A DNA stretch of 64,000 nucleotides from assembly GCA_027485645.1 (NCBI GenBank), contig JAIXQR010000003.1, positions 558,001 to 622,000 on the forward strand. The letters run 5' to 3'. Below are positions 1 through 64,000 of the stretch, piece by piece (within the stretch, counting starts at the first letter, position 1; each line of letters starts with the position of its first letter). Under the pieces are notes generated by a model. The model was not told the origin of the DNA, did no database searches, and saw only the letters and a program-made list of their open reading frames with translations. A program made the translations under genes and the position numbers. This DNA comes from a bacterium (GTDB lineage: Bacteria > Armatimonadota > Fimbriimonadia > Fimbriimonadales > Fimbriimonadaceae).

Positions 1-551
1 ACCTAAGCTTCTTCAACCAGCGCATCGAGCCGCATTTGCTGGAGACCCTGGAGCACGTAGTAACTTCGCCGTTTGAGCGATTGACGTACACCGAAGCTGT
101 CGAAATGCTGGAGCAGTCGGGCGAGAACTTTGAGTTTCCGGTTGGTTGGGGAACCGACCTGCAGAGCGAGCACGAGCGATGGCTGACCGAAGTAAAGGTC
201 GGTCGACCGGTGATTCTAACCGACTATCCGAAGGAGATCAAGGCGTTCTACATGCGGCAGAACGAGGACGGAAAGACGGTCCGCGCGATGGACGTGTTGG
301 CGCCACGAATCGGCGAAATCATCGGTGGCTCGCAGCGCGAGGAACGATTGGATGTTCTGGAAGCGCGGATCAAGGAAAGCGGTCTGCCGCTGGAACCGTA
401 CTGGTGGTACCTCGACCTCCGACGCTTCGGCTCCGCGCCCCACGCAGGATTTGGTCTAGGCTTCGAGCGGCTGCTGATGTACGTTACGGGAATGAAGAAC
501 ATCCGGGACGTGATTCCTTATCATCGGACACCGGGCAACGCGGATTTCTGA
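1..551 (+). CDS. asnS: Asparaginyl-tRNA synthetase, C-terminal part (5' end outside window)
   Basis: The reading frame is open from the first bases and ends at a TGA at 549-551, so about 183 C-terminal residues are visible. They cover the class II synthetase catalytic core: the [17 protein letters not shown] stretch, the ILTDYP and [18 protein letters not shown] strands, [14 protein letters not shown], and the motif 3 region [30 protein letters not shown]. The wording (GTDLQ, IGGSQRE, final RTPG) fits AsnRS better than AspRS, which usually has a GAD insertion and a different motif 3 context. The enzyme charges tRNA-Asn in the cytoplasm. The N-terminal anticodon-binding OB fold is not in the window. 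Confidence 0.95.
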
Positions 552-603
552 GGGCAGCGACGTAGCGTAGGCGTCCCGCCTGCGTCCGGGTTCCAGCCGT
601 GCG

Positions 604-626
604 AGCTCACCCGAGACGGGTGAGCT
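604..626. repeat. GC-rich perfect inverted repeat (REP-like candidate)
   Basis: Arms AGCTCACCC (604-612) and GGGTGAGCT (618-626) pair perfectly around GAGAC. The surrounding 552-681 segment is noncoding and also holds related words (GGCGTCCCGCC near 571, CGGGACGGG near 628). It could be a terminator for asnS, although no T tract follows, or one copy of a dispersed extragenic palindrome. No second copy was seen in this window. Confidence 0.45.
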
Positions 627-681
627 ACGGGACGGGCTGGGGAATGGAAAGCTACGGCACGGTACCCTCGCATCGAGACCG

Positions 682-2688
682 TTGAAACGATTTCCGCTAT
701 TTCAGGGCTTTGATCCAAAGATCAAGGCGGACCTTCAGCCGCATCGGCGGACCATTGCTATTGGGTTGGCTTGCGTTCTCGTGACTTCGTTGCTCGATGG
801 ACTCACGATTCCGCTGATCGAGCGGTCGTTTTCTAGCATTCAGGAGGCGGCGCCGCGGGCTTTGAGCGAGCAGGCGCTGCGAACCAAGCGGCGAGAAGAG
901 CTGCGCGCGCGGGCGAAGGATCTGGCGGGAATGCTGGACAAGCCGGAAGAAGAAACGCTGACGGTGTTGATGGAGGACGACCTCTTCCAGCGCGATACAA
1001 GTCAGCGCACCTTGCCGGCCCGGCTTGCGGCCCGACTGAAGGTTCCAGAAGATAAGGCGACGGAGGCGGTCAACGCGACGGCCAACAAGATTCAGGGGAA
1101 CGCTGACGCAGTCCAGAGACTCGGGCTGTATTCGTTCCTCGTTATCCTGGTTTTTGCCCTGAAGTATTGGTTCACGCGCGGTCAAGCCTTTTACATGAGC
1201 AAAGCCGGGGCGGCCCTTGCGGCGGATGTTCGAAAGAAGCTGTTTGCAAAGATCCAGCGGCTCCCGGTGAGCTTCTTTACCGACAAGCGGGCGGGGGCGA
1301 TTCAGAGCGTGCTGACCAACGACGTTTCGGTCTACCAAAACTCGGTGAACATCATCCGCGACAGCATCGATGCTCCGATTCGGGCGACGATTGCCTTCTG
1401 CTTTATCCTCTATTACCAGTGGCAGCTGGCGGCGGTGGCGGCGTTGTTCATCCCGATCATGGCGTTCGTGATTCAGAAGAACGGACGAAAGGTCAAAGCC
1501 GCTCAGGGGCGAGCGCAGGATGATTTAGCCGAGGTCGCGGCAATGTCGACGGAAGCGCTCGCGGGACACCGCGTGGTGAAGGCGTTTGCGGCCGAGTCGA
1601 GCGTTTTGGCCAGCTTCAGCTCACTCACGGACCGAAGTCTGGCGAGCCAGCTTCATGCGGCAAGAACGACCGCCGCGCTGCGGCCGCTAGTAGAACTGCT
1701 CGGGGCGGGGGCGTTGGCCGCAGTTTTGTACCTTTGCGGTTGGCTCAGCTACATGGGACTGCTTCAGCTTGGGCAGATTGCGGCGCTCATTTTCGCGCTG
1801 GACCGCATTAATCAGGGTTTCCGGAGCCTCGGGAACGTGGCCAATACGTACAGCCAAGTCACCGCCGCGAGCGATCGAATGCACCGCGAAGTGTTGGATG
1901 TGCCGGAGCCTTCGGACGCCGCTATTCCGCAAAGAACGCTGCCGTCGATTCATGGCCAAATTGCTTTTGAGAAGGTGACGTTCCGCTATCCAGACGGCAC
2001 GCTTGCGCTGAATAACGTCACGTTTGAAATTCCGACCGGAACGTCGTTGGCGCTGGTCGGTCCGAGTGGAGCCGGCAAGAGCACGATCACCGACCTCTTG
2101 TTGCGTTTCTACGAACCTAGCGAAGGCCGGATCACCTTGGATGGCACGGACATCGCGGAGCTTGATCCGAAATGGCTTCGAGAGCAGTTCGGAGTTGTGC
2201 CGCAGCACACGTTCCTTTTTGCCGGAACGATCCCGGAAAACGTTCGGCTTGGCGCGCAGGCGGCGTCAGATGAGGATGTGGCTTGGGCGTTGGAACAGGC
2301 GCATGCGGCAGAGTTCTCGCGCGAATTGGCCGCACGGCCGACCACGGAGCTTGGTGAGTCTGGAGTCCGGCTAAGTGGCGGACAGCGGCAACGCGTCGCG
2401 ATTGCGCGAGCGATCGTACGAAAGCCACGCGTTTTGATCTTGGATGAGGCGACGAGCGCGCTGGATGCGGAAAGCGAAAAGGCGGTGACGGAAGCGCTTT
2501 ACGAAGTCATGCAGGACCGAACGACCTTGCTTGTCGCGCACCGATTGACGACGGCGGCGCGCGCCGATCGCATTTTGGTGCTTCGCGCGGGCGAAGTAAT
2601 TGAGACCGGTTCGCACTCTGAGCTAATGGCCCGCGGCGGGTTCTACAACGCGCTGTTCCAAGCCTTTAGCGGAGGCACCCTCGCTTGA
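682..2688 (+). CDS. MsbA-like ABC exporter (fused permease and ATPase) with long N-terminal insertion
   Basis: This 668-residue half-transporter has a type I exporter membrane domain (about residues 25-390) and a complete nucleotide-binding domain: Walker A GPSGAGKS at 460-467, signature LSGGQ at 564-568, Walker B VLILDEA at 584-590, and the H-loop in LLVAHRLTT. Such exporters move lipids, lipid A precursors or drugs. The best start is a TTG at 682. A hydrophilic, helical insertion of about 95 residues (roughly 51-145, rich in R, K, E and L) separates TM1 from TM2; ordinary MsbA proteins are about 580 residues and lack it. The gene overlaps the next ABC ATPase through TTGA. The substrate cannot be read from sequence. 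Confidence 0.9.
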   Translation: MKRFPLFQGFDPKIKADLQPHRRTIAIGLACVLVTSLLDGLTIPLIERSFSSIQEAAPRALSEQALRTKRREELRARAKDLAGMLDKPEEETLTVLMEDDLFQRDTSQRTLPARLAARLKVPEDKATEAVNATANKIQGNADAVQRLGLYSFLVILVFALKYWFTRGQAFYMSKAGAALAADVRKKLFAKIQRLPVSFFTDKRAGAIQSVLTNDVSVYQNSVNIIRDSIDAPIRATIAFCFILYYQWQLAAVAALFIPIMAFVIQKNGRKVKAAQGRAQDDLAEVAAMSTEALAGHRVVKAFAAESSVLASFSSLTDRSLASQLHAARTTAALRPLVELLGAGALAAVLYLCGWLSYMGLLQLGQIAALIFALDRINQGFRSLGNVANTYSQVTAASDRMHREVLDVPEPSDAAIPQRTLPSIHGQIAFEKVTFRYPDGTLALNNVTFEIPTGTSLALVGPSGAGKSTITDLLLRFYEPSEGRITLDGTDIAELDPKWLREQFGVVPQHTFLFAGTIPENVRLGAQAASDEDVAWALEQAHAAEFSRELAARPTTELGESGVRLSGGQRQRVAIARAIVRKPRVLILDEATSALDAESEKAVTEALYEVMQDRTTLLVAHRLTTAARADRILVLRAGEVIETGSHSELMARGGFYNALFQAFSGGTLA

Positions 2689-3449
2689 CGCCGCTCGTGC
2701 AGGTCAAGGGCCTGAGCGCGGGATATCAAGATAAAGTTGTTCTGAAGAACATTTCGTTTGAAGTCTTTTCGGGCGAGAGTCTGGCGCTAATTGGTCCAAA
2801 CGGGAGCGGAAAATCGACCCTCTTGAATGCGATATGCGGTGGAATTCGACCGAGTGCCGGCGAAGTCATGCTTCAGGGCAAACTGCTCCATAGTCAGAAG
2901 CCCGATGAGATTGCCCGACAGATCGCTTTTGTGCCGCAAGATGAATCCCCGCCGTTTGCGTTCACGGTGCGAGAAGTAGTGAGCATGGGGCGCATGGTGT
3001 GCGGAAACGGCCTTTTCGAGTCTGACGTTGACCGTGAAGTGGTCGTGCGCGCCATGGAAATTGCGGACTGCAGTCACGTCGCGGACCGACGGATGTCCGA
3101 GGTCAGCGGGGGAGAGCGTCAACGGGCACTTGTGGCAAGGGCAATTGCGCAGGAATCGGACTTGTTGTTACTTGACGAGCCAACAAGCCACTTGGATATT
3201 GCGCACCAATTAGGGGTTGCGGACCTGGTGGCGCGGCACGTGGCCGATGGTGGTGCCGCCATTTCGGCGATTCACGATTTGAACCTAGTTTCCAGAATGG
3301 CTAGCCGATGCGTGCTAATTTCCCAAGGCCAGGTGGCCAAGATGGGCTCGGTTCAAGAAGTGTTGGAAAGTCCGGAACTTGACCAAGTGTTTTCGGTCAA
3401 GTTCCGGCGAGTTGAGCTTGATGGTGCGATGCACCTGATCGCTCAGTAG
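2685..3449 (+). CDS. ABC transporter ATP-binding protein, iron-siderophore/cobalamin type (FecE/BtuD-like)
   Basis: The 254 residues form one ABC ATPase: Walker A GPNGSGKS at 37-44, Q-loop in FVPQDESPPFAFTVREVV, signature VSGGE at 140-144, Walker B LLLLDEP at 160-166 and H-loop in AIHDLN. The Q-loop wording and the HDLN switch are typical of ATPases for FecCD-type permeases (siderophore, heme, cobalamin). No permease or substrate-binding protein is adjacent, so the partner must be elsewhere or the role differs. Translation is probably coupled to the upstream exporter because the TTG start overlaps its TGA stop. Confidence 0.88.
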   Translation: MTPLVQVKGLSAGYQDKVVLKNISFEVFSGESLALIGPNGSGKSTLLNAICGGIRPSAGEVMLQGKLLHSQKPDEIARQIAFVPQDESPPFAFTVREVVSMGRMVCGNGLFESDVDREVVVRAMEIADCSHVADRRMSEVSGGERQRALVARAIAQESDLLLLDEPTSHLDIAHQLGVADLVARHVADGGAAISAIHDLNLVSRMASRCVLISQGQVAKMGSVQEVLESPELDQVFSVKFRRVELDGAMHLIAQ

Positions 3450-3455
3450 GGGCGC

Positions 3456-3860
3456 TTACTTAGGGGCGCGAGCCTTGTCGGTGTACCACTGGGTGGAGAT
3501 CGACGAGTCACTTGGGACTGGCTTGGCCATGGTCTGCTTTGGCGTGGCCATGAGCGGCAGGCCAGCAGTCGCCGGATTCATTTTTCGCTCGATGTTCTTT
3601 TTCTTTTCTTCGGCCTCGGCGAGGAATGTTTCCTTATCCTTCTCCTTTGGCTTCTCGTCGGCGATGGCAGCGCTCACGAGGCTGTTGGTGGTTTTGCCAA
3701 TGGATTCGGCGGTTGTGGTGTTTTCCGTCGGTGCTGCGGCGGTTGGCTTCGGCGCAAGGCTATCGAGCAGACCGCTTTGATATGCGTTAAAGCCAAAGGC
3801 CATGGCGAGGATGAGCACCAAGCTGATGATCAGGCCGGTTGGTTTAGATTGTTTCTTCAT
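3456..3860 (-). CDS. Small membrane-anchored hypothetical protein
   Basis: This 134-residue protein has a basic N-terminus (MKKQSKPTG) and one hydrophobic segment at about residues 9-27, followed by an A/P/T-rich linker and a highly charged K/E-rich helix (EKPKEKDKETFLAEAEEKKK). That suggests a single membrane anchor with an extracytoplasmic low-complexity tail. It is convergent with the ABC ATPase gene (6-bp gap) and divergent from the glycosyltransferase gene. No family was recognised. Confidence 0.6.
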   Translation of the reverse strand: MKKQSKPTGLIISLVLILAMAFGFNAYQSGLLDSLAPKPTAAAPTENTTTAESIGKTTNSLVSAAIADEKPKEKDKETFLAEAEEKKKNIERKMNPATAGLPLMATPKQTMAKPVPSDSSISTQWYTDKARAPK

Positions 3861-3914
3861 GAGTTCAGGTCCAGAGAGCGCACAATAAAGCTACGTACTA
3901 TTGTGAACCACTCA

Positions 3915-5021
3915 ATGGCCGAAGAGATTCCCAGAACCCGAATTGCCTTGGATGCATCGTTGGCGTACGGGACTTCGACGGGCGATAGCACGTACTGGAG
4001 CGGGCTCATCGAGGGGCTGGCTCAGCTGTCTCACCCCTTTGAGTTGTGCTTCGTGAGTCCTAGTGAGGCTCCGCCCGAGTTTCCGGAATCCAGCCAGCTC
4101 CGGTGGGTGCATGCGCCGGCGAACTCGGCCAGATGGTGGAACCTGGTCACGTTTCCGCAAACGGCCCGAAAGCTTGGGGCTAGCATCGCGCACACGCAGT
4201 ACAGCATCAGTCCGCTCATGCGTACGCCAGCGATCACGACGGTTCACGATGTCAGCTTCCTGATCGGCCCGCAATGGTTTTCCGCGAAGAACCGGTATCT
4301 GCTGCAGCTCGGAGTTCGGTCCGCCTGCCGAAGGGCGAAGCGAGTCATGACGGTTTCGGAGACCAGCAAATCGGAGATTGAGCAGTACATTCCGGTGGCA
4401 AAAGGAAAGGTCCGCGCCATCTACAATGCGACCCCGAATTGGATCCAGCCTCTTGATCGAGAAACGGCGCGGATGCAGGTGCAAGCCGAGTTTGGCGTGA
4501 TGGAACCGTACGTCCTCACGGTCGGAACGAGATGGGAGCGGAAGAACATGGACTTGGCGATTCGAGCGATGTCTGGCCTTTCCGCCGAGTTTCCGCATCG
4601 GCTCTTGGTGACCGGCAAAAAGGGAGCGAGCCGAGACGGGTACGGCGAGCGCGGGATTCCGACCGGCTACGTTTCGAATCGCTCGTTATCTGCCCTCTAC
4701 TCGGCGGCCGATCTGTATCTGGCTCCGAGCTTTCATGAAGGGTTTGGCATTCCGGTTCTAGAGGCGTTTCGTTGTGGTTGTCCGGTTCTCAGCAGCATGG
4801 GTGGTGCGTTGCCGGAGGTTGTGGCCAACGAGGATGCGGTGATCCGGTCTTGGGAAACGCGTAATTGGACGGCGAGAATTGAGCAGGTGCTGTTGGACAA
4901 GAGTAAGCTTAAGGGAATGTCAGAGCAGGGTCGCGCGCGAGAACGCGACTTCAGCTGGATTTCCACCGCAGAAAAGACATTGGCGGTTTATGCCGAAGTC
5001 CTTCAGGAGACCAAGAAATGA
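3915..5021 (+). CDS. Glycosyltransferase family 4 (GT-B fold)
   Basis: From the ATG at 3915 the protein has 368 residues. The frame is open further upstream, but that extension runs into the divergent neighbour and lacks family features. The N-terminal half contains the acceptor-domain motif TTVHDVSFLIGPQWFS. The C-terminal half has the nucleotide-sugar domain: YVLTVGTRWERKN, LVTGKKG, and HEGFGIPVLEAFRCGCPVL with the paired glutamates of retaining GT4 enzymes. It probably transfers a sugar such as mannose, rhamnose or glucose to a cell-surface glycan or glycolipid. It overlaps the next gene by ATGA. Confidence 0.9.
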   Translation: MAEEIPRTRIALDASLAYGTSTGDSTYWSGLIEGLAQLSHPFELCFVSPSEAPPEFPESSQLRWVHAPANSARWWNLVTFPQTARKLGASIAHTQYSISPLMRTPAITTVHDVSFLIGPQWFSAKNRYLLQLGVRSACRRAKRVMTVSETSKSEIEQYIPVAKGKVRAIYNATPNWIQPLDRETARMQVQAEFGVMEPYVLTVGTRWERKNMDLAIRAMSGLSAEFPHRLLVTGKKGASRDGYGERGIPTGYVSNRSLSALYSAADLYLAPSFHEGFGIPVLEAFRCGCPVLSSMGGALPEVVANEDAVIRSWETRNWTARIEQVLLDKSKLKGMSEQGRARERDFSWISTAEKTLAVYAEVLQETKK

Positions 5022-5218
5022 TTTCGGATCGAGTGCTTGCCTTACTTGCGAATCCCCTTGAGCCAGACCGGCCACCGTTGCGACTTGAAGGCAACTACTT
5101 GGTATGCACCAAGACGGGAGTTGGTTTTCCGATTATCGACGACATTCCCCGCTTGCTGCCGGAAAATGTGATCCCGGCCGAAGAAATGAAAACACGACTG
5201 TTGGAGCAAAAATCATGA
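5018..5218 (+). CDS. Trm112-like (UPF0434-type) small protein
   Basis: This 66-residue protein shows the Trm112 outline: an N-terminal [13 protein letters not shown], then [26 protein letters not shown], matching the usual YPIxDGIPxxL segment. Most relatives carry two CxxC-like zinc ligand pairs; here only one cysteine remains, so metal binding is doubtful. In eukaryotes and archaea Trm112 activates methyltransferases; the bacterial role is unclear. It lies between the glycosyltransferase gene and aroQ, overlapping both by four bases. Confidence 0.8.
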
Positions 5219-5667
5219 GTAGTCCGATGAAAGTCCTGGTCCTACACGGGCCAAACCTGAACATGACGGGCTTCCGCGAGCCGGATATTTACGGCAAAAA
5301 GCCGCTGGAAGAGATCGATAACGAGATTCGAGCGGCGGCGAAAGGGCTGAACATTGAAGTCCGAATTCTCCAGTCGAACTCCGAAGGCATCTTGATCGAC
5401 ACGATTCAGGAGCACCGAAAGTGGGCGGAAGCGATTGTCATCAATCCCGGCGGATTGACTCACTACAGCATCTCGCTACGCGACGCTTTGGCGAGCGTCC
5501 GATTGCCGGTGGTCGAAGTGCATTTGAGCAACGTTCACTCCCGCGAGGAGTTCCGACGCATCTCGGTGATCTCGCCGGTTGCCGTCGGTCAAGTGGTTGG
5601 GTTCGGTGCCTTCAGCTATGAGCTCGCCTTGCACGCATTGTTGAACCTGCGAAAGGAAATTGTTTGA
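5215..5667 (+). CDS. aroQ: Type II 3-dehydroquinate dehydratase
   Basis: The ATG at 5215 overlaps the preceding TGA and gives 150 residues, the normal length for AroQ. The N-terminal [13 protein letters not shown], catalytic Tyr26 in EPDIYG, the [17 protein letters not shown] segment and His103 in EVHLSN identify the type II enzyme. It dehydrates 3-dehydroquinate to 3-dehydroshikimate in the shikimate pathway, in the cytoplasm, as a dodecamer in known relatives. The longer open frame upstream lies inside the Trm112-like gene and is not used. Confidence 0.96.
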
Positions 5668-6740
5668 TGAACAACCTCGAAAAGATTCGCGCACGTATTC
5701 CCGCAAACGCAGATGCGCTGCTGGTGACCGAGATCGTCAACGTGGGCTGGCTCACGGGTTTCTCGGGTTCGGCGGGCAAAGCCATCGTCACGCGGAACGA
5801 TGCTCGGTTCATCACCGACAGTCGGTACACGCTCCAGGCGAACGAGCAGGTCAGCGGAATGCCGGTCTTTAGCTTCCAGTCGCCGGTGCTTGACTCCGAT
5901 TTCGTGCTGCAGAACCTGAACGAGCTTGGCGTGAAGTCATTGGCGCTTGATTCCACGACCATCACCTACGACGCCTGGCACGAATACGAGCAGAAGTGGA
6001 CAGGAATCCAGTTACTGCCCGCGAAGGATGCGTTTGCTGGACTTCGAATGATCAAGTCGGCGGACGAAATCGAGAAGCTCGAGGCCGCTTGTAATCTGGC
6101 GGACGCTTGCTTTGACCACGTACTGCGGCTGATTCAGCCGGGCGTGGCGGAGCTTGATATTTCGATCGAGATTGAGTTCTTCTTTAAGCGACAAGGGGCT
6201 GGCATTGCCTTCGCGCCGATTGTCGTGAGCGGAGAGCGCAGTGCCCGACCGCATGGTGTTCCAAGCGAAAAGAAGCTGGAGATTGGCGATTTCGTAACGA
6301 TGGACTTTGGCGCCATCCTCAACGGCTACAACTCAGACATCACACGCACGGTAGTAGTCGGCGAGGCGTCGGACCGACATCGGGCGCACTATGCGGCGGT
6401 TTTGGAATCGCAAATGGCCATCCTCGACCAGATGAAGCCGGGCATGACGGGCGCGCAGGTCGATGCGATTGCGCGGGACATTCTTGGGAAGCATCAGCTG
6501 GCCGAATACTTCGGCCATGGCCTCGGTCACGGGCTCGGACGCTTGGTTCACGACACCGGTCGGCTCTCACCGACCAGCACGGATACCATCGAAGTCGGCC
6601 AGGTTTGGACCATTGAACCGGGAGCTTACGTTCCAGGATTCGGCGGTGTTCGGATCGAAGATGACGTTGTGGTGGAAGAGAACGGAGTTCGGCGATTGAC
6701 CCACTCCACGAAGGAATTGCTCGTTTTGCCAAACGTATGA
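5667..6740 (+). CDS. M24 family Xaa-Pro aminopeptidase / prolidase
   Basis: This protein of about 357 residues has a creatinase-like N-terminal domain (LLVTEIVNVGWLTGFSGSAG) and a pita-bread catalytic domain. All five metal ligands of the M24 fold are visible: the two Asp in MDFGAILNGYNSDITRT, His in HGLGHGLGRLVHD, Glu in TIEPGAYV and Glu in GGVRIEDDV. It removes an N-terminal residue before proline or cleaves X-Pro dipeptides. The ATG at 5667 shares its first base with the aroQ stop (TGATG); a TTG three bases earlier is an alternative. aroQ followed by an M24 peptidase is a common bacterial gene order. Confidence 0.93.
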   Translation: MNNLEKIRARIPANADALLVTEIVNVGWLTGFSGSAGKAIVTRNDARFITDSRYTLQANEQVSGMPVFSFQSPVLDSDFVLQNLNELGVKSLALDSTTITYDAWHEYEQKWTGIQLLPAKDAFAGLRMIKSADEIEKLEAACNLADACFDHVLRLIQPGVAELDISIEIEFFFKRQGAGIAFAPIVVSGERSARPHGVPSEKKLEIGDFVTMDFGAILNGYNSDITRTVVVGEASDRHRAHYAAVLESQMAILDQMKPGMTGAQVDAIARDILGKHQLAEYFGHGLGHGLGRLVHDTGRLSPTSTDTIEVGQVWTIEPGAYVPGFGGVRIEDDVVVEENGVRRLTHSTKELLVLPNV

Positions 6741-7582
6741 ATGCGGTCCAATCGAGAGTTGATCGGGTTGCGTTGAACCAAGTTCGCCTTTGCGGGCGGG
6801 GCTTGGCGATGACCCTTTCGCTCGCTGCCGGACAGCGTCTTGCCGTTGTGGGGCCAGGAGCGTCGGGCAAGTCTCGGCTGCTGCGTGCAATTGCGGGCCA
6901 AGATCGACTTGGGGAAGGCACCGTCCAGGCCGAAGGCGAGGTTTTCTTTCTTGAGCCCGGGACGCTAGCGCCCCGAAGCAAGCCGCAAGCCATCGCAAAG
7001 CGGCCCCAGGACAATTCGGCTTCTCTTTCCACCGAGCTCTTGGTGGCCACACGACTTTGGGATGTCCGGACCCATTCGATCTCGGATCTTTCGCCGAGTC
7101 AGGAAGCGGCGGCGGAAACCTTAGCCCTGCTGAGTTCTTCGGCAGACGTGCGCCTTTGGGATGGTCAGCTGGACGACTTGGACCCTTGGACGTTCGATTC
7201 GGTTTGGGGCCATCTGGAAAAGGGCAGCAGCGCGGGCGTGTGCGACGTGATTGCAACCCACCGACCCGAGATTGTCGAACTGTGCGACGCCGTCATCGTT
7301 TTGAGCGCCCTTGAAGTTCGGTTTGCTGGGCGAGTCGAGGAATTGCTCACCCGAGTTTCGGAAACCGAAATGATCGTCCGCACTGAGCATCAAGGTGCGG
7401 TGCGGGCTTTGGTGTCTCCGTTCCAGGTCTCGGTGCGACAGCATCCCGAGGGACTGCTGATCCGGGCGGCCGAAGGCCAAGCCCTTGCCGCGCGCCTCCT
7501 CGCCGAAGGGTACGGAGACGTGGAGTGCATCGTGATGAAGCCAGCTTCGGTTGGCGCGGCGCTGCGAACGCTGATCGCCTAA
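6737..7582 (+). CDS. Degenerate ABC-ATPase-like protein
   Basis: The 281 residues begin like an ABC ATPase, with an intact Walker A GPGASGKS at 39-46, but the rest is eroded. The signature position reads ISDLSPSQ (115-122) instead of LSGGQ. The Walker B position reads VRLWDGQLDDLD (138-149) without the catalytic glutamate. A switch-like ATHRPE (174-179) remains. The C-terminal 80 residues resemble the accessory tail of bacterial ABC-2-type ATPases. It overlaps the peptidase gene by ATGA and converges with the next gene with a 4-bp overlap. It may bind but not efficiently hydrolyse ATP. No permease partner is nearby. Confidence 0.65.
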   Translation: MNAVQSRVDRVALNQVRLCGRGLAMTLSLAAGQRLAVVGPGASGKSRLLRAIAGQDRLGEGTVQAEGEVFFLEPGTLAPRSKPQAIAKRPQDNSASLSTELLVATRLWDVRTHSISDLSPSQEAAAETLALLSSSADVRLWDGQLDDLDPWTFDSVWGHLEKGSSAGVCDVIATHRPEIVELCDAVIVLSALEVRFAGRVEELLTRVSETEMIVRTEHQGAVRALVSPFQVSVRQHPEGLLIRAAEGQALAARLLAEGYGDVECIVMKPASVGAALRTLIA

Positions 7583-8418
7583 GCGAGGGTTCGCAGGTCT
7601 TCGTTTCGCTTCGTGAAGCCAACGCGGTCTAGGTGTTCAAGGATCGGAATGATGTACTTTCGGCTGGTGCCGAGTGCCTGCCGTGCTTCGCTGGCCGTGA
7701 ACGGTCGCTTTCCAAACGCCTCTCGCATCGTCTGCTGGATCGCCGCAATCTGCTCCGGCGAGTAATACATTTGATCGGTCACTTCGATCGTTTTGTCCGC
7801 GAAGGTGCCGAGGCGCAGGATTTCGGAGATGGCCGGAATTGGCACGACAAGCGCGCGAGCAATTTCTGCCGGGCTGAGAACGTTGACCGGATTTTCTTTG
7901 ACGAAAGGCATGGCCCGGGCAAGTAGCTCCGTTTGGCGCGGGGTTAGCTCAAGGGTGAGGTCGGTCAGGCGGACATTGAGTTGGTCAATTCGGAGCACGC
8001 CGCGAGTTTCGAGCAGGCTAACAATTCGTTGGAGCGGCTTACCTTGCCACGGAAGTTGAGCGGCCTTTGCAATCTCTTCAGCATCGAAGTAGACCACGCG
8101 CAAATCAGCAGTTTGCTGTCGGCGAAGCTCCTCTAGGAACCGTTGTGCGGCTTTGTCGAACGTTTCTGGGACCATCCAGAATCCGGCGAAGCTGTGCAGC
8201 CGGCCCTCGCTCAGGAGCGATTCGAAGCTCGTACCGAGGTCCTGGCTGGACTTATTGAGAATTTCGCAAACTTCGGCCGTGAACATGCCGAACCGATGCT
8301 GGGAGATGGTGGAGAAGATCGATTCTTTCAGATTTTGTGGTGCAGTCACCCAGGTCACGCTTACGGCCCCGTTGCCGTATGTACGTGTTACCCGATTGTG
8401 ATGTGTTTGGCCCAGCAC
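7579..8418 (-). CDS. Stand-alone SelB C-terminal winged-helix protein (no GTPase domain)
   Basis: The 279 residues look like the C-terminal winged-helix array of selenocysteine elongation factor SelB. The last 50 residues are diagnostic: FTASEARQALGTSRKYIIPILEHLDRVGF ending in a TKRNEDLRTL-type terminus, matching the SelB domain that binds the SECIS hairpin. The EF-Tu-like GTPase domains are absent, and the upstream 228 bases cannot encode them in any frame. The start is uncertain: GTG at 8418 is the first plausible codon after an in-frame stop at 8452-8454. It may be a decayed selB remnant or a repurposed RNA/DNA-binding protein; the frame is intact for about 280 codons. Confidence 0.75.
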   Translation of the reverse strand: MLGQTHHNRVTRTYGNGAVSVTWVTAPQNLKESIFSTISQHRFGMFTAEVCEILNKSSQDLGTSFESLLSEGRLHSFAGFWMVPETFDKAAQRFLEELRRQQTADLRVVYFDAEEIAKAAQLPWQGKPLQRIVSLLETRGVLRIDQLNVRLTDLTLELTPRQTELLARAMPFVKENPVNVLSPAEIARALVVPIPAISEILRLGTFADKTIEVTDQMYYSPEQIAAIQQTMREAFGKRPFTASEARQALGTSRKYIIPILEHLDRVGFTKRNEDLRTLA

Positions 8419-8473
8419 AGTTGCTGGGCGTAAGCTTGAATTTGCCGTTGTTCAGACTCACTTTAGTAAGCAG

Positions 8474-8617
8474 CTAGAAATTTCGAGGCCAATCGAATCG
8501 CACGTTTATGGCGCGGAATCGAACTGGGGGCAATGTTTCGTCATCCGCATCGGAGAACGTTTCTGCCGAGCCGAGCTTCTGGTCTCCGAATCGGATAGCC
8601 ACAAGGTTTCCAGGCAT
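8474..8617 (-). CDS. Possible small protein (47 residues)
   Basis: A minus-strand ATG at 8617 opens a 47-codon frame ending at TAG (8474-8476), filling most of the gap between the SelB-like gene and the glycosylasparaginase gene. The peptide starts MPGNLVAIRFGDQKLGSAE and ends PRNF. It has no signal peptide or recognised motif, and the reading depends on orientation and gap-filling only. The remaining bases of 8419-8646 show nothing else. Confidence 0.25.
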   Translation of the reverse strand: MPGNLVAIRFGDQKLGSAETFSDADDETLPPVRFRAINVRFDWPRNF

Positions 8618-8646
8618 CTTAATTTCCGCGGAAATGGCCTAACCGG

Positions 8647-9522
8647 TCACTTGTCCGATTCAAACTTGTGCGTCGATACTTCGCCGTCCTGGTTCACCCA
8701 GAGATCGAACCGGCCGGTCGTGATCGCGGCGCCGAAGTCGCCGTCTTTGCGGAGGGCGAGGACGACGCAACTCATGACGCAGGCGTTCGGGAGGCGGCGG
8801 ATCATGTGCTGGATGACTTCGTCGCAAGCTTCTTGGGCGGACATGCCGGCTTCCATGTTGCGGGTGGCGCGGTAGGAGGCCATCGCTTTCCAAAGCTCTT
8901 CACCCAAGCCTGTTGCACCAGCGCAGCCTATTTCGTCATCGGCGTAAAGTCCGGCTCCGAAGATCGGCGAGTCGCCAACTCGGCCGGGAAGTTTCCACGC
9001 GAGGCCGCTGGTGCTGCTGGCGGCAACGCAGTGGCCGTCATGCAAGCCAAGCATTGTCACGGTGTCGCCGTGAAGATCGGAGGTTGAGTGCATGTACTCA
9101 TCGGGAAACACACCGGCGCGCCACTTCTCGTATTGCCGAGCAATCTCCTCGGTGATGAGATTTCGGGGGGTAAAGCCCTTAGAGATCGCGAACCGGCGAG
9201 CTTGCTCACCGGCAAGGAGATTGTGCGGGGTTTCTTCAAGCACTTTCTTGGCGACGGAAATGACGGGCACAATCCCCCGGACGGAACAAACGCCGCCGCA
9301 TTCGAGGTTTTCGCCGTCCATCATTGCGGCATCGAGCTCAATCTCGCCATCGGAGTTTGGCAATGAGCCAAGGCCGATCGCGAGGAAGGTCGGGTCCATC
9401 TCGCAGACGGCGAGACCTTGCTCAATGCACTCGCGAAGATTGGCTCCGCCCTGAAACGCGCGCCATGCCGTCTCAACCGCCGGTTTGCCCGGGGTTTCCC
9501 ACGTGCCAAGAAATGTAGTCAT
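8647..9522 (-). CDS. Glycosylasparaginase / isoaspartyl peptidase family (Ntn hydrolase)
   Basis: From the ATG at 9522 the protein has 291 residues. It matches the N-terminal-nucleophile asparaginase family: DAAMMDG followed by GGVCSVRGI, the autocleavage/nucleophile motif HGDTVTMLGLHDGH (the Thr after HGD is the expected new N-terminus of the beta subunit), and GRVGDSPIFGAGLYADD, which binds substrate. It hydrolyses N4-(GlcNAc)-asparagine or beta-aspartyl peptides. No secretion signal is visible, so it probably acts in the cytoplasm. The next upstream gene is an AI-2E-type permease, 10 bp away. Confidence 0.92.
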   Translation of the reverse strand: MTTFLGTWETPGKPAVETAWRAFQGGANLRECIEQGLAVCEMDPTFLAIGLGSLPNSDGEIELDAAMMDGENLECGGVCSVRGIVPVISVAKKVLEETPHNLLAGEQARRFAISKGFTPRNLITEEIARQYEKWRAGVFPDEYMHSTSDLHGDTVTMLGLHDGHCVAASSTSGLAWKLPGRVGDSPIFGAGLYADDEIGCAGATGLGEELWKAMASYRATRNMEAGMSAQEACDEVIQHMIRRLPNACVMSCVVLALRKDGDFGAAITTGRFDLWVNQDGEVSTHKFESDK

Positions 9523-9532
9523 GCCGCGAATC

Positions 9533-10609
9533 CTACTCGGATGCGGCGGTTTCTGGTGCGTCGGGCAGCTTGGTCTTCTCGCGCAAGGCCTCAATCACGA
9601 CTAAGGTGATCGTGAGGAGCATTGGGCCAGAGATAACGCCAATGGGCCCGAAGAACAAGACTCCGCCAAGAATGGAGAAGAAAATCGGCAACGGATGCAA
9701 GTTGGAGCGGCCGCCGATGAGGAACGGCTTGATGACGTTGTCAATGTTGCTGACGAACATCGTTCCGAAGCCCAGGATGATGAGAGCTTCCTGAGTCTTG
9801 CCTTGGAACAGCAGCAAGAAGGCCACTGGGAAGTACACGACAGGAGCGCCCAGAAGCGGGATGATCGCCATTACGGCGGAGAGCACGGTGAGCAGAAGCC
9901 AGTTGGGCAATCCGACGTAGGCATACGCTGCCCCGATGAGTCCACCTTGCAGCATCGCCACGAGCACGGTTCCGTAGAAAACCGCCCAGACGGTGTCGGT
10001 CAGACGATCCAGCAGCTTCTCGGTCTGGGCGTGTTCCAGAGGGATCAGATCTAAGGCGCCCTCTTTCAGCCTCCAGCCGTCTCGAAGCAGGAAGAACTGG
10101 GCCAAGATCGCGATGCCAAGGCTAAACAAGGTGACGCCGAGGCTTTTCAGCATGCCCACGAGAGGGGCCTGCAGTCCGCTGACAATCTCCTTTTGGTTCT
10201 CGGACCAGGTGCGTTCGAGGGAGAAGGAGCTCGCTCCAACGCTGGCTTTAACCGTCGCGAGTTGTTGGTCGATGTTTTGCAGCGTGCGCTCGATGCTTCG
10301 GGTAGAGCCGTCCGTAGCGCCGACTCCTTCGGCTTGCGGACTGATGCCAAGTAGCACGATGACGAAAGGAAGCACAAACACGAGGATCGTGACGAGGCAC
10401 GCCACGAGGCCGGCAATGGTTTCTGCGCTCTTCTTGAATCGGCCCCGTTCGCAGGCCGCGCGGACCTTTTCGTAGAGGGGGGCGGTCAGAATGGTGAGCG
10501 CCGACGCCCAGAGAAGGGCGGACACAAACGGCTGCATGACCGAGGCCGCGAGGTACGCGACAATCCCCACCATCGCAAGGAACATCCAGTTTCGGAATTG
10601 GTTTGTCAT
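9533..10609 (-). CDS. AI-2E/PerM family membrane permease
   Basis: From the ATG at 10609 there are 358 residues with about seven to eight hydrophobic segments. Family hallmarks are paired N-terminal helices (FLAMVGIVAYLAASVMQPF), a soluble central helical region (about 100-165), then the C-terminal block with PLLGAPVVYFPVAFLLLF, SNIDNVIKPFLIGG and FFGPIGVISGPMLLT. Members transport autoinducer-2, act as Na+/H+ antiporters or remain unassigned, so the substrate is not predictable. The gene precedes the glycosylasparaginase gene in the same direction. Confidence 0.9.
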   Translation of the reverse strand: MTNQFRNWMFLAMVGIVAYLAASVMQPFVSALLWASALTILTAPLYEKVRAACERGRFKKSAETIAGLVACLVTILVFVLPFVIVLLGISPQAEGVGATDGSTRSIERTLQNIDQQLATVKASVGASSFSLERTWSENQKEIVSGLQAPLVGMLKSLGVTLFSLGIAILAQFFLLRDGWRLKEGALDLIPLEHAQTEKLLDRLTDTVWAVFYGTVLVAMLQGGLIGAAYAYVGLPNWLLLTVLSAVMAIIPLLGAPVVYFPVAFLLLFQGKTQEALIILGFGTMFVSNIDNVIKPFLIGGRSNLHPLPIFFSILGGVLFFGPIGVISGPMLLTITLVVIEALREKTKLPDAPETAASE

Positions 10610-10683
10610 GTCCACGGGTCCCAACGACTTTACGCGATTTGAGGTTGAGGGAGTCTGAAGAAACTGGGACCCTAACAAGAATC

Positions 10684-10714
10684 AGCCCTCGACTTCACGC
10701 AGAAGTCGAGGGCT
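10684..10714 (-). terminator. Strong hairpin terminator of the TetR/DUF4386/barrel-protein unit
   Basis: Arms AGCCCTCGACTTC (10684-10696) and GAAGTCGAGGGCT (10702-10714) pair perfectly over 13 bp with a 5-base loop. On the minus strand the stem lies 14 bases past the stop at 10729 and is followed by a T-rich GATTCTTGTT. It separates this unit from the permease gene. Confidence 0.75.
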
Positions 10715-10728
10715 GGGTTGCTTTCTCG

Positions 10729-11184
10729 TTACATCTTGAAGCGATAGCTAAAGCCGACCGTTGGGTTCACCTTAGCGCGGAAACCCTTCGCCAACAAAAT
10801 GCCGGTTCCAAGTCGAAACTCGAAGTTCTTGCCGAGATCGTAGACGAAGCCCTGCTCGATGAAGAGACCATCCTTCTTGCGGTACTCGCGGTTCTGACCC
10901 CGGACGTAGGAGATGCCGCCGAACGACTCGAAGCGAGGACCTAGGAAGCCCTTCCAGTAACCGGTGGCACCTACTTTCAGAAACTCGGTGGACTTTTCTC
11001 CCTTGCCGAGAATGGTGGTGTAGAGGCCGGCGTGAACTCCCACGGAGCCGGACCGATACTCCAATCCGATCGAAGGAGAACGGAAGCCATGGAGATAAAG
11101 GGTCTTATCCGAGACTTCTTGAGCGGAGCTGATATGAGTAGCAAGTGCAACGAATGCGACGGCGAGAATGTGCAGTTTTTTCAT
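10729..11184 (-). CDS. Secreted beta-barrel-like hypothetical protein
   Basis: The 151 residues start with a classical signal peptide (MKKLHILAVAFVALATHISSAQ, cleavage after SSA). The mature part alternates polar and aromatic/hydrophobic residues with many glycines (GLEYRSGSVGVHAGLYTTIL, VGATGYWKGF), and ends GFSYRFKM; a terminal strand with aromatic residues is common in outer-membrane barrels. It is therefore probably a small outer-membrane or periplasmic beta protein; no named family was recognised. It is the third gene after tetR and the DUF4386 gene. Confidence 0.65.
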   Translation of the reverse strand: MKKLHILAVAFVALATHISSAQEVSDKTLYLHGFRSPSIGLEYRSGSVGVHAGLYTTILGKGEKSTEFLKVGATGYWKGFLGPRFESFGGISYVRGQNREYRKKDGLFIEQGFVYDLGKNFEFRLGTGILLAKGFRAKVNPTVGFSYRFKM

Positions 11185-11208
11185 GATGGTTTTTGGGGGT
11201 TTGAACGG

Positions 11209-11853
11209 TTAGCGGCGGAAGGCGAGCGCGATCAGCCAGAGCGACCAGACGAGGTAGGCGACCGCGTTCACGGCACCTGCAGCGGGCAGATTAAAGACTT
11301 CGAGGAGGCCGACCAAAATGCCGAGTCCCGAGACTAGGCCGATGATGGCGAGCGGTCGTGACTTTTCCCAGAGGGCATGGGCGATGAGCAGGGTCCACAG
11401 CCCGGTGAAGAGGTAGCCGAACCACTCTCCGATGCCAACCCCGAGCCAGCGGTGGAAGAGTTCAAAGAGTTGAACGGTTTGGGCTCGAGTAGCGCTGGAT
11501 TCTTGGTACTGGCGGGCGAGTTCGGGAACGATGAAGAGCCACCGAGACAGCCCAAGAGCTTGGACAATTCCGGCGAGCGCGCCAAAGATTCCCGCGAGTT
11601 CGGTTGCGCCGCTTAGTTTCCCGATGGCAAAGCTAATAGGGATGAACAGGAGGGCGGAAGCCAACATGAGCCACCACAGCGGAAGAAGCGCAGCTTGGTT
11701 GCTGGCAAAGCGCACAAGGATGTCGGCGCTTGGGGCACGGAGAATGTTTGGATAGTCAAAACGTGAGCCCAGGAGGCTAAACGCAATGGTGAAAACGATA
11801 GGTACGGCGGCAATACCGACGCGATGCAAGGGATGAGGGGCGGAAGCGGTCAT
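11209..11853 (-). CDS. DUF4386-like integral membrane protein
   Basis: This 214-residue protein has about six hydrophobic helices and the DUF4386 outline: an N-terminal segment with PNILR, a central pair of helices, RWLFIVPELARQYQE, and FHRWLGVGIGEWFGYLFTGLWTLLIA. Its function is unknown in all bacteria. It overlaps tetR by ATGA and is probably controlled by that repressor. Confidence 0.8.
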   Translation of the reverse strand: MTASAPHPLHRVGIAAVPIVFTIAFSLLGSRFDYPNILRAPSADILVRFASNQAALLPLWWLMLASALLFIPISFAIGKLSGATELAGIFGALAGIVQALGLSRWLFIVPELARQYQESSATRAQTVQLFELFHRWLGVGIGEWFGYLFTGLWTLLIAHALWEKSRPLAIIGLVSGLGILVGLLEVFNLPAAGAVNAVAYLVWSLWLIALAFRR

Positions 11854-12470
11854 GGACTTTTGGGATGGGTTGGAAGGTAGGGCGAAATCACGTGTCGAAG
11901 GAGCGCAAGCCCCTTCTCCTGCCAGCCTTCACCCTCAACGGTTTGAAGAAGGCCCTGGCCAGATTCGATGTAGGAGATGTAGAACTCACTGATGAGCCAG
12001 CAGAGGTGAGTGAGGGTTGAGAGCTCTTCGGCGTCCTGGATCGGCCGAAGAACACCGGACTGCGCGAAGTATTGGAGGAGGCGTTCGAAGTTTCCGAACC
12101 CGCGTTGGCGGAGATCTCGGAAGCTTGTGGCAAGTTCCGGATCTTCAATCAGCAGCGCGACGAGCTCTCGATAGAGGAAGCGGTACTTCCAGAGAATCTG
12201 GAAGTTGGCCTTCATCATGAGTTCTAGGTCGGTGATGTCGAGGGGCCGATCGGTCGGCGGGGCGAGCGCCAAAAGAACTTCGGCTTCGTTCTGGTCAAAC
12301 AGCGCACGAATGATTTGCTGCTTGCTTTTGTAGTGGTAGTACAGATTGCCGACCGAAAGTCCAGCGTCTGCCGCGATGTGGTTGGTAGAGACCGAGGCCG
12401 TGCCGCTGGCATTGAACAACTGCAATGCAGAGTCCAAGATTCGCTGTCGGGTCGATTCGGTTCGCTTCAT
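11850..12470 (-). CDS. TetR/AcrR family repressor
   Basis: The 206 residues carry an N-terminal TetR helix-turn-helix: TRQRILDSALQLFNASG, then VSTNHIAADAGLSVGNLYYHYKSKQQIIRALF, about residues 7-55. The C-terminal two thirds are helical and form the ligand pocket and dimer interface. It heads a unit with the DUF4386 and barrel-like genes. Its promoter carries two perfect 18-bp palindromes, so autorepression is likely. The inducer is unknown. Confidence 0.93.
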   Translation of the reverse strand: MKRTESTRQRILDSALQLFNASGTASVSTNHIAADAGLSVGNLYYHYKSKQQIIRALFDQNEAEVLLALAPPTDRPLDITDLELMMKANFQILWKYRFLYRELVALLIEDPELATSFRDLRQRGFGNFERLLQYFAQSGVLRPIQDAEELSTLTHLCWLISEFYISYIESGQGLLQTVEGEGWQEKGLALLRHVISPYLPTHPKSP

Positions 12471-12480
12471 GACAAAGAGT

Positions 12481-12535
12481 TTAGAGCATTTGCTCTAACG
12501 CGTTGATATTAGAGTATTTACTCTAACTTTGTCAA
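12481..12535 (-). promoter_or_regulatory. tetR promoter with two perfect palindromic operators
   Basis: Two perfect 18-bp palindromes, TTAGAGCATTTGCTCTAA (12481-12498) and TTAGAGTATTTACTCTAA (12509-12526), have centres 28 bp apart. On the minus strand a consensus -35 TTGACA (12530-12535) and -10 TAATAT (12506-12511) are separated by 18 bp. The second operator fills the spacer and overlaps the -10; the first covers the expected start of transcription. This is the geometry expected for a self-repressing TetR promoter. Confidence 0.85.
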
Positions 12536-12543
12536 CCCAGACG

Positions 12544-12580
12544 AAAAAAAGTCCCGGATCGAAGTTTTTCGATCCGGGAC
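12544..12580 (-). terminator. Rho-independent terminator of the GH130/GT4 operon
   Basis: Arms GTCCCGGATCGAA (12551-12563) and TTCGATCCGGGAC (12568-12580) form a 13-bp stem with a 4-base loop. On the minus strand it is followed by seven T (12544-12550). It lies just past the stop at 12589 and insulates the tetR promoter. Confidence 0.92.
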
Positions 12581-12588
12581 GGGTCTGC

Positions 12589-13578
12589 TTAGGAGCGTTC
12601 GGCGAATTGGCCAGCGATGCCGAGGAAGTCGGTTGAGCCGTTCAATTCTAGGAACTCAAGCATCTGGGCAATGCTTGCCGTCGCGAGACAGATCACCGTG
12701 TCAGCAGCACCGTAATAGAAATTCACCGTGTCGTTGTCCGCATCCACCGTGTACCCGCACGGGAAGATCGCATTCGGTACATCGCCGTCTTTCTCGTAGG
12801 GTGCTTCTGGACCGAAGATCCACTCTTTGCCCCGGCTCAGGCAGATTTCAGGATGATCGATATCGAAGAGGGCTAAGCCCAGGCGATAGATTGAGCCGGA
12901 GGCATGCCTTCGAACGCCGTGGTAGATCACGAGCCAGCCTTTATCGGTGCGGATTGGGGGCGGAGAGAGGCCAATCTTGTTGGCGTCCCACCAAGCGCCT
13001 CGCCGTGCAGGCAAAAGCACCACGTGTCCACCCCAGTTCCGAAGGTCGGGGGAGAACGAGATCCACATGTTCGATCCCATTTCGGTCGTTGGTCGATGGA
13101 TCAGCGCGTACTCGCCATTGAACTTGCACGGAAAGATGGCGGCGTCTTTATCGTCGGCCTGCATCACGAGACCAAATCGATCGAAGGACTTGAAGTCCTT
13201 GGTCGAGGCAATCGCCACGCCGGGACCGGATTTGCCGAACGCAGTGTAGGCGATCAAGTACTCGCCCGTCTCGGGCATGAAGGTGATACGCGGGTCTTCG
13301 ATCCCCCACATCTCTTCCGGATGGTTTTCTGGATCGGGAGAAAAGGTGGGCTCCGAGTCAATGATCCAGCCATCCACGCCGTTCGTAGAGCGAGCGGCGC
13401 AGAAGTGGGAGATTCCGCGTCGGTCTTCGACGCGGCACAGAAGGAGCGTCGTGCCGTCTTCTAAGCGCGTGGCACCCGCATTGAAGACGGTGTGAACTGG
13501 GTACGGCCAGTCAGCAGCGGTGAGGATAGGATTCTTGACGTTTCGGGTCAGGAGTTCCAAGTATTTAGTTGATTTCAA
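12589..13578 (-). CDS. GH130 family glycoside phosphorylase/hydrolase (beta-mannoside type)
   Basis: The 329-residue protein has the GH130 five-bladed propeller signatures: NAGATRLEDGTTLLLCRVEDRRGISH, GIEDPRITFMPETGEYLIAYTAF, KDAAIFP and YYGAADTVICLAT near the C-terminus. The conserved Asp of the EDPR motif is the usual proton donor. Known members phosphorolyse or hydrolyse beta-1,4- or beta-1,2-mannosides or mannosyl-glucose. The start overlaps the end of the upstream GT4 gene by 14 bp, so the two are one operon, and the enzyme may process the same glycan that the transferase builds. There is no signal peptide, so it is probably cytoplasmic. Confidence 0.93.
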   Translation of the reverse strand: MKSTKYLELLTRNVKNPILTAADWPYPVHTVFNAGATRLEDGTTLLLCRVEDRRGISHFCAARSTNGVDGWIIDSEPTFSPDPENHPEEMWGIEDPRITFMPETGEYLIAYTAFGKSGPGVAIASTKDFKSFDRFGLVMQADDKDAAIFPCKFNGEYALIHRPTTEMGSNMWISFSPDLRNWGGHVVLLPARRGAWWDANKIGLSPPPIRTDKGWLVIYHGVRRHASGSIYRLGLALFDIDHPEICLSRGKEWIFGPEAPYEKDGDVPNAIFPCGYTVDADNDTVNFYYGAADTVICLATASIAQMLEFLELNGSTDFLGIAGQFAERS

Positions 13579-15874
13579 AGGTTTCCTTGCGGATCGAGGG
13601 AGAGAGCGTGGATTGCCTTGCGAGTTGCATCTCGGTGAGCGCGCACAACCAGGAGAGGGTGGATTCGGCGCCTTGGTTACGGTTGATTCGGGTCACGTGC
13701 AAACCGTCGTGGCAGCCGCCCGTTTCGGGGTCACAGACGGGAACTTGAAGTAAGTTGCGGCCTAGGAACCACGAGAATGCCCGTCCTGCCTCTTCGAGCC
13801 AGATCGGGTTGCCAGAGACGCAGTGGGCGAGCAAGCAGGCCGAGACCGCGGACCAAGCTTCGATCGGCTGTTGGTCGAAATAACTTCGCTCATCGGCACA
13901 GGCAAAGCCTTTGGTGGAAATCGGGGCGAAAACGCCACCCGCGGCGGTTTGCTGAGCCATAAGCCACGCCAACGATTTCAGGCCCGTGTCCAGCATCGAC
14001 GGATTGCTCAGTCGATCCCCCGCCAAGATGAGAGCCTGACAAACTCGCGCATTTGCGTAGGTCAGCTTGGGTTCAAACCAGGGCCACGGCTCGGTGGCAC
14101 AGCTTTGGTACTGGTGCGCAATCCGGTCGGCCAGTTTTCCGAGGAGGGCAAGCGTATCAAATCGATCCGGGAAGCGCTGGAGATACTCGTCGGCGGCTAG
14201 AACGCCGTAGGCCCAAGTGCGAAGGCTGGTGGTGTCTAGGAGAGCGGGGATTGAGCGCTCGAACAGACTCCGGGCGACCTCACGCCGGGTCATGCTTTGG
14301 CAGCGGTTGATGGCGGCTCCCAGGGACCAGATGGCTCGGCCTTGGGAGTCTTCTGACCCGGCGGACTCCAGCCATTCCCGGCTGAAGCTCATGAAGTTTC
14401 GGAACCGACCCGTGAGCGGGTTGTGGGCATCGAGAACAAAGCTGAGGTAGCGGCTTTGCAACAAGCTTTGCTCGCTGGTGAGAGGGGCAAGGCCTTCCAA
14501 CTGAGTTGTCAGGAGGAGGGCGCGAGCGTTGTCATCCACACAGTAGCCCTCTGCGCGGTTGGGGGTCGTGAAGTTTGCGTGCTGCAAGATTCCCGTATCG
14601 TCGGAAAGCTCGGCCAAGTGCGCCATGCTCAGGGCTGGGAGTTTGTCCGTGTTCCGAAAGATGGGGACCGGGGTCGAGGAGATCGACTTGAGGCGGGCGG
14701 CACTGTCAAGCTTGGCGCGGCTGAACGATTCCAGATAGCGCAAGCCGACGTTTGGCCATCGCATTTGCTCGCCCTTTTCGGCGGCGCGTCGGCCCATCTG
14801 AGCCCTCCCGGCAGGGTTCGCTTCTAGGCCGAGAATGGCTTCGGCGAAGGCATGAGCGTCTCGGAACGGTACGAGTACTCCGCGTCCATCGGCGAGGAGC
14901 TCTTCTGCGTAGCAGTACGGAGTTGAGATGACGGCTTTACCGGCGGCGAATGAGTACGCCAATGTGCCGGAGGTGATTTGCTTGGGGTTCAGGTACGGGG
15001 TGACGTAATAGTCCATGGCCCCGAGGTACTGAACGAGTTCGTCGGACGAGACGAATCGATCCACGAACCTGACCTGACTCTCGATCCCGAGATCCTGAGT
15101 TAACTGGACCAAGCTTTCGCGATACTCTTCTCCGGAATAGGCGGCAACATTTGGGTGAGTTGCGCCGACTACAACGTAAACCGCATCGGGGTACTGCGCA
15201 AGGATCGGCACCATTGCCTCGATCATGTATTGGATTCCTTTGTCGGGGGATAGAAGCCCGAAGGTTAGGATCATCGGTCCCTTGATGCCTAAAGTATTTC
15301 GGAAGGTACTGCCGTTGGCAAGGTCCACCGTTGGGATACCGTGGGGGATCAGATCAATTTTTGATGCTGGAATCTGGTGAACGTGAGAGAGAAATCCGAC
15401 GGCTCGTTCGCTCATCACGATGATTCGCTCGGAAAGTCCGAGCAGTTCATCCATGACCTGCTTTTGGGCGGGCGATGGGTTCTCCAGCACGGTGTGGAGA
15501 GTCGTCACGATGGGCATCTTCACCTCGCGAACCAGGTTCATCAAATACGAACCGGCTTCGCCGCCAAAGATTCCGTACTCGTGCTGGATGGAAAGGATGT
15601 CGTAGCCCGGCTGGTTGACCCAGTCGGCGGTTCGTCGGTAGGCGGACTCGTCGGATTCGGGAATTTCGAATCGCACTTCTGGCGGGTATGGGATGCCGCT
15701 TCGGTCGATCATCGCAATGGATTCGACCGTTAGACCCAGATCAAGGTCAGTGAGCGATCTGGATAAGTCGGCGGTGAAGGTCGCGATGCCGCACTTTCGC
15801 GGTAGGCAGGTGCCCAAAAGGATAATCTTTTGGATAGTCTTTGGCGGAGAAGAGAAGCGAGGCAGACTAACCAT
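13565..15874 (-). CDS. Two-domain GT4 glycosyltransferase with C-terminal alpha-helical toroid-like domain
   Basis: Of 769 residues, about 1-390 form a GT4 glycosyltransferase: LLGTCLPRKCGIATFTADL, IQHEYGIFGGEAGSYL, MILTFGLLSPDKGIQYMIEA, YVVVGATHP and SGTLAYSFAAGKAVISTPYCYAEELL. The remaining half starts near FRNTDKLPALSMAHLAELSDDTGILQHANFTTPNRAEGYCVDDNARALL and is rich in W, H and Q in repeated helices, like an alpha/alpha toroid related to glycoside hydrolases or epimerases. Together with GH130 this suggests synthesis and turnover of a mannose-containing glucan or glycolipid. The fusion is known from other bacterial GT4/GH130 pairs; the linkage made is unknown. Confidence 0.88.
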   Translation of the reverse strand: MVSLPRFSSPPKTIQKIILLGTCLPRKCGIATFTADLSRSLTDLDLGLTVESIAMIDRSGIPYPPEVRFEIPESDESAYRRTADWVNQPGYDILSIQHEYGIFGGEAGSYLMNLVREVKMPIVTTLHTVLENPSPAQKQVMDELLGLSERIIVMSERAVGFLSHVHQIPASKIDLIPHGIPTVDLANGSTFRNTLGIKGPMILTFGLLSPDKGIQYMIEAMVPILAQYPDAVYVVVGATHPNVAAYSGEEYRESLVQLTQDLGIESQVRFVDRFVSSDELVQYLGAMDYYVTPYLNPKQITSGTLAYSFAAGKAVISTPYCYAEELLADGRGVLVPFRDAHAFAEAILGLEANPAGRAQMGRRAAEKGEQMRWPNVGLRYLESFSRAKLDSAARLKSISSTPVPIFRNTDKLPALSMAHLAELSDDTGILQHANFTTPNRAEGYCVDDNARALLLTTQLEGLAPLTSEQSLLQSRYLSFVLDAHNPLTGRFRNFMSFSREWLESAGSEDSQGRAIWSLGAAINRCQSMTRREVARSLFERSIPALLDTTSLRTWAYGVLAADEYLQRFPDRFDTLALLGKLADRIAHQYQSCATEPWPWFEPKLTYANARVCQALILAGDRLSNPSMLDTGLKSLAWLMAQQTAAGGVFAPISTKGFACADERSYFDQQPIEAWSAVSACLLAHCVSGNPIWLEEAGRAFSWFLGRNLLQVPVCDPETGGCHDGLHVTRINRNQGAESTLSWLCALTEMQLARQSTLSPSIRKETFEIN

Positions 15875-15942
15875 AAATCAAGGTACCCATTAAATCAATT
15901 GGGTCCCCGGGACTAAATGGTTAGTCTGCGGATTACGCGAGA

Positions 15943-16980
15943 TTAGAGTTTGAGGCGACGAACACGGTTGAACGGATCACCTTCGCCGCCGTTTCCGTCG
16001 GCGATGTACAAGAATCCGTTCGCGGAGTCAACCGCAATTCCTTCGACATAGAAGAAGCGAGCGGCGGTACCGATGCCCTCGGCGTACCCGGCCGTGCCGT
16101 CTCCCGCGATAGTTTCGACGGTAGAGCCAGTGATCCGGCGGATGGTGTGGTTCATCGAGTCGGAGACGTAAATCAAGTCGGTGAGCGGGTCTCGCTTCAC
16201 GTCCTGGAGGTTGTTGAAGGTCGCGCTGAGCCGATTGCCATTTGCGGAGCCCACGGCGCCCGTACCGGCGAAGGTCGTTACCACGCCCGACAATGTCACA
16301 CGTCGGATACGATTGTTCCCCTGATCGGCCAGGAGCAGATCTCCATTTGACATTTGCGTGAGGCCATAGGGTCGGTTGAAGAGAGCGCCGGTACCGTTTC
16401 CATCGCTAAATCCTGAGGTTCCGGGCAGTCCGGCAATCTGCGTTACTACTCCAGTGGCTGGATCAAGCACGGCGACGGTTTGGATCGTCAGGTTGGCGAG
16501 GGCAAGTCGGCCATCGGTCAGGGCCGTAACTCCGCGTGGGCGGCCGATGTTTCGGACAACCACGGTAGAGGCACCCGTGGCCTTATTCACGCGCCAGATG
16601 GTGCCGGTATTGGCGTTCCGATCACCGGCGTCGTTGGCGTCGGTTTGAACGTAAAGTGTGCCATCAGGCGCGATCGTGATTCCGAATGGTCGCGAGAAGT
16701 TCGCGGCGGAAACGAGCGTTGTGACCTGACCGTTGCGGATCTTGCGCACGCGGTCGTTGTCGTAGTCGCAAACATAAACAGAGCCATCGGAGTCAACGGC
16801 AACGTTCACGGGGTTGTTGAAGGTCGCGGTAGCGATCGGGCCGTCTACGGCTCCTGCGGTAGCAGAACCACCCACGAGCAGAGTCTGGAGGGACAGTACG
16901 ACCTCCGAGTTACCCATACAACCGACGAGAGCGAGGCCGAGTCCGCCAACGAATGCCAAATGCAATCTGCGCATCCGCAC
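15943..16980 (-). CDS. NHL-repeat beta-propeller lipoprotein
   Basis: The 345 residues begin with a lipoprotein signal ending LALVGC. They then carry about six NHL-type repeats of the form NPVNVAVDSDGSVYVCDYDNDRVRKI, RPYGLTQMSNGDLLLADQGNNRIRRV and LQDVKRDPLTDLIYVSDSMNHTIRRI. A glycine-rich TFAGTGAVGSANG phrase recurs between blades. It should be an outer-membrane or periplasmic lipid-anchored propeller for protein or glycan binding. It is transcribed alone, with a strong terminator between its promoter side and the next gene. Confidence 0.9.
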   Translation of the reverse strand: MRMRRLHLAFVGGLGLALVGCMGNSEVVLSLQTLLVGGSATAGAVDGPIATATFNNPVNVAVDSDGSVYVCDYDNDRVRKIRNGQVTTLVSAANFSRPFGITIAPDGTLYVQTDANDAGDRNANTGTIWRVNKATGASTVVVRNIGRPRGVTALTDGRLALANLTIQTVAVLDPATGVVTQIAGLPGTSGFSDGNGTGALFNRPYGLTQMSNGDLLLADQGNNRIRRVTLSGVVTTFAGTGAVGSANGNRLSATFNNLQDVKRDPLTDLIYVSDSMNHTIRRITGSTVETIAGDGTAGYAEGIGTAARFFYVEGIAVDSANGFLYIADGNGGEGDPFNRVRRLKL

Positions 16981-17032
16981 AGTCTATTGCGTCAACCCTT
17001 CGAGGTCAATGCTGAAAAATTGAAGCTAACAC

Positions 17033-17072
17033 AAAAACGGGCCGAACGTCGACTGACGTTCGGCCCGTTTTT
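17033..17072 (-). terminator. Strong terminator downstream of the CapD-type dehydratase gene
   Basis: An 18-bp perfect stem pairs 17033-17050 with 17055-17072 around the loop GACT. The A5/T5 ends make it able to act in both directions. It lies just past the stop at 17080. Confidence 0.92.
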
Positions 17073-17079
17073 GTGCTGA

Positions 17080-18957
17080 TTAGGCGTTGACCGATCGCAT
17101 CGGAGCGGGCGGAAGATTCTTGGCCCATGCGAGCTCGAGCAAGAACGCGCGAGCTTGTTCTGGGTTTCCGGCGACGCAGATGTCGTCCAGCTGGCCAAGC
17201 TGATCTTCCAGCCAGTTCCAAGGAATCTCGACGCCCTGGTCGGCAACCCAAATCTTCGGGTGTCGGCTGGCGGTGACCTTTTCGTTGGCGAAGTAGAGCT
17301 CTTCGTGCATCTTTTCGCCCGGTCGCATTCCGACCGTCTTGATCTCGATGTCCTGCTCGGGCACGAGGCCGTGCATTCGAATGATGTCCTTGATCAGGTC
17401 AGCGATCTTAACCGGCTCGCCCATGTCGAGAACGAAGATTTCTCCGTTTCGGCCCATCGATCCGGCCTGCAGAATCAACTGCGCGGCTTCGGGGATGGTC
17501 ATGAAGTAGCGGGTCATCTCGGCGTGCGTGATGGTAACCGGGCCGCCACCAGCAATCTGCTTACAGATCAGCGGGACCAAGCTTCCTCGGCTACCGAGAA
17601 CGTTTCCAAATCGGACGACGGCAAACTCGACGTCGGAGACTCGACTTCGGGCGCAGACGATCATTTCGGCCACGCGCTTGGTGGCACCCATGACGTTTGC
17701 CGGCTTAACTGCCTTGTCCGTCGAAACGAGGATGAACTTCTTAACGTGAGCTTCGACGGCTTTGTTAAGAACATTCAGGGTTCCGAACACATTGTTTCGG
17801 ATTGCTTCGATCGGTGAGTCTTCCATCAGCGGAACGTGCTTGTGCGCGGCCGCATGGAAGATGACGCCGGGGTTGTACTTCTTGATCGCGTTGCCGATCG
17901 AGATCGGGTCACGAACGTCTGCGATGACCGCCGCAGGCCGAACCGGGGTTCGGTGCTTAAGCTCTTGCTCGATTTCGAAGATCGAACCTTCACCCTTACC
18001 AAGAAGGATGAGGCTGGCAGGGCTGAAACTGGCAACCTGTCGCGCAACTTCTGAGCCGATACTGCCGCCGCCGCCGGTGATCATGACGCGCTCTCCGGCG
18101 AGGAAGCTGAGGCCGTCCTCTTGAATCACGCCGATCTGGTCGCGGCGAAGGAGGTCGTTCGGGTCGATGTTTCGGATCGTGCTGAGGTCGGGTTTTCCGG
18201 AAACCAGCGACGAGAACGACGGAACCAACTTGACTCGCGCTCGAGTCTTCGAGCAGATGTCGAAGATTCGGCGTAGCTCAGCCGGACCGAGGTCGGGCAG
18301 GGCAATGAGAATTTCGGTGACTTCGGCTTCGGTGACGATGGAGGGGATTTCTTCTACCGTGCCGTAGACTTTGAGGCCGTGAACCGTCGAGCCGGTCAGG
18401 GTTGGGTCTTCGTCAACGTAACCCACAACGCTAACCGCGCGGACTTGCCGAACGAGTTCTCGGAAAACCGATTCCCCAGCGTCGTTTGCGCCAACGATCA
18501 AAATTCGTCGGGCAGGCACGCCCTGCATATCCTTTGCGCTCACCCGGTTCTGCTCGATTCGGCGCAGTAATCGCCAGCCGCCGAGGAAGGTGAGGGTCAT
18601 GAACATGAACAGCAGAGGCATGGACCAGCCTTCGTACCATTCAAGATTTCGGAGCCGTTGTTCGTTCAGTCGGGCGAAGAAGCCAAGCGCAAGCGCGACG
18701 GAGCCGATCGATCGGATGTCGAAGACGCCCATGTACTTCGGCTGGATCACCCAAAGGCGCTTCCAACCCAGAACGACAGCGCTGAGAACACCGATGACTA
18801 AAACGCGGTCTTGGAACAGATCTCCCGCAATTTTCTCTTCGGAAACGAATCGGACCAAGAAGCTGAAAACGAACGCAACGATGATCAGCGTCCAATCAAT
18901 CAAAAATACGAGCCTGGCCCTAGCCCTGAGTTGTCGCGCAATAAGTCCTGCAGACAT
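17080..18957 (-). CDS. Long CapD/WbpM-type nucleoside-diphosphate-sugar 4,6-dehydratase
   Basis: The 625 residues comprise four N-terminal transmembrane helices (about 15-125), a first Rossmann domain (RILIVGANDAGESVFREL at about 150), and a C-terminal extended SDR domain starting at VMITGGGGSIGSEVARQ. The catalytic region reads VSTDKAVKPANVMGATKRVAE, with the M-x3-K variation typical of FlaA1/CapD dehydratases, and RFGNVLGSRGSLVPL follows. Members convert UDP-GlcNAc to a 4-keto-6-deoxy sugar at the inner membrane for capsule, O-antigen or flagellin glycans. Its ribosome-binding site is probably the GGGGGA about 10 bases before the ATG. Confidence 0.94.
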   Translation of the reverse strand: MSAGLIARQLRARARLVFLIDWTLIIVAFVFSFLVRFVSEEKIAGDLFQDRVLVIGVLSAVVLGWKRLWVIQPKYMGVFDIRSIGSVALALGFFARLNEQRLRNLEWYEGWSMPLLFMFMTLTFLGGWRLLRRIEQNRVSAKDMQGVPARRILIVGANDAGESVFRELVRQVRAVSVVGYVDEDPTLTGSTVHGLKVYGTVEEIPSIVTEAEVTEILIALPDLGPAELRRIFDICSKTRARVKLVPSFSSLVSGKPDLSTIRNIDPNDLLRRDQIGVIQEDGLSFLAGERVMITGGGGSIGSEVARQVASFSPASLILLGKGEGSIFEIEQELKHRTPVRPAAVIADVRDPISIGNAIKKYNPGVIFHAAAHKHVPLMEDSPIEAIRNNVFGTLNVLNKAVEAHVKKFILVSTDKAVKPANVMGATKRVAEMIVCARSRVSDVEFAVVRFGNVLGSRGSLVPLICKQIAGGGPVTITHAEMTRYFMTIPEAAQLILQAGSMGRNGEIFVLDMGEPVKIADLIKDIIRMHGLVPEQDIEIKTVGMRPGEKMHEELYFANEKVTASRHPKIWVADQGVEIPWNWLEDQLGQLDDICVAGNPEQARAFLLELAWAKNLPPAPMRSVNA

Positions 18958-19190
18958 TTTTATCCCCCAAAGGAACTACCAGTCTATCTAGGAATTGTTA
19001 AGAAAACGCAAAATTTCTTTAAGAATTGCTCAGCAAAACGGTCAAAACCTACTCAATCCGGCAAATTCTGCAGATGTTCCGGTATCCAAAAGGTACCAGA
19101 GCGCAAAGTTTGAGCAACGGAGTGTGAATGTTTCAAACGGCATTCCGGACGAAATACCGCCATCATTAGGTAGGCGACGATTCGGACGAA

Positions 19191-19727
19191 ATGGGCAAAG
19201 GGCGGTTCATCAAATCGGCGGAGAGAGCCTGCAGTTCTAAGGCAAAGTACGACTCGGCCGCCGAGGCGGAGTTAGCTTCGGAACACCGATACGGTTCCTA
19301 CCGATGCCCGGTCTGTCATCGCTTTCACCTCACAAGTCGTGGCGCGCCAGCAAAGCCCCCGTCTGCCGGCTCGCTTGCGCCAGATCGGCCGAAGCTTGCC
19401 GAGTTGGATTGGTCGGCGCTGCAAAATCCAAAGGAAAAGCGACCGCCGAGTCAGCGAACCGGACCAGAGCCGGTGGCCGCTACAGTAAGCAAGCCGATTT
19501 TGCCTGTTGAGCCGAAGCTGGATTGGCTGCCCGCAACCGTTTTGCGTCCGCCGGGGAAGGATCACCGCGCGCTTCTTAATCTAGACGGGCGGATGGTCAA
19601 GTCGACCAAATGCGGCAAGGAACTGGCGCTGGTTGCTGGTCAGCTGGTCTGGGTTACGGGTTCGCCGCATCCGACGGTGGTAGCAGTGCGGACGTTGGCA
19701 TCCGAATCTCCCGAACCGGATAGCTGA
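19191..19727 (+). CDS. Hypothetical protein with N-terminal CPxCHxFHLT zinc-binding-like motif
   Basis: The 178-residue protein begins MGKGRFIKSAERAC, then a segment AEAELASEHRYGSYRCPVCHRFHLTSR (about residues 26-52) whose Cys-x2-Cys-His...His could bind zinc, as in small nucleic-acid-binding proteins. The middle is proline-rich and disordered. The C-terminal 60 residues (LPATVLRPPGKDHRALLNLDGRM, LVAGQLVWVTG) look like a small beta fold. Its 3' end overlaps the convergent mscS gene by 74 bp. No family was recognised; base composition is similar to its neighbours. Confidence 0.65.
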   Translation: MGKGRFIKSAERACSSKAKYDSAAEAELASEHRYGSYRCPVCHRFHLTSRGAPAKPPSAGSLAPDRPKLAELDWSALQNPKEKRPPSQRTGPEPVAATVSKPILPVEPKLDWLPATVLRPPGKDHRALLNLDGRMVKSTKCGKELALVAGQLVWVTGSPHPTVVAVRTLASESPEPDS

Positions 19728-20727
19728 TGGCGATGCCTTCTTCCCGAAATCGCTGGTGAAGCGACTTGATGAACTCATGCTTGAGCAGGAAGCTTGCATC
19801 GAAATCGGTTGCCCGGAGGATGACGGTGAACTGGATGTTTGAATCGCCGAAGGTTTTGAAGCGGACAAGAGGTTCGAACTCGGGATCTCCGCCTGCGGTT
19901 CCAGCGGACACTTCTTTGGCAACCGCGACGCAAACTGCCTCCACATGAGCAAGGTCGCTAGAGTAAGCAACGCCGCAGTCGACGTAAACCCGCGCGCCGT
20001 TGTCTGGATAGTAGTTGTTGGTCAGGATTGAGGTCGCGAGTTTGCTGTTCGGAATGATGACGACGCTTTCAGAAAATGGCTTGATCCGCGTGCTGCGCCA
20101 GCCGATGGTCTCGACAAACCCTTCCACGCCGCCGTCCATTCGAACGTAGTCGCCCGGACGCAATGGCTTGTCGATCGCCAAGGTGATCCCCGCGAAGTAG
20201 TTGCCCAAGGTGTCCTGTAAGGCAAGCGCGACGGCAATACCGATTACGCCAAGGCTGGCGAGAAGCGGGCCGACGTCGACCTTGAACAGGCTGAGAACGG
20301 TCACCGCGGCGATGCCGAAGATGACGGCCGCGGAAATTTTGGTCAGGAGGCTTCGTGCGCTTGCATCCAGAGCCGGTGGGGCAAGCTCGACCGCTCGGTG
20401 CACGGCCCGATGAAGCGCCATGAACCCCACGACGGTTGCCAGGGATTTAATCCAAATATCGACCGTCGCCCAGTCCAGTTGCCGGGCAAATTGCTCGTCC
20501 AACGCTCGCAGTTGCAGAGTGAGGACATAAACCGAGAGCACAGCCCCCATGACGACGGCGTACTTTCGCAACGTCCACGGCAGCGTGTCTTCTTTTCGGC
20601 GATCGTATCGCCGCGCCAACCCTTTTGCTAGGGTCGGCAAGATGAGCCGACCAGCCAGGAACCCGAGTCCCACGGGCAACAAGCTCCATCCGATCATCGC
20701 CGGAACCGCGTTGACGTCAAAGGGCAT
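19654..20727 (-). CDS. MscS family mechanosensitive ion channel
   Basis: The 357 residues contain about four hydrophobic helices, then the MscS pore helix and beta domain: GPLLASLGVIGIAVALALQDTLGNYFAGITLAIDKPLRPGDYVRMDGGVEGFVETIGWRSTRI, followed by VVIIPNSKLATSILTNNY. This is the classical pore-lining and upper-vestibule motif. The protein should open under membrane tension and release osmolytes. It is longer than E. coli MscS (286) because of extra N-terminal helices. It is divergent from the trpG-like gene, 71 bp away, and convergent with the zinc-motif gene. Confidence 0.93.
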   Translation of the reverse strand: MPFDVNAVPAMIGWSLLPVGLGFLAGRLILPTLAKGLARRYDRRKEDTLPWTLRKYAVVMGAVLSVYVLTLQLRALDEQFARQLDWATVDIWIKSLATVVGFMALHRAVHRAVELAPPALDASARSLLTKISAAVIFGIAAVTVLSLFKVDVGPLLASLGVIGIAVALALQDTLGNYFAGITLAIDKPLRPGDYVRMDGGVEGFVETIGWRSTRIKPFSESVVIIPNSKLATSILTNNYYPDNGARVYVDCGVAYSSDLAHVEAVCVAVAKEVSAGTAGGDPEFEPLVRFKTFGDSNIQFTVILRATDFDASFLLKHEFIKSLHQRFREEGIAISYPVREIRMPTSALLPPSDAANP

Positions 20728-20798
20728 GCTTTATTATGCGATCCATGCTTCTGGAGCCTGCCTCGGGCGGCTCGGCCAGATTCAGGTATCCCTAGCCA

Positions 20799-21401
20799 AT
20801 GATTCTCGTGATCGATAATTACGACTCGTTCACCTACAATCTGGTGCAGTACATCGGCCAGAGCGGGGGCGAGGTCGTGGTTCACCGCAATGACGAGATC
20901 TCGGTCGAGGAAATTTCTGAACTTCTACCGCGCGGCATCTTGCTCTCTCCCGGACCCTGCACTCCGAAAGAAAGCGGAGTTTGCGTTGATGTGATTCGGC
21001 AAGCCTTAGTCGCCGAGCAGGGGACCCCGTTCGACGTGCCGATCTTTGGCGTTTGCCTCGGCCACCAGACGATCGGTTACGTTGCCGGAAGCACGGTTTT
21101 GCGGGCCGAGGTGACCAAACACGGCAAATCTTCGCTCGTCGAGCACGATGGGAAGGGGCTCCTCGAGAACATGCCGAATCCGTTTTCTGCGATTCGCTAC
21201 CACTCATTGGTGGTTGAAAAGCACGAAGTTCCGGCCGGATTCGAGGTGACTTCTCGAAGCGTGGATGATCAAGAAATCATGGGAGTCCGGCACCAGACGA
21301 AGCCGATCGAAGGGGTGCAGTACCACCCTGAATCGGTGTTGACCGAAGAAGGGCTCCGAATCGTCCAGAACTTTGTGCGGCAGGTCGAAAACTACCGATG
21401 A
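20799..21401 (+). CDS. trpG: Anthranilate/aminodeoxychorismate synthase glutamine amidotransferase component
   Basis: This 200-residue class I glutamine amidotransferase starts MILVIDNYDSFTYNLVQYIG. It has the oxyanion motif LSPGPCTP, the nucleophile motif FGVCLGHQTIGY, and the final His-Glu in VQYHPESV. It supplies ammonia to the chorismate-binding subunit for anthranilate (tryptophan) or aminodeoxychorismate (folate). The partner TrpE/PabB is not in this window, so TrpG and PabA cannot be told apart. It overlaps the phosphorylase gene by ATGA. Confidence 0.93.
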   Translation: MILVIDNYDSFTYNLVQYIGQSGGEVVVHRNDEISVEEISELLPRGILLSPGPCTPKESGVCVDVIRQALVAEQGTPFDVPIFGVCLGHQTIGYVAGSTVLRAEVTKHGKSSLVEHDGKGLLENMPNPFSAIRYHSLVVEKHEVPAGFEVTSRSVDDQEIMGVRHQTKPIEGVQYHPESVLTEEGLRIVQNFVRQVENYR

Positions 21402-22687
21402 ACGTCGTTCGATTTATTGAAGCGAAGCGCGACGGTCGCGCACATACAAAAGAGGAGTTGGCTGAGTTTTGTCGGCTCGTTGGGCAGAGCGCGATTCCGG
21501 ACTATCAGGTCTCGGCGTGGCTGATGGCGGCATTTTTGAACCCGTTGTCGGACGAAGAGGCGGCCTGGCTTACCGAGGGAATGGCTGACAGCGGCGAACG
21601 GCTCGACCTATCTGGGTTGCCCGAGCCTTGGGTGGATAAGCACAGTACCGGCGGTGTCGGTGACAAGACCACGCTTGTCGTTGTGCCGATGCTCGCGGCT
21701 TGCGGACTGACGATCGTGAAAATGAGCGGTCGGGGTCTCGGGATCACCGGTGGCACTATCGACAAACTGGAGAGCGTTCCAGGTTTCCGCACCGATCTCA
21801 GTCCGGCGGAGCTCAAGGCGCAGGCCATGGCGGTCGGCATTGGCCTAGGTGGGCAAACAGCAAACCTTGCCCCGGCAGACAAGCATTTGTACGCCCTACG
21901 AGACGTCACGGGCACGACCGCCAGCATGCCATTGATGGCAAGTAGCATTCTGAGCAAGAAGCTCGCCGGTGGCGCCAAGTACGTGGTGCTTGACGTGAAG
22001 GCCGGCCGTGGCGCGTTCATGACGACTGAAGAAGGCGCACGCGAATTAGCCAAGCTGCTGGTTCGAATCGGCGAAGGCGCGGGATTACACACTTCGGCGC
22101 TGATTAGCGACATGGATGTACCACTCGGCTCCGCGGTCGGAAACGCGGTCGAAGTCCGCGAAGCCTGGGATGTGCTGACCGGGCGGGAGCAAGATGGCCC
22201 CGTAAAGCGATTCAGAGAGCTCTGCGTGGCGCTCACCGCGCACGTGCTCACGGTTGTTGGCGAAGCCCCAGAGACCGCCATGAAACGGGCGCAGACCTGC
22301 CTCACGAGTGGAATGGCTTGGGAGAAAGCCGAGCGATGGCTGATTGCCCAAGGCGCGGAAAGGCACCTCATTTTGCCGGTTGCACCGACCGTCCTAACCG
22401 TGACCGGAACCGAATCCGGCTGGGTGGGAGACATTCATCCGGTTCAAATTTCGCAACTCGTGCTCGATCTTGGAGGCGGCCGGAAGACGAAAACGGACCA
22501 GATTGACCATCGAGTTGGCGTTGAGCTACTCGTTTCCGTTGGCGACCAGGTCGAATCAGGTCAGCCGCTACTCCGAATCCACGCGGCTTCAGAGTCGGCA
22601 GCGGAAGAGATGGTCGGTCGTGCTCTGGGCGCGATCACGATCAGTCCGAGCCCAGTTCCCGCTCGGGAAGTGATCCGCTCCAGTTAG
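21398..22687 (+). CDS. pdp: Pyrimidine-nucleoside / thymidine phosphorylase
   Basis: The 429 residues match this phosphorylase family from end to end. The N-terminal helical domain has the PDYQVSAWLMAAFLNPLSDEE motif. The phosphate-binding KHSTGGVGDKTTLVV and the family signature KMSGRGLGITGGTIDKLES, plus the substrate lysine in LDVKAGRGAFM, are intact. It cleaves thymidine or uridine with phosphate to base and (deoxy)ribose-1-phosphate in salvage. It follows the trpG-like gene with a 4-bp overlap, and its 3' end overlaps a convergent gene by 4 bp. Confidence 0.95.
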   Translation: MNVVRFIEAKRDGRAHTKEELAEFCRLVGQSAIPDYQVSAWLMAAFLNPLSDEEAAWLTEGMADSGERLDLSGLPEPWVDKHSTGGVGDKTTLVVVPMLAACGLTIVKMSGRGLGITGGTIDKLESVPGFRTDLSPAELKAQAMAVGIGLGGQTANLAPADKHLYALRDVTGTTASMPLMASSILSKKLAGGAKYVVLDVKAGRGAFMTTEEGARELAKLLVRIGEGAGLHTSALISDMDVPLGSAVGNAVEVREAWDVLTGREQDGPVKRFRELCVALTAHVLTVVGEAPETAMKRAQTCLTSGMAWEKAERWLIAQGAERHLILPVAPTVLTVTGTESGWVGDIHPVQISQLVLDLGGGRKTKTDQIDHRVGVELLVSVGDQVESGQPLLRIHAASESAAEEMVGRALGAITISPSPVPAREVIRSS

Positions 22688-23190
22688 TTTTTCCCGAGCT
22701 TAGGGAATCGCTTCTTCTCGGCCCAAGCTCCTTTTGGTCCGGTGGGGGTTTCGATGACCACCTCACCCTCAACGCGCGGAACGGCGAAGAAGGCATAGGG
22801 GCGCGCCAGCACGGCGGCCTGATTTGAAGTGACGAACCGAATCCGGATGAGGGCGTCCTTGCCCTTCGCACGGCCGCTCTCGTAAACGTAGTCTCCGGTC
22901 GGGTAGGTCTCACCGCCGGTGATGGCGACGATCATCACGTCTTCAAAATTGAACGAAGGCGGAGTAGGGATGGCGGTGTTCGGGAGACCACCACCCATGT
23001 GCCTTGACCAAAGGGAGGCCCAGCCGCGTGCATCGCGGATGACCATGATGTCGGGGCCTGTCGCAAATGAGTTCTGGCCGCGCATCACGTCAAGCGCGGG
23101 GAGAGGCGTGACCTTCTTATCCTCAATGGCGACGCCGTTCGCAATCGTCATCGCCATCCAAATGGGGATCCAATATGTGGTCATGCCCAT
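22684..23190 (-). CDS. PrcB-type domain protein, probably secreted
   Basis: The 168 residues have a hydrophobic N-terminus (TTYWIPIWMAMTIANGVA). They then show a PrcB-like pattern: VIRDARGWASLWSRHMGG, PPSFNFEDVMIVAITGGETYPTGDYVYESG and a basic-hydrophobic strand IRIRFVTSNQAAV, ending with VPRVEGEVVIETP. In Bacteroidetes and Treponema, PrcB domains bind proteases, but many members have no assigned role. It lies 52 bp downstream of the AAA ATPase gene on the same strand. The assignment rests on the pattern only. Confidence 0.6.
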   Translation of the reverse strand: MGMTTYWIPIWMAMTIANGVAIEDKKVTPLPALDVMRGQNSFATGPDIMVIRDARGWASLWSRHMGGGLPNTAIPTPPSFNFEDVMIVAITGGETYPTGDYVYESGRAKGKDALIRIRFVTSNQAAVLARPYAFFAVPRVEGEVVIETPTGPKGAWAEKKRFPKLGKN

Positions 23191-23242
23191 TTAGACGACG
23201 ATTTGCTACAACAGGGTCCCTACGAACTGATTCTGGCTGGGC

Positions 23243-24907
23243 CTAAACGATCGCTTTTCGACTGATTTCTTCGCCACGGTTTCTTCCGACCGGCTTTACG
23301 CTCACGACATTCTCTGGATTGAGGTCGAGAAGCTGGAGCCAATCGTCCACGGCGTCGCTCTTTGGGAAGATCTCGTTCTCTTTGAACTCGGTCTTGATGG
23401 CGGCGAAGAGATCTTCCTGGCAGATACCGTGCGGGTCTTTTGGAGATTGAATCGCTCGCCGAATCGCGGATTCCTTCGCCCGATCAACAATGCTCTTAAG
23501 CAAGGCTCCCGAGATCAAGTCTCGGAAGTAGAGGGTTTGCGACGAACCCGTTCGTAAGAAGACTTTCAGGAACTCATTCTCAGCATCGGCGCGCCAAAGC
23601 TGCTCGATGCTGTTCTCGATGAGCTCTTTGCGGGCGCAGTCGACTTCGCCATTCCACTTCGCCACGAGTTCCGCATCGTACGGCAGACTCGGCGTGAGAT
23701 AGATTCCGAGGATGCTCTCGGCCGCCGCACGATCGGGTCGAGTGACCTTCACCTTCCGGTCGATTCGGCCTGGTCGGAGCACTGCCGGGTCGATGTAGTC
23801 GGGTCGGTTGCTGGTGAGCATCAAGACGACGTTATCGAGCGACTGCATACCGTCGAGCTCCGCACAGAACTGCGGAACGACGGTGTTGCTGATGTTCAGG
23901 TATCGGCCACTGGAACGCGTTCGTAGCACGGCCTCGGCTTCGTCCATGAAGATGAAGACCAAGCGACCTTCTTTCGCCTTTTCGCGTGCCGTCTTGAAAA
24001 TCTCACGAACCATTCGCTCGGTTTCGCCGAGCCACATGTTGAGGATCTTCGGACCCGAGATGGTCATGAAGTACTCCTTGACCGGGTGCCCCACCTGCTT
24101 CTCGTATTCCCGAGTCAGGTTGTAAGCGGTCGCCTTTCCGATGAGGGTTTTGCCGCAGCCTGGAGGGCCATAGAGCAAGATTCCCTTGATCGGCTTCTGG
24201 TCGTAGGCGGCGAAGATCTCTGGGTGCAGGAGGGGTTCTTCGATGGTCTCGCGAATGACTTGGATGGCTTGCTTCTGACCGCCAACCTTTTCCCAAGGCA
24301 AGACCGGCACTTCTTCGAGGAAGTAGTCGCGGGACTCTTGCTTCTCGAAATGTTCAACGGCAAACCGGCCCGAGCTGTCCAACCGGACTTCGTCTCCGGC
24401 GCTGATCTTCGTGTCGGTGAGCGTCGCGGCACGGAACACGAGACGGCCGTCGCTTCCGGGAGTGTCGTTCCCGATTCGGATTCGCAAGTCGTCCAGAATT
24501 GCGGCAACCTTGACGAGTCCGCCCGATTGGCCGGGAGGCAAGATACCGACGATCGCGAAGGCGTCGTTCACCCGAACCCGAGTACCCGGGAGCAGGGCTT
24601 CCTTCTTAAGCTTGTCGTCCACCATGCTGACGTATTCGGTGTCTCCGAGCGAGATGAGGGCGTATTGCTCGGTGTCTTCATGCCAACCAACGAACACGCC
24701 AATGCGGTTCGCCGGGGCAGTCAGTTTTTGGTAGGCGGCTTCGTACTCGGCCAACAGCGCCTCGCGCTCTTCTTGGCTCCGAGCTTCGGATTCAATTTCC
24801 GTTCGCAGTGCGGCAAGGTAGTTCTGCAATCGCGCGTTGTCCTTCGGCGCGGATTCCACAACTTTATCGAGAATTTGGAGGGAGCGGGACCGCTCTTCCG
24901 GAGTCAT
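23243..24907 (-). CDS. arc: Mpa/ARC-type proteasome-associated AAA ATPase
   Basis: The 554 residues follow the Mpa/ARC plan: an N-terminal coiled coil (about 25-65, EIESEARSQEEREALLAEYEA region), two OB-like segments (70-190), then one AAA module. The AAA module has PWEKVGGQKQAIQ, Walker A GPPGCGKT (247-254), Walker B FIFMDEAEA (318-326), sensor-1 TSNRPDYIDPAVLRPGRIDRKV and arginine fingers. Family members form hexamers that unfold tagged proteins for the 20S proteasome. The C-terminus ends KAIV, not the GQYL motif of actinobacterial Mpa that docks on the proteasome. No 20S subunit, Pup/UBact, PafA or Dop gene is adjacent. Confidence 0.87.
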   Translation of the reverse strand: MTPEERSRSLQILDKVVESAPKDNARLQNYLAALRTEIESEARSQEEREALLAEYEAAYQKLTAPANRIGVFVGWHEDTEQYALISLGDTEYVSMVDDKLKKEALLPGTRVRVNDAFAIVGILPPGQSGGLVKVAAILDDLRIRIGNDTPGSDGRLVFRAATLTDTKISAGDEVRLDSSGRFAVEHFEKQESRDYFLEEVPVLPWEKVGGQKQAIQVIRETIEEPLLHPEIFAAYDQKPIKGILLYGPPGCGKTLIGKATAYNLTREYEKQVGHPVKEYFMTISGPKILNMWLGETERMVREIFKTAREKAKEGRLVFIFMDEAEAVLRTRSSGRYLNISNTVVPQFCAELDGMQSLDNVVLMLTSNRPDYIDPAVLRPGRIDRKVKVTRPDRAAAESILGIYLTPSLPYDAELVAKWNGEVDCARKELIENSIEQLWRADAENEFLKVFLRTGSSQTLYFRDLISGALLKSIVDRAKESAIRRAIQSPKDPHGICQEDLFAAIKTEFKENEIFPKSDAVDDWLQLLDLNPENVVSVKPVGRNRGEEISRKAIV

Positions 24908-24971
24908 GCCTCATCCTACGTTGGAATCCGCTTGGAATGCCACATGCATTGGGCCCAAACCTTGGTGGACA

Positions 24972-25562
24972 ATGGAAACCATGTACCAAGAGCGGGAAGA
25001 ACTGATTGAGCACGCTTGGCACGAGTTTGGCGAAGCCCTGCGAGATCGAGGTCATCTGTTTCGGACCTTTGCCTTGGCAACGGTTCGGGATGGTCACCCC
25101 GAGGTACGCACCGTGGTCTTGCGACGAGTGGATGCGGCGAACTGGATTTTGGGATTCAACGCCGACGTGCGCTCGCCAAAGGTGCTCGAAATCCAGAAAG
25201 ACCCGCGGGTATCCGGGCTGTTCTATTCGCAACCGCACGGTTTCCAGGCTCGGTTCCGAGGGATTGCAACGGCTCATCACCAAGATGAGGTCGCACAAGC
25301 GGCGTGGGACCAGACGGCGCTCCTCGGACGGCGGGTTTACCTTTCGCCTTCCGCCCCAAGCGAGCGGTCCGAAATTTACCAATCAAACATTCCGGCTGAG
25401 CTGATCGATCGCGAGCCGAACGAAGAGGAATCCATCGCCGGGTACGCGAATTTCACTGCCGTACAAATCCAGGTCGAGTCGGTGGACATCCTAACCTTAG
25501 CGTTCGATGGTAACCGCCGCGCTGAGTTCACGCGTGATTCCTCAGTTTGGCTATTGCCTTAA
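24972..25562 (+). CDS. Pyridoxamine 5'-phosphate oxidase family flavoprotein
   Basis: From the ATG at 24972 (or a second ATG nine bases later) the protein has about 196 residues. It shows the split-barrel FMN-binding pattern: FALATVRDGHPEVRTVVLRRVD, FNADVRSPKVLEIQKDPRVSGLFY, FRARG-like FRGIATAHH, and a C-terminal strand ending SSVWLLP. True PdxH proteins end in RLAP; this one ends LP without that motif. It may be a pyridoxamine oxidase relative of the Alr4036 type. It is transcribed away from the AAA ATPase gene. Confidence 0.82.
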   Translation: METMYQEREELIEHAWHEFGEALRDRGHLFRTFALATVRDGHPEVRTVVLRRVDAANWILGFNADVRSPKVLEIQKDPRVSGLFYSQPHGFQARFRGIATAHHQDEVAQAAWDQTALLGRRVYLSPSAPSERSEIYQSNIPAELIDREPNEEESIAGYANFTAVQIQVESVDILTLAFDGNRRAEFTRDSSVWLLP

Positions 25563-25603
25563 CGATCCCAGACCCGGGGTAGGTGGTATCACTGACACCG
25601 CAA

Positions 25604-26167
25604 ATGGAAGTCGCGAAAGAGCTTCACGTTGTTGGTTCGGGCGGCCACGGGAGAGTCGTTGCCTCTGCAGCCAGGGCCCTAGGTTGGAAGATCGCGGCTT
25701 TTTGGGATGATCGAGAATCGGCGATCGGCACCGAAGTGCTCGGAATCCCGGTGCGAGGCCCGATTGCGGAGCTTGCCACCATTCAGGGCTACGTAAACTT
25801 TGCGGTTGGCAACAATCTCGCCCGCATGCGTTGGAGCGAGGAGTTTTCCCACCTTGAGTTCCCGGTGATTCAACATCCATTCTCGTTCGTTGACCCCAAC
25901 GCGACGATTTTGGAAGGGACATTTGTCAGTGCGGGGGCGGTTGTCATGGTTGCGGCTCGAGTCGGGAGACATTGCATCGTCAACACCAACGCGGCCGTCG
26001 ATCACGATGTAGTGGTGGGCGACTTTGTCCACGTTGGGCCCGGGGTAGCGCTTGCGGGCGGCGTTCAGGTCGGTGACCGAATACACTTGGATACCGGTGC
26101 GTCGGTGCCTTACGGCAAAATTATTCCGAGCGATACTGTGGTTCCGGCGGGAACGACCTTTTTATGA
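25604..26167 (+). CDS. NeuD/PglD-type sugar O- or N-acyltransferase (left-handed beta-helix)
   Basis: The 187 residues contain an N-terminal Rossmann-like domain (LHVVGSGGHGRVVASAARALGW) and a C-terminal hexapeptide-repeat helix (NATILEGTFVSAGAVVMVAARVGRHCIVNTNAAVDHDVVVGDFVHVGPGVALAGGVQVGD). The His in VDHDVVVGD is the catalytic base of PglD. It should acetylate a UDP-amino-sugar made by a neighbouring dehydratase. The ATG at 25604 is preferred; a GTG lies 21 bases upstream. It overlaps the next gene by ATGA and starts a four-gene glycan operon. Confidence 0.9.
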   Translation: MEVAKELHVVGSGGHGRVVASAARALGWKIAAFWDDRESAIGTEVLGIPVRGPIAELATIQGYVNFAVGNNLARMRWSEEFSHLEFPVIQHPFSFVDPNATILEGTFVSAGAVVMVAARVGRHCIVNTNAAVDHDVVVGDFVHVGPGVALAGGVQVGDRIHLDTGASVPYGKIIPSDTVVPAGTTFL

Positions 26168-27150
26168 TCCAAGTTCCTTCAGACCTCCACGGAAAGCACC
26201 TCCTGATTACCGGGGGAACCGGCCTGTACGGCCTCACCGCCCTCAAGTGCTTCTCGGAACTGCCAGTAGCTTCGCTCCGGCTCATGTCGCGAAATGCGGA
26301 TCGCCAAGAAAGCTTGCGCGCGCAGTTCCCCAACGCGGCCGTGAAGTTTGTCTCCGGTGATATTCAGAACCCAGAAGATTGCCGCGCAGCAGTTGATGGC
26401 GTGGACTGGGTCATTCACGCGGCAGCAGAAAAGAGCGTTCCGGTCTGCGAAGCCAATCCCGCCGAGGCGGTTCGAGTGAACGCGCTGGCGGCGGATGTTC
26501 TGATGGAACAAGCTCAGCTCGCGGGCGTGGAGCGCATGATTTCGGTGAGCTCCGACAAGGCGGTTCAGCCTTCGGGAAGCATGGGCATTACCAAGGCGCT
26601 GATGGAAAAACTGGTGCGCGCCCGCGCGGCACAATCGCCCAGCACGAAGTTCTCGGCCATTCGCTTTGGCAACATGCTGGATTCTCCAGGCTCGGTAGTG
26701 CCGCTCTTCGTTCGGCTCATTTCCGAAGGCAAGGGGCTGAACGTGACGGACCCGGAGATGACGCGGTTCCTTTCGACCCCCGATGAGGTGCTCGCCCTGA
26801 CGCTTGTGGCGCTTTCGCGGACGGAACTCGGCGGAGAAATCTTCGCTGCGAATACCGGAGGAGCGACGATTCTTGACCTCGCGAACGGGATTGCGGACTT
26901 GATGAAAGCAAATCCCGAAATCACGATCGTCGGTGCGCGGCCCGGAGAACGGAAGCACGAGACGATGTTGGCGTCCGAAGAACGAGCCGTGGCCGACGAC
27001 CTCGGGCCGATCTTCCGCCTGCTACCAAACGCCGCACCGGCGTCGAATTTGCCAGACCCGCTCACTTCGGCCAACTGTCATCGTCTCGAAGGAGAGGAGT
27101 TGCGGTCTAAACTCGCTAGTCTCGATTCGTTAATGAGGGTAACTGCTTGA
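26164..27150 (+). CDS. Polysaccharide biosynthesis SDR, short CapD/PseB-like dehydratase
   Basis: The 328 residues form an extended SDR: LITGGTGLYGLTALK (NAD binding), DWVIHAAAEKSVPVCEANP, VSSDKAVQPSGSMGITKALMEK with the M-x3-K catalytic variation, and IRFGNMLDSPGSVVPLF. It resembles PseB and FnlA/CapD enzymes that turn UDP-GlcNAc into 4-keto-6-deoxy sugars. It lacks the membrane helices of the long homologue at 17.1-19.0 kb, so the genome has two branches of this enzyme. Overlaps on both sides tie it to the acyltransferase and epimerase genes. Confidence 0.9.
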   Translation: MIQVPSDLHGKHLLITGGTGLYGLTALKCFSELPVASLRLMSRNADRQESLRAQFPNAAVKFVSGDIQNPEDCRAAVDGVDWVIHAAAEKSVPVCEANPAEAVRVNALAADVLMEQAQLAGVERMISVSSDKAVQPSGSMGITKALMEKLVRARAAQSPSTKFSAIRFGNMLDSPGSVVPLFVRLISEGKGLNVTDPEMTRFLSTPDEVLALTLVALSRTELGGEIFAANTGGATILDLANGIADLMKANPEITIVGARPGERKHETMLASEERAVADDLGPIFRLLPNAAPASNLPDPLTSANCHRLEGEELRSKLASLDSLMRVTA

Positions 27151-28109
27151 AAATTCTGATCACCGGAGCAACCGGCTTCATTGGCCGACACGTTTGCGAG
27201 CGCCTTTCCGGCCATTCGCTCCGGGTAGCTGTCCGGGACGCTTTTGCGGTTGACCGCTTGCCGAAAGGCGTTGATAGCTTTGAAGTCGGATCCATTGGAC
27301 CAGAAACAAACTGGTCTCGCGCCCTGCACGGCGTCGATGCGGTTGTCCACCTCGCTGCCCGCGCTCACGTGCTTAACGAGACTTCGAGCGACCCGCTGGC
27401 CGAGTTTCGAAAAGTAAACCGTCAAGGAACCGTCACCCTCGCGAAAGCGGCAAAGGCCGCCGGAGTCAAGCGGTTTGTCTTCATGAGTTCGATCGGCGTG
27501 AATGGCAACGGCCAGGGACCCAATTATTCGGGATCGGGCTATCGCGGAACGGACGATCCGGAACCTCACGACTTGTACGCGATCAGCAAACGGGAAGCGG
27601 AAGATGAACTCGCGCGGATCGAGGGACTTGAGATCGTGAACATCCGTCCCCCTTTGGTCTACGGACCGGCGGTTCCGGGAAACATGCGCAGCTTGCTCGG
27701 GATTGTTTGGAAAGGCGTTCCGCTCCCCCTGGCTTCCGCGAAGAACCGAAGAAGTTTTGTCGGCGTGCGAAATCTGTCGGACTTCGTTTCCGTTTGTGTC
27801 GAGAGTCCGCAAGCGGCGGGCAAGACGCTCACCGTGGCTGATCCCGAGGTGATTTCCACTCCAGAGTTGCTCACGATTCTCGGTCGTGGCCTCGAGAAGC
27901 CCGCGAAGTTGCTACCGTTCCCGGTGGGTCTTGCCGCCTTCGCGGCGAAGCTCGCCCGAAAGCAGAAGGCGTTCGACTCGCTCTTTGGCTCGCTCGTAGT
28001 TGATTCGTCCCAAGCTTACGAAGTCCTCGGCTGGAAGGCACCACATGCGCTGGAAGCCGGGATGCTCGAAATGGCGCAGTACTACCGAACGGAAAGGATG
28101 AAAGATTGA
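27147..28109 (+). CDS. NAD-dependent sugar epimerase/dehydratase
   Basis: The 320 residues start KILITGATGFIGRHVCERL and carry VVHLAARAHVLNET, the serine of FVFMSSIGVNG and the YxxxK catalytic pair in LYAISKREAE. RPPLVYGPAVPGNM is typical of the epimerases that sit beside WecA/WbpL-type transferases in O-antigen clusters, where they supply the first sugar (for example UDP-QuiNAc or FucNAc). The gene overlaps its neighbours by four bases on each side. Confidence 0.92.
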   Translation: MKILITGATGFIGRHVCERLSGHSLRVAVRDAFAVDRLPKGVDSFEVGSIGPETNWSRALHGVDAVVHLAARAHVLNETSSDPLAEFRKVNRQGTVTLAKAAKAAGVKRFVFMSSIGVNGNGQGPNYSGSGYRGTDDPEPHDLYAISKREAEDELARIEGLEIVNIRPPLVYGPAVPGNMRSLLGIVWKGVPLPLASAKNRRSFVGVRNLSDFVSVCVESPQAAGKTLTVADPEVISTPELLTILGRGLEKPAKLLPFPVGLAAFAAKLARKQKAFDSLFGSLVVDSSQAYEVLGWKAPHALEAGMLEMAQYYRTERMKD

Positions 28110-29137
28110 ATACCAACATCGGAATCGGCGCTCTTATTGCGGCCCTGGTCGCCTCGGCGGGGCTGACCGGTCTCGTGCGGTCTTATGCGCTCAAGAAGAA
28201 GGTGATGGATGTTGCCAACGAGCGCAGCATGCACTCGGTTCCGACTCCCCGCGGCGGCGGAGCCGCGATTGCGATTGTTTACTTGCTGTCGGTTCTTGGG
28301 CTGTTCCTCGGCGGAATTCTTCCGAGTAGTCAGGCCATTGGCTTAGGGCTTGGCGGACTGCTGATTGCCGGTACCGGTTGGCTCGATGACCGGATGGACC
28401 TTCCGTTCCGAGTACGGTTGCTGATTCAAGGGGGAAGTGCCGCGTTGGCGGTCTGGGCGCTGGGCGGCCTTACGGAAATGAATCTCGGGTTCGCCACCCT
28501 CTCGCTCGGATGGTTCGGCAATCTGTTCGCCGTCATCACGGTCGTTTGGCTCATCAATCTGTTCAACTTCATGGACGGGATTGATGGCATGTCGGGTCAG
28601 GAAGCGGTGCTCGTTGGTGCTGCGATGGGCTTTGTGCTGTTCAAGAGCGAGGTTTTTGGAGCGGCTTGGGCAGCTTGGTTATTAGCCGCGGCTGCGGCGG
28701 GCTTCTTGTTCTGGAACTGGCCGCCAGCGAAGATTTTCATGGGGGATGTTGGATCGACCCTTAATGGCTACTCCTTCGGGGTGCTGGCACTCATCGGGCT
28801 CAAGTCCGGGGTCGGCATGTTCGTGTGGTTGCTCATCATGGGCGCCTTTTTCTGCGATGCAACGGTGACTTTGATCTGCCGAATTCTGAACAAAGAGAAT
28901 CCGTCGCAAGCTCACCGAACCCACGCATTCCAGGTTGCGGCGACCCAAGCAAAGAAGCACCTACCGGTCACGGTTGCTTACATCTTTGTCAACGTTGCCT
29001 TCCTGTTCCCCTTGGCTTACTTGGCTTGGACCCGAACGGAGTACGCGGGCTACGCTGGGGCGGTTGGACTCGGTGTCCTCGCTATCCTCGTTTTCCGCAC
29101 CCGGGGCGGAATAAAGGGACCAATTCCGGCAAAGTGA
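28106..29137 (+). CDS. WecA/WbpL-type UDP-sugar:polyprenyl-phosphate transferase
   Basis: This 343-residue protein has about ten to eleven membrane helices and the polyprenyl-phosphate transferase motifs: HSVPTPRGGG, GWLDDRMDLP, the catalytic FNFMDGIDGMSG, and NWPPAKIFMGDVGSTLNGY, ending in a cytoplasmic HRTHAFQ. It starts lipid-linked glycan synthesis at the inner membrane. Its TTG start overlaps the stop of the epimerase gene (TTGA). Together the four genes supply and prime one surface glycan; no polymerase or flippase follows here. Confidence 0.93.
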   Translation: MNTNIGIGALIAALVASAGLTGLVRSYALKKKVMDVANERSMHSVPTPRGGGAAIAIVYLLSVLGLFLGGILPSSQAIGLGLGGLLIAGTGWLDDRMDLPFRVRLLIQGGSAALAVWALGGLTEMNLGFATLSLGWFGNLFAVITVVWLINLFNFMDGIDGMSGQEAVLVGAAMGFVLFKSEVFGAAWAAWLLAAAAAGFLFWNWPPAKIFMGDVGSTLNGYSFGVLALIGLKSGVGMFVWLLIMGAFFCDATVTLICRILNKENPSQAHRTHAFQVAATQAKKHLPVTVAYIFVNVAFLFPLAYLAWTRTEYAGYAGAVGLGVLAILVFRTRGGIKGPIPAK

Positions 29138-29145
29138 CGAAAAGT

Positions 29146-29160
29146 CCCCGTTTACCGGGG
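29146..29160 (+). terminator. Short hairpin after the glycan operon (weak terminator candidate)
   Basis: CCCCG (29146-29150) and CGGGG (29156-29160) pair around TTTAC, nine bases after the operon's last stop. The stem is short and no T run follows, so function is uncertain. Confidence 0.3.
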
Positions 29161-29185
29161 GCAAATTGGCTAACCTTGCCGGTAG

Positions 29186-30157
29186 ATGGAAACTTCACAG
29201 CCACAGCGAATTGTGTTTGCAGGAACGGACGCTTACGAAGGCAAGCTCTACGTCAGCGATTTGGACGGGTCTAGCAAGCGCACCATCGCGCAACTCGATG
29301 ATGCCGTGCTGTTTCCTTGCTGGAACCAGGACTCCATTTACTTCTGCGTTGCCGGCGATGCCGAGAGCGACAAGACCTCTTCCGACTACCTCGTGAACCC
29401 CGATGGTTCGCGTTTGCGCCGCCTCGGCGTGCCAGAAGGCATGCTGTTCCAGCAGTTCATCAACGATGGTCAGCGATTGCTATTCTCCTCCGGCGATGGC
29501 GAACCGATGGTGTCGGTAGACCTGAATGGCGAAGACCTTCAGTACTCTCCCGCGATTGCTTTCGACTCCCTAGCGGCAGACGAATCCAAGTGGATCGTCG
29601 TCCGGCAAGACGAGGACGGCGAGGATGTTTATGAAGTCCATTACGCCGATGGACGCGAGCCTTGGGAACTTGAGGATCTGCTAAACGTCGGCGGCAGCGT
29701 GTACTGGTCTCCTTGCTCTTCCGCATTTCTCTTGGTTCGAGAGGACGATGAATTTGAGCATGGCCTATACCTTGGAGACAGCGAAGCGCAGACGGTCACG
29801 GAACTAGAAGTCCCGATTTGCGCGGCGATGAACGCCCGTTGGTCGCCCGATGGAACGCAGGTGGCCATGATTGGGGCGCTTCCGATCGATGAAGAATCGC
29901 CGGACGATGAGGCCGTCGATCCAATCTCGCTCTTCATCATGGATGCGGACGGAACGAACGTACGCCAGCTTTCGCAGCACGAGACCTATCAAGACTGCAT
30001 CGCTTGGTCACTGGACTCGAAGCATGTGTTCGTGAGCGAGGATCTGGACGACAGCGACGAGTCGATGCCGTTCTTGCACAAGTACGATGTCGAGTCTGGA
30101 GAGGGTTCAGTCATTCCGACGGAGACCTCGGTCTGGCACTTCGCGCTGAGCGCCTGA
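29186..30157 (+). CDS. Cytoplasmic PD40/TolB-like beta-propeller protein
   Basis: The 323 residues contain repeated PD40/WD40-like strands: RIVFAGTDAYEGKLYVSDLDGSSKRTI, ARWSPDGTQVAMIGALPIDEE, and ISLFIMDADGTNVRQLSQHETYQDCIAWSLDSKHVFVSED. It is strongly acidic (many D and E) and has no signal peptide, unlike most TolB relatives. It may bind a protein or nucleic-acid partner in the cytoplasm. It stands 48 bp after the glycan operon and could be read through from it. Confidence 0.75.
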   Translation: METSQPQRIVFAGTDAYEGKLYVSDLDGSSKRTIAQLDDAVLFPCWNQDSIYFCVAGDAESDKTSSDYLVNPDGSRLRRLGVPEGMLFQQFINDGQRLLFSSGDGEPMVSVDLNGEDLQYSPAIAFDSLAADESKWIVVRQDEDGEDVYEVHYADGREPWELEDLLNVGGSVYWSPCSSAFLLVREDDEFEHGLYLGDSEAQTVTELEVPICAAMNARWSPDGTQVAMIGALPIDEESPDDEAVDPISLFIMDADGTNVRQLSQHETYQDCIAWSLDSKHVFVSEDLDDSDESMPFLHKYDVESGEGSVIPTETSVWHFALSA

Positions 30158-30211
30158 GAAGCAGACTGTAGTCCGCCTTCCTCAGGTGAAACTGAGGATA
30201 ATGTGGGAACG

Positions 30212-31123
30212 ATGAGACTGTACGTAGGGCTTACAGACAGTGATTGGTACCGCCGGTTATCTGCCTGCCAGCCCGACGAAGTCAATTTTTGGCGACCCGG
30301 TGGAGCTCAGAGGTTTTCCTCTTTAAGCAAAGGAGAACTGTTTCTTTTCAAGCTAAAGGCTCCTTACAACTTCATTGTTGGAGGCGGCTTCTTTGTCAGC
30401 TTCTCTTTCCTTCCGGTCTCTCTTGCTTGGGATAGTTTTGGAGAAAAGAACGGCGTAGATTCCTTGCAGTCGTTTCACGCAAGAATTCGAAAGTACCAGC
30501 CAGAGGATCGCGGACCTGACCCGCAGATAGGAAACATCATCCTAACGCAACCGTTCTGGTTCGATAGAGATTCCTGGATTCCTGCGCCAGCGGATTGGCC
30601 CAAAAGTACCGTGCAGGGAAAGAGTTATGACGCGCTCGAAGGAAGAGGTTATGACCTGTACGCTCAGGTAACTGCCGCCCTAGCCCAGTCCCCAACTCAC
30701 ACGGCAGTGCGCGAATTGGTCAGTGGGTATGACCAGAGATTAACAAATGTTCGCTTAGGACAAGGGGCTTTTCGGGTTCTCGTGACCGAAGCATACGGAC
30801 GCCGCTGCGCCATCACCGGTGAGAACACCCTGCCGGTACTTGAAGCCGCACACATCAAGCCCTACAGCACTGATGGACCTCATGAACTGGAGAATGGAAT
30901 GTTGCTGCGGTCAGATATGCACAAACTGTTCGATCTTGGATTGCTCACGGTGACACCCGAACTTCGAATTGAAGTCAGTTCGCAGATCAAGGAGCAGTAT
31001 GCGAATGGAAAGAGGTACTACGAGTACCAAGGTAGCGAGCTAAGGTCGGTTCCAGCGAGTCTGTTAGACCGACCGAGCAAAGAATTTCTCGACTACCACA
31101 ATCAAAACGTCTTCCGGCCATAG
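30212..31123 (+). CDS. HNH endonuclease with N-terminal EVE/PUA-like region
   Basis: From the ATG at 30212 the protein has 303 residues. The C-terminal third is an HNH nuclease: RRCAITGENTLPVLEAAHIKPYS, then ELENGMLLRSDMHKLFDLGLLTV with the His, Asn and His of the fold. The N-terminal part (RLYVGLTDSDWYRRL, VNFWRPGG, FLFKLKAPYNFIVGGGFFVSFS) looks like a PUA/EVE-type reader domain. Such proteins often act on modified DNA in defence. Codons such as AGA and TTA appear more often than in neighbouring genes, which hints at recent acquisition. No methylase is adjacent. Confidence 0.85.
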   Translation: MRLYVGLTDSDWYRRLSACQPDEVNFWRPGGAQRFSSLSKGELFLFKLKAPYNFIVGGGFFVSFSFLPVSLAWDSFGEKNGVDSLQSFHARIRKYQPEDRGPDPQIGNIILTQPFWFDRDSWIPAPADWPKSTVQGKSYDALEGRGYDLYAQVTAALAQSPTHTAVRELVSGYDQRLTNVRLGQGAFRVLVTEAYGRRCAITGENTLPVLEAAHIKPYSTDGPHELENGMLLRSDMHKLFDLGLLTVTPELRIEVSSQIKEQYANGKRYYEYQGSELRSVPASLLDRPSKEFLDYHNQNVFRP

Positions 31124-31142
31124 AAATGGACGGAAGACGTTT
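31105..31142. terminator. Bidirectional-looking terminator between HNH and typA genes
   Basis: AAACGTCTTCCG (31105-31116) and CGGAAGACGTTT (31131-31142) form a 12-bp stem with a 14-base loop. The left arm lies inside the end of the HNH gene. A/T-rich ends let it serve both convergent genes. Confidence 0.75.
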
Positions 31143-31168
31143 GAGTTTGCTTGTTGAGTGATCTGACC

Positions 31169-33013
31169 TTAGACGATTCCGGCCATGTCGTTGCGGCGCT
31201 CGGAGACGCGTCGCTCGGAGTGGTCGAGGACCTTCTTTCGGAAGCGCAGCTGCTTTGGTGTGCACTCCAGAAGTTCGTCGTCTCGTAGCCAAGACAGCGC
31301 CTGTTCCAACGAGAACTCCTTGTGGGAGTCGAGGACGGCGGTTTGCTCGGCGTTGGCAGATCGGATGTTCGTTGCGGCCTTTTCTTTGGTGGCGTTAACG
31401 ATCATGTCTTCGTCTCGCGAGCAGGCTCCGACGATCATTCCGGCGTAGAGCTCGGTTCCAACTGGGTAGAAGAGCGTGCCACGAACCTGAACGTCTTCGT
31501 AGGCGTATCGCGTGAGCTTTCCGGTGTCCTTGGAGATCAGCGATCCCTGGGTTCGACTTTCGACTTCGCCGGTGTACTGGCGGTAGCCGTCAAACAGCGA
31601 GCCCATGATTCCGAGTCCTCGGGTGAGGGTGAGGTAGTTCGATCGGAAACCGATGAGGCCTCGTGTCGGAATCGAATACTGAAGGATCGAGTTGCCAGAG
31701 TCGTTCTGGCGCATGTCGATCATTTCTCCCTTTCGGCGAGCAAGGTCTTCCATAACCGAACCGACGCTGTCGGTTGGCATTTCCAACGTTGCCAGTTCGA
31801 ACGGCTCTTCGATCTTGCCTTCGGCGTTTCGGGTGAAGATAACCTGAGGTCGCGAAATCTGCATTTCGTAACCTTCTCGGCGCATGGTTTCGATCAGAAC
31901 AGCGAGCTGAAGTTCGCCACGTGCCTTCACCTTAACGGTGTCGGACGGTGCGTTCGGGTCGATCTTAACCGAGACGGAGACGGCCTCTTCCTTCTGAAGT
32001 CGCTCTTTGATCTTGTGGATCGTGAGGTACTTCCCGCCGTCTTTTCCGGCCAGCGGCGAGTTGTTCGCGTAGAAGTTCATGCTGAGCGTGCTCGGTTCAA
32101 CCCGGATCGGCTCAAGCGCTTCAGAAGTGTCTACGTGACAAATCGTGTCGGAGATCAGGACGTTGTCGAGACCAGCAAGCATGGCGATATCGCCAGCAGC
32201 AACGCTTTCTACTTCCTTCAGCTGGATGCCTTCGTAGATCCAAAGCTTTGTGACGTTAAAGGCGTTCTTCTTCGTGATTTCTTCGCGAAGCATTTCGACT
32301 CGGTCGCCAACAGCAACCGTACCGCGCAGGACCTTTCCGCCGAACATTCGGCCGAGGTAGTCGCTGTAGTCGAGGTTGTTAACCTGTAGTCGGAATGCAC
32401 CTTCGGCTTCAACGCGCGGAGGTGGGATTTCCCGGAGAATCATCTCATACAGCAACCGAAGGTCCATTTCTGGTCCGTCGGGGGTTTCTCGAGCGAAGCC
32501 AGATGCACCGGAGCCGTAGAGGTGAGGGAAGAAGAGGTCTTCCTCGTTTGCTCCAAGGTCGATAAAGAGGTCAAGGGTCTTGTCGTAGGCTTCGGCTGGT
32601 CGCGCAAACTCTCGGTCAATCTTGTTGACAAAGACGATTGGCTTGAGCTTGTTCTCGAATGCCTTCTTGAGCACGAAGCGGGTTTGTGGCATCGGGCCTT
32701 CGTTGGCATCAACGATGAGGAGAACGCCGTCTACCATGCTCAAAACGCGTTCGACTTCGCCGCCAAAGTCAGCGTGACCTGGCGTATCAACGATGTTGAT
32801 TTTCGTGTCTTGGTACCGAACGCTGGCAACCTTGGAGAGGATCGTAATCCCTTTTTCTCGCTCTAGGTCATTGGAGTCCATGACCCGGTTGGCCATGTGC
32901 TGATTATCTCGGAAAAGACCCGCCTGCTTGAAGATGGCATCGACCAGCGTAGTTTTGCCGTGGTCAACGTGGGCAATGATGCCAATATTACGGATCTTTT
33001 GGGACATACCCAA
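31169..33013 (-). CDS. typA: Ribosome-associated GTPase TypA/BipA
   Basis: The 614 residues match BipA length and order: G1 AHVDHGKTT, the switch region with GITILSK, G3 [17 protein letters not shown]4 NKIDR, then the domain II/III/V translation-factor folds and the family-specific C-terminal domain with [12 protein letters not shown] and [18 protein letters not shown]. It binds ribosomes in stress or at low temperature and helps 50S assembly. It stands alone between two terminator-like or spacer regions, downstream of the yqgF-like gene. Confidence 0.97.
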
Positions 33014-33037
33014 CGATTGTACCGGGCTGAAGCCCTC

Positions 33038-33451
33038 TTAACTCTCTGTTAACACACGCTCCGCGAGAATATAGGCTACATAGTCGTCCACCGGGACGGG
33101 CGGAAGTTGCAAAGTACTGGGCAAAAATCGTCGCCAGCCTTGCCGCGGATTAAACTCCCAGTACCGCTCTCGGGCCGCCAAACTGGTGTTCGTTTCGTCA
33201 ACGACCAACACCGCCATGCTCGGCATTTGTTGCCGTACGAGGTGCACCACTGGTTGTGAATGCGTGCCGCCGCCGACGATGACCATGTCGAAAGGAGCCA
33301 CCGCAAATGCTTCATGCAGCTTGTAAAGCACCTCGTCGGTGGAACAGATCTCGCTCCAAAGTCGGGTCAGGTGGAACTCGGCGTTGCGATGGACCAGAGC
33401 CATTCCACACTTGTGGGTTCCGGGGTCAATGGCCAGCACCGATTTTTCCAT
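33038..33451 (-). CDS. YqgF/RuvC-like RNase H-fold nuclease
   Basis: From the ATG at 33451 there are 137 residues: [18 protein letters not shown] (first acidic residue), [28 protein letters not shown] (second acidic residue) and a tail [28 protein letters not shown]. The RYWE and PVDD phrases match a cyanobacteria-type pre-16S rRNA processing nuclease group rather than E. coli YqgF. It lies 19 bp after the DUF3084 gene. Confidence 0.87.
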
Positions 33452-33470
33452 GCGATGTCGAAATGATGGC

Positions 33471-35015
33471 TTAGAAAACTTGGAAGCGCAACCGGACAAC
33501 GTCGCTCGCCCGAGTTTCTTCGTCCGCTTGGGCGCGCAGGAAGACCTGACGGTCGGCTTTTCGGATTGTGCTCACTAATGCGAGCATTTCCTCCGTGCTA
33601 ACTTCGCCAAATGGCCGCTCCGATCCGGAGCGAGGAATGATCTGATCTTTGGCGACCCGGGTCGCCAGGCGATCCGAAAGGAAAGTCACGACCTGGCGGA
33701 AAATCGCAGGCTCGTCCTTCGATCCATCGATGCGGGTTTCGGCAAGGTTGGCGCCGGCTTTGTAGATCACGGGATTCTTGAAGACGCCGATCTCGATGCT
33801 CACCGGCTCGCCTTCGAAGGCATTTAAGCTCGAGTAAGCGACTAGGACCTGAGCCTCGGATTGTCCGACCAGCTGCCGCACGATGCTCGCGCGGATTTCG
33901 GTGGCTGGAATGTTCTGCTTCGTGATCACATCTTGGTGATCCACGATGTCGGCCGAATCATACTGGCCGTTTGGCTTCGCCCCCCGGGTATTGGCGGCGG
34001 TGCGGGCCATGCTGAGGAAAACGTCCACCGAGCGCCGAGCGCTTTCGAGGGATAGATTTTCGGCGACCGGTAATCGCACGACTTCCTCGCCGATTTTGAA
34101 GGTCATTGGCGCTTTTCGGGCTGCAGCAAAGGTCGAGCCGAGCATCTGGTTGTAGCTCACGGCCAAGCGGTAGTCGGCTTGCACGGAGTTCAGCTGTGTT
34201 TCGAGCTTGCTCAACTCGCGCTGGGTGCGTTCAAGGTCGCTCTTCGATTTATCCAGTTCACCCTCAACCAGTTTGCGCTCGCCGGTAAGCCGTGTGGCTT
34301 CCGCCTGCAGCTCCCGAATTTCACCTTCGCGCTTAGCGATGTCCGCGCTGAGGTCCGAGTTTTGTGAGGTCAGTTGGTAATTTTTGCGGTTGACGTCGTT
34401 GAACTCTTTTACTGCCGTGAAGCGATCGGTCTTTGCGCGTTGGATCTCAAACTGAACCTGGGCAAGGCTCTTGTTTGCCGTGGTCAAGGCCGCTTGGCGT
34501 TGTTCAAGCTGTTTTCGGTTTTCGGTTTCGCGTCGGTCCAATTCGGCGACCCGAAATTCAAACTTGCGAACATCGGCGCGAAGGCGGGAAACCGTCTCGG
34601 TTTGGGTTGAGATCGATTTTCGCTGGGTTTCGATTTGCGCTTTCAGGCGGCTCGCTTGCGCGGTCAGGACATAGTTTCGGCTGACCAGATTCTTATTCGA
34701 CTTCTCAAGCGCGGTGCCTTCCTGCTCTAGGCTGGTCACCTTCTGCCGCGTCACATTAAGCTGATCCAGCGCTTGGCGGCCGTAGAGGAGCCATCGACGC
34801 ACGTCTTTGCTGGCAAAGGCCACCAGCGCGATCGTAGAGCCGGAAACGACCATTCCCGTGAGCACCACGCCGAAAATTGCGACGTGCTTGGGCCGCATCT
34901 TGCCTACGGATAGCCGCTTCTTGCCTAGCTTCCGCCCTAAGTTATCGGCGACGTAAGCGATGAATCCGCTGACGGCGACGATTCCGAGAAGAAATCCAAT
35001 CGTTAGGAAATCCAA
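33471..35015 (-). CDS. DUF3084 membrane-anchored coiled-coil protein
   Basis: The 514 residues have two N-terminal membrane helices (about 3-24 and 46-70) separated by NLGRKLGKKRLSVGKMRPKHVA. A long coiled coil follows (about 85-285, rich in Q, K, E, R and L heptads), and the C-terminal region is globular with VVTFLSDRLATRVAKDQIIP and LVSTIRKADRQVFLRAQADEETRASDVVRLRF. This is the DUF3084 layout; function is unknown. The gene lies 7 bp after the lptF/G gene and 19 bp before the yqgF-like gene, so it is part of the LPS-export operon. Confidence 0.88.
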   Translation of the reverse strand: MDFLTIGFLLGIVAVSGFIAYVADNLGRKLGKKRLSVGKMRPKHVAIFGVVLTGMVVSGSTIALVAFASKDVRRWLLYGRQALDQLNVTRQKVTSLEQEGTALEKSNKNLVSRNYVLTAQASRLKAQIETQRKSISTQTETVSRLRADVRKFEFRVAELDRRETENRKQLEQRQAALTTANKSLAQVQFEIQRAKTDRFTAVKEFNDVNRKNYQLTSQNSDLSADIAKREGEIRELQAEATRLTGERKLVEGELDKSKSDLERTQRELSKLETQLNSVQADYRLAVSYNQMLGSTFAAARKAPMTFKIGEEVVRLPVAENLSLESARRSVDVFLSMARTAANTRGAKPNGQYDSADIVDHQDVITKQNIPATEIRASIVRQLVGQSEAQVLVAYSSLNAFEGEPVSIEIGVFKNPVIYKAGANLAETRIDGSKDEPAIFRQVVTFLSDRLATRVAKDQIIPRSGSERPFGEVSTEEMLALVSTIRKADRQVFLRAQADEETRASDVVRLRFQVF

Positions 35016-35022
35016 ATTGCTC

Positions 35023-36132
35023 TTAGCCGTTCCTTCGCCACATTATTACGCCAGTTGCGATTGATCCAATCACCAGCGGCGCAAAACTTGCTACCCATGC
35101 TGGTACGGCTCCACCCTGAGCCCAAACCGCCATGAAGTTTGCGAGCATCACGTACAGAAAAATGATGGCCACTGCGAGGGCAAACCCTGCGGCGGTTCCT
35201 GTGCGGTGACTGCGTATTCCTAGGACGCCTCCAAGGGCCCCAAAGATTATCGCCGCCAAGGGAACACTGAGCTTATTCCAGTATCCGTACTCATAATTCG
35301 CAATTTGTGCTGGTAACCGCGACCCATCCCGACGATGTTTCGCTATACGAGCTCCAAGCTCGGCCATCGTCAGGGCATCAAAGTCGTCGTCTCGCTCTTT
35401 GATCAAGTCGGTGAAGGAGGTTTCCAACTTGCCAATCTGCTCCGGCCAAATTCTGCCTTCGAGCCGTGAGACGGTCACGCCGTCGGGAGAGAGCAAGGTG
35501 GCACCGCCGGTGACTTCCCAGTCTTGCGTTCCCGTGTAGCGAAGCTCTTTCGCGAGCAAGATGAAGGACTCTTCACCCTTGTCGTCGTAGCTGATCAATG
35601 TCACGCCCTGCAAGGTTCGGTCAGCCGGGTTCACGTTCTTTGCGACGATCCCCAGCCGGAGCTTGCCTTTCTGAATTTCGGTTCGGGAGATCGGCAGTGC
35701 GGCGCTAACGTTCTTTTCCTTCGAGATGCGGTTGGCGATTTCCAGCGAGCCCTTGGTTGCGTTTGGAACCACGGTCTCGTTGAATCCAAAAGTGAGCAGC
35801 GCGACGCCGAGGCCGAACGCGGCCATTGGCAAAATCAGGCGCGGAATGCTGCATCCCGCCGCTCGAAGAGCGACGACTTCGCTATCCGAACTCAGGCGTC
35901 CGAAGCTGAGCAACGCCGCCAAGAGGATCGACATCGAGAATGTCTTGGCAAGCAACGCCGGCATCAAAAGGAAGAAGGCTTCGATGATCAGCGACATCGG
36001 CACGCCATCCACCACGTACCCGGTAAGTCGCCCCAGGAAGGTGCCCGCCATGAGCAGGGTGGTGAACATTCCGACCCCGAAAATCCAGGGGCCGATGACC
36101 TCTTTGAAGATCAGTCGATCAACGAGTTTCAG
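35023..36132 (-). CDS. lptG: LptF/LptG-type LPS export permease, probable CTG start
   Basis: The protein has the YjgP/YjgQ fold: N-terminal membrane helices, a periplasmic jellyroll (about 120-250) and three C-terminal helices. The first ATG, at 36069, would cut off the first amphipathic helix. The frame continues upstream to a CTG at 36130-36132, giving MKLVDRLIFKEVIGPWIFGVG, the usual LptF/G N-terminus. GAGG lies six bases before this CTG, and an in-frame TGA lies just beyond. With this start it has 369 residues and overlaps lptB by 14 bp. Only one permease gene is present here; E. coli uses two. Confidence 0.85.
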   Translation of the reverse strand: MKLVDRLIFKEVIGPWIFGVGMFTTLLMAGTFLGRLTGYVVDGVPMSLIIEAFFLLMPALLAKTFSMSILLAALLSFGRLSSDSEVVALRAAGCSIPRLILPMAAFGLGVALLTFGFNETVVPNATKGSLEIANRISKEKNVSAALPISRTEIQKGKLRLGIVAKNVNPADRTLQGVTLISYDDKGEESFILLAKELRYTGTQDWEVTGGATLLSPDGVTVSRLEGRIWPEQIGKLETSFTDLIKERDDDFDALTMAELGARIAKHRRDGSRLPAQIANYEYGYWNKLSVPLAAIIFGALGGVLGIRSHRTGTAAGFALAVAIIFLYVMLANFMAVWAQGGAVPAWVASFAPLVIGSIATGVIMWRRNG

Positions 36133-36895
36133 GCGGTTCCTCGCTCAGGGGGATTTCGGCTTTGGGTTCGTTTGAATCCGTGGAGAACTGCTGGCCCAGA
36201 TAGTGCTTTCGAACGAGTGGATCGTTCGCAATCTCATCACGCGAGCCTTCCTTGATGATCTGGCCATCGATCAGGATGTAGTTGCGGTCGGTGATTCGGA
36301 GGGTCGCTGCGACGTTGTGGTCCGTAATTAGGATTCCAATGCCTCGATTTCGCAATCGAAAAATGATCTCTTGGATTTCTTCGATCGTCACCGGGTCGAT
36401 ACCGGTGAAGGGCTCATCCAGCAAAATGAACTTTGGGTTTGTCGCGAGGGCGCGGGCGATTTCAACGCGGCGGCGTTCGCCACCTGAGAGCACGTTTCCT
36501 GTGCTTTGCAGAATCCGCGTGATGTGCAGCTCTTCGGCCAGTTCGGCGATGCGCGACTTGATTTCTGCCCGCGATCGACCGACGAGCTGCAAGACCAAGC
36601 GAAGATTGTCCTCGACGGTGAGCTTCCGGAAAACGCTGGCTTCTTGAGGCAGGTAACCGACCCCTTCACGGGCACGCTTGTACATCGGCCACTTGGTAAC
36701 GTCGAGATCGTCGAAGAGCACGCGGCCTCCGTTTGGACGCACGAGACCGACCGTCATGTAAAAGGTCGTGGTTTTGCCGGCACCGTTTGGACCGAGGAGT
36801 CCGACGATTTCACCCTGGGTGATGTTAAAGCTCACTCCGCGAACGACTTGTCGCCCCCGGTAAGTCTTCTTAAGATCGTCTCCGCGAATCGTCAA
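36119..36895 (-). CDS. lptB: LPS export ABC transporter ATPase LptB
   Basis: The 258 residues are an ABC ATPase of LptB type: Walker A GLLGPNGAGKTTTFYM, the Q-loop in VGYLPQEASVFRKLTVEDN (an LptB hallmark), signature LSGGERRRVEIARAL, Walker B FILLDEPFTGIDPVTIEEI and the H-loop ILITDHNVAATLRITDRNYI. A C-terminal extension of about 25 residues (FSTDSNEPKAEIPLSEEPP) is charged and acidic. The TTG start overlaps the stop of lptA (TTGA). It powers LPS extraction by the LptF/G permease. Confidence 0.96.
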   Translation of the reverse strand: MTIRGDDLKKTYRGRQVVRGVSFNITQGEIVGLLGPNGAGKTTTFYMTVGLVRPNGGRVLFDDLDVTKWPMYKRAREGVGYLPQEASVFRKLTVEDNLRLVLQLVGRSRAEIKSRIAELAEELHITRILQSTGNVLSGGERRRVEIARALATNPKFILLDEPFTGIDPVTIEEIQEIIFRLRNRGIGILITDHNVAATLRITDRNYILIDGQIIKEGSRDEIANDPLVRKHYLGQQFSTDSNEPKAEIPLSEEPPETR

Positions 36896-37737
36896 CGTGC
36901 CCCCGGAAGCCCGGAGCCTGGCTTGGCCGGGCGGCGAAAAGTGCTTCGAACGGGTTCGCCAATGGCTTCGAGCGCTTCGAGTTCGCCCTTCTCGTTGAGT
37001 GTTAGGACCAACTTGGTGACGCCAGAAATTTCGGCGGTATCGGGATCGCTGGAGCCATCGATCTTGACGTTTCCGGAAAGGACGGCTTGGGCGGGAGTCA
37101 CGGTGTAATCGACGGTGAGCTTGTCTCCGGTGGCTACGTAGTTTCCGGCCCGCGCGGTTTCGGATTTAGCCTGGACGATTGTCACCTTCACCGATCCAGT
37201 GAGCTCAGCGCGTCGAACTGGGTTCTTCTTTTTTTCGGCGGCAGGGGAAATGGTCATGAACCCTCGTTGGCCCGTTGCAGTGAGGTTTGTGCTGCCTTGC
37301 GTTGACTTGTCGCGCAGAGTGACGTCGCCCTCAAATTCGGCTCGGTCTTCGGTCTTTCCGCTTCGGTACGTGAGCTTGTTGCTGTTCGCTTGTGACGTTC
37401 GGTCCGGGCGAGTAAGGGATAGTTGCACCTTTCCGATCGCGACGGCCTCAGTGATTTCGAGCAGGCTCGGCGTGTTCCGCTTTGCGCTCTCGGCCCGTTT
37501 GGCATCCGCGCTTAGGGAAGTCGACGCTTCTAACCGCAAGCCATCCGACTTCGATTCCAGCACGGCGGTTTTGCCGCTTGCCGGATAAACGACGTATTGC
37601 TCAACGCCCGTTTTGCTTCGCTTTACGCCGCCCGATGCGCCGGTTAGGGTGATGTCGCCTTTGTTGAGTCGAACGGTGAAGTCTGCGGATGCCAGCGTCA
37701 GGAGGAGAATTGCGGCAGTGGAGAGTGCACCTTTCAT
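36892..37737 (-). CDS. lptA: LptA/OstA-like periplasmic LPS transport protein
   Basis: From the ATG at 37737 the protein has 281 residues with a signal peptide (MKGALSTAAILLLTLASA). It contains repeated OstA-type strands: LNKGDITLTGASGGVKRS, SNKLTYRSGKTEDRAEFEGDVTLRD, NYVATGDKLTVDYTVTPAQAVLSGNVKI. These form the beta-jellyroll bridge that carries LPS across the periplasm. It is longer than E. coli LptA (185). It sits between lptC and lptB with 4-bp overlaps at both ends, which supports the assignment. Confidence 0.85.
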   Translation of the reverse strand: MKGALSTAAILLLTLASADFTVRLNKGDITLTGASGGVKRSKTGVEQYVVYPASGKTAVLESKSDGLRLEASTSLSADAKRAESAKRNTPSLLEITEAVAIGKVQLSLTRPDRTSQANSNKLTYRSGKTEDRAEFEGDVTLRDKSTQGSTNLTATGQRGFMTISPAAEKKKNPVRRAELTGSVKVTIVQAKSETARAGNYVATGDKLTVDYTVTPAQAVLSGNVKIDGSSDPDTAEISGVTKLVLTLNEKGELEALEAIGEPVRSTFRRPAKPGSGLPGAR

Positions 37738-38288
37738 AACTTGCGAAAAACCTCCGGTGAACCTACCTTTTCCAGCCCGGGCGTTGCCCAAAGCGGTCCG
37801 TCCATCTGGATTTCGCCTTGCGGACTGGTCACGCGGATGTTTCCAGTAGCTTTGACGATTTTGTCGGACTCGCGGTACGACACCCGGTCGCAGGTTAGGA
37901 CTGCGGAGACTTTTGCCGAAGTGAGCCGCACATTGCCGATTAACTCGACGGTCCGCTCGGTGGTGTTCACTTTGCCTTGCTGGGCCTCGTAACGGTTCGA
38001 AACGACGTCGCCTTCCAGGATTTCCCCGCTGACCGACTCAAAGGTTCCGGTGCCGGTTGATTCACTCGCTGGCCGGACTTGCGCCTGCTTCCAGCGAATC
38101 GTCCAGAGCTTCTCTCGGGGCAACTTGGAGGAGAAAGTGTCGGCTGATCCGGATTCTAGATTGACAATCGGCGGGATCTCCGCCTTTTCGGCAGCTTTAG
38201 GTTGGGCCTTGGTCTCGGACTTTTTGCCGCCGCATCCTGCGAGGCAAACTGCGATCAGCGCAAGAAAGGGGAAGAGCTTCGCGGTCAC
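37734..38288 (-). CDS. lptC: LptC-like LPS export lipoprotein
   Basis: A GTG at 38288 overlaps the rlmN stop (GTGA) and gives 184 residues. The N-terminus has a lipobox (ALIAVCLAGC) followed by a K/A-rich linker. The rest repeats an OstA-type strand pattern: SVSGEILEGDVVSNRYEAQQGKV, ERTVELIGNVRLTSAKVSAVLTCDRVSYRESDKIVKATGNIRVTS. LptC in proteobacteria has a membrane helix; a lipid anchor would serve the same tethering. Position directly before lptA and lptB supports the role. Confidence 0.8.
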   Translation of the reverse strand: MTAKLFPFLALIAVCLAGCGGKKSETKAQPKAAEKAEIPPIVNLESGSADTFSSKLPREKLWTIRWKQAQVRPASESTGTGTFESVSGEILEGDVVSNRYEAQQGKVNTTERTVELIGNVRLTSAKVSAVLTCDRVSYRESDKIVKATGNIRVTSPQGEIQMDGPLWATPGLEKVGSPEVFRKL

Positions 38289-39364
38289 GACGGAAGCACC
38301 GGAACTGGCCCGAGAGCGGCCCGCTTCGCAAAGCGACCGGCATGTTGCCCGGCTAGCTGGCCACAAGCGGCGGCGATGTCGTGCCCGCGTTCCGTTCGCT
38401 CGGTGACGTTGATGCCACGTCCCTCTAGGATTCCTTTGAATTTTCGCACTGCCTCTCGGGTCGGACGGGCAAACCCTTGGTCGGTATCGACCCAGTTGAA
38501 CGGGATCAGGTTGACCACATTCGGGAATCCTTTCATCAGCCGGGCCAGCGCCTCCGCCTGGTCGGGCGTGTCGGTGACGTCCTTGATCAGCAAGTACTCG
38601 AAGGTGACCTTTCGGCCGGTCGCTTGCTGATAGTCCCGCATGCTCTGAACAACTTCGGCAACCGGCCAGCGGTGATTCACCGGCATCAAGCGATCCCGTA
38701 CGGCATCAAGTGGGCTGTGGAGCGAAAGGGCGAGGTGGATCGGCAGTTTGAGCTCGGCCAGTTTGTTGATTTGCGGCACAAGGCCGACGGTCGAGACCGT
38801 TAGGTGTCGCATCGAGAGTCCAACCTCGTCGTGCAGCAAGTGCAGCGCCTTCACGACATTGTCGAAATTCAAGAGCGGCTCGCCCATGCCCATGAAGACG
38901 ACGTGGGATATTCGGCGCTCGGTTAGCCGCTGGAGCATCAGGTATTGCCCCACGATTTCTCCGGCGGTCAGGTTTCGGTCAAATCCGCCGAGGCCGGTAG
39001 CGCAAAAGGTGCAGCCCATGGGACAGCCGACTTGGCTGGAGATGCAGCACGAAACGCGGTCCGCATACGGCAAGAGCACGCATTCGTAAACCTGTCCGTC
39101 GCCGTTGTGGACGAGCAACTTTTCGACCCCGTCGGTGGACTTTCGATGGGTCGCCGTTGTCAGCGGTTGGGTGGCAAAGCGGGTGGCAAGCTCTTCTCGA
39201 AGGGCTTGGGGCAGGTCGCCCATTTTCTCGAGTTGATCTTCGGCGCGACGGTACAGATGCCAGCAAAGTTGCTTGGATCTCAGCCCTGCATCGGACCTAT
39301 TGCCTAAAACTTCCTTGAGTTCTTGACGCGTCTTACCGACAAGAGAATCGGGGACGGTTGCCAT
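38285..39364 (-). CDS. rlmN: Dual-specificity 23S rRNA A2503 / tRNA A37 methyltransferase RlmN
   Basis: The 359 residues are full length for RlmN. The radical-SAM cluster ligands are Cys114, Cys118 and Cys121 (GCPMGCTFCATG). The second catalytic cysteine lies near the C-terminus in GHDIAAACGQL. GMGEPLLN and the SLHSPLDAVRDRLMPVN segments are typical. It methylates C2 of A2503 in 23S rRNA by a ping-pong mechanism. It is the first gene of the lpt/DUF3084/yqgF run; the promoter should lie in 39365-39487. Confidence 0.97.
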   Translation of the reverse strand: MATVPDSLVGKTRQELKEVLGNRSDAGLRSKQLCWHLYRRAEDQLEKMGDLPQALREELATRFATQPLTTATHRKSTDGVEKLLVHNGDGQVYECVLLPYADRVSCCISSQVGCPMGCTFCATGLGGFDRNLTAGEIVGQYLMLQRLTERRISHVVFMGMGEPLLNFDNVVKALHLLHDEVGLSMRHLTVSTVGLVPQINKLAELKLPIHLALSLHSPLDAVRDRLMPVNHRWPVAEVVQSMRDYQQATGRKVTFEYLLIKDVTDTPDQAEALARLMKGFPNVVNLIPFNWVDTDQGFARPTREAVRKFKGILEGRGINVTERTERGHDIAAACGQLAGQHAGRFAKRAALGPVPVLPS

Positions 39365-39431
39365 AACGAGAGAATACCGCCCGGTCGTACATAGGGATTC
39401 GTGTTAAGTTTTCCGCTGTAATTTCTGAAGG

Positions 39432-39483
39432 CAGGTTCAAATTGTCCGAACCTGTTAATTCCACCTGTTGTCGGCACGTGCCG
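39432..39483. promoter_or_regulatory. Two inverted repeats between rlmN and the surface-protein gene
   Basis: CAGGTTC (39432-39438) and GAACCTG (39448-39454) pair around nine bases. CGGCACGTGCCG (39472-39483) is a perfect 12-bp palindrome ending four bases before the ATG at 39488, over the position of a ribosome-binding site. They could be operators or an mRNA structure that limits translation. Confidence 0.4.
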
Positions 39484-39487
39484 GAAC

Positions 39488-42400
39488 ATGCTAGACATTG
39501 TAACGATGCTTGCGTTAACTGCGGCTATGGTAGCGATGTCGGCAAACCCGGCAACGCTGCAAAACGCCTCCCCTCAAACTCCCATCGCCAACGCTTTCAT
39601 TCGTAACAACGGTCAATGGGATCCGGAGGCTCGGTTCTTGGCCCGCTCCGGAGGACTTGACTTCTGGGTGACTCGAACCGGCTTTACGTTGGACTTCCAC
39701 CGGATCGCTTACGGAGAAAACACGGCCTCTAAGCAGGGCCACGTCGTGCAAGTTGAAGTTGTTGGTTCCACGGGTACAACCGCGGCCAACGGCGTCATCG
39801 AACTGCCTGGCGTAATCAACTACCTCAACGGCTCCCAAGAAAATTGGGTGAGCAACGTTCCTCGGTTCGCCGAGGCACAGTCGGTCGGCCTTCTGCCGAA
39901 CGTCGATGCTCGCTACTATTTCGACAAGGGAATGCCTCGATACGACATGGTTGTTCGCCCTGGCGCGAACCCGAACTCGATCAAGCTCGCTTACAACGGC
40001 GCAAAGAACCTTCGCGCAGAGAACAACGTTCTCCGCTACGAGACCAGCTTTGGCACAGTTGAAGAGCAGGGCCTCTTCGTTTACCAAAAGGTCAACGGAA
40101 CCATCAAGCCTGTTTCGGCAAAGCACGTAGTTAACGCAGACGGAACCGTATCGTTCCAGCTTGGTTCCTACGACTCTTCGAAGGCACTGATCATTGACCC
40201 AGTCATCTGGTCCACCTACCTCGGTGGCACGGCGAACGACCAGCCAAAGCGAAACATCGTTGACGGCACGGGCGCTCACTACGTGACCGGAACGACCCTT
40301 TCGGCTGACTTCCCAACCACCGCTGGTGCCTACGATCTCGCGATCAACGGTGCTTCGGATGCGTTTGTTACCAAGCTCGCTGCTGACGGCAGCTCGCTGG
40401 TTTACAGCACGTACGTTGGCGGAACGGGTTCGGAAGAAGGAAACGGCCTCGCTGTTTCGAACTCCGGAACGGTCACCTTCGTTGGTCGAACCACTTCGGG
40501 CGCGACCTTCCCACAGATTCCACCTGCCGCAACTCCATTGTCGGCTGGCGGCGGTGTTGACGACGCTTTCATCGCGACAATCAACTCAACGGGAACTGCT
40601 CTCACCTTCGCTTCGAAGCTCGGTGGCAGCCTTCACGACCAAGCCAACAACGTTGTGTTGAACAACACCACGGCGACCGTCGTTGGAGAAACCACTTCGA
40701 CGAACTTCCCGGCTCGAACGACTAACCCAGACATTCGACCGTTCCAGTTCTCGAACGGCGGCGGACAGGATGCCTTCATCACCGAAGTCAACCTCGACAC
40801 CCGACGAGTCAGCTTCTCGACCTACGTTGGCGGAGCAGGCACGGAGTCGGCAAGCGACGTTCTGTTGCTTTCTGGCTTGCCAATCGCAATCGGAACGACC
40901 ACCGGCACGTTCACCGCAGCTTCTTACACGGGTAAGCCAGGCTTCGACAAGACGGCAAATGGCGGCACCGACGCTTGGCTCCTCGGAGTTGGCAGCGGAT
41001 ACGCAACGGTTAGCTTCTGGTCCCTCTACGGTGGATCGAGCAACGAATCGGCTGGCGGTTTCTACCGAGCTTCCGACGGCGCTCTCTTCATGGCAGGAAC
41101 CACGACCTCGGGCGACCTTCCAATCGTTCTCGGATACCAGACCGCACTCTTCGGATTCAGCGGCGGCTACATGGCCAAGTTCTCCGGCGACACGAGCACG
41201 CTCACCGCTTCGACCTTCTACCGAGGATCGACCGGCGACGTATCGATCGCTGACATTCAGGCAGACCCACTCGGAGCACCAGTCGTCATCGGACGATCGG
41301 CAGCTCGAGACCTTAAGCTCGGCGGACTCGATGCAGATCGAACCCGACGCGGCGGCAGTGACGTCTTCGTTTCTCGATTCAGCCCAGCGCTGAACATCTT
41401 CTGGCACGGCACCTACCTTGGTGGCAACAACGACGATTGGGCATCTAGCCTTGCAATGTTCGGCACGACCGCCGTTGCATCCGGTTGGACCAACTCGAGC
41501 ATCCTGCCAAACACGGCTGGAAAGGCACAGCCTGCACTCGCAGGCGGAAACGATGGCTTCTTGGCTAGCGTTACCCTCCCAGTCTCGTTCACGCAGTTCA
41601 ACGCTTATGCACCAATCTCGCCATACCGATGGCCATTCGACGTTCGAACCGACGCCGGCGTTTACGCTGACACCGTCGTTTCGTTCACTTCGGACAACAC
41701 CAAGTTCCCACTTCCAGCTTCGGTAACCATCCCACGCGGAAGCAACAAGTCGGCAACCATTTCGGTTACCCCAACGCCTGCTGGCTCGATCCAGATGGAT
41801 GAAGTCGCGAACCTTACGGCAACTGCCGGTTCGACGGTCCTCACCCAGACGGTCAACATCCCAGCACCGGTCATCTCGACCATCACCTTCGACACGACCG
41901 AGCAGCCTGCTGGCCTCGACGTGATCGCAACGGTCACCATGGCTTCGGCCAACCCGACCCTCTACGTTCCAGTTGGTCTCTCGCTCGTCGATGCGACCAC
42001 CGGAGACCCAATCAACGCAGCTGACGCCTTCCTTCACCGGTCCAGCGTCCTCACGATTCCAGCCACCGAAACGTCTGGCGTCGTCTACATCCGATCGCTC
42101 GCTCGAAACACTGACCTCTCGGTCAAGATCAAGGGACCTAACGGATTCATGAGCGACACCGTTCTTCTCAAGAAGACTGCGGTTAGCAGCGTGACCCTCA
42201 GCCGAGATACGGTCAAGGGCGGAACGACTACTCTCGTCACTGGTACGGTTCGACTTTCGAACCGAGCACCAGTCGGCGGAACGGTTGTATTGCTTGACAC
42301 CGACACCGACGCGGCCAACATTCCAGCATCCGTAACGGTTCCTGCTGGTTCGACCTCCGCAACCTTCACGTTCAACACCGACGCAGTTGCGGTCGATACG

Positions 42401-42760
42401 CTTGCCACCATCACTGGTGCGGCAAACGGCACCTCCGCTTCGGACACGGTCACGATTCAGGCACCAGTTCTCAACAACTTCGTGCTTGACTTCCCAACTC
42501 GAACGGTTGGTACCTCGCAGCGAGCTCGCGTCTACATCGACGGCAATGCTCCAGTTGGCGGCATGGACGTCACGATCATGCTCATCAACCCTTCGACGGG
42601 TGTAACCGTGCCAGCAACGGTCAACATTCCAGAAGGCCTTCGAGTCTCCTCTAGCTTCCTCATGCCAATTGATGCAAGCATTGGAACGACCCCAGTCGTG
42701 GTTACCCTCCGAGCTACCCTCGGAACGGTAAGCATCGACAAGACCTTCACGGTTAACTAA
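39488..42760 (+). CDS. Giant SBBP-repeat / Ig-like surface protein
   Basis: The 1,090 residues start with a hydrophobic signal segment (MLALTAAMVAMSANPA). An N-terminal DUF7948-like domain follows (about 30-230, FIRNNGQWDPEARFLARSGG). SBBP beta-propeller repeats cover about 235-690 (WSTYLGGTANDQ, YSTYVGGTGSEEGNGLAV, FSTYVGGAGTESASDVLL). The last 380 residues hold about three or four Ig-like modules with the phrase P-x-x-V-x-(I/V)-P-x-G-(S/N). There is no sortase or PEP-CTERM signal. Proline is mostly CCA and arginine mostly CGA, a bias shared with the pseudopilin genes, suggesting high expression. A structural or adhesive cell-surface role is likely. Confidence 0.88.
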   Translation: MLDIVTMLALTAAMVAMSANPATLQNASPQTPIANAFIRNNGQWDPEARFLARSGGLDFWVTRTGFTLDFHRIAYGENTASKQGHVVQVEVVGSTGTTAANGVIELPGVINYLNGSQENWVSNVPRFAEAQSVGLLPNVDARYYFDKGMPRYDMVVRPGANPNSIKLAYNGAKNLRAENNVLRYETSFGTVEEQGLFVYQKVNGTIKPVSAKHVVNADGTVSFQLGSYDSSKALIIDPVIWSTYLGGTANDQPKRNIVDGTGAHYVTGTTLSADFPTTAGAYDLAINGASDAFVTKLAADGSSLVYSTYVGGTGSEEGNGLAVSNSGTVTFVGRTTSGATFPQIPPAATPLSAGGGVDDAFIATINSTGTALTFASKLGGSLHDQANNVVLNNTTATVVGETTSTNFPARTTNPDIRPFQFSNGGGQDAFITEVNLDTRRVSFSTYVGGAGTESASDVLLLSGLPIAIGTTTGTFTAASYTGKPGFDKTANGGTDAWLLGVGSGYATVSFWSLYGGSSNESAGGFYRASDGALFMAGTTTSGDLPIVLGYQTALFGFSGGYMAKFSGDTSTLTASTFYRGSTGDVSIADIQADPLGAPVVIGRSAARDLKLGGLDADRTRRGGSDVFVSRFSPALNIFWHGTYLGGNNDDWASSLAMFGTTAVASGWTNSSILPNTAGKAQPALAGGNDGFLASVTLPVSFTQFNAYAPISPYRWPFDVRTDAGVYADTVVSFTSDNTKFPLPASVTIPRGSNKSATISVTPTPAGSIQMDEVANLTATAGSTVLTQTVNIPAPVISTITFDTTEQPAGLDVIATVTMASANPTLYVPVGLSLVDATTGDPINAADAFLHRSSVLTIPATETSGVVYIRSLARNTDLSVKIKGPNGFMSDTVLLKKTAVSSVTLSRDTVKGGTTTLVTGTVRLSNRAPVGGTVVLLDTDTDAANIPASVTVPAGSTSATFTFNTDAVAVDTLATITGAANGTSASDTVTIQAPVLNNFVLDFPTRTVGTSQRARVYIDGNAPVGGMDVTIMLINPSTGVTVPATVNIPEGLRVSSSFLMPIDASIGTTPVVVTLRATLGTVSIDKTFTVN

Positions 42761-42777
42761 AAAGAACCGTAAAGTTT

Positions 42778-42810
42778 GGGCGGAGAGCAACGTTGCTCTC
42801 CGCCCTTTTT
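42778..42810 (+). terminator. Strong rho-independent terminator of the surface-protein gene
   Basis: A perfect 28-bp palindrome with arms GGGCGGAGAGCAA (42778-42790) and TTGCTCTCCGCCC (42793-42805) is followed by TTTTT (42806-42810), 17 bases after the stop. It fits a highly expressed single gene. Confidence 0.95.
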
Positions 42811-42880
42811 GCGTTTGGACCTAGGAAATTTTCGCCAGAGAACTCTCGGCCAAAATTGTGCGTTTTACTACTCAAAGGTT

Positions 42881-44011
42881 ATGAAAGCGATTCACTACAT
42901 TGGAGCTGGAGTTGCCGTCTTCGTAGGTGCCCTGGGCGCGTTGCAGGTCAACCGACAACTTGAAAAGCCTGCCGTCGTTGCCAACACGCAGAAGGTGCCG
43001 GTGGAGTACCAGATTGAGCCAGCGCAGTTTTCCCCCGCTGGCGCGGTCGACTTTCGTGCGGCTGCGCAAAAAGTGAATAAGTCGGTCGTCAGCGTTGACC
43101 GCTTTAACAACGCGACAGACTTCTTCGGCGAATTCGTCGGTGAGCAGGAGACCGGTTCCGGCTCTGGTGTCGTCATCGGCGCGAACGGCATCATCGTCAC
43201 TAACAACCACGTTGTCGCGGATGCCACCCGAGTTCAAGTTCGAACCAGTGACGGCCGTTCTTTGGATGCCAAGGTGCTCGGGACTGATCCCGTATCGGAC
43301 TTAGCCGTTCTACAAGTGAGCGGAGCGAATCTTCCCGCAGTTCCAATGGGGAACAGCAAAGACCTTCAAGTCGGCCAGTGGGTTATGGCGGTCGGCAACC
43401 CTCTCGGGTTCGATAACACGGTTTCGGTCGGCGTCGTCAGTTCGCTCAAGCGAAGTCTTCCGATTCAGGGAAGTGCCCTGGTAGACGCGATCCAGACGGA
43501 CGCGGCAATTAACCCCGGAAACTCTGGCGGCGCGCTTACCGATGCCAGCGGAAATTTGATCGGTATCAATTCCGCCATCGCCAGCAACAACCGGGGCAGC
43601 ATCGGAATCGGCTTTGCCATTCCGGTGGATCGAGTCCAGAAGGTCGTCAACGATATCGTCAAGTTTGGCTACACCCGCTATCCAGGCTTGGGCATCCGCT
43701 ACCGAAAGGAGTGGGATGGTGCGCTGGCCTTCGGCCGTGTGCGCCGCCAGATCGCTCAGGAAACCTCGGCAACGGATGTTCCAAACTCCGGAATCATCAT
43801 TGCCGGTGCGGAGGGTGCCGCGGCCAAGGCAGGAATCGGAACTTGGGATATCCTGCTGTCTATCGACGGACAAAAGACGGAAAGCTTGTTCGATTTGAAC
43901 CGAGTTTTAGTTCCGAAAAAGCCGGGTGATGTAGTGACCATCAAGGTGTGGTCAAAGGGTCAAGAAAAGACCATAAAGATTGCATTGCAAGAGCTTCGAC
44001 GAGACGTCTGA
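42881..44011 (+). CDS. htrA: HtrA/DegP-type trypsin-like serine protease with PDZ domain
   Basis: From the ATG at 42881 the protein has 376 residues. An N-terminal hydrophobic segment (HYIGAGVAVFVGALGAL) acts as signal or anchor. The catalytic triad is His110 in TNNHVV, Asp140 in DPVSDLAVL and Ser215 in NPGNSGGAL. One PDZ domain follows (GIIIAGAEGAAAKAGIGTWDILLSIDGQ, then KKPGDVVTIKVWSKGQEKTI). It degrades misfolded envelope proteins. The open frame upstream of 42881 runs through the terminator and is not coding. Confidence 0.95.
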   Translation: MKAIHYIGAGVAVFVGALGALQVNRQLEKPAVVANTQKVPVEYQIEPAQFSPAGAVDFRAAAQKVNKSVVSVDRFNNATDFFGEFVGEQETGSGSGVVIGANGIIVTNNHVVADATRVQVRTSDGRSLDAKVLGTDPVSDLAVLQVSGANLPAVPMGNSKDLQVGQWVMAVGNPLGFDNTVSVGVVSSLKRSLPIQGSALVDAIQTDAAINPGNSGGALTDASGNLIGINSAIASNNRGSIGIGFAIPVDRVQKVVNDIVKFGYTRYPGLGIRYRKEWDGALAFGRVRRQIAQETSATDVPNSGIIIAGAEGAAAKAGIGTWDILLSIDGQKTESLFDLNRVLVPKKPGDVVTIKVWSKGQEKTIKIALQELRRDV

Positions 44012-44066
44012 GTTCGTCACTTAGTAGGAGAGTGAAGGTTCGCTCCGGAACCTTTACACGAACCAT

Positions 44067-45707
44067 ATGTCGCTCTACTCAGATGGTCTGGCGCAATTTC
44101 TCGACGTTCTCCCTGGCCATGTCCGCGCTCGTCTCGAGCGCTCCGGCGACCTCGATGCTCTCATCGAGGTCGTTCTAGACTACGGCCGTCCTGCAGAAGC
44201 CCGCTACCGTGATCGCGTGGAACGCTTCCACGATATCGGGGTCAGCGAACTCGACTTGGAGTACGTTTCCAAGTCCATCGGTGAGTTTGGAACGGACAAT
44301 CGAGCCGGTATCGAGCGGACTCTCCACCGAATCTCCGCGATTCGTAATCGCCATCAAAAGATCGTTGGCCTAACCTGCCGGGTGGGCCGTGCCCTCGAGG
44401 GGACGATCGACATGATAGACGACATCGTCAGGAGTGGCAAGTCAATCCTGCTCCTGGGGCGACCCGGCGTCGGAAAGACCACGAAGCTACGCGAGATCGC
44501 TCGCGTGCTGGCAGACGAAGTTGGAAAGCGGGTGGTGATCGTAGACACCTCTAACGAAATTGCTGGCGACGGAGATGTCCCACACCCTGGGATCGGCTAC
44601 GCCCGACGTATGCAAGTGCGCGCGGCCGCAGAGCAGCACAACGTGATGATTGAGGCGGTGGAGAACCACATGCCGGAAGTCATCGTGATCGACGAAATTG
44701 GCACCGAGCCTGAGTCGTTTGCCAGCCGAACGATCGCCGAGCGTGGCGTCCAGTTGGTCGGCACGGCCCACGGCCAGACGCTCGAAAACTTGATGCTGAA
44801 CCCGACCCTTGCGGATCTTATCGGAGGCATTCAGGCGGTCACCCTAAGCGATGCAGAAGCGCAGCGCCGAGGAACCCAGAAGACCGTTCTTGAGCGGAAA
44901 GCTCCGCCGACGTTCGAAGTGGTCATTGAGCTTCTCGATTACGACCGGTGCGCCGTTCATCACAACGTGATGAAGACGGTGGACACCATTCTCCGCGGCG
45001 TGGCCCCTCGCCCAGAGATTCGGGTTCGAACCGGCTCTGGCATCGAGATTGTTCAGAATGAACAGCCCGTCGAGACCGACGAAGCTAGCTTTAACGAGCG
45101 ATTCCCGTCGCTCGCAAGAAAGCCGCAAGCCGAACCGCGAGGGAAGGATCGCGGTGGCGATCGAAACGCGCCGGCGATGCCGCGCCAAGCACCGATAGTG
45201 GGAGAACCAGGAAAGGACAAGGAGGTGGACGCTACGACCGGCTCGTACGTCCGTATCTTTCCCTACGGGATCGCCCGCACCCGTCTCGAACGTGCGATCC
45301 GGGAAAGGAAAGCGGCGGCGTTCGTCACTTCGGACATCACCCAAGCGGACGCGGTAATGGCCATTCGGTCGGCGTACCAATCGAAGCCAAAGAAGCTGAG
45401 AGAGATCGCCGGACGACCGATTCATACCGTCGTCGTTAAGTCCAATACGTTCAGCCAAATCTCCTCGGCGCTCGAGGAAGTTCTGCGATCGTCCGGCCAA
45501 AAGCCAGATAACGATCGAGAAGTGATTGCTGAAGTTGAAACGGCGATTGATTTGGTCATGCAAAGCAATCGCCCGTTTGAGCTCAGCCCAGCCCCCGCGC
45601 CAGTGCGGAAGATTCAGGCGCAGTTTGCGGAGAGTCGAAAGCTCGCCGTGGAATGCGTAGGTGAAGACCCGAATCGTAGAGTGCGGGTGCTTCCGATTCG
45701 TTTATGA
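44067..45707 (+). CDS. AAA ATPase with C-terminal R3H domain (Ycf45/SpoIIIAA-like)
   Basis: The 546 residues carry an N-terminal helical region, then an AAA/secretion-ATPase-like module: CRVGRALEGTIDMIDDIVRSGKSILLLGRPGVGKTTKLREIAR (Walker A GRPGVGKT) and EVIVIDEIGTEPESFASRTIAERGVQLVGTAHGQ (Walker B IVIDEIG). After a linker of about 100 residues the C-terminal R3H domain reads FELSPAPAPVRKIQAQFAE...RVRVLPIRL and should bind single-stranded nucleic acid. Relatives are plastid Ycf45 and sporulation SpoIIIAA; there is no sporulation context. A housekeeping role is likely but unknown. It overlaps the next gene by ATGA. Confidence 0.9.
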   Translation: MSLYSDGLAQFLDVLPGHVRARLERSGDLDALIEVVLDYGRPAEARYRDRVERFHDIGVSELDLEYVSKSIGEFGTDNRAGIERTLHRISAIRNRHQKIVGLTCRVGRALEGTIDMIDDIVRSGKSILLLGRPGVGKTTKLREIARVLADEVGKRVVIVDTSNEIAGDGDVPHPGIGYARRMQVRAAAEQHNVMIEAVENHMPEVIVIDEIGTEPESFASRTIAERGVQLVGTAHGQTLENLMLNPTLADLIGGIQAVTLSDAEAQRRGTQKTVLERKAPPTFEVVIELLDYDRCAVHHNVMKTVDTILRGVAPRPEIRVRTGSGIEIVQNEQPVETDEASFNERFPSLARKPQAEPRGKDRGGDRNAPAMPRQAPIVGEPGKDKEVDATTGSYVRIFPYGIARTRLERAIRERKAAAFVTSDITQADAVMAIRSAYQSKPKKLREIAGRPIHTVVVKSNTFSQISSALEEVLRSSGQKPDNDREVIAEVETAIDLVMQSNRPFELSPAPAPVRKIQAQFAESRKLAVECVGEDPNRRVRVLPIRL

Positions 45708-46294
45708 AGTCGGTGGCTTGGGGCGCCGTTGCGGCTTTGCTGGTCTTGGATGGATGCCAAGGCCAGCAAGCGCTCTCAAAGCCTCCAAAACCAGCAGGGC
45801 CGACGCCAGCGTTCTTGGAGGTCCATGTAGCCGGGGAACCAAAGCCGGGCTACACCGTCGCCGTTCCGGCGCGCATGGTGCCGGAATCTGAACGACATGC
45901 CTCCTACATTCGCCTTTCAAGGGGCGAGTTCAGGTCGAACTCTGGAGAATTCTTGTCGATTACTTACCGTCAAAAGGTGCCAAAGGAGGAAATGGACAAG
46001 TTCATGGCATCGCGGGATCCGATGTTAGCAAAGGATGACGAAGACCTGAAAAGGCGGGCTCGGATCACAACCGTCGTTGCCGCATATCCAAAGGCGCCAG
46101 AAACCGTTCTGAAGCTGACCCTTCGAAACGAAGATGACCTTATTGACGTGGAGTACCGAGCAAAGAGCACGCCGTTCGATGCACGGCGCGACTCCAACCT
46201 GATCGTGTCAACGATTCGCAAAGTTCGGGGACGTCGGCAGAGCCAGTTTAGTGGACCGCTCTCCGACTTCGGCGGGCCCCCGGGCGAAAAATGA
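45704..46294 (+). CDS. Small probable lipoprotein, unknown function
   Basis: The 196 residues begin MKSVAWGAVAALLVLDGCQG. The hydrophobic core and cysteine resemble a lipobox, but Asp at position -2 is unusual, so lipidation is uncertain. The mature part is basic and proline-rich with two or three beta strands (GYTVAVPARMVPES, EFLSITYRQKVPKEEMDKFM, ETVLKLTLRNEDDLIDVEYR). No known family was recognised. Coupled to the R3H ATPase gene by a 4-bp overlap. Confidence 0.6.
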   Translation: MKSVAWGAVAALLVLDGCQGQQALSKPPKPAGPTPAFLEVHVAGEPKPGYTVAVPARMVPESERHASYIRLSRGEFRSNSGEFLSITYRQKVPKEEMDKFMASRDPMLAKDDEDLKRRARITTVVAAYPKAPETVLKLTLRNEDDLIDVEYRAKSTPFDARRDSNLIVSTIRKVRGRRQSQFSGPLSDFGGPPGEK

Positions 46295-46316
46295 TGCAAA
46301 CCGGGACACTGGAAGG

Positions 46317-47735
46317 GTGATTACGCTCGCGACGGCGGACCTTATCGTCCTCGCGGTTTTCGCGGCCACTCTTTTCGGGTTGGGATTCAGTGCGAAGCTA
46401 CGGGAACTCAGCGTTTTTCAGTTCGTGACCGCGGGCCGACAGCTAACGCTGCCTTGGTTTGTCGCCACGCTCGTGACGACTTGGTACGGCGGAGTGCTCG
46501 GGATCGGAGAGTCGGTCTCCTATTACGGAATCGGTACCTGGCTTCTCCTCGGAGTTCCGTACTACCTATTTGCAGGAATCTATGCAGCCCGCATGGCGGG
46601 GAAGGTTCGAGAAGCGGACCAGTTCAGCATTCCAGAGCGGGTCGCCCATCGTTGGGGCCGTGGTGCTGGGCTCGTTTCGGGAAGTCTGGTCTTTCTGCTC
46701 GCGGTTCCCGCCGCGCATGTTTTGATGCTGGCAACGCTCGTTCAAGGACTAACTGGTTGGGGCCTACCCGTCGCCATTCCGGTGGCGGTCCTCTGTGGGA
46801 CGGCGTTCTTGTACAAGGGAGGTTTGCTGGCAGACGTGCGGGTCGGAATGTTGGCCTTCGTGCTGATGTATGTCGGCTTTGCCGTGATGGTCGGCTTCAG
46901 TATCAGCACCTATGGCCTTGGTTCTCTTGCCGAGGTGAAGCAGCCTAATGCCCTCAGCTTCACCGGTGGGCAACAGCCGCTCGCCATCTTAAGCTTCTTC
47001 ATCCTTGGAGCTTGGACCATTGTCGATCCTGGCTTCCATCAGCGAGTAGCCAGCGCGGCTTCGCCCGAAGTCGGTCGTCGTGGCGTTTGGGTCGCGATTG
47101 GGTTCTGGATGCTGTTTGACCTCCTAACGGTAACGGCCGGCATGTTTGCGCTCCGCTTACTGCCAGAGATGCCCGCAAATCCGCTGCTGATCTTTCCGGC
47201 GCTCGCGCAAGCGGTGCTGCCTGCTGGCCTGAAGGGAGTATTCCTCTGCGGCCTGCTGGGCACCATCGTTTCGGCTCTGGTTGGTTACTCCCTCGTCGCG
47301 GGTTCTTCGATGGGGCGAGAGATTCTGGGCCGAGCTTTCAATCTGGACGATGCACAGACCCGCACGGCCATCCGGCTTGGAATTGCCCTCTCGAGCATTT
47401 TGGCCGCAGTGCTTTCCTTTGCGGTTCAGAGTGTGGTTGCGCTTTGGTACAGCTGGGCGGGCGCGGTTGTAGGGGCGCTGCTCATGCCGACCGTGGTTGC
47501 CTACTCAAGTCGACAGGTTCGGTGGCGGCCCGGAGCCGTCGTTCTATCGCAAATTGCCGGGTTTACCGTCGCGATCTCTTGGATGATCTTTGGATTGCGA
47601 ACGAATAACCCGTTGTTAGAAGTCGAATGGATGGGACAGCGATTTGGCCTTGGCACCTTGATTCCCGGACTATTGGTCTCCGGCATCGTGCTAGGATGGG
47701 AAAGCTTGATCCAAGCGAAAAGGAAGTCAGCATGA
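46317..47735 (+). CDS. Sodium:solute symporter family transporter (SSS)
   Basis: A GTG at 46317 gives 472 residues with about 13 hydrophobic helices of the SSS fold: VTAGRQLTLPWFVATLVTTWYGGVLGIGESVSYYGIGTWL, the FHQRVASAASPEVGRRG loop, and LVAGSSMGREILGRAF in helix 9. It should import a solute with Na+. An ATG at 46291 is out of frame, so the GTG or an unclear upstream codon is used. The substrate is unknown. It overlaps the FHA gene by ATGA. Confidence 0.9.
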   Translation: MITLATADLIVLAVFAATLFGLGFSAKLRELSVFQFVTAGRQLTLPWFVATLVTTWYGGVLGIGESVSYYGIGTWLLLGVPYYLFAGIYAARMAGKVREADQFSIPERVAHRWGRGAGLVSGSLVFLLAVPAAHVLMLATLVQGLTGWGLPVAIPVAVLCGTAFLYKGGLLADVRVGMLAFVLMYVGFAVMVGFSISTYGLGSLAEVKQPNALSFTGGQQPLAILSFFILGAWTIVDPGFHQRVASAASPEVGRRGVWVAIGFWMLFDLLTVTAGMFALRLLPEMPANPLLIFPALAQAVLPAGLKGVFLCGLLGTIVSALVGYSLVAGSSMGREILGRAFNLDDAQTRTAIRLGIALSSILAAVLSFAVQSVVALWYSWAGAVVGALLMPTVVAYSSRQVRWRPGAVVLSQIAGFTVAISWMIFGLRTNNPLLEVEWMGQRFGLGTLIPGLLVSGIVLGWESLIQAKRKSA

Positions 47736-48178
47736 TGGAAGACAATGCGTCAATCGTAGATAGCGTCGAAGAAGCCGTAGTTGAGGCAGAAACCGCAGAA
47801 GAGGCAACGGATACCGGGCACGTTGCGCCGGTAATGTCGACGCCAGGCTTGGCTCGCCTGGTCCTCAAGCGGGCCGGAAGCGAGACCGACACCGTGTTTC
47901 CTGTGATGGCACCTGCCGTCGTGGGTCGATTTGACCCTACGGTTGGCCCAATTGACGTCGACCTGGGAGCACTGCAGCCAGAGGGAACTTACATCAGCCG
48001 CCGACACGCCCGAATCCTCTTCGAAGACGGTGTTTTCCGCGTTGAAGATCTCGGTTCTAGCAACGGAACGTTCCTCCTCCGCGACGACTTTGTGAAGGTC
48101 GAAAACGAGGAACTCGTTGATGGCCAGGACATCGCCTTTGGCAATGCTCGATTCGTCTTCCGAATCGGCGAAGCCTAA
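47732..48178 (+). CDS. FHA domain protein
   Basis: The 148 residues have an acidic N-terminal tail (about 1-50, EEAVVEAETAEEATD) and one forkhead-associated domain with the phosphothreonine-binding residues: VVGRFDP, YISRRHARILFED, VEDLGSSNGTFL. It should bind a phosphothreonine target in a Ser/Thr kinase pathway. The SD sequence AAGGAAG lies about seven bases before the ATG. The 3' end overlaps convergent purM by four bases. No kinase gene is adjacent. Confidence 0.93.
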   Translation: MMEDNASIVDSVEEAVVEAETAEEATDTGHVAPVMSTPGLARLVLKRAGSETDTVFPVMAPAVVGRFDPTVGPIDVDLGALQPEGTYISRRHARILFEDGVFRVEDLGSSNGTFLLRDDFVKVENEELVDGQDIAFGNARFVFRIGEA

Positions 48179-49209
48179 ACGAGCTGAACTTCTTGTGGGC
48201 CGGACTGGACTTCGCCGATGATGGCGGCAGACTCTCCGGCCTCGTTGAGTCGCTGAACGATTCCCGGCGCCGCGACACGGTCCACCATCAGGGTGAGTCC
48301 GATTCCCATGTTAAACGTGCGATACATGTCGACTTCGGGAATGTTGCCGGTCTCCTGAATCAGCGTGAAGATCGGCGGCGGAGTCCAAGCTCGCTTCTCG
48401 ATCATCACCCGGGTGTTTGCCGGCAGTACGCGCGGAATGTTGTCGTACAGCCCTCCGCCCGTAATGTGCGCGACGGCGTATACGTGATCATCTTCCAGCA
48501 GCGGTAAGACCGCGTTCACGTATGCTCGGTGGGGCCGCAGAAGTGCTTCGCCGACGGTGGCTCCAAGGCCAGGAATCTCATCCCTGACGCTGAGGCCGCC
48601 AACTTCAAAAAGCGCGCGGCGAGCCAGGGAAAATCCGTTCGTGTGCAGTCCGCTGCTTGCAATCCCGATGACCGCGTCGCCGGGCTGCACCTTGCCTCGT
48701 GGCAGCTTTCGCTCTAAGTCCACAACACCGATGATGGAGCCGACCACGTCGACTTCCTCGTCGTGGTACACGCCAGGCATTTCGGCGGTTTCGCCACCAA
48801 TCAATGCGATGCCGAGTTCCTTACACGCTTCGGCCATACCCGAGACAACCTGCTCGAAGACATCGGAGTGCAAGTGCGAGCAGCCGTAGTAGTCAAGGAA
48901 GAAGAGCGGCCGGGCGCCTTGGCAGAGGATGTCGTTCGCGGAGTGATTCACAATGTCGAACCCAAGCCCGCGGAATTCGCCAACCATCGCGGCGACTTTG
49001 GTCTTCGTGCCAACGCCGTCGATGCTGGAAACAAGCACCGGTTGCGACATGTCGCCAAAGTCGGCGCGGAAAAGTCCGCCAAAGCCACCGATCCCGCTGA
49101 TCACCTGCGGGCCGTACGTTTCGCGAATTTGTCCGCTTACGGTACGTAGAGCACGTTGGGCTTCGTCAATGTCGACTCCAGCGTCGCGGTACGTTAGGCC
49201 TTCTGACAT
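48175..49209 (-). CDS. purM: Phosphoribosylformylglycinamidine cyclo-ligase
   Basis: The 344 residues are full length: YRDAGVDIDEAQRAL at the start, LVSSIDGVGTKTKVA, HSANDILCQGARPLFFLDY, LIGGETAEMPGVYHDEEVDVVG and VIGIASSGLHTNGFSLAR. It performs the fifth step of purine synthesis, closing the imidazole ring to form AIR. It is transcribed alone from the region before tRNA-Lys. Confidence 0.97.
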   Translation of the reverse strand: MSEGLTYRDAGVDIDEAQRALRTVSGQIRETYGPQVISGIGGFGGLFRADFGDMSQPVLVSSIDGVGTKTKVAAMVGEFRGLGFDIVNHSANDILCQGARPLFFLDYYGCSHLHSDVFEQVVSGMAEACKELGIALIGGETAEMPGVYHDEEVDVVGSIIGVVDLERKLPRGKVQPGDAVIGIASSGLHTNGFSLARRALFEVGGLSVRDEIPGLGATVGEALLRPHRAYVNAVLPLLEDDHVYAVAHITGGGLYDNIPRVLPANTRVMIEKRAWTPPPIFTLIQETGNIPEVDMYRTFNMGIGLTLMVDRVAAPGIVQRLNEAGESAAIIGEVQSGPQEVQLV

Positions 49210-49254
49210 GCCATTGAGGGTACCAGACCCCCTCTGGTAAACTAGAAATCTTGT

Positions 49255-49329
49255 GGGCTTGTAGCTCAGCGGTAGAGCAGCGGCCTTTTAAGCCGTTGGT
49301 CGAGGGTTCGAATCCCTCCGGGCCCACCA
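49255..49329 (+). tRNA. tRNA-Lys (anticodon TTT)
   Basis: A full cloverleaf: acceptor GGGCTTG with CGGGCCC, D arm GCTC/GAGC, anticodon stem GCGGC/GCCGT with loop CTTTTAA, T arm GAGGG/CCCTC with TTCGAAT. The discriminator is A at 49326 and CCA is encoded (49327-49329). Confidence 0.97.
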
Positions 49330-49705
49330 CCACGAGATTTCCTGCTGCGCTCGCATGCCTACGCTCGTGTTGGCGTTAGGTCTACTTCCTCTGGTTCTGG
49401 CTTTACCGACTCTCAGCCAAGTCGTGCGCCAAACGTCGGAAGCTCATTTCAAAACTATGAGCCGCTTTTCGACTCCTTAGTGCTGACTTTCCAACTCGAA
49501 GCGATTCACCGCTCGCGACATTCACAGGCCCGTTCGATTAGGGAGACTCTATGCCTAAGAGTGAGTCTTTTGGGGTTTCGAGGTTGAGAGAAATGTCCGG
49601 GACAATCGCTCATTCGGGGATAACGCGACGTGTCAAGAGGGCGATCATTCTAACGACAACTCTAACCGCGACCAGTGAAAGATGAAGCGGCTAACTCTCG
49701 AATAT
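49330..49705. other. Intergenic region between two tRNA genes, no gene seen
   Basis: These 376 bases lie between tRNA-Lys and tRNA-Val. Stops occur in all frames and no convincing ORF, hairpin terminator or tRNA remnant was found. It is a plausible place to look for a small RNA or an old integration site, but nothing in the sequence shows one. Confidence 0.5.
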
Positions 49706-49780
49706 TGGTGGGCGGTACAGGATTCGAACCTGTGACCCCTTCGGTGTGAACGAAGTGCTCTACCACTGAGCCAACCGCCC
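49706..49780 (-). tRNA. tRNA-Val (anticodon CAC)
   Basis: On the minus strand: acceptor GGGCGGT with ACCGCCC, D arm GCTC/GAGC, anticodon stem CTTCG/CGAAG with loop TTCACAC, T arm ACAGG/CCTGT with TTCGAAT. The discriminator is A and CCA is encoded (49706-49708). Confidence 0.97.
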
Positions 49781-49831
49781 GGACGGATAGAAGAGATTAC
49801 CTGGTAAACACCCAGGCGTCGGGCCAGGTCT

Positions 49832-50644
49832 ATGATCGCAATTCTTCTTCCGCTCATCGTCTTGCCTCCAGCCGCAATCGAGCGACCGTTGCCGATCGCG
49901 CGACGGCTCCTACGCAAAGGGCACAAGTTCATCGTTTGCGCGCACCGAGGGGACCATACGGTGGCTCCGGAGAACTCGATTGAAGCCTATGACCGCGCCA
50001 TCAAGATCGGCGCTGACTTCGGCGAAGTGGACCTGCGGATGACCAAGGACGGCGTGATCGTGCTGATGCACGACGCGACCGTCGATCGAACCACGGACGG
50101 ACATGGAACCGTTTCGAATCTGACACTGCAGGAGATCAAGGCGCTGAAGTTCAAACATGCGACGGAGAAGAACGAATCCGTGCCGACTTTTGAAGAACTC
50201 CTGAAGGCGGTGCGAGGGAAGATCAACCTTTACCTAGACATCAAGGCCGTACGGCCGAATGATGTCTTGCCCCTCCTGAAGAAGCACCGGATGGAGCGAA
50301 ATGTCATCGCCTACGTCTACGGTCCCGCAAGTGTGGATGAGTGGCGACGTGATGCCCCCGAGATCCCGATCATCTCGGACATTTCAAAAATGACCGATGC
50401 CGAGCAGATCGAGGGAGACTGGCGCGCCCATCCGTTCGCCATCACCGACGGTCGAGCTTCGGGATATACGCAGCAGATTGTCGACATCTGGCACAAGCTA
50501 GGCGTGGTCGTGTTTCCAGATATACAAAGTGGCGATGAGGGGCCAGAAAAGTGGGAGCCGGTCATAGAAATGGGGGTTGATGGCCTCCAGACCGACCACC
50601 CTGGCGAACTCATTCGGTACTTGAACTCCCGGGGAATTCGCTAA
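49832..50644 (+). CDS. Glycerophosphodiester phosphodiesterase family protein
   Basis: The 270 residues contain the GDPD TIM-barrel catalytic motif: CAHRGDHTVAPENSIEAYDRAIKIGADFGEVDLRMTKDGVIVLMHD, with the first His, the Glu and Asp metal ligands, and the HD histidine. LYLDIKAV and the C-terminal GVDGLQTDHPGEL complete the family pattern. The N-terminus is hydrophobic (IAILLPLIVLPPAAI) and may be a signal peptide, so the enzyme may act in the periplasm. It releases glycerol-3-phosphate or a related product from glycerophosphodiesters. Confidence 0.93.
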   Translation: MIAILLPLIVLPPAAIERPLPIARRLLRKGHKFIVCAHRGDHTVAPENSIEAYDRAIKIGADFGEVDLRMTKDGVIVLMHDATVDRTTDGHGTVSNLTLQEIKALKFKHATEKNESVPTFEELLKAVRGKINLYLDIKAVRPNDVLPLLKKHRMERNVIAYVYGPASVDEWRRDAPEIPIISDISKMTDAEQIEGDWRAHPFAITDGRASGYTQQIVDIWHKLGVVVFPDIQSGDEGPEKWEPVIEMGVDGLQTDHPGELIRYLNSRGIR

Positions 50645-50684
50645 AGTTGTCGGGGCATTTGGTTGTATCTGATTTCGAATAGTT

Positions 50685-50722
50685 AATGTTTCATGTCAAT
50701 AAGTTCCTTGACGTGAAACATT
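50685..50722 (+). repeat. 15-bp inverted repeat before the solitary pseudopilin gene
   Basis: Left arm AATGTTTCATGTCAA (50685-50699) and right arm TTGACGTGAAACATT (50708-50722) pair around TAAGTTCC with a single T-G pair. In RNA it is a fully paired 15-bp stem. It lies 18 bases before the ATG at 50741 and 40 bases after the GDPD stop. It could be an operator, a 5' leader structure or a terminator; no T run follows on the plus strand. Confidence 0.7.
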
Positions 50723-50740
50723 GCAGTTCTGTGAGCAAAG

Positions 50741-51739
50741 ATGGCGCAGGATGTAAAATTTAAACTTGGCTTAACGCCGAGTATCCAGACTGCCTGGGTG
50801 TTCAGAAAAGCATTCACCCTCATTGAGTTGCTCGTCGTGATCGCAATCATCGCGATCCTTGCCGCAATCTTGTTCCCTGTCTTTGCCCAGGCAAAGCTTT
50901 CTGCCAAGAAGATTTCGGACCTATCGAACCAGAAGCAGATCGGCACCGGACTCCAGATCTACCTGGCTGACTACGACGACACGCTTCCGCCGTACCGAAC
51001 GCGAAACACGCCGAACCCAGGATTGCCGAACCCATACATCACCGGAAACTCGGCCGGGCGAATGTTCTTCCACCAGCTCCTTCACCCATACATCAAGAGC
51101 CTGGATATGTGGAAGAGCCCAATCAACCCTAGCGCTTGGGTTACGGCAAACACGTCTTGCGATCCGGCCGTCGGAAACGATGACAACCAGGACGCGGGAG
51201 ATGGCTGCAGCTACGGCGGACAGAACAGCTACGGTGTTAACAACTACGTCTTCCCAGCCGGCGCATCGCTCGCCAGTGCAAACCGAGCCGTTGGCCTCAA
51301 CTCCGGCGCCGTCGTTGAATCGGCAAACACCTATTTGATGATGAACGCACGCTACTACAACGTGCTTCCTCGCTACACTCGACCAGACGGCACCCCGGTC
51401 ATCGACGGTCTGCTCAACGGCGACGCCAGTGGGATGAATCCAAACGATCCAGCATCCTACGCCGACACCCTAAAGTACTACTACAACTACTGGAAGTACA
51501 TCAACTACGGACTTAGCTACAACCAGAATGGTGTGCCAGCTGGTTCCTTCTATGGCAACACGGCTAGCATCGTGTCTACGATTGAGAATCGAGGCAAGAC
51601 AGTTATGGGCGGCCAGGTGAACGTTGTTTTCGCTGACACTCATGCAAAGGCTCAGAACTACGTTCGAGTTATCGATGATCTCATCAATAACCCAACGAAT
51701 TCGTCCTGGGACCCTTACAAAGCTGGCTTGAAGCAGTAA
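50741..51739 (+). CDS. Type IV pseudopilin-like protein (prepilin N-terminal, C-terminal DxHAK)
   Basis: The 332 residues carry a class III prepilin segment: leader ending FRKA, cleavage before F, then [28 protein letters not shown] and LSNQKQ. The ATG at 50741 gives a 24-residue leader; a GTG at 50798 would give a five-residue MFRKA leader, which is more usual for a prepilin. DYDDTLPP after the helix may bind calcium. The C-terminus has [11 protein letters not shown], close to the DGHAK motif of the two other copies. Prolines are mostly CCA. It stands alone between a 15-bp inverted repeat and a terminator. Confidence 0.85.
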
Positions 51740-51746
51740 AGACGCT

Positions 51747-51782
51747 GAATGGCCCCCGTCGCACTTGTGACGGGGGCCATTC
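51747..51782. terminator. Terminator between the solitary pseudopilin and the halogenase-like gene
   Basis: GAATGGCCCCCGTC (51747-51760) pairs with GACGGGGGCCATTC (from 51769) in a GC-rich stem, followed by TTT. It lies eight bases past the pseudopilin stop and could serve both convergent units. Confidence 0.8.
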
Positions 51783-51793
51783 TTTATGGCGCT

Positions 51794-53539
51794 TTAGCCG
51801 ACCAGATGCTTCGCTCGGCGCTCGGCTGGGAGTTCCATGTCGCGGTTTTCGTCGATGAGTCCGCCGCCGATGCCGTCGCCGTAGACCGCGCTCAGGAGAG
51901 GGCCGTCTTGGAACTTCTTGCAGGCGACCCAACCATCTCGTGCCATGGCCTCAAGGGTCTGCACGAGCCGGGAGTGGGTGTAGCCATCGTAGGGCTCACC
52001 GATCTCGGCCAGCTTCGCTCGAATGAACTGGAACGCATGCTCCACGCTCGGCGAGAACTGCAATCCGGCTACGATCCAGCCGAAGTAGCCGATCAAAGGA
52101 AGGATTTTGCCGTCGCGTCGGAAAGCGGGCACGGGGATCACCCGTCCGGCCTCGTAGTGGGCAAATTCAATTCGCTCGGCATCTTTCAGCCGCAGAGTGA
52201 ATCCGCTGTAGCCATCGATCGGACTGACCGGTGGCTCGTCAGACAGTCGGTTCGAGATGAAGTGAACGCAGTCGAGGCTGAAACCGGCGATGCCGCCGAG
52301 GCCCATGTCCTCTTCGACAAAGCCACCTGTACCAAGCCATCGAAACGCCGCATTCGCGTCAAGATCAAGTCCAGCATCCTTCGCGATCTCGCGCGTGAAC
52401 TCTTTGAGTTCGCCAAAGTGACCGTTGGCGGTGTACCAGTAGTCGGCAAAGCGGATGTGCTGCAGAATGCGCCGGCGGTTTCGCTCGTCATACTGGGTCT
52501 TCAGCCATTCGTCGCGGCCCTTACCGAGTTCTAGGATTGAGCAAGCCGCTTCTTGCGCCGAAACGTGCGAGAGCGTCATGCCAGCGGCAAGAATCGGATC
52601 GGCAAAACCAGCCGATTCCCCGGTAAGGAACCAGTTCTTTCCGGCAAGGCGATCCGCGAGGAACGACCAGTCTTTCGTCGTCGCCAACTTCTCTTCGCGT
52701 GTTGCGTCTTGGAGAAGGTTCGCAATTCTCGGTTCTTCCGAAATGGCTTTGAGATACAGCTCCGTAGGTTTGAGGCCAGTCTTCTTGTAGTAATCCGCCG
52801 GGCAAATGAAACCGACCGAAGTTCGCGTTTCGCTGATTGGAATGAACCAGATCCAGCCGTAGCCGAGCGACATCACCTGGACTCGGGTGCCGCCAACGCC
52901 AAGGCTAACCGCCCATTCCGCGCTCTGCCAGTAGTCCCAAATCGCGATGTTCTTAAGGGTGCTGGGTTCGGAAACATCAACGCCCATGGCTCGCCGAAGG
53001 ACTCCAGCGTGACCGCTGGCATCGACGTAAGTTTTGGCGCGGATGATTTCGCCGTTGTCCAAGACCAGGTGGTCGATCAGGTCGTCTTCTTGGACAACCT
53101 TTCGAACGCCGGTTGCTTCGTAGACCTCGCAGCCAAGTTCCTTGGCGTGGTCAAGCAGGATCTTGTCGTAGACGGCGCGGTCAACTTGGAAAGCAGTCTG
53201 AAGTCGCTGACCCTCGAACTTTGCGGGTCGGGCTTCGTCGGCAAACGCTCCGTGGGCGATGAAGTTAAAGTCCCACAGGTCGTCGCTTTTGCCCCAGCGA
53301 TAAGTGGCTCCAATTTTAACGGGGAACCCGGCGGCTTCGATTTTGTCCCAAGCACCCAGTTCGTTGAGAACGCGGCTGATCAGAGGGAGCTGGCTTTCGC
53401 CTACGTGGTCCCGCGGGAAGATTTCTCGCTCAAAAATGCCGACCTTGAGGTTCGGGTTGTATTTAGCAAGAAACCCTCCGCAGGTGGAACCAGCCGGACC
53501 TCCACCAATGATTGCAACATCGAAATCTGTGGTTGACAT
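51794..53539 (-). CDS. Flavin-dependent halogenase-like FAD oxidoreductase
   Basis: The 581 residues form an FAD-binding monooxygenase fold: GGGPAGS (12-18), EREIFPRDHVGESQLP (37-52), the lysine of GFPVKIGATY (Lys75, aligned by eye with the catalytic lysine of CmlS/CndH-type halogenases), the halogenase signature WIWFIP (229-234, pattern WxWxIP), and GFADPILAAGMTLSH. These are shared by flavin-dependent halogenases and their non-halogenating relatives. The last 200 residues are a variable domain. It is the fourth gene of the lacI-pseudopilin-lipoprotein unit, 13 bp after the lipoprotein gene. No flavin reductase or biosynthetic cluster is adjacent. Confidence 0.8.
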   Translation of the reverse strand: MSTTDFDVAIIGGGPAGSTCGGFLAKYNPNLKVGIFEREIFPRDHVGESQLPLISRVLNELGAWDKIEAAGFPVKIGATYRWGKSDDLWDFNFIAHGAFADEARPAKFEGQRLQTAFQVDRAVYDKILLDHAKELGCEVYEATGVRKVVQEDDLIDHLVLDNGEIIRAKTYVDASGHAGVLRRAMGVDVSEPSTLKNIAIWDYWQSAEWAVSLGVGGTRVQVMSLGYGWIWFIPISETRTSVGFICPADYYKKTGLKPTELYLKAISEEPRIANLLQDATREEKLATTKDWSFLADRLAGKNWFLTGESAGFADPILAAGMTLSHVSAQEAACSILELGKGRDEWLKTQYDERNRRRILQHIRFADYWYTANGHFGELKEFTREIAKDAGLDLDANAAFRWLGTGGFVEEDMGLGGIAGFSLDCVHFISNRLSDEPPVSPIDGYSGFTLRLKDAERIEFAHYEAGRVIPVPAFRRDGKILPLIGYFGWIVAGLQFSPSVEHAFQFIRAKLAEIGEPYDGYTHSRLVQTLEAMARDGWVACKKFQDGPLLSAVYGDGIGGGLIDENRDMELPAERRAKHLVG

Positions 53540-53552
53540 AGGTTAGCTCGGG

Positions 53553-53762
53553 TTAGTTGCCGGCAGCGCCAGGAGCGACTTTGCCAATAACGTCCTTCGC
53601 TTGGTCTGGCATGTTGTTGCCGTTTGGAGCGTTCGGATTAGTCATCGGCTTCACGGGTGGGTTTGGAGTCGAGACTTGCCGAGTTTCGCTCGACTTATCT
53701 TCGGCGCAACCAACGAGTCCGAGCACAACAACGAATGCGGCGAGAAGGCTTAAGTTTTTCAT
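53553..53762 (-). CDS. Small lipoprotein of the LacI cassette
   Basis: The 69 residues begin MKNLSLLAAFVVVLGLVGC, a clear lipobox (LVGC). The mature part is short, with prolines, asparagines and Gly (PVKPMTNPNAPNGNN), ending KVAPGAAGN. It resembles the lipoprotein at 58168 in size and signal. It may dock to the pseudopilin made from the same mRNA. Function unknown. Confidence 0.75.
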   Translation of the reverse strand: MKNLSLLAAFVVVLGLVGCAEDKSSETRQVSTPNPPVKPMTNPNAPNGNNMPDQAKDVIGKVAPGAAGN

Positions 53763-53773
53763 GTGATTGTGTT

Positions 53774-53799
53774 GCTGCGGCCCAAGAGTGGGCCGCAGC
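53774..53799 (-). other. Intercistronic hairpin between pseudopilin and lipoprotein genes
   Basis: GCTGCGGCCC (53774-53783) and GGGCCGCAGC (53790-53799) form a perfect 10-bp stem with a 6-base loop. No T run follows on the minus strand (AACACA), so it is more likely an mRNA processing or stability element than a terminator, perhaps raising pseudopilin over lipoprotein output. Confidence 0.6.
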
Positions 53800-53814
53800 G
53801 GGTTGTTCGCTACC

Positions 53815-54696
53815 TTATCGGTATTCAGGGAACAGGTTCTGAGCGGCGAGCTGTCGGTCAGCAATCGTCCAAGGCGTGCCCGAGACAGGGTTGTTCGAAA
53901 GGTTCGAAGCCCAGTCATCGTTCACGTTGTCGTTGGTTCGGAGGGTCTGCGCGTAAGGTCGTGCCTTAGCGTGGCCGTCTGCCCAAACGAAGTTGGAGTT
54001 CTTTCCAGCGGAGTGGATTGGTCCGTTTCCGAGAGCTGGGCAAGTTGGGGTTGCTGCACCGCGAGCGGTGATGCACCACGAGGTGTCGTTGACGCTGCTT
54101 ACGCCGCCTGGGAAGCCAACAGCACCGAAGTGCCACTTAAGGTCGTTCCACTGCGATCGGTTCGGGACCATGATGATGGTTCCGGCAACATCCTGAAGGA
54201 TGTCGAGGCTGCTCTGTCCGTTTGGCGTGTATGGTCCGCCGCACTCGCCGTTAGCAAATCCGATGAGGGAGTTGTTGACTGCGAAGTTGGAAGAAGCGTA
54301 TTGCTCGGCGTTTGGAACGCCCTGTCCGTCGAAGGAGACGGTCCAGAAGTTCTCAGCCTGGAATGGGTTGGTTGGATCCTGAAGGAGACCCTTGCTCTTC
54401 GTGTATGGCTGCATCGCGTGGCGCCAGCTGTAGAAAGCACCAGGCGTGCCCCAGGGAACATTGCCCCAGTTACATCCGCTTGGGAAGCCAAAGTATTCCT
54501 TGATCAAGGCGTCATCATAGTCGCCCATGTAGATCATGTTTGCGGTTGCGAGCTGCTTCGCGTTGCTGAGAGCAACGGTCTTCTTAGCGGCGAGCTTGGC
54601 CTGAGCGAATACTGGGAATAGGATTGCTGCGAGAATCGCGATGATCGCGATGACGACGAGAAGTTCAATAAGTGTGAACGCTTTCTTGTTTTTCAT
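53815..54696 (-). CDS. Type IV pseudopilin-like protein of the LacI cassette
   Basis: The ATG at 54696 overlaps the lacI stop (ATGA) and gives 293 residues. The leader MKNKKA precedes [19 protein letters not shown] and LFPVFAQAK, with SNAKQ and GDYDDALIKEYFG after the helix. The mature domain ends with HSAGKNSNFVWADGHAKARPY, the DGHAK motif. Three cysteines are scattered in the globular part. Expected to be processed by a PilD-type peptidase and assembled or displayed at the membrane. Its regulator and lipoprotein are the adjacent genes. Confidence 0.88.
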   Translation of the reverse strand: MKNKKAFTLIELLVVIAIIAILAAILFPVFAQAKLAAKKTVALSNAKQLATANMIYMGDYDDALIKEYFGFPSGCNWGNVPWGTPGAFYSWRHAMQPYTKSKGLLQDPTNPFQAENFWTVSFDGQGVPNAEQYASSNFAVNNSLIGFANGECGGPYTPNGQSSLDILQDVAGTIIMVPNRSQWNDLKWHFGAVGFPGGVSSVNDTSWCITARGAATPTCPALGNGPIHSAGKNSNFVWADGHAKARPYAQTLRTNDNVNDDWASNLSNNPVSGTPWTIADRQLAAQNLFPEYR

Positions 54697-55715
54697 GATT
54701 CCATCATTGGACATGCGGTCGATGACCGGACGACGAGGGTTGGTTCAAAAGTAATGTGCTTTGGCACGGGGTTGCCTTCAATGAGGTCAAGCACGGATTT
54801 CACCGCGTGCCTACCCATATCGGCGATGGGCTGAAACACGGTGGTAAGGGGAGGAATGGTGAGGCCACTGGCCGACGTCATGTCGAAACCGCAGATGCTC
54901 ATTTCGCCTGGCACGCTCACGCCCATTTCTTGGCACGCCCGCAAGGCACCGATTGCCATATCGTCGTTCGCACAAACCACGGCGGTCGGGCGGACGGGAA
55001 GAGCCAGCAAGCTCTTCATGGCGGCATAACCGCCATCGGGATGGAATTGACCTTTCAGCACCCACGAGTCGTGGTAGGCAAGCCGATTGTTGGTCATAAA
55101 TTCTGAGTACGCCCGCAATCGCTCGATTGCGTCCTGCATGTCGAGACGACCTGCGATGTGCGCGATCCGGCGATGCCCGAGATCGAAAAGGTGTCGCATC
55201 GCCAGCCGCATTCCCGTTTCGTTGGCGACCGATAGCGTGTGCACTCCGTCAATTTCGGAACCCGCGAGCGAGATGCAAGGAATGCGAAGCTCTTTAGCTA
55301 AGAGAACGGCCCGGTTGGTGCTGTTTGGTGCAATGAAAACGGCGCCATCGACGCGACCATCCAGGATGGTTGAAAGGACTTCTTCGTGACCCGATCCGGC
55401 TAAACGGGTGAAGAGCACAAGATCATGGTGGGATTTACCAGCAGCGTTAAAAATGCCGTTCAGCGCCAACTGAAGGTAGGGACTTAGCAGGACGTCCTCA
55501 ACGATTTCCGGGGGAACGATTCCAATCGTCCGACTGCGCCCGGTGACCATGGACTTGGCCACGCGATTAGGTCGGTAGCCCAACTCTCGGGCGGCATCTA
55601 GGACCTTTTCCCTGACCTCTGGGCTAACGGTCCGTGGGCCGCCGTTGATGGCGTAGCTCACGGTGCTGACCGAAACGTTCAGCAGTTTAGCAATATCTTT
55701 GATAGAAGTCGGCAT
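54693..55715 (-). CDS. LacI family transcriptional regulator
   Basis: The 340 residues have an N-terminal LacI helix-turn-helix (SIKDIAKLLNVSVSTVSYAINGGPRTVS, about 4-31), the hinge GYRPNRVAKSMVTG and a periplasmic-binding-protein-like sensor (IGIVPPEIV, VDGAVFIAPNST, GHRRIAHIAGR, ICGFDMTSASGLTIPPLTTV). It should bind a sugar or similar ligand. A perfect 20-bp palindrome lies 15 bp before its start. It is the first gene of the pseudopilin cassette and overlaps the pseudopilin gene by ATGA. Confidence 0.94.
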   Translation of the reverse strand: MPTSIKDIAKLLNVSVSTVSYAINGGPRTVSPEVREKVLDAARELGYRPNRVAKSMVTGRSRTIGIVPPEIVEDVLLSPYLQLALNGIFNAAGKSHHDLVLFTRLAGSGHEEVLSTILDGRVDGAVFIAPNSTNRAVLLAKELRIPCISLAGSEIDGVHTLSVANETGMRLAMRHLFDLGHRRIAHIAGRLDMQDAIERLRAYSEFMTNNRLAYHDSWVLKGQFHPDGGYAAMKSLLALPVRPTAVVCANDDMAIGALRACQEMGVSVPGEMSICGFDMTSASGLTIPPLTTVFQPIADMGRHAVKSVLDLIEGNPVPKHITFEPTLVVRSSTACPMMES

Positions 55716-55730
55716 TGACTCGGTAGAGAG

Positions 55731-55860
55731 GAATCGAAACGTTTCGATTCGCTTGCAGAAAGAATATACAGCGTCTTCGCCAAAGAATCAACCATTTTCT
55801 GAAAAAATCGTCGATCGTGGAAAAAATTCTTTCGAATGTCTTGTCGAAAGGTTTCGACAA
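55731..55860 (-). promoter_or_regulatory. lacI promoter with two LacI-type operators
   Basis: On the minus strand, -35 TTGATT (55786-55791) and -10 TATATT (55763-55768) are 17 bp apart. The perfect 20-bp palindrome GAATCGAAACGTTTCGATTC (55731-55750) sits just past the expected start of transcription. A second site, TTGTCGAAAGGTTTCGACAA (55841-55860), shares the CGAAA-NN-TTTCG core and lies 110 bp away, a spacing that could allow looping. Both have the LacI-family central dyad form. Confidence 0.8.
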
Positions 55861-56003
55861 CTCTTGGACGGATTGAACCTGATCGAAAGTTTGGTCGATC
55901 TTTCGGTTCGGTTATTTCGATAGTGGCGCGCAGCGTCGAGCAGCGCCGAATATCAGCAGGTTCGCACAAGGAAACCTAGACCAAAAAAACCATATTTTTC
56001 ATC

Positions 56004-56086
56004 TTGTTCACTGGGAATATTGTTGTTATAATCCGGGGAAGCGGCATTTGGTGTACTAAAGTAGACCAAAAGTGCCAAAGGTAGAC
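56004..56086 (+). promoter_or_regulatory. gntR promoter with GTAGAC repeats
   Basis: -35 TTGTTC (56004-56009) and -10 TATAAT (56027-56032) are 17 bp apart. Downstream lie GTGTAC (56051-56056) facing GTAGAC (56061-56066) around TAAA, a near-perfect inverted repeat, and another GTAGAC at 56081-56086, 20 bp from the first. The sites lie between the promoter and the ATG at 56098 and are candidates for the GntR protein encoded next. The rest of 55861-56003 is AT-rich with no gene. Confidence 0.7.
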
Positions 56087-56097
56087 AACACGGTTCC

Positions 56098-57255
56098 ATG
56101 AGTCGAACATCACCTTTAGTGAATGCAATCACCGGAAAACTCCGGGAGGCAATCATAAGCGGACGATTTCCCGCAGGTTCGACCATGCCAGCGGAACGAG
56201 ACCTCTCAGAAGAATTTGGTGTCAGCCGAACGGCGGTGCGCCGAGCCATCGAATCTCTCGTCCAAGAAAACCTTTTGGAATCAATGCCACGTTGCCGCCC
56301 GGTGGTCATGGGGCCAATGGGGTTGCGGCAGGCTTCGGAACGGAAAGACGTCGCGGTTTGGCTCTGGCCGAGCTCAACCGGCTTCGCGGCATCGCACTTG
56401 CTTTCCGGAATCCAAAGCATTTTTAGCAACGAATCAAACGCTCGGTTGATCATTGGTAGCGCAACGGGCGACGACTGGGATTCGATGTGGGACTCGGAGG
56501 CGAAATTCCTTCGGTCGGTCGCCGAGGACCCGAATATCTCTGGCGCGATCCTTTGGTACATCGATGGCGTTGGGCATCGAAACGAGCTTGAGCGGATCCG
56601 GCAAGCCGGGGTTCAGCTTGTCTTCGTCGATCGCTACCTGGATCCGAACTATCCGGCGGACTACGTTGGTACCGATAACACGGGATCCGCAGAACTCGCG
56701 GTGAGTCATCTCGTTGAGCTTGGGCACACCCGGATCGCGATGATCCAAAACTTGGACTCGGCGAGTTCCGTTATGGAACGAGTTGACGGTTGGAAGGCCG
56801 CCTTGACTCGCGCAGGAATTGCTTACGACCCCGAATTGCTGGAGCGGCTCGATGAAACGGGCAGTGATCGCGAGCAAGTCGCTGGCCCGCTGAAGCGACT
56901 TCTTTCCCTGCCATCTCCGCCAACGGCGATTTTTTGCGTCAACGACCTGGTTGGCCTCACGGCTTACGACTTGCTTGAGTCTTGGGGAATCGATATCCCT
57001 GGCCAGCTTTCACTCGTCGGGTTTGACGGCCTCATGTCCTGGCTCCCTGGAAAAGGACACCTCACAACCGCCGTTCAAGACTTCCGACGCATCGGAGAGA
57101 TTTCTGCCCGCCTCGTACTCGACCGAGTTTTCGGTCGGGCCCCCCGTCCACATCGCCACACGATGCTGGCTGCCCCACTCTTGGTACTGAACTCTAGCGG
57201 TCCAGTGCCCCAAACCATCGCACCTATCTCAGCCCCGTTTGCAGGGGCAATATAG
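56098..57255 (+). CDS. GntR-type DNA-binding domain fused to LacI-type sensor
   Basis: Of 385 residues, about 1-70 are a GntR winged helix ([54 protein letters not shown]). The rest is a LacI/periplasmic-binding-like sensor ([66 protein letters not shown]). This chimera is known from arabinose repressor AraR. It should respond to a sugar. It is followed two bases later by a pseudopilin gene, mirroring the LacI cassette. The C-terminal tail after [11 protein letters not shown] is short and variable. Confidence 0.92.
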
Positions 57256-57257
57256 CC

Positions 57258-58166
57258 ATGAATAGAAAGGAACAAAGAGGTTTTACCCTCATCGAACTTC
57301 TGGTTGTCATCGCGATCATCGCAATTCTTGCGGCGATCCTCTTCCCTGTTTTTGCGCAAGCCAAAGCATCGGCAAAGGCAACCCAGTCGCTTAGCAACGT
57401 TAAGCAGATTGGTCTTGCTCAGCTGATGTACGCCAACGACTCCGACGACCTGTTCAGCCCGGTTCTTGCTTTCAAGCCCGACTGGATCATGCCGTCGTTC
57501 ATCGTGCTTCAACAGCCTTACATGAAGTCGCTTGATCTCATCATCGATCCACTCGGACCGGCGAAAGTGACCGACAACAACTTCATCTTGACCAGTACGT
57601 GGGGAATGCCTCCTCGACGAGATGCAACCACCCGCACGCCTACCTCCAACTCCTTCCGAATGGGACTGCGCTGGCCACTTAGCGGTCAGTTCACCGGCGG
57701 ACAAGTTTGGGAAGTCGATGGTATTGGCGGCGTAAGCAAGGAACCAGGCACTTGGATCTGGCCTTCTTCCGGTTACAAGGACAGCGCCCCTTCGCTCAGC
57801 ACGACGGCGGTTGCTCGCCCATCCGATCAGGTCATGATTGCCCAGGCAAACCACCCGGACTTCAACTGGCCACTCGGATGCGAACCGCTCAACTGGTTCC
57901 GATACTGGGGTGATCCTCCCTTCAACCTTTACGGTGACAGCAACATGATCTGCGCTCCTGCAGGTCGCGTTCAAGCGCAAGGAATCCAGGCTGGAATCAT
58001 TCCGGTCTCGACCGACCGCGGCACTATCACGACCTTCCCAGTTGGCCGAAACATTTATGTTGCGACCGACGGACACGCAAAGTCCACGCCTTGGCGTCAA
58101 CTGATGAGCAAGCGAGCTGTCCGCGGAACGCTCACCACTCTCGACGCTTTCTGGCCAGCCGAATAG
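57258..58166 (+). CDS. Type IV pseudopilin-like protein of the GntR cassette
   Basis: The 302 residues have the leader MNRKEQRG, then [28 protein letters not shown] and [15 protein letters not shown] matches the acidic motif of the other copies. The C-terminus reads [21 protein letters not shown], with DGHAK. It has several Trp-Pro motifs in the globular part ([28 protein letters not shown]). It lies two bases after gntR and one base before the lipoprotein gene. Confidence 0.88.
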
Positions 58167-58167
58167 G

Positions 58168-58368
58168 ATGAACAACCGGTACTTCACCCTGCTGTTGGCA
58201 GGCGTCGTACTCGGATTGGTAGGTTGCTCGGGTAGTGACGCGATGCCTGCAAAGGATAAGGACACGCTCCAAAGCAACCTGAACACTCCGGTTGATGTCG
58301 AAAAAGTTCGAGCGGAATACGCAAAGGAAAAGGGTAACCAGACCGGCGCGCCGACCGAAAAAATGTGA
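58168..58368 (+). CDS. Small lipoprotein of the GntR cassette
   Basis: The 66 residues begin MNNRYFTLLLAGVVLGLVGC (lipobox LVGC, with Ser at +2). The mature part is 47 residues, charged and helical (DVEKVRAEYAKEKGNQTG). It matches the lipoprotein at 53553-53762 in length and in the VVLGLVGC signal. It is transcribed with the pseudopilin gene one base upstream. Function unknown. Confidence 0.78.
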   Translation: MNNRYFTLLLAGVVLGLVGCSGSDAMPAKDKDTLQSNLNTPVDVEKVRAEYAKEKGNQTGAPTEKM

Positions 58369-58374
58369 GATCTT

Positions 58375-58406
58375 GCCCGGGCCAACTTTTGTTGTCCCGG
58401 GCATTT
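58375..58406 (+). terminator. Terminator after the GntR cassette
   Basis: GCCCGGG (58375-58381) and CCCGGGC (58396-58402) form a stem with a 14-base loop that has further partial pairing (CCAAC...GTTGT), followed by ATTTT. It lies six bases past the lipoprotein stop. Confidence 0.8.
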
Positions 58407-58416
58407 TAGCGTCTGG

Positions 58417-58446
58417 ACCGACGCTTACTGAAACGGTTCAGTCGGT
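58417..58446 (+). promoter_or_regulatory. LacI-like palindrome upstream of the GH35 gene
   Basis: CTGAAACGGTTCAG (58428-58441) is a palindrome with a central ACGG, flanked by ACCGA (58417-58421) and TCGGT (58442-58446). Its core GAAACGGTTC is close to the lacI operator core GAAACGTTTC at 55731-55750. It ends 18 bases before the ATG at 58465, so binding would block transcription or leader access. Confidence 0.6.
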
Positions 58447-58464
58447 AGAATCCCGCTTACTGCA

Positions 58465-60843
58465 ATGGCGCATTTGGCAAGTCGAAAATTCATCGTCGCC
58501 GGTAAACCCGCGCTGGTTCTTTCTGGAGAAGTGCATTACTTCCGATTGCAGCGCTCGGAATGGGAAGATCGGATCATCAAGACCAAGCAAGCCGGCTGCA
58601 ATGCGGTCGCGAGCTACATTCCCTGGCTGTTCCACGAGGAAGAAAACGGATTCATTGATGTGACGGGAAAGACACGCCCAGAACGTGACCTTGGAGCGTT
58701 CATTGATCTGTGTAAGAAGCACGACTTGTGGTTCATCGCTCGACCGGGGCCATACATCATGGCCGAGGTCAAGAACGAAGGGATTCCGCACTGGATATAT
58801 GAAAGTTGCCCCGACGCGATTCCTCCAATTTGGGAAGGTAAGCCAGCGAAAAGTGCAGTTGTCCGCTATAACGATCCCGATTTTCTTCGCTACGTCGACC
58901 GTTGGTATTCCGAGGTCATGAAACCAATAGCGTCGCGATTGGAAACCAAAGGCGGTAACGTGATCTCCGTTCAGTTGGACAACGAAATTGGGATGCTCCA
59001 ATGTTGGTCCGAAGACCCAGATTTGAGCGAAGCCACGTTGTGCGAGTTTGCCGCGTTTGTTCAAGCCAAGTATCCGGCCGATGAATTGGCGAAGCGATAC
59101 GGATTCGACATGGGCGATCCCACCGTTCGAGTCAAGCAACTTCGAAGTGCGCAGGGCCCAAGCGCGCTGCCGTTCCATTCGGACTACACCTGGTTTGCTC
59201 GCACCCTTTTTAACCGGTTCGTTGCAGCGCTTCGTGGCTTCGCCGAAAAGGCCGGCGTCACCGGCGTTCCGTTCATCATCAACATTCATGGCAGCGGCGG
59301 CGGACGGGCGACCACGTTCCCAATCGGGATTGCACAGACCTATGAAAGCTACACCCAAGCCGCGGGGTATTGGGGGTCTTCCGATCACTATTTAGGCGAG
59401 CTGACGCGAGACAATGCGGGCGACCTTTACATGCTGAATGCCTTCATGGCGGCGGTCAATCGGCAGGAGCAACCGCTTTCCTCCGTTGAGTTTGAAGCAG
59501 GCACGGGCGATTACGGCGAAATTGGGGGCACTCGGTACACGAACAAGGCCACGGATTTCAAAGCCCGCTTGAGCGTGGTGCAGGGCAATCGGATGCTCAA
59601 CCACTACCTGATCGCGGGTGGCCGAAACCCGATGCTGGATAAACCGCTCAAAGATGGGAACGGCCGCCTTGGCACAACCGGTGAGCGACACGGATTCGCT
59701 GCGCCAATTGGCCCCGAGGGGCAGCTTGACCCCGTTTACTTCGGCCTTAAGGACACCAACGAGACCCTCATGGCGGTTGAGGCTTGGCTGTCGGAAGCGC
59801 GCCAGGAACTAGACGGGGTGTCGCTGGGCTTTATCCCCGACTACTATTCAACCGACGTGAAGCCCGCCGGGCCGATGCGAGAATTGGCCAGCAAGCTGGA
59901 GGCTGCTCGCGGTTGGCAAGAGCGGCTCGTTCGCGCGCTGCTGGACCAGAGCGTGAGCTTTGACGCGGTGAACTTGCAGGCCGAGGCAGAAATCAAAGCG
60001 CCGGTTTTGGCGCTGGCGACCTCCGTTTGCATGGCGCCTTCGGTGGCAAGTCGGCTCCTGAACTACGTGAAAAAAGGCGGCACTTTGATGCTGTTCGGCC
60101 CTGTGCCCACCGAGGATATGGAAGGGAAGCCGATGAACCTCTTGGTGGAGGCTCTTGGGCTGACGCTTCATCCTGGACTTACGTCCAGTCGGCACTCTTT
60201 CCCGTCGACCCAAGGGGTCGGATTTGCGTCTTTTGAGCCCGAAGTTCGGGTCTGGGAAGGGATCCCTTTCACGATGAAGTCTGGAACTCCATTCCTCCGG
60301 ATTGCCCAAACCGAGCATTTTGGTGGCGGGATGATTCCATTCGGTTCGGGCAAAGTGTGTCTTCTCACCGTGCAACCGCCTCAGCACCGACGCCTTTGGC
60401 GGGCCTTGTTCAACGAACTCAATGTTCGGGCCGGCGTACAGCACGATTCTCCAAACGGTGGCGTTTTGCTTCAGCGCGTGCGTCATCAGCAATCTCGGTT
60501 CATCAGCTTGATCAACCTCGACGCGGACCCGAAGGACCTTCAGATCACGGATGGCGGGGAGTCTCTGTTCTCCGGCAAGGTTCACCTGCCAGCACGAACG
60601 GCGAAGCTTCTGCCGCTCAATGTGCCGATAGGTGGCTTCCTCATCAGCCGGTCAACGGCAGAGATCGTGGCGTCGTCTGCGAACTCGGTTTCTTTCCGAA
60701 AGGGGCCGGTAGATGAGGTTGCTATTCTGCGCGGAAAGCCGAAAGTAGTCGGCGGCGGTGCGAGTTTGCGCTTGCTTCAAGGCGACGAATATCGACTCGA
60801 GATCGAGCCCGGAGTTGGCAAGATCGAGATCCGGCAGGCGTAA
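58465..60843 (+). CDS. GH35-like beta-galactosidase
   Basis: The 792 residues begin with a GH35 TIM barrel: VLSGEVHYFRLQRSEWEDRIIKTKQAGCNAVASYIPWLFHE, FIARPGPYIMAEV, and the proton donor Glu174 in VQLDNEIGML. The likely nucleophile is in SSVEFEAGTGD (Glu342 or Glu344). The C-terminal half has jellyroll and GATase-like segments (GGTLMLFGPVPTED). There is no signal peptide, so it is probably cytoplasmic or exported by another route. It releases beta-linked galactose or a related sugar. It follows the GntR cassette and probably has its own promoter with a LacI-like site. Confidence 0.88.
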   Translation: MAHLASRKFIVAGKPALVLSGEVHYFRLQRSEWEDRIIKTKQAGCNAVASYIPWLFHEEENGFIDVTGKTRPERDLGAFIDLCKKHDLWFIARPGPYIMAEVKNEGIPHWIYESCPDAIPPIWEGKPAKSAVVRYNDPDFLRYVDRWYSEVMKPIASRLETKGGNVISVQLDNEIGMLQCWSEDPDLSEATLCEFAAFVQAKYPADELAKRYGFDMGDPTVRVKQLRSAQGPSALPFHSDYTWFARTLFNRFVAALRGFAEKAGVTGVPFIINIHGSGGGRATTFPIGIAQTYESYTQAAGYWGSSDHYLGELTRDNAGDLYMLNAFMAAVNRQEQPLSSVEFEAGTGDYGEIGGTRYTNKATDFKARLSVVQGNRMLNHYLIAGGRNPMLDKPLKDGNGRLGTTGERHGFAAPIGPEGQLDPVYFGLKDTNETLMAVEAWLSEARQELDGVSLGFIPDYYSTDVKPAGPMRELASKLEAARGWQERLVRALLDQSVSFDAVNLQAEAEIKAPVLALATSVCMAPSVASRLLNYVKKGGTLMLFGPVPTEDMEGKPMNLLVEALGLTLHPGLTSSRHSFPSTQGVGFASFEPEVRVWEGIPFTMKSGTPFLRIAQTEHFGGGMIPFGSGKVCLLTVQPPQHRRLWRALFNELNVRAGVQHDSPNGGVLLQRVRHQQSRFISLINLDADPKDLQITDGGESLFSGKVHLPARTAKLLPLNVPIGGFLISRSTAEIVASSANSVSFRKGPVDEVAILRGKPKVVGGGASLRLLQGDEYRLEIEPGVGKIEIRQA

Positions 60844-61080
60844 CGTGCTGATTGCGAAACGAGGGCCGCTTTCTAGAGTGGCCCCAAGGCGGTGAGCCGA
60901 GATTAGGTCGTTCGCCCACAAGAATCATTTGTGAAGCTGGAACGGTCTACTTCGCATCCGACGATGCAGTTGAAAACCAGCGGTTGCGAGAAATCTCGCA
61001 ACCGGTGATGTTGTTTTGGGCTCTTTGAACAAACGATCACGCGTGCGTGCAGAAAAAGCCTGTGAGCTTCTGGCGCGGAC

Positions 61081-61599
61081 TTATTGACCGCCCATCTGGC
61101 TCGGGTCCATCTTTTTGCCGTCCATGATCATCTCGGACGACTTCCAGTCCATGATTGCGAGCTTCCACTTTCCGCCCTGCTTGACGTAGGTTTCGACGGT
61201 TTTGCCGGACATGGTCAGCTTGTGCATCTTCTTATCTGGACCAGGAACCGTGCCGGTCATGGATCGGGTCATTTCGGCGGTGGCTTTGTTGCCCTTCTCG
61301 GTCAGCTTCAGCAACTTGCTGGTAACGTCGGTGATCTTCTGAAGCGATCCGGTGCCTTGCTTCATTCCCGCAAGCATCTGGTCGAAGGTCATCGTCTTGC
61401 CGGCTTCGATGTACTTGAAATCTGCCGTGATGGTCGGCTGCATGGCCTTCTTGAACGCGACCATATCCTTGGCCATCAGCGCTTTTCGGGAAACGCCGTC
61501 GTTTTTGAGGATCATTTCCTTCAGGGACTCCGCATGGGTAGTGGATCCAAGAACGAGGAGAAGCGCGGCACAAACTGGCAGCCTATTCATATCACTCAC
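61081..61599 (-). CDS. Secreted NTF2-like (DUF4440-type) protein
   Basis: The 172 residues start with a signal peptide (MNRLPVCAALLLVLGSTTHAES) and carry an NTF2-like cone fold pattern: a helix pair (DGVSRKALMAKDMVAFKKAMQP), TADFKYIEAGKTMTFDQMLAGMK, then the terminal strands MTGTVPGPDKKMHKLTMSGKTVETYVKQGGKWKLAIMDWKSSEM. The role of secreted DUF4440 proteins is unknown. It stands alone, transcribed away from the GH9 gene. The preceding 60844-61080 region shows nothing. Confidence 0.75.
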   Translation of the reverse strand: MSDMNRLPVCAALLLVLGSTTHAESLKEMILKNDGVSRKALMAKDMVAFKKAMQPTITADFKYIEAGKTMTFDQMLAGMKQGTGSLQKITDVTSKLLKLTEKGNKATAEMTRSMTGTVPGPDKKMHKLTMSGKTVETYVKQGGKWKLAIMDWKSSEMIMDGKKMDPSQMGGQ

Positions 61600-61673
61600 A
61601 CTTTAGCTTCTCCGGAAGGCATTTGCAAGATTTGCCGGACTTTCGACGGAGCCCTGCGTGATAAATTGTAGGC

Positions 61674-63530
61674 ATGCCTATTTCTGGCGCGATGCTGCTC
61701 CTCCTCGGCCCGAGTGCCGAGCTTCCGCCTTATGCCGTGGCCCAAATGTCGGGCGTCACGGTGAAAGGGCTCCCGGCGGTGACTAGCCGCATTCATGTGG
61801 ATCAGTTTGGGTATCTGCCTGCTGAAACGAAGACGGCAATCTTGTCGGACCCGCAAATTGGCTTCAACGCCGACCAGGACATTGCGGTCGGAAAGACGTT
61901 GCAGGTTCGGGCTCGAAACGGAAAGACGGTGTTTACCGGCCCGGTCCGAATTTGGAACAACGGCAAAGTGCACGAAGACTCGGGCGACCGTGGCTGGTGG
62001 TTCGACTTTTCGAAGGTTCAGACCCCCGGCGAATACTACATTTACGATCCGGCGAACAACGTTCGAAGCGCAGTCTTCTCCGTCAACGAGAAGATTTTCT
62101 CGCCCGTCATGCGGGCGGCGATTCGCACGTTTTACTATCAGCGCCTCGGCGTGGACCTTAAGGTGCCCTACGCAGAAAAGCCGTGGACCGAGAAGGCTGC
62201 CCTGACCCAAGATGCGCGGGCTCGAAACGTGTTGGCGAAGGAGGACGCAAGCCAAGAGCGCGACCTCAGCGGCGGCTGGATGGACGCGGGGGACACGAAC
62301 AAATATCCTCCCTTCAACGCGGACGTGCTGCACCCTATGCTTTACGCGTACAAGGCTAATCCGAAAGCCTTCGGCGAAGGAAACGGCATCCCCGAAAGTG
62401 GTAACGGACGCCCCGATATCCTCGACGAAATCAAAGTCCAGCTCGACTGGCTGGTCAAAATGCAGTTCCCAGACGGTGCGGTACCGGTCAAGATGGGCAA
62501 CATCGACTACAACGGCAAATGGCCGCTGAGCGAGGACAAGCGGACCCGCTACTACGGCCCGAAGGACAGCGGCGCGGCGATTTATACCGCCGCCAACTTC
62601 GCCCACGCTGCCCGGGTCTATCGAAATTTTCCTGCTTGGAAGGGCTTCGCCGAAGACCTGAAGCGACGAGCCATCCTTTCTTACAACTGGTTCGAAAACA
62701 ACCCGCCGACCTTCAAATCGGACACGGGCGAGATTAAGAGCGGCATTGCCAACAAGTCGGCCGAGGACCAAGATCGGTACCACTGCTTTACGGCAATCCA
62801 TCTGTACGACCTCACCGGAGATGAGAAGTATCATCGCATGATTAAGGCTTTGGCCGGCAAAACTCGGCAGATGTCGGAACCCACTTGGAGCCCATACGAT
62901 GCCGGAGCGGGCGAGGCGCTGGCTGAATACACCACCTTCAAGAAGGCCGACCCCGTCTTGGTCGCGAAGATCAAAGCGCAACTGAAGCGCTCCGCCGCTA
63001 GTGCAGCCTGGGCTCCGGCGCCAACGGCCGACCTTTATCGAGCTTGGATGGTTCCAACCAGCTACCACTGGGGCAGCAACTTTGTCCGCGCAAGCTATGG
63101 TCTGAGTAGCATGGTCGCCGCAAAGTACGGCGGGCTCGACGCAGCCACGAGGGCCCGCTTAAAGGTCCGGGCAGCAGACATGCTCCACTCTTTCCACGGC
63201 GTGAACCCGCTGAACGTGGTTTACCTATCGAACATGGGCAAGCTCGGCGCGGAGAACTCGATTCGCAGCATCTACCACGAGCGTTATAACGTGAACACCC
63301 CGTTTGCCTACAACCCGCCGCCAGGCTACGTTGTCGGAGGTCCAAACCAGAGCTACTCTGGCAAGGCGGCCGAAGGTACGCCTTCCGTTGAATGGATCAA
63401 ATCTCAGCCCCGCGCTAAGGCCTACGCCGACTTCAACCGGGTTTGGCCAGAGAGTAGCTGGGAGCTGAGCGAGAACGCCATCTACTACCAAGCGATGTAC
63501 GTTCGGCTGATCGCCGAGTTTGCTCGCTAA
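61674..63530 (+). CDS. GH9 family endoglucanase with N-terminal Ig-like domain
   Basis: The 618 residues have a CelD_N Ig-like domain (about 38-140, HVDQFGYLPAETKTAILS) and a GH9 (alpha/alpha)6 barrel. The catalytic base region is GGWMDAGDTNKY with Asp205 and Asp208. HGVNPL and the proton donor Glu600 in WELSENAIYYQ are intact. The enzyme should cleave beta-1,4-glucans. The N-terminus (MPISGAMLLLLGPSAELPP) is weakly hydrophobic and may be a signal peptide. It stands between a DUF4440 gene and a PD40 gene. Confidence 0.92.
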   Translation: MPISGAMLLLLGPSAELPPYAVAQMSGVTVKGLPAVTSRIHVDQFGYLPAETKTAILSDPQIGFNADQDIAVGKTLQVRARNGKTVFTGPVRIWNNGKVHEDSGDRGWWFDFSKVQTPGEYYIYDPANNVRSAVFSVNEKIFSPVMRAAIRTFYYQRLGVDLKVPYAEKPWTEKAALTQDARARNVLAKEDASQERDLSGGWMDAGDTNKYPPFNADVLHPMLYAYKANPKAFGEGNGIPESGNGRPDILDEIKVQLDWLVKMQFPDGAVPVKMGNIDYNGKWPLSEDKRTRYYGPKDSGAAIYTAANFAHAARVYRNFPAWKGFAEDLKRRAILSYNWFENNPPTFKSDTGEIKSGIANKSAEDQDRYHCFTAIHLYDLTGDEKYHRMIKALAGKTRQMSEPTWSPYDAGAGEALAEYTTFKKADPVLVAKIKAQLKRSAASAAWAPAPTADLYRAWMVPTSYHWGSNFVRASYGLSSMVAAKYGGLDAATRARLKVRAADMLHSFHGVNPLNVVYLSNMGKLGAENSIRSIYHERYNVNTPFAYNPPPGYVVGGPNQSYSGKAAEGTPSVEWIKSQPRAKAYADFNRVWPESSWELSENAIYYQAMYVRLIAEFAR

Positions 63531-63559
63531 CGCAGATAGGGGCAACTCGTTTGCCAGCG

Positions 63560-63585
63560 GTGTTTGGGGCGCTTGCCCCAGACAC
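63560..63585 (+). terminator. Probable terminator of the GH9 gene
   Basis: GTGTTTGGGGC (63560-63570) and GCCCCAGACAC (63575-63585) pair with one T-G pair around GCTT. It lies 29 bases past the stop at 63530. The T run that follows is weak. Confidence 0.6.
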
Positions 63586-63663
63586 CCTTGCTACACGCTC
63601 TCTCAATGTTAAGGTTGCGGTCCGATTGAGCCGTTTCTGCAATGGTCGTTGTAAAGTTAAGAC

Positions 63664-64000
63664 ATGAGGTGGCTGATCGCGCTCCTGACTGTTCTTCCCA
63701 CGACCATTGCCGTTGGGCAGGTTCGTTCTGTGGAGCCGATAGCCCCTGGATTGCCATTCACCGGGCCCGACGCTCCGGCGATCGATGGGGTGCTGAGTTC
63801 TGACGGTAGCGTTCTCGCCTTCACCTCATACGCCTCAAACCTGACAGCCGGGATCAAGCCAAGCTTTTACTCGCTGTACGTTCAGACCCTCAGCGATCAG
63901 AAAATCCATCGCGTGCCGACCACGGGCGACAAGGGTTTTGGCCTGATTCGGATCAGTGCTAATGGCCGACGCGTGTCGTTCAGCGATTCAAATCACGCAT
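63664..64000 (+). CDS. Secreted PD40/TolB-like beta-propeller protein, N-terminal part (3' end outside window)
   Basis: An ATG at 63664 opens a frame that runs past the window end: 112 residues visible. They start with a signal peptide (RWLIALLTVLPTTIAVGQ, cleavage near AVG). Propeller-like strands follow: GPDAPAIDGVLSSDGSVLAFTSYASNLT, SFYSLYVQTLSDQKIHRVPT and LIRISANGRRVSFSDSN. The pattern matches PD40 repeats of secreted TolB-like proteins that list calendar- or event-type sums. It may share the surface with the propeller lipoproteins earlier in the window. Confidence 0.78.
   Translation, partial: MRWLIALLTVLPTTIAVGQVRSVEPIAPGLPFTGPDAPAIDGVLSSDGSVLAFTSYASNLTAGIKPSFYSLYVQTLSDQKIHRVPTTGDKGFGLIRISANGRRVSFSDSNHA

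Follow-up and report, generated by a model that had tools for sequence, protein, structure and literature searches.

What does an enzyme resembling flavin-dependent halogenases do among pseudopilin genes of a bacterium of the Fimbriimonadaceae, and on what would it act? We addressed this question in a stretch of 64,000 nucleotides, referred to here as the window. A first-pass annotation of the window had named four motifs in a 581-residue protein, and we found all of them in the translation: GGGPAGS at residues 12-18, VGESQLP at 46-52, GFPVKIGATY with K75, and WIWFIP at 229-234. That annotation had also placed the gene behind regulator, pseudopilin and lipoprotein genes, and it does indeed lie in an operon-like, tightly spaced minus-strand series in the order LacI, pseudopilin, lipoprotein, enzyme. 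The features of the locus, and the second copy of the enzyme in the same genome (G000), are as follows.

51794..53539, minus strand: flavin-dependent halogenase-like enzyme of 581 aa by sequence and fold comparisons; intact open reading frame with an ATG start.
52424..53539, minus strand: putative FAD/halogenase catalytic part, approximately residues 1-372, from the alignment to 8zop, PltA and CmlS and from the model.
53315..53317, minus strand: codon of Lys75, presumed to be the catalytic lysine that guides HOX, aligned with halogenases and invariant in 126/126 relatives.
52838..52855, minus strand: WIWFIP, an instance of the WxWxIP motif, residues 229-234.
51917..52204, minus strand: predicted RRE-like winged-helix domain, residues 446-541, strands and then three helices, from models and VIA-align matches.
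53553..53762, minus strand: small lipoprotein of 69 aa, 13 bases upstream of the enzyme; similar lipoproteins occupy the same place at L003-L006 and L074-L077.
53815..54714, minus strand: pseudopilin of 299 aa with a prepilin N-methylation motif (PF07963, 1.4e-9); candidate substrate or partner.
54693..55715, minus strand: LacI-family regulator (PF00356, PF13377), first gene of the presumed operon.
50741..51739, plus strand: second pseudopilin (PF07963), convergent, 54 bases from the 3' end of the enzyme gene.
G000:C3:681953-683551: second enzyme copy, 53% identical, with a pseudopilin on both sides and an upstream lipoprotein weakly like lipocalins.

The motifs are not a product of chance, because the enzyme scored 107.3 bits against Pfam PF04820 (Trp_halogenase, cut-off 21) and matched solved halogenases in phmmer searches (8zop, which is FasV, 2.1e-49; PltA 7.8e-49; CmlS 8.1e-44; CndH 1.2e-37). 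Scores against narrower families all fell below their curated cut-offs. The CmlS equivalog NF033113 gave 178.2 bits against 900, the QhpG, LodB and GoxB NCBIfam models gave 104.5, 85.8 and 54.7 bits against 240, 400 and 400, and the geranylgeranyl reductase subfamily TIGR02032 gave 86.9 against 158.8. On these scores we ruled out equivalogs of CmlS, QhpG, LodB and geranylgeranyl reductase, and we therefore regard the protein as a halogenase-type flavoprotein belonging to a family of its own and not as a known equivalog.

The predicted fold was consistent with this assignment. The full-length AlphaFold2 model (pLDDT 86.5) was built from an alignment of 63 sequences that left aside L003 (97% identical), a number of other copies and all loci retrieved by searching genomes. 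Among the best 50 VIA-align rows, CndH ranked first with Z 45.4 (2.2 A over 370 residues), followed by FasV (44.5), Bmp2 (42.2), RadH (41.1), 3nix (40.6), PltA (39.7) and CmlS (39.1). A geranylgeranyl-reductase-like active site had been offered as the alternative to a halogenase, and the geranylgeranyl-reductase-like structure 3oz2 scored lower than CndH, PltA and CmlS, at Z 33.6. QhpG was ranked 42 by Foldseek for the same model and was absent among the best 50 VIA-align rows.

We then asked how the putative catalytic residues were retained. In alignments, K75 matched the lysine of FPKKFG in PltA and Mpy16 (5buk) and the corresponding lysine of ChlB4. It was invariant in 126/126 non-redundant full-length relatives from Armatimonadota, Planctomycetota, Cyanobacteria and one alphaproteobacterial metagenome-assembled genome (MAG). 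These 126 were what remained of 186 ORF matches after removal of 13 shorter than 500 aa, 27 lost to an over-strict motif filter and 20 duplicates, with genes in the relatives called as longest ORFs rather than taken from annotation. The WxWxIP signature was likewise retained (W229, W231 and I233 in 126/126, P234 in 121/126), as were G311-F312-A313-D314-P315, L317 and G320 in all 126. When every ORF of 500 aa or longer was counted, duplicates included, F[PA]xKxG occurred in 172 of the 173 and WxWxI in 173. The conserved halogenase lysine is described as guiding HOX (PMC12645471, PMC7336383), and the K73A substitution in MppI is reported to abolish bromination (PMC11791876). Because of this role of the lysine, its strict retention over three phyla argues for halogenase chemistry, without proving it. 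A further halogenase motif, Fx.Px.Sx.G, in which x. stands for any number of residues (PMC7336383), was represented by F312, P315 and G320, with Ala318 in place of the near serine; at this position, which is Ser in the strict form D-P-x-x-S-x-G, the 126 relatives carried Ala in 65 cases, Ser in 59 and Thr in 2. Sequence matches, the aligned invariant lysine and the predicted fold thus agree that the protein is of the flavin-dependent halogenase type, as first proposed, and from them we infer its chemistry. The two outcomes that the first-pass annotation had named as fatal, an unaligned lysine and a geranylgeranyl-reductase-like structure, accordingly did not arise for the lysine or for the predicted fold. 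Its other suggestion, a relative that does not halogenate, may still apply, given Ala318 at the strict serine position.

The family is not confined to the window's lineage. We collected 70 loci from a genome collection, in Armatimonadota, in Phycisphaerales and other Planctomycetota, and in filamentous cyanobacteria; the remainder came from an alphaproteobacterial MAG, a Burkholderiaceae MAG and a contig with an archaeal label, the taxa being those given in the record titles. The last of these, labelled Methanoregulaceae (the L049/L060 pair), had a gene order in common with a Fimbriimonadaceae contig and very similar neighbours, and it was probably mis-binned. The enzyme was found in 34 of 291 Armatimonadota genomes, 32 of which belong to the same family as the window genome and 2 to a different family within its order. 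Copy number could be high: across 50 genomes searched, a set that excluded L072 and the window genome, we counted 18 in G021, 14 each in G003 and G005, 13 in G004 and 11 in G017. The window genome itself has 2 copies, each with a pseudopilin on either side.

The pseudopilins are candidate partners of the enzyme. The order LacI, pseudopilin, lipoprotein, enzyme recurred at L003-L006, L074, L076 and L077, at 59-97% enzyme identity. Over all Armatimonadota copies, a pseudopilin lay within 600 bp of 39/95, compared with 7/108 background genes more than 3 kb away; the other 56 copies had none within that distance. Several pseudopilins of the window adjoin LacI or GntR regulators. It is distinctly possible, although we lean against it, that the link is genomic background, with dozens of regulator-pseudopilin pairs fronting unrelated genes and the enzyme acting on a different target. 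In the 3.19 Mb of the window genome the prepilin N-methylation motif was matched 73 times, and at 56098-60843 of the window a GntR-type regulator with a LacI-like ligand domain and a pseudopilin stand in a row with a GH35 enzyme that is unrelated. The near-to-background difference and the recurrence of the four-gene order down to 59% identity, however, speak against it.

A second neighbour recurred beside the Armatimonadota copies. A TPR-Sulfotransfer_3 protein was encoded within 3 kb of 26/126 copies, 25 of them in Armatimonadota, although not in the window. In similar lengths of DNA, with duplicate loci partly removed, there were 24 matches near the enzyme and 3 far from it. The closest solved sulfotransferases were protein-tyrosine sulfotransferases 1 and 2 (approximately 6e-9 to 2e-8). 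These Armatimonadota neighbours fit a protein-decorating module. At L106:4986-12001 and L112:3294-10277, and also at L042, L028 and L007, islands combined a pseudopilin and a lipoprotein with between one and three halogenase-like genes and with this TPR-sulfotransferase. Adjacency to P-domain proteins was seen in 2/50 genomes (G009 and G012; 24 genomes have P-domains, and the search excluded L072 and the window genome) and additionally at L068 and, with a match below the Pfam cut-off, at L059. We set this link aside, as the cases were too few to rely on.

How the enzyme might engage a protein is suggested by its C-terminal tail. Modelled alone, residues 425-581 gave a pLDDT of 89.3, with predicted strands at 446-449, 455-463, 466-475 and 478-481 followed by helices at 484-495, 499-512 and 519-535. 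This predicted order is that of a strand-first winged helix, βββ-ααα, and agrees with the order by which RiPP recognition elements (RREs) are defined (PMC12710340). The best VIA-align rows for the tail were TbiB1 (7.3, two entries) and 6jx3 (6.8), whose structures were both determined with a leader peptide; next came, among others, Rickettsia PKMT2 (6.6), TbtB (6.3), MccB (6.2) and PqqD (5.7), with MINA53 (5.3), NovN/GdmN (5.3), the PbtF RRE (5.2) and TruD (4.5) lower down, and Z values below 8 can mean no more than a common arrangement. 6jx3 is a lasso peptide B1 protein, which we take to be FusB1, and TbtB, MccB and TruD presumably contain RREs. MINA53/NO66 and NovN/GdmN we assume to belong to the PF08007 JmjC and PF02543 carbamoyltransferase families, respectively. 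RRE-like folds have been reported in proteins of both PF08007 and PF02543 (PMC12710340).

Pfam PqqD was matched by 0/63 tails and there was no convincing Pfam match in the 63 members; a sequence search of the PDB with the tail returned no relative and no RRE, and a Foldseek search with the tail model gave no match better than E 0.14. A profile of the tail scored 22.1 against PqqD over 50 columns, above the best of 40 shuffles (13.6) yet below a GntR winged helix, which reached 27.7 over 23 columns, so that generic winged helices were not separable from RREs and we rejected this comparison as sequence proof. We call the tail RRE-like on the basis of its predicted strand order and its fold ranking, and it may bind a peptide. 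Modification of a surface protein is the reading that we favour for the window enzyme, because of the RRE-like tail together with the enrichment beside pseudopilins.

The filamentous cyanobacterial relatives offered a further candidate substrate. Of the 14 cyanobacterial loci in the collection, 10 encoded a peptide of 62-102 aa made of tandem TENLDIAHTW-type units, 69-466 bases upstream of the called enzyme ORF, and upstream of the peptide lay a gene for an AetD-like protein of 234-248 aa. The other four loci, from Okeania, were without repeat peptide and AetD and had a PEP-CTERM exported protein instead. We searched 386 cyanobacterial genomes for the enzyme and, separately, for a DNA pattern encoding HTWTENLDI. 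The enzyme was carried by 6 genomes, two already in the collection (L024 and L048) and four new, and the pattern matched 5 genomes, all among these 6. In the three new pattern-positive genomes the repeat peptide was upstream of the enzyme; the sixth genome had variant TETLDISHTW repeats at the same place, which the pattern missed. The short precursor gene was thus linked to the enzyme in 14/14 repeat loci and in 6/6 of the enzyme-bearing genomes, and the order AetD-like gene, peptide, enzyme held in all 14 HTW-repeat loci, although these cyanobacteria are related and the counts are not independent. The first-pass annotation had judged that the setting of the enzyme is not that of a natural-product cluster. 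This was borne out for the window and fails for the cyanobacterial relatives, which sit in a RiPP-like cluster.

The AetD-like neighbour is an AetD homolog by pairwise search (4.6e-54) and by profile (2.8e-71), and it was found at all four new loci. The metal ligands D76, H79, E140, H172, E176 and H179, identified from the AetD ligands given in PMC10654658, were conserved in 9/9 aligned copies. AetD is described as a diiron enzyme that converts (bromo)Trp to an indole nitrile (PMC11611611, PMC10654658) and that does not itself need a halogenated substrate (PMC10654658). A FMO-like gene lay beside three of the HTW-repeat/AetD-like loci; among the 43 solved sequences listed for it, no entry was named AetF.

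We looked for the same logic outside the repeat loci. At non-Armatimonadota loci without the repeat, an HTW-like motif, [HSAG][TSM]W.[GSAE][DEN][LMVTI], occurred in 7/67 near proteins and 5/557 far ones (p 6e-5, for a motif written after sight of these sequences). As a general rule it was rejected, with 0/100 near proteins of Armatimonadota copies and 0/7 further planctomycete copies matching, and we kept it only as a lead. No HTW repeat peptide was found near Armatimonadota copies. An AetD relative was found in 0/291 Armatimonadota genomes at 1e-15, in a search run without a positive control, and in the window genome the HTWTENLD pattern, with as many as 3 mismatches allowed, matched 3 dispersed single sites and formed no array. 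These searches thus lend no support to the logic of a Trp-repeat peptide in the window. Pseudopilins near the enzyme were no richer in Trp than those far from it (3.3% in both), and the lipoprotein was rejected as a Trp substrate, since the window copy has no Trp.

Together these data suggest that the family consists of flavin-dependent halogenases with a C-terminal RRE-like domain that act on ribosomal substrates encoded nearby, a reading to which we assign a probability of roughly 60%. From the halogenase family it follows that FADH2 and O2 would yield a C4a-hydroperoxide and that this would oxidise halide to HOX. Lys75 would then direct the HOX at an aromatic side chain, most probably that of Trp, of a substrate peptide or protein gripped by the RRE-like tail. 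We infer this grip from the tail and, for the cyanobacteria, also from how strictly the enzyme is linked to a Trp-repeat peptide. The substrate in filamentous cyanobacteria would very probably be the HTW-repeat peptide encoded next to the enzyme, and the AetD-like enzyme may then handle the (halo)Trp of this peptide. In the window, the candidate substrate would be the presumably co-transcribed pseudopilin or another exported protein.

We consider it unlikely that the enzyme instead halogenates a small or carrier-bound molecule and that a CmlS-like tail merely resembles an RRE. CmlS and PltA rank with the nearest relatives of the enzyme and CmlS aligns over 473 residues, the tail included, but compared alone the tail matched the tail of CmlS with a VIA-align Z of only 3.0, and in cyanobacteria it is a Trp-repeat peptide that accompanies the enzyme. 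One relative, at L036:8536-12558, had an AMP-binding/carrier-domain (PP-binding) protein 1 kb away, which hints at an assembly line and would suit a carrier-bound substrate; apart from it, no carrier-protein gene was seen in the neighbourhoods read by eye. A peptidyl-tryptophan monooxygenase like QhpG, LodB and GoxB, related flavoproteins that modify Trp of a partner protein, would share the fold and act on a protein too, hydroxylating Trp, but we think this quite improbable, since, against the family matches above, the replacement of the motif serine by Ala318 and a report that QhpG is structurally closest to CmlS, with channel residues Trp181 and Trp183 (PMC7876137), stand scores far under the curated cut-offs, the aligned lysine that is invariant in 126/126, and a QhpG phmmer match that begins only at query residue 103, with the lysine region unaligned.

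A halogenase with an RRE-like domain acting on ribosomal substrates would differ from the systems already described. The enzyme has the fold, the GxGxxG motif, the aligned lysine and WxWxIP in common with CmlS, CndH, PltA and FasV, but it has the RRE-like tail in addition and no assembly-line genes beside it in the window. The reaction proposed for it, flavin-dependent halogenation of peptidyl Trp, is that of MibH, SrpI and MppI (PMC12615548) and ChlH (PMC12518702), which we compared by description only. SrpI is described as having no embedded RRE (PMC10858898) and ChlH as leader-independent (PMC12518702), and in PMC11791876 there are 0 occurrences of an RRE for MppI. With RiPP recognition elements the tail shares the predicted strand-first βββ-ααα order, and they lead its VIA-align rows, mixed with PKMT2 and MINA53, although no tail matched the Pfam PqqD model. 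We found no RRE-fused flavin halogenase in the open-licence literature; the RRE-Finder supplementary tables may list such fusions. If the proposal is true, the built-in domain for gripping peptides would turn the halogenase into a modular means of placing halogens on peptides or proteins of choice. For Armatimonadota, one would then have to ask whether pilin-like surface proteins are halogenated and perhaps sulfated, and a function may emerge for part of the pseudopilin expansion.

A broader form of this proposal can be sketched, and we hold it to be doubtful. Halogenases fused to an RRE, which in Armatimonadota often lie in tandem and number up to 18 per genome, would decorate cognate pseudopilins together with the protein-tyrosine-sulfotransferase-like enzyme. 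In the cyanobacterial branch, tandem Trp cores would serve as a scaffold from which the AetD-like enzyme makes (halo)indole nitriles, and halogenation of exported ribosomal products would be widespread.

Within the cyanobacterial branch, the linkage makes the HTW repeats a testable substrate and points to a route in which tryptophan-derived nitriles would be made on a peptide scaffold. The neighbour there is a homolog, with all six metal ligands, of AetD from the aetokthonotoxin pathway; AetD acts on free (bromo)Trp, whereas the cyanobacterial loci encode Trp within the repeat peptide. The HTW peptide was not found at three cyanobacterial loci with plasmid AetD-like relatives. Among the matches listed, AetD-like diiron proteins, at approximately 29-43% identity, occurred on plasmids of Escherichia, Salmonella, Streptomyces clavuligerus, Piscirickettsia and cyanobacteria.
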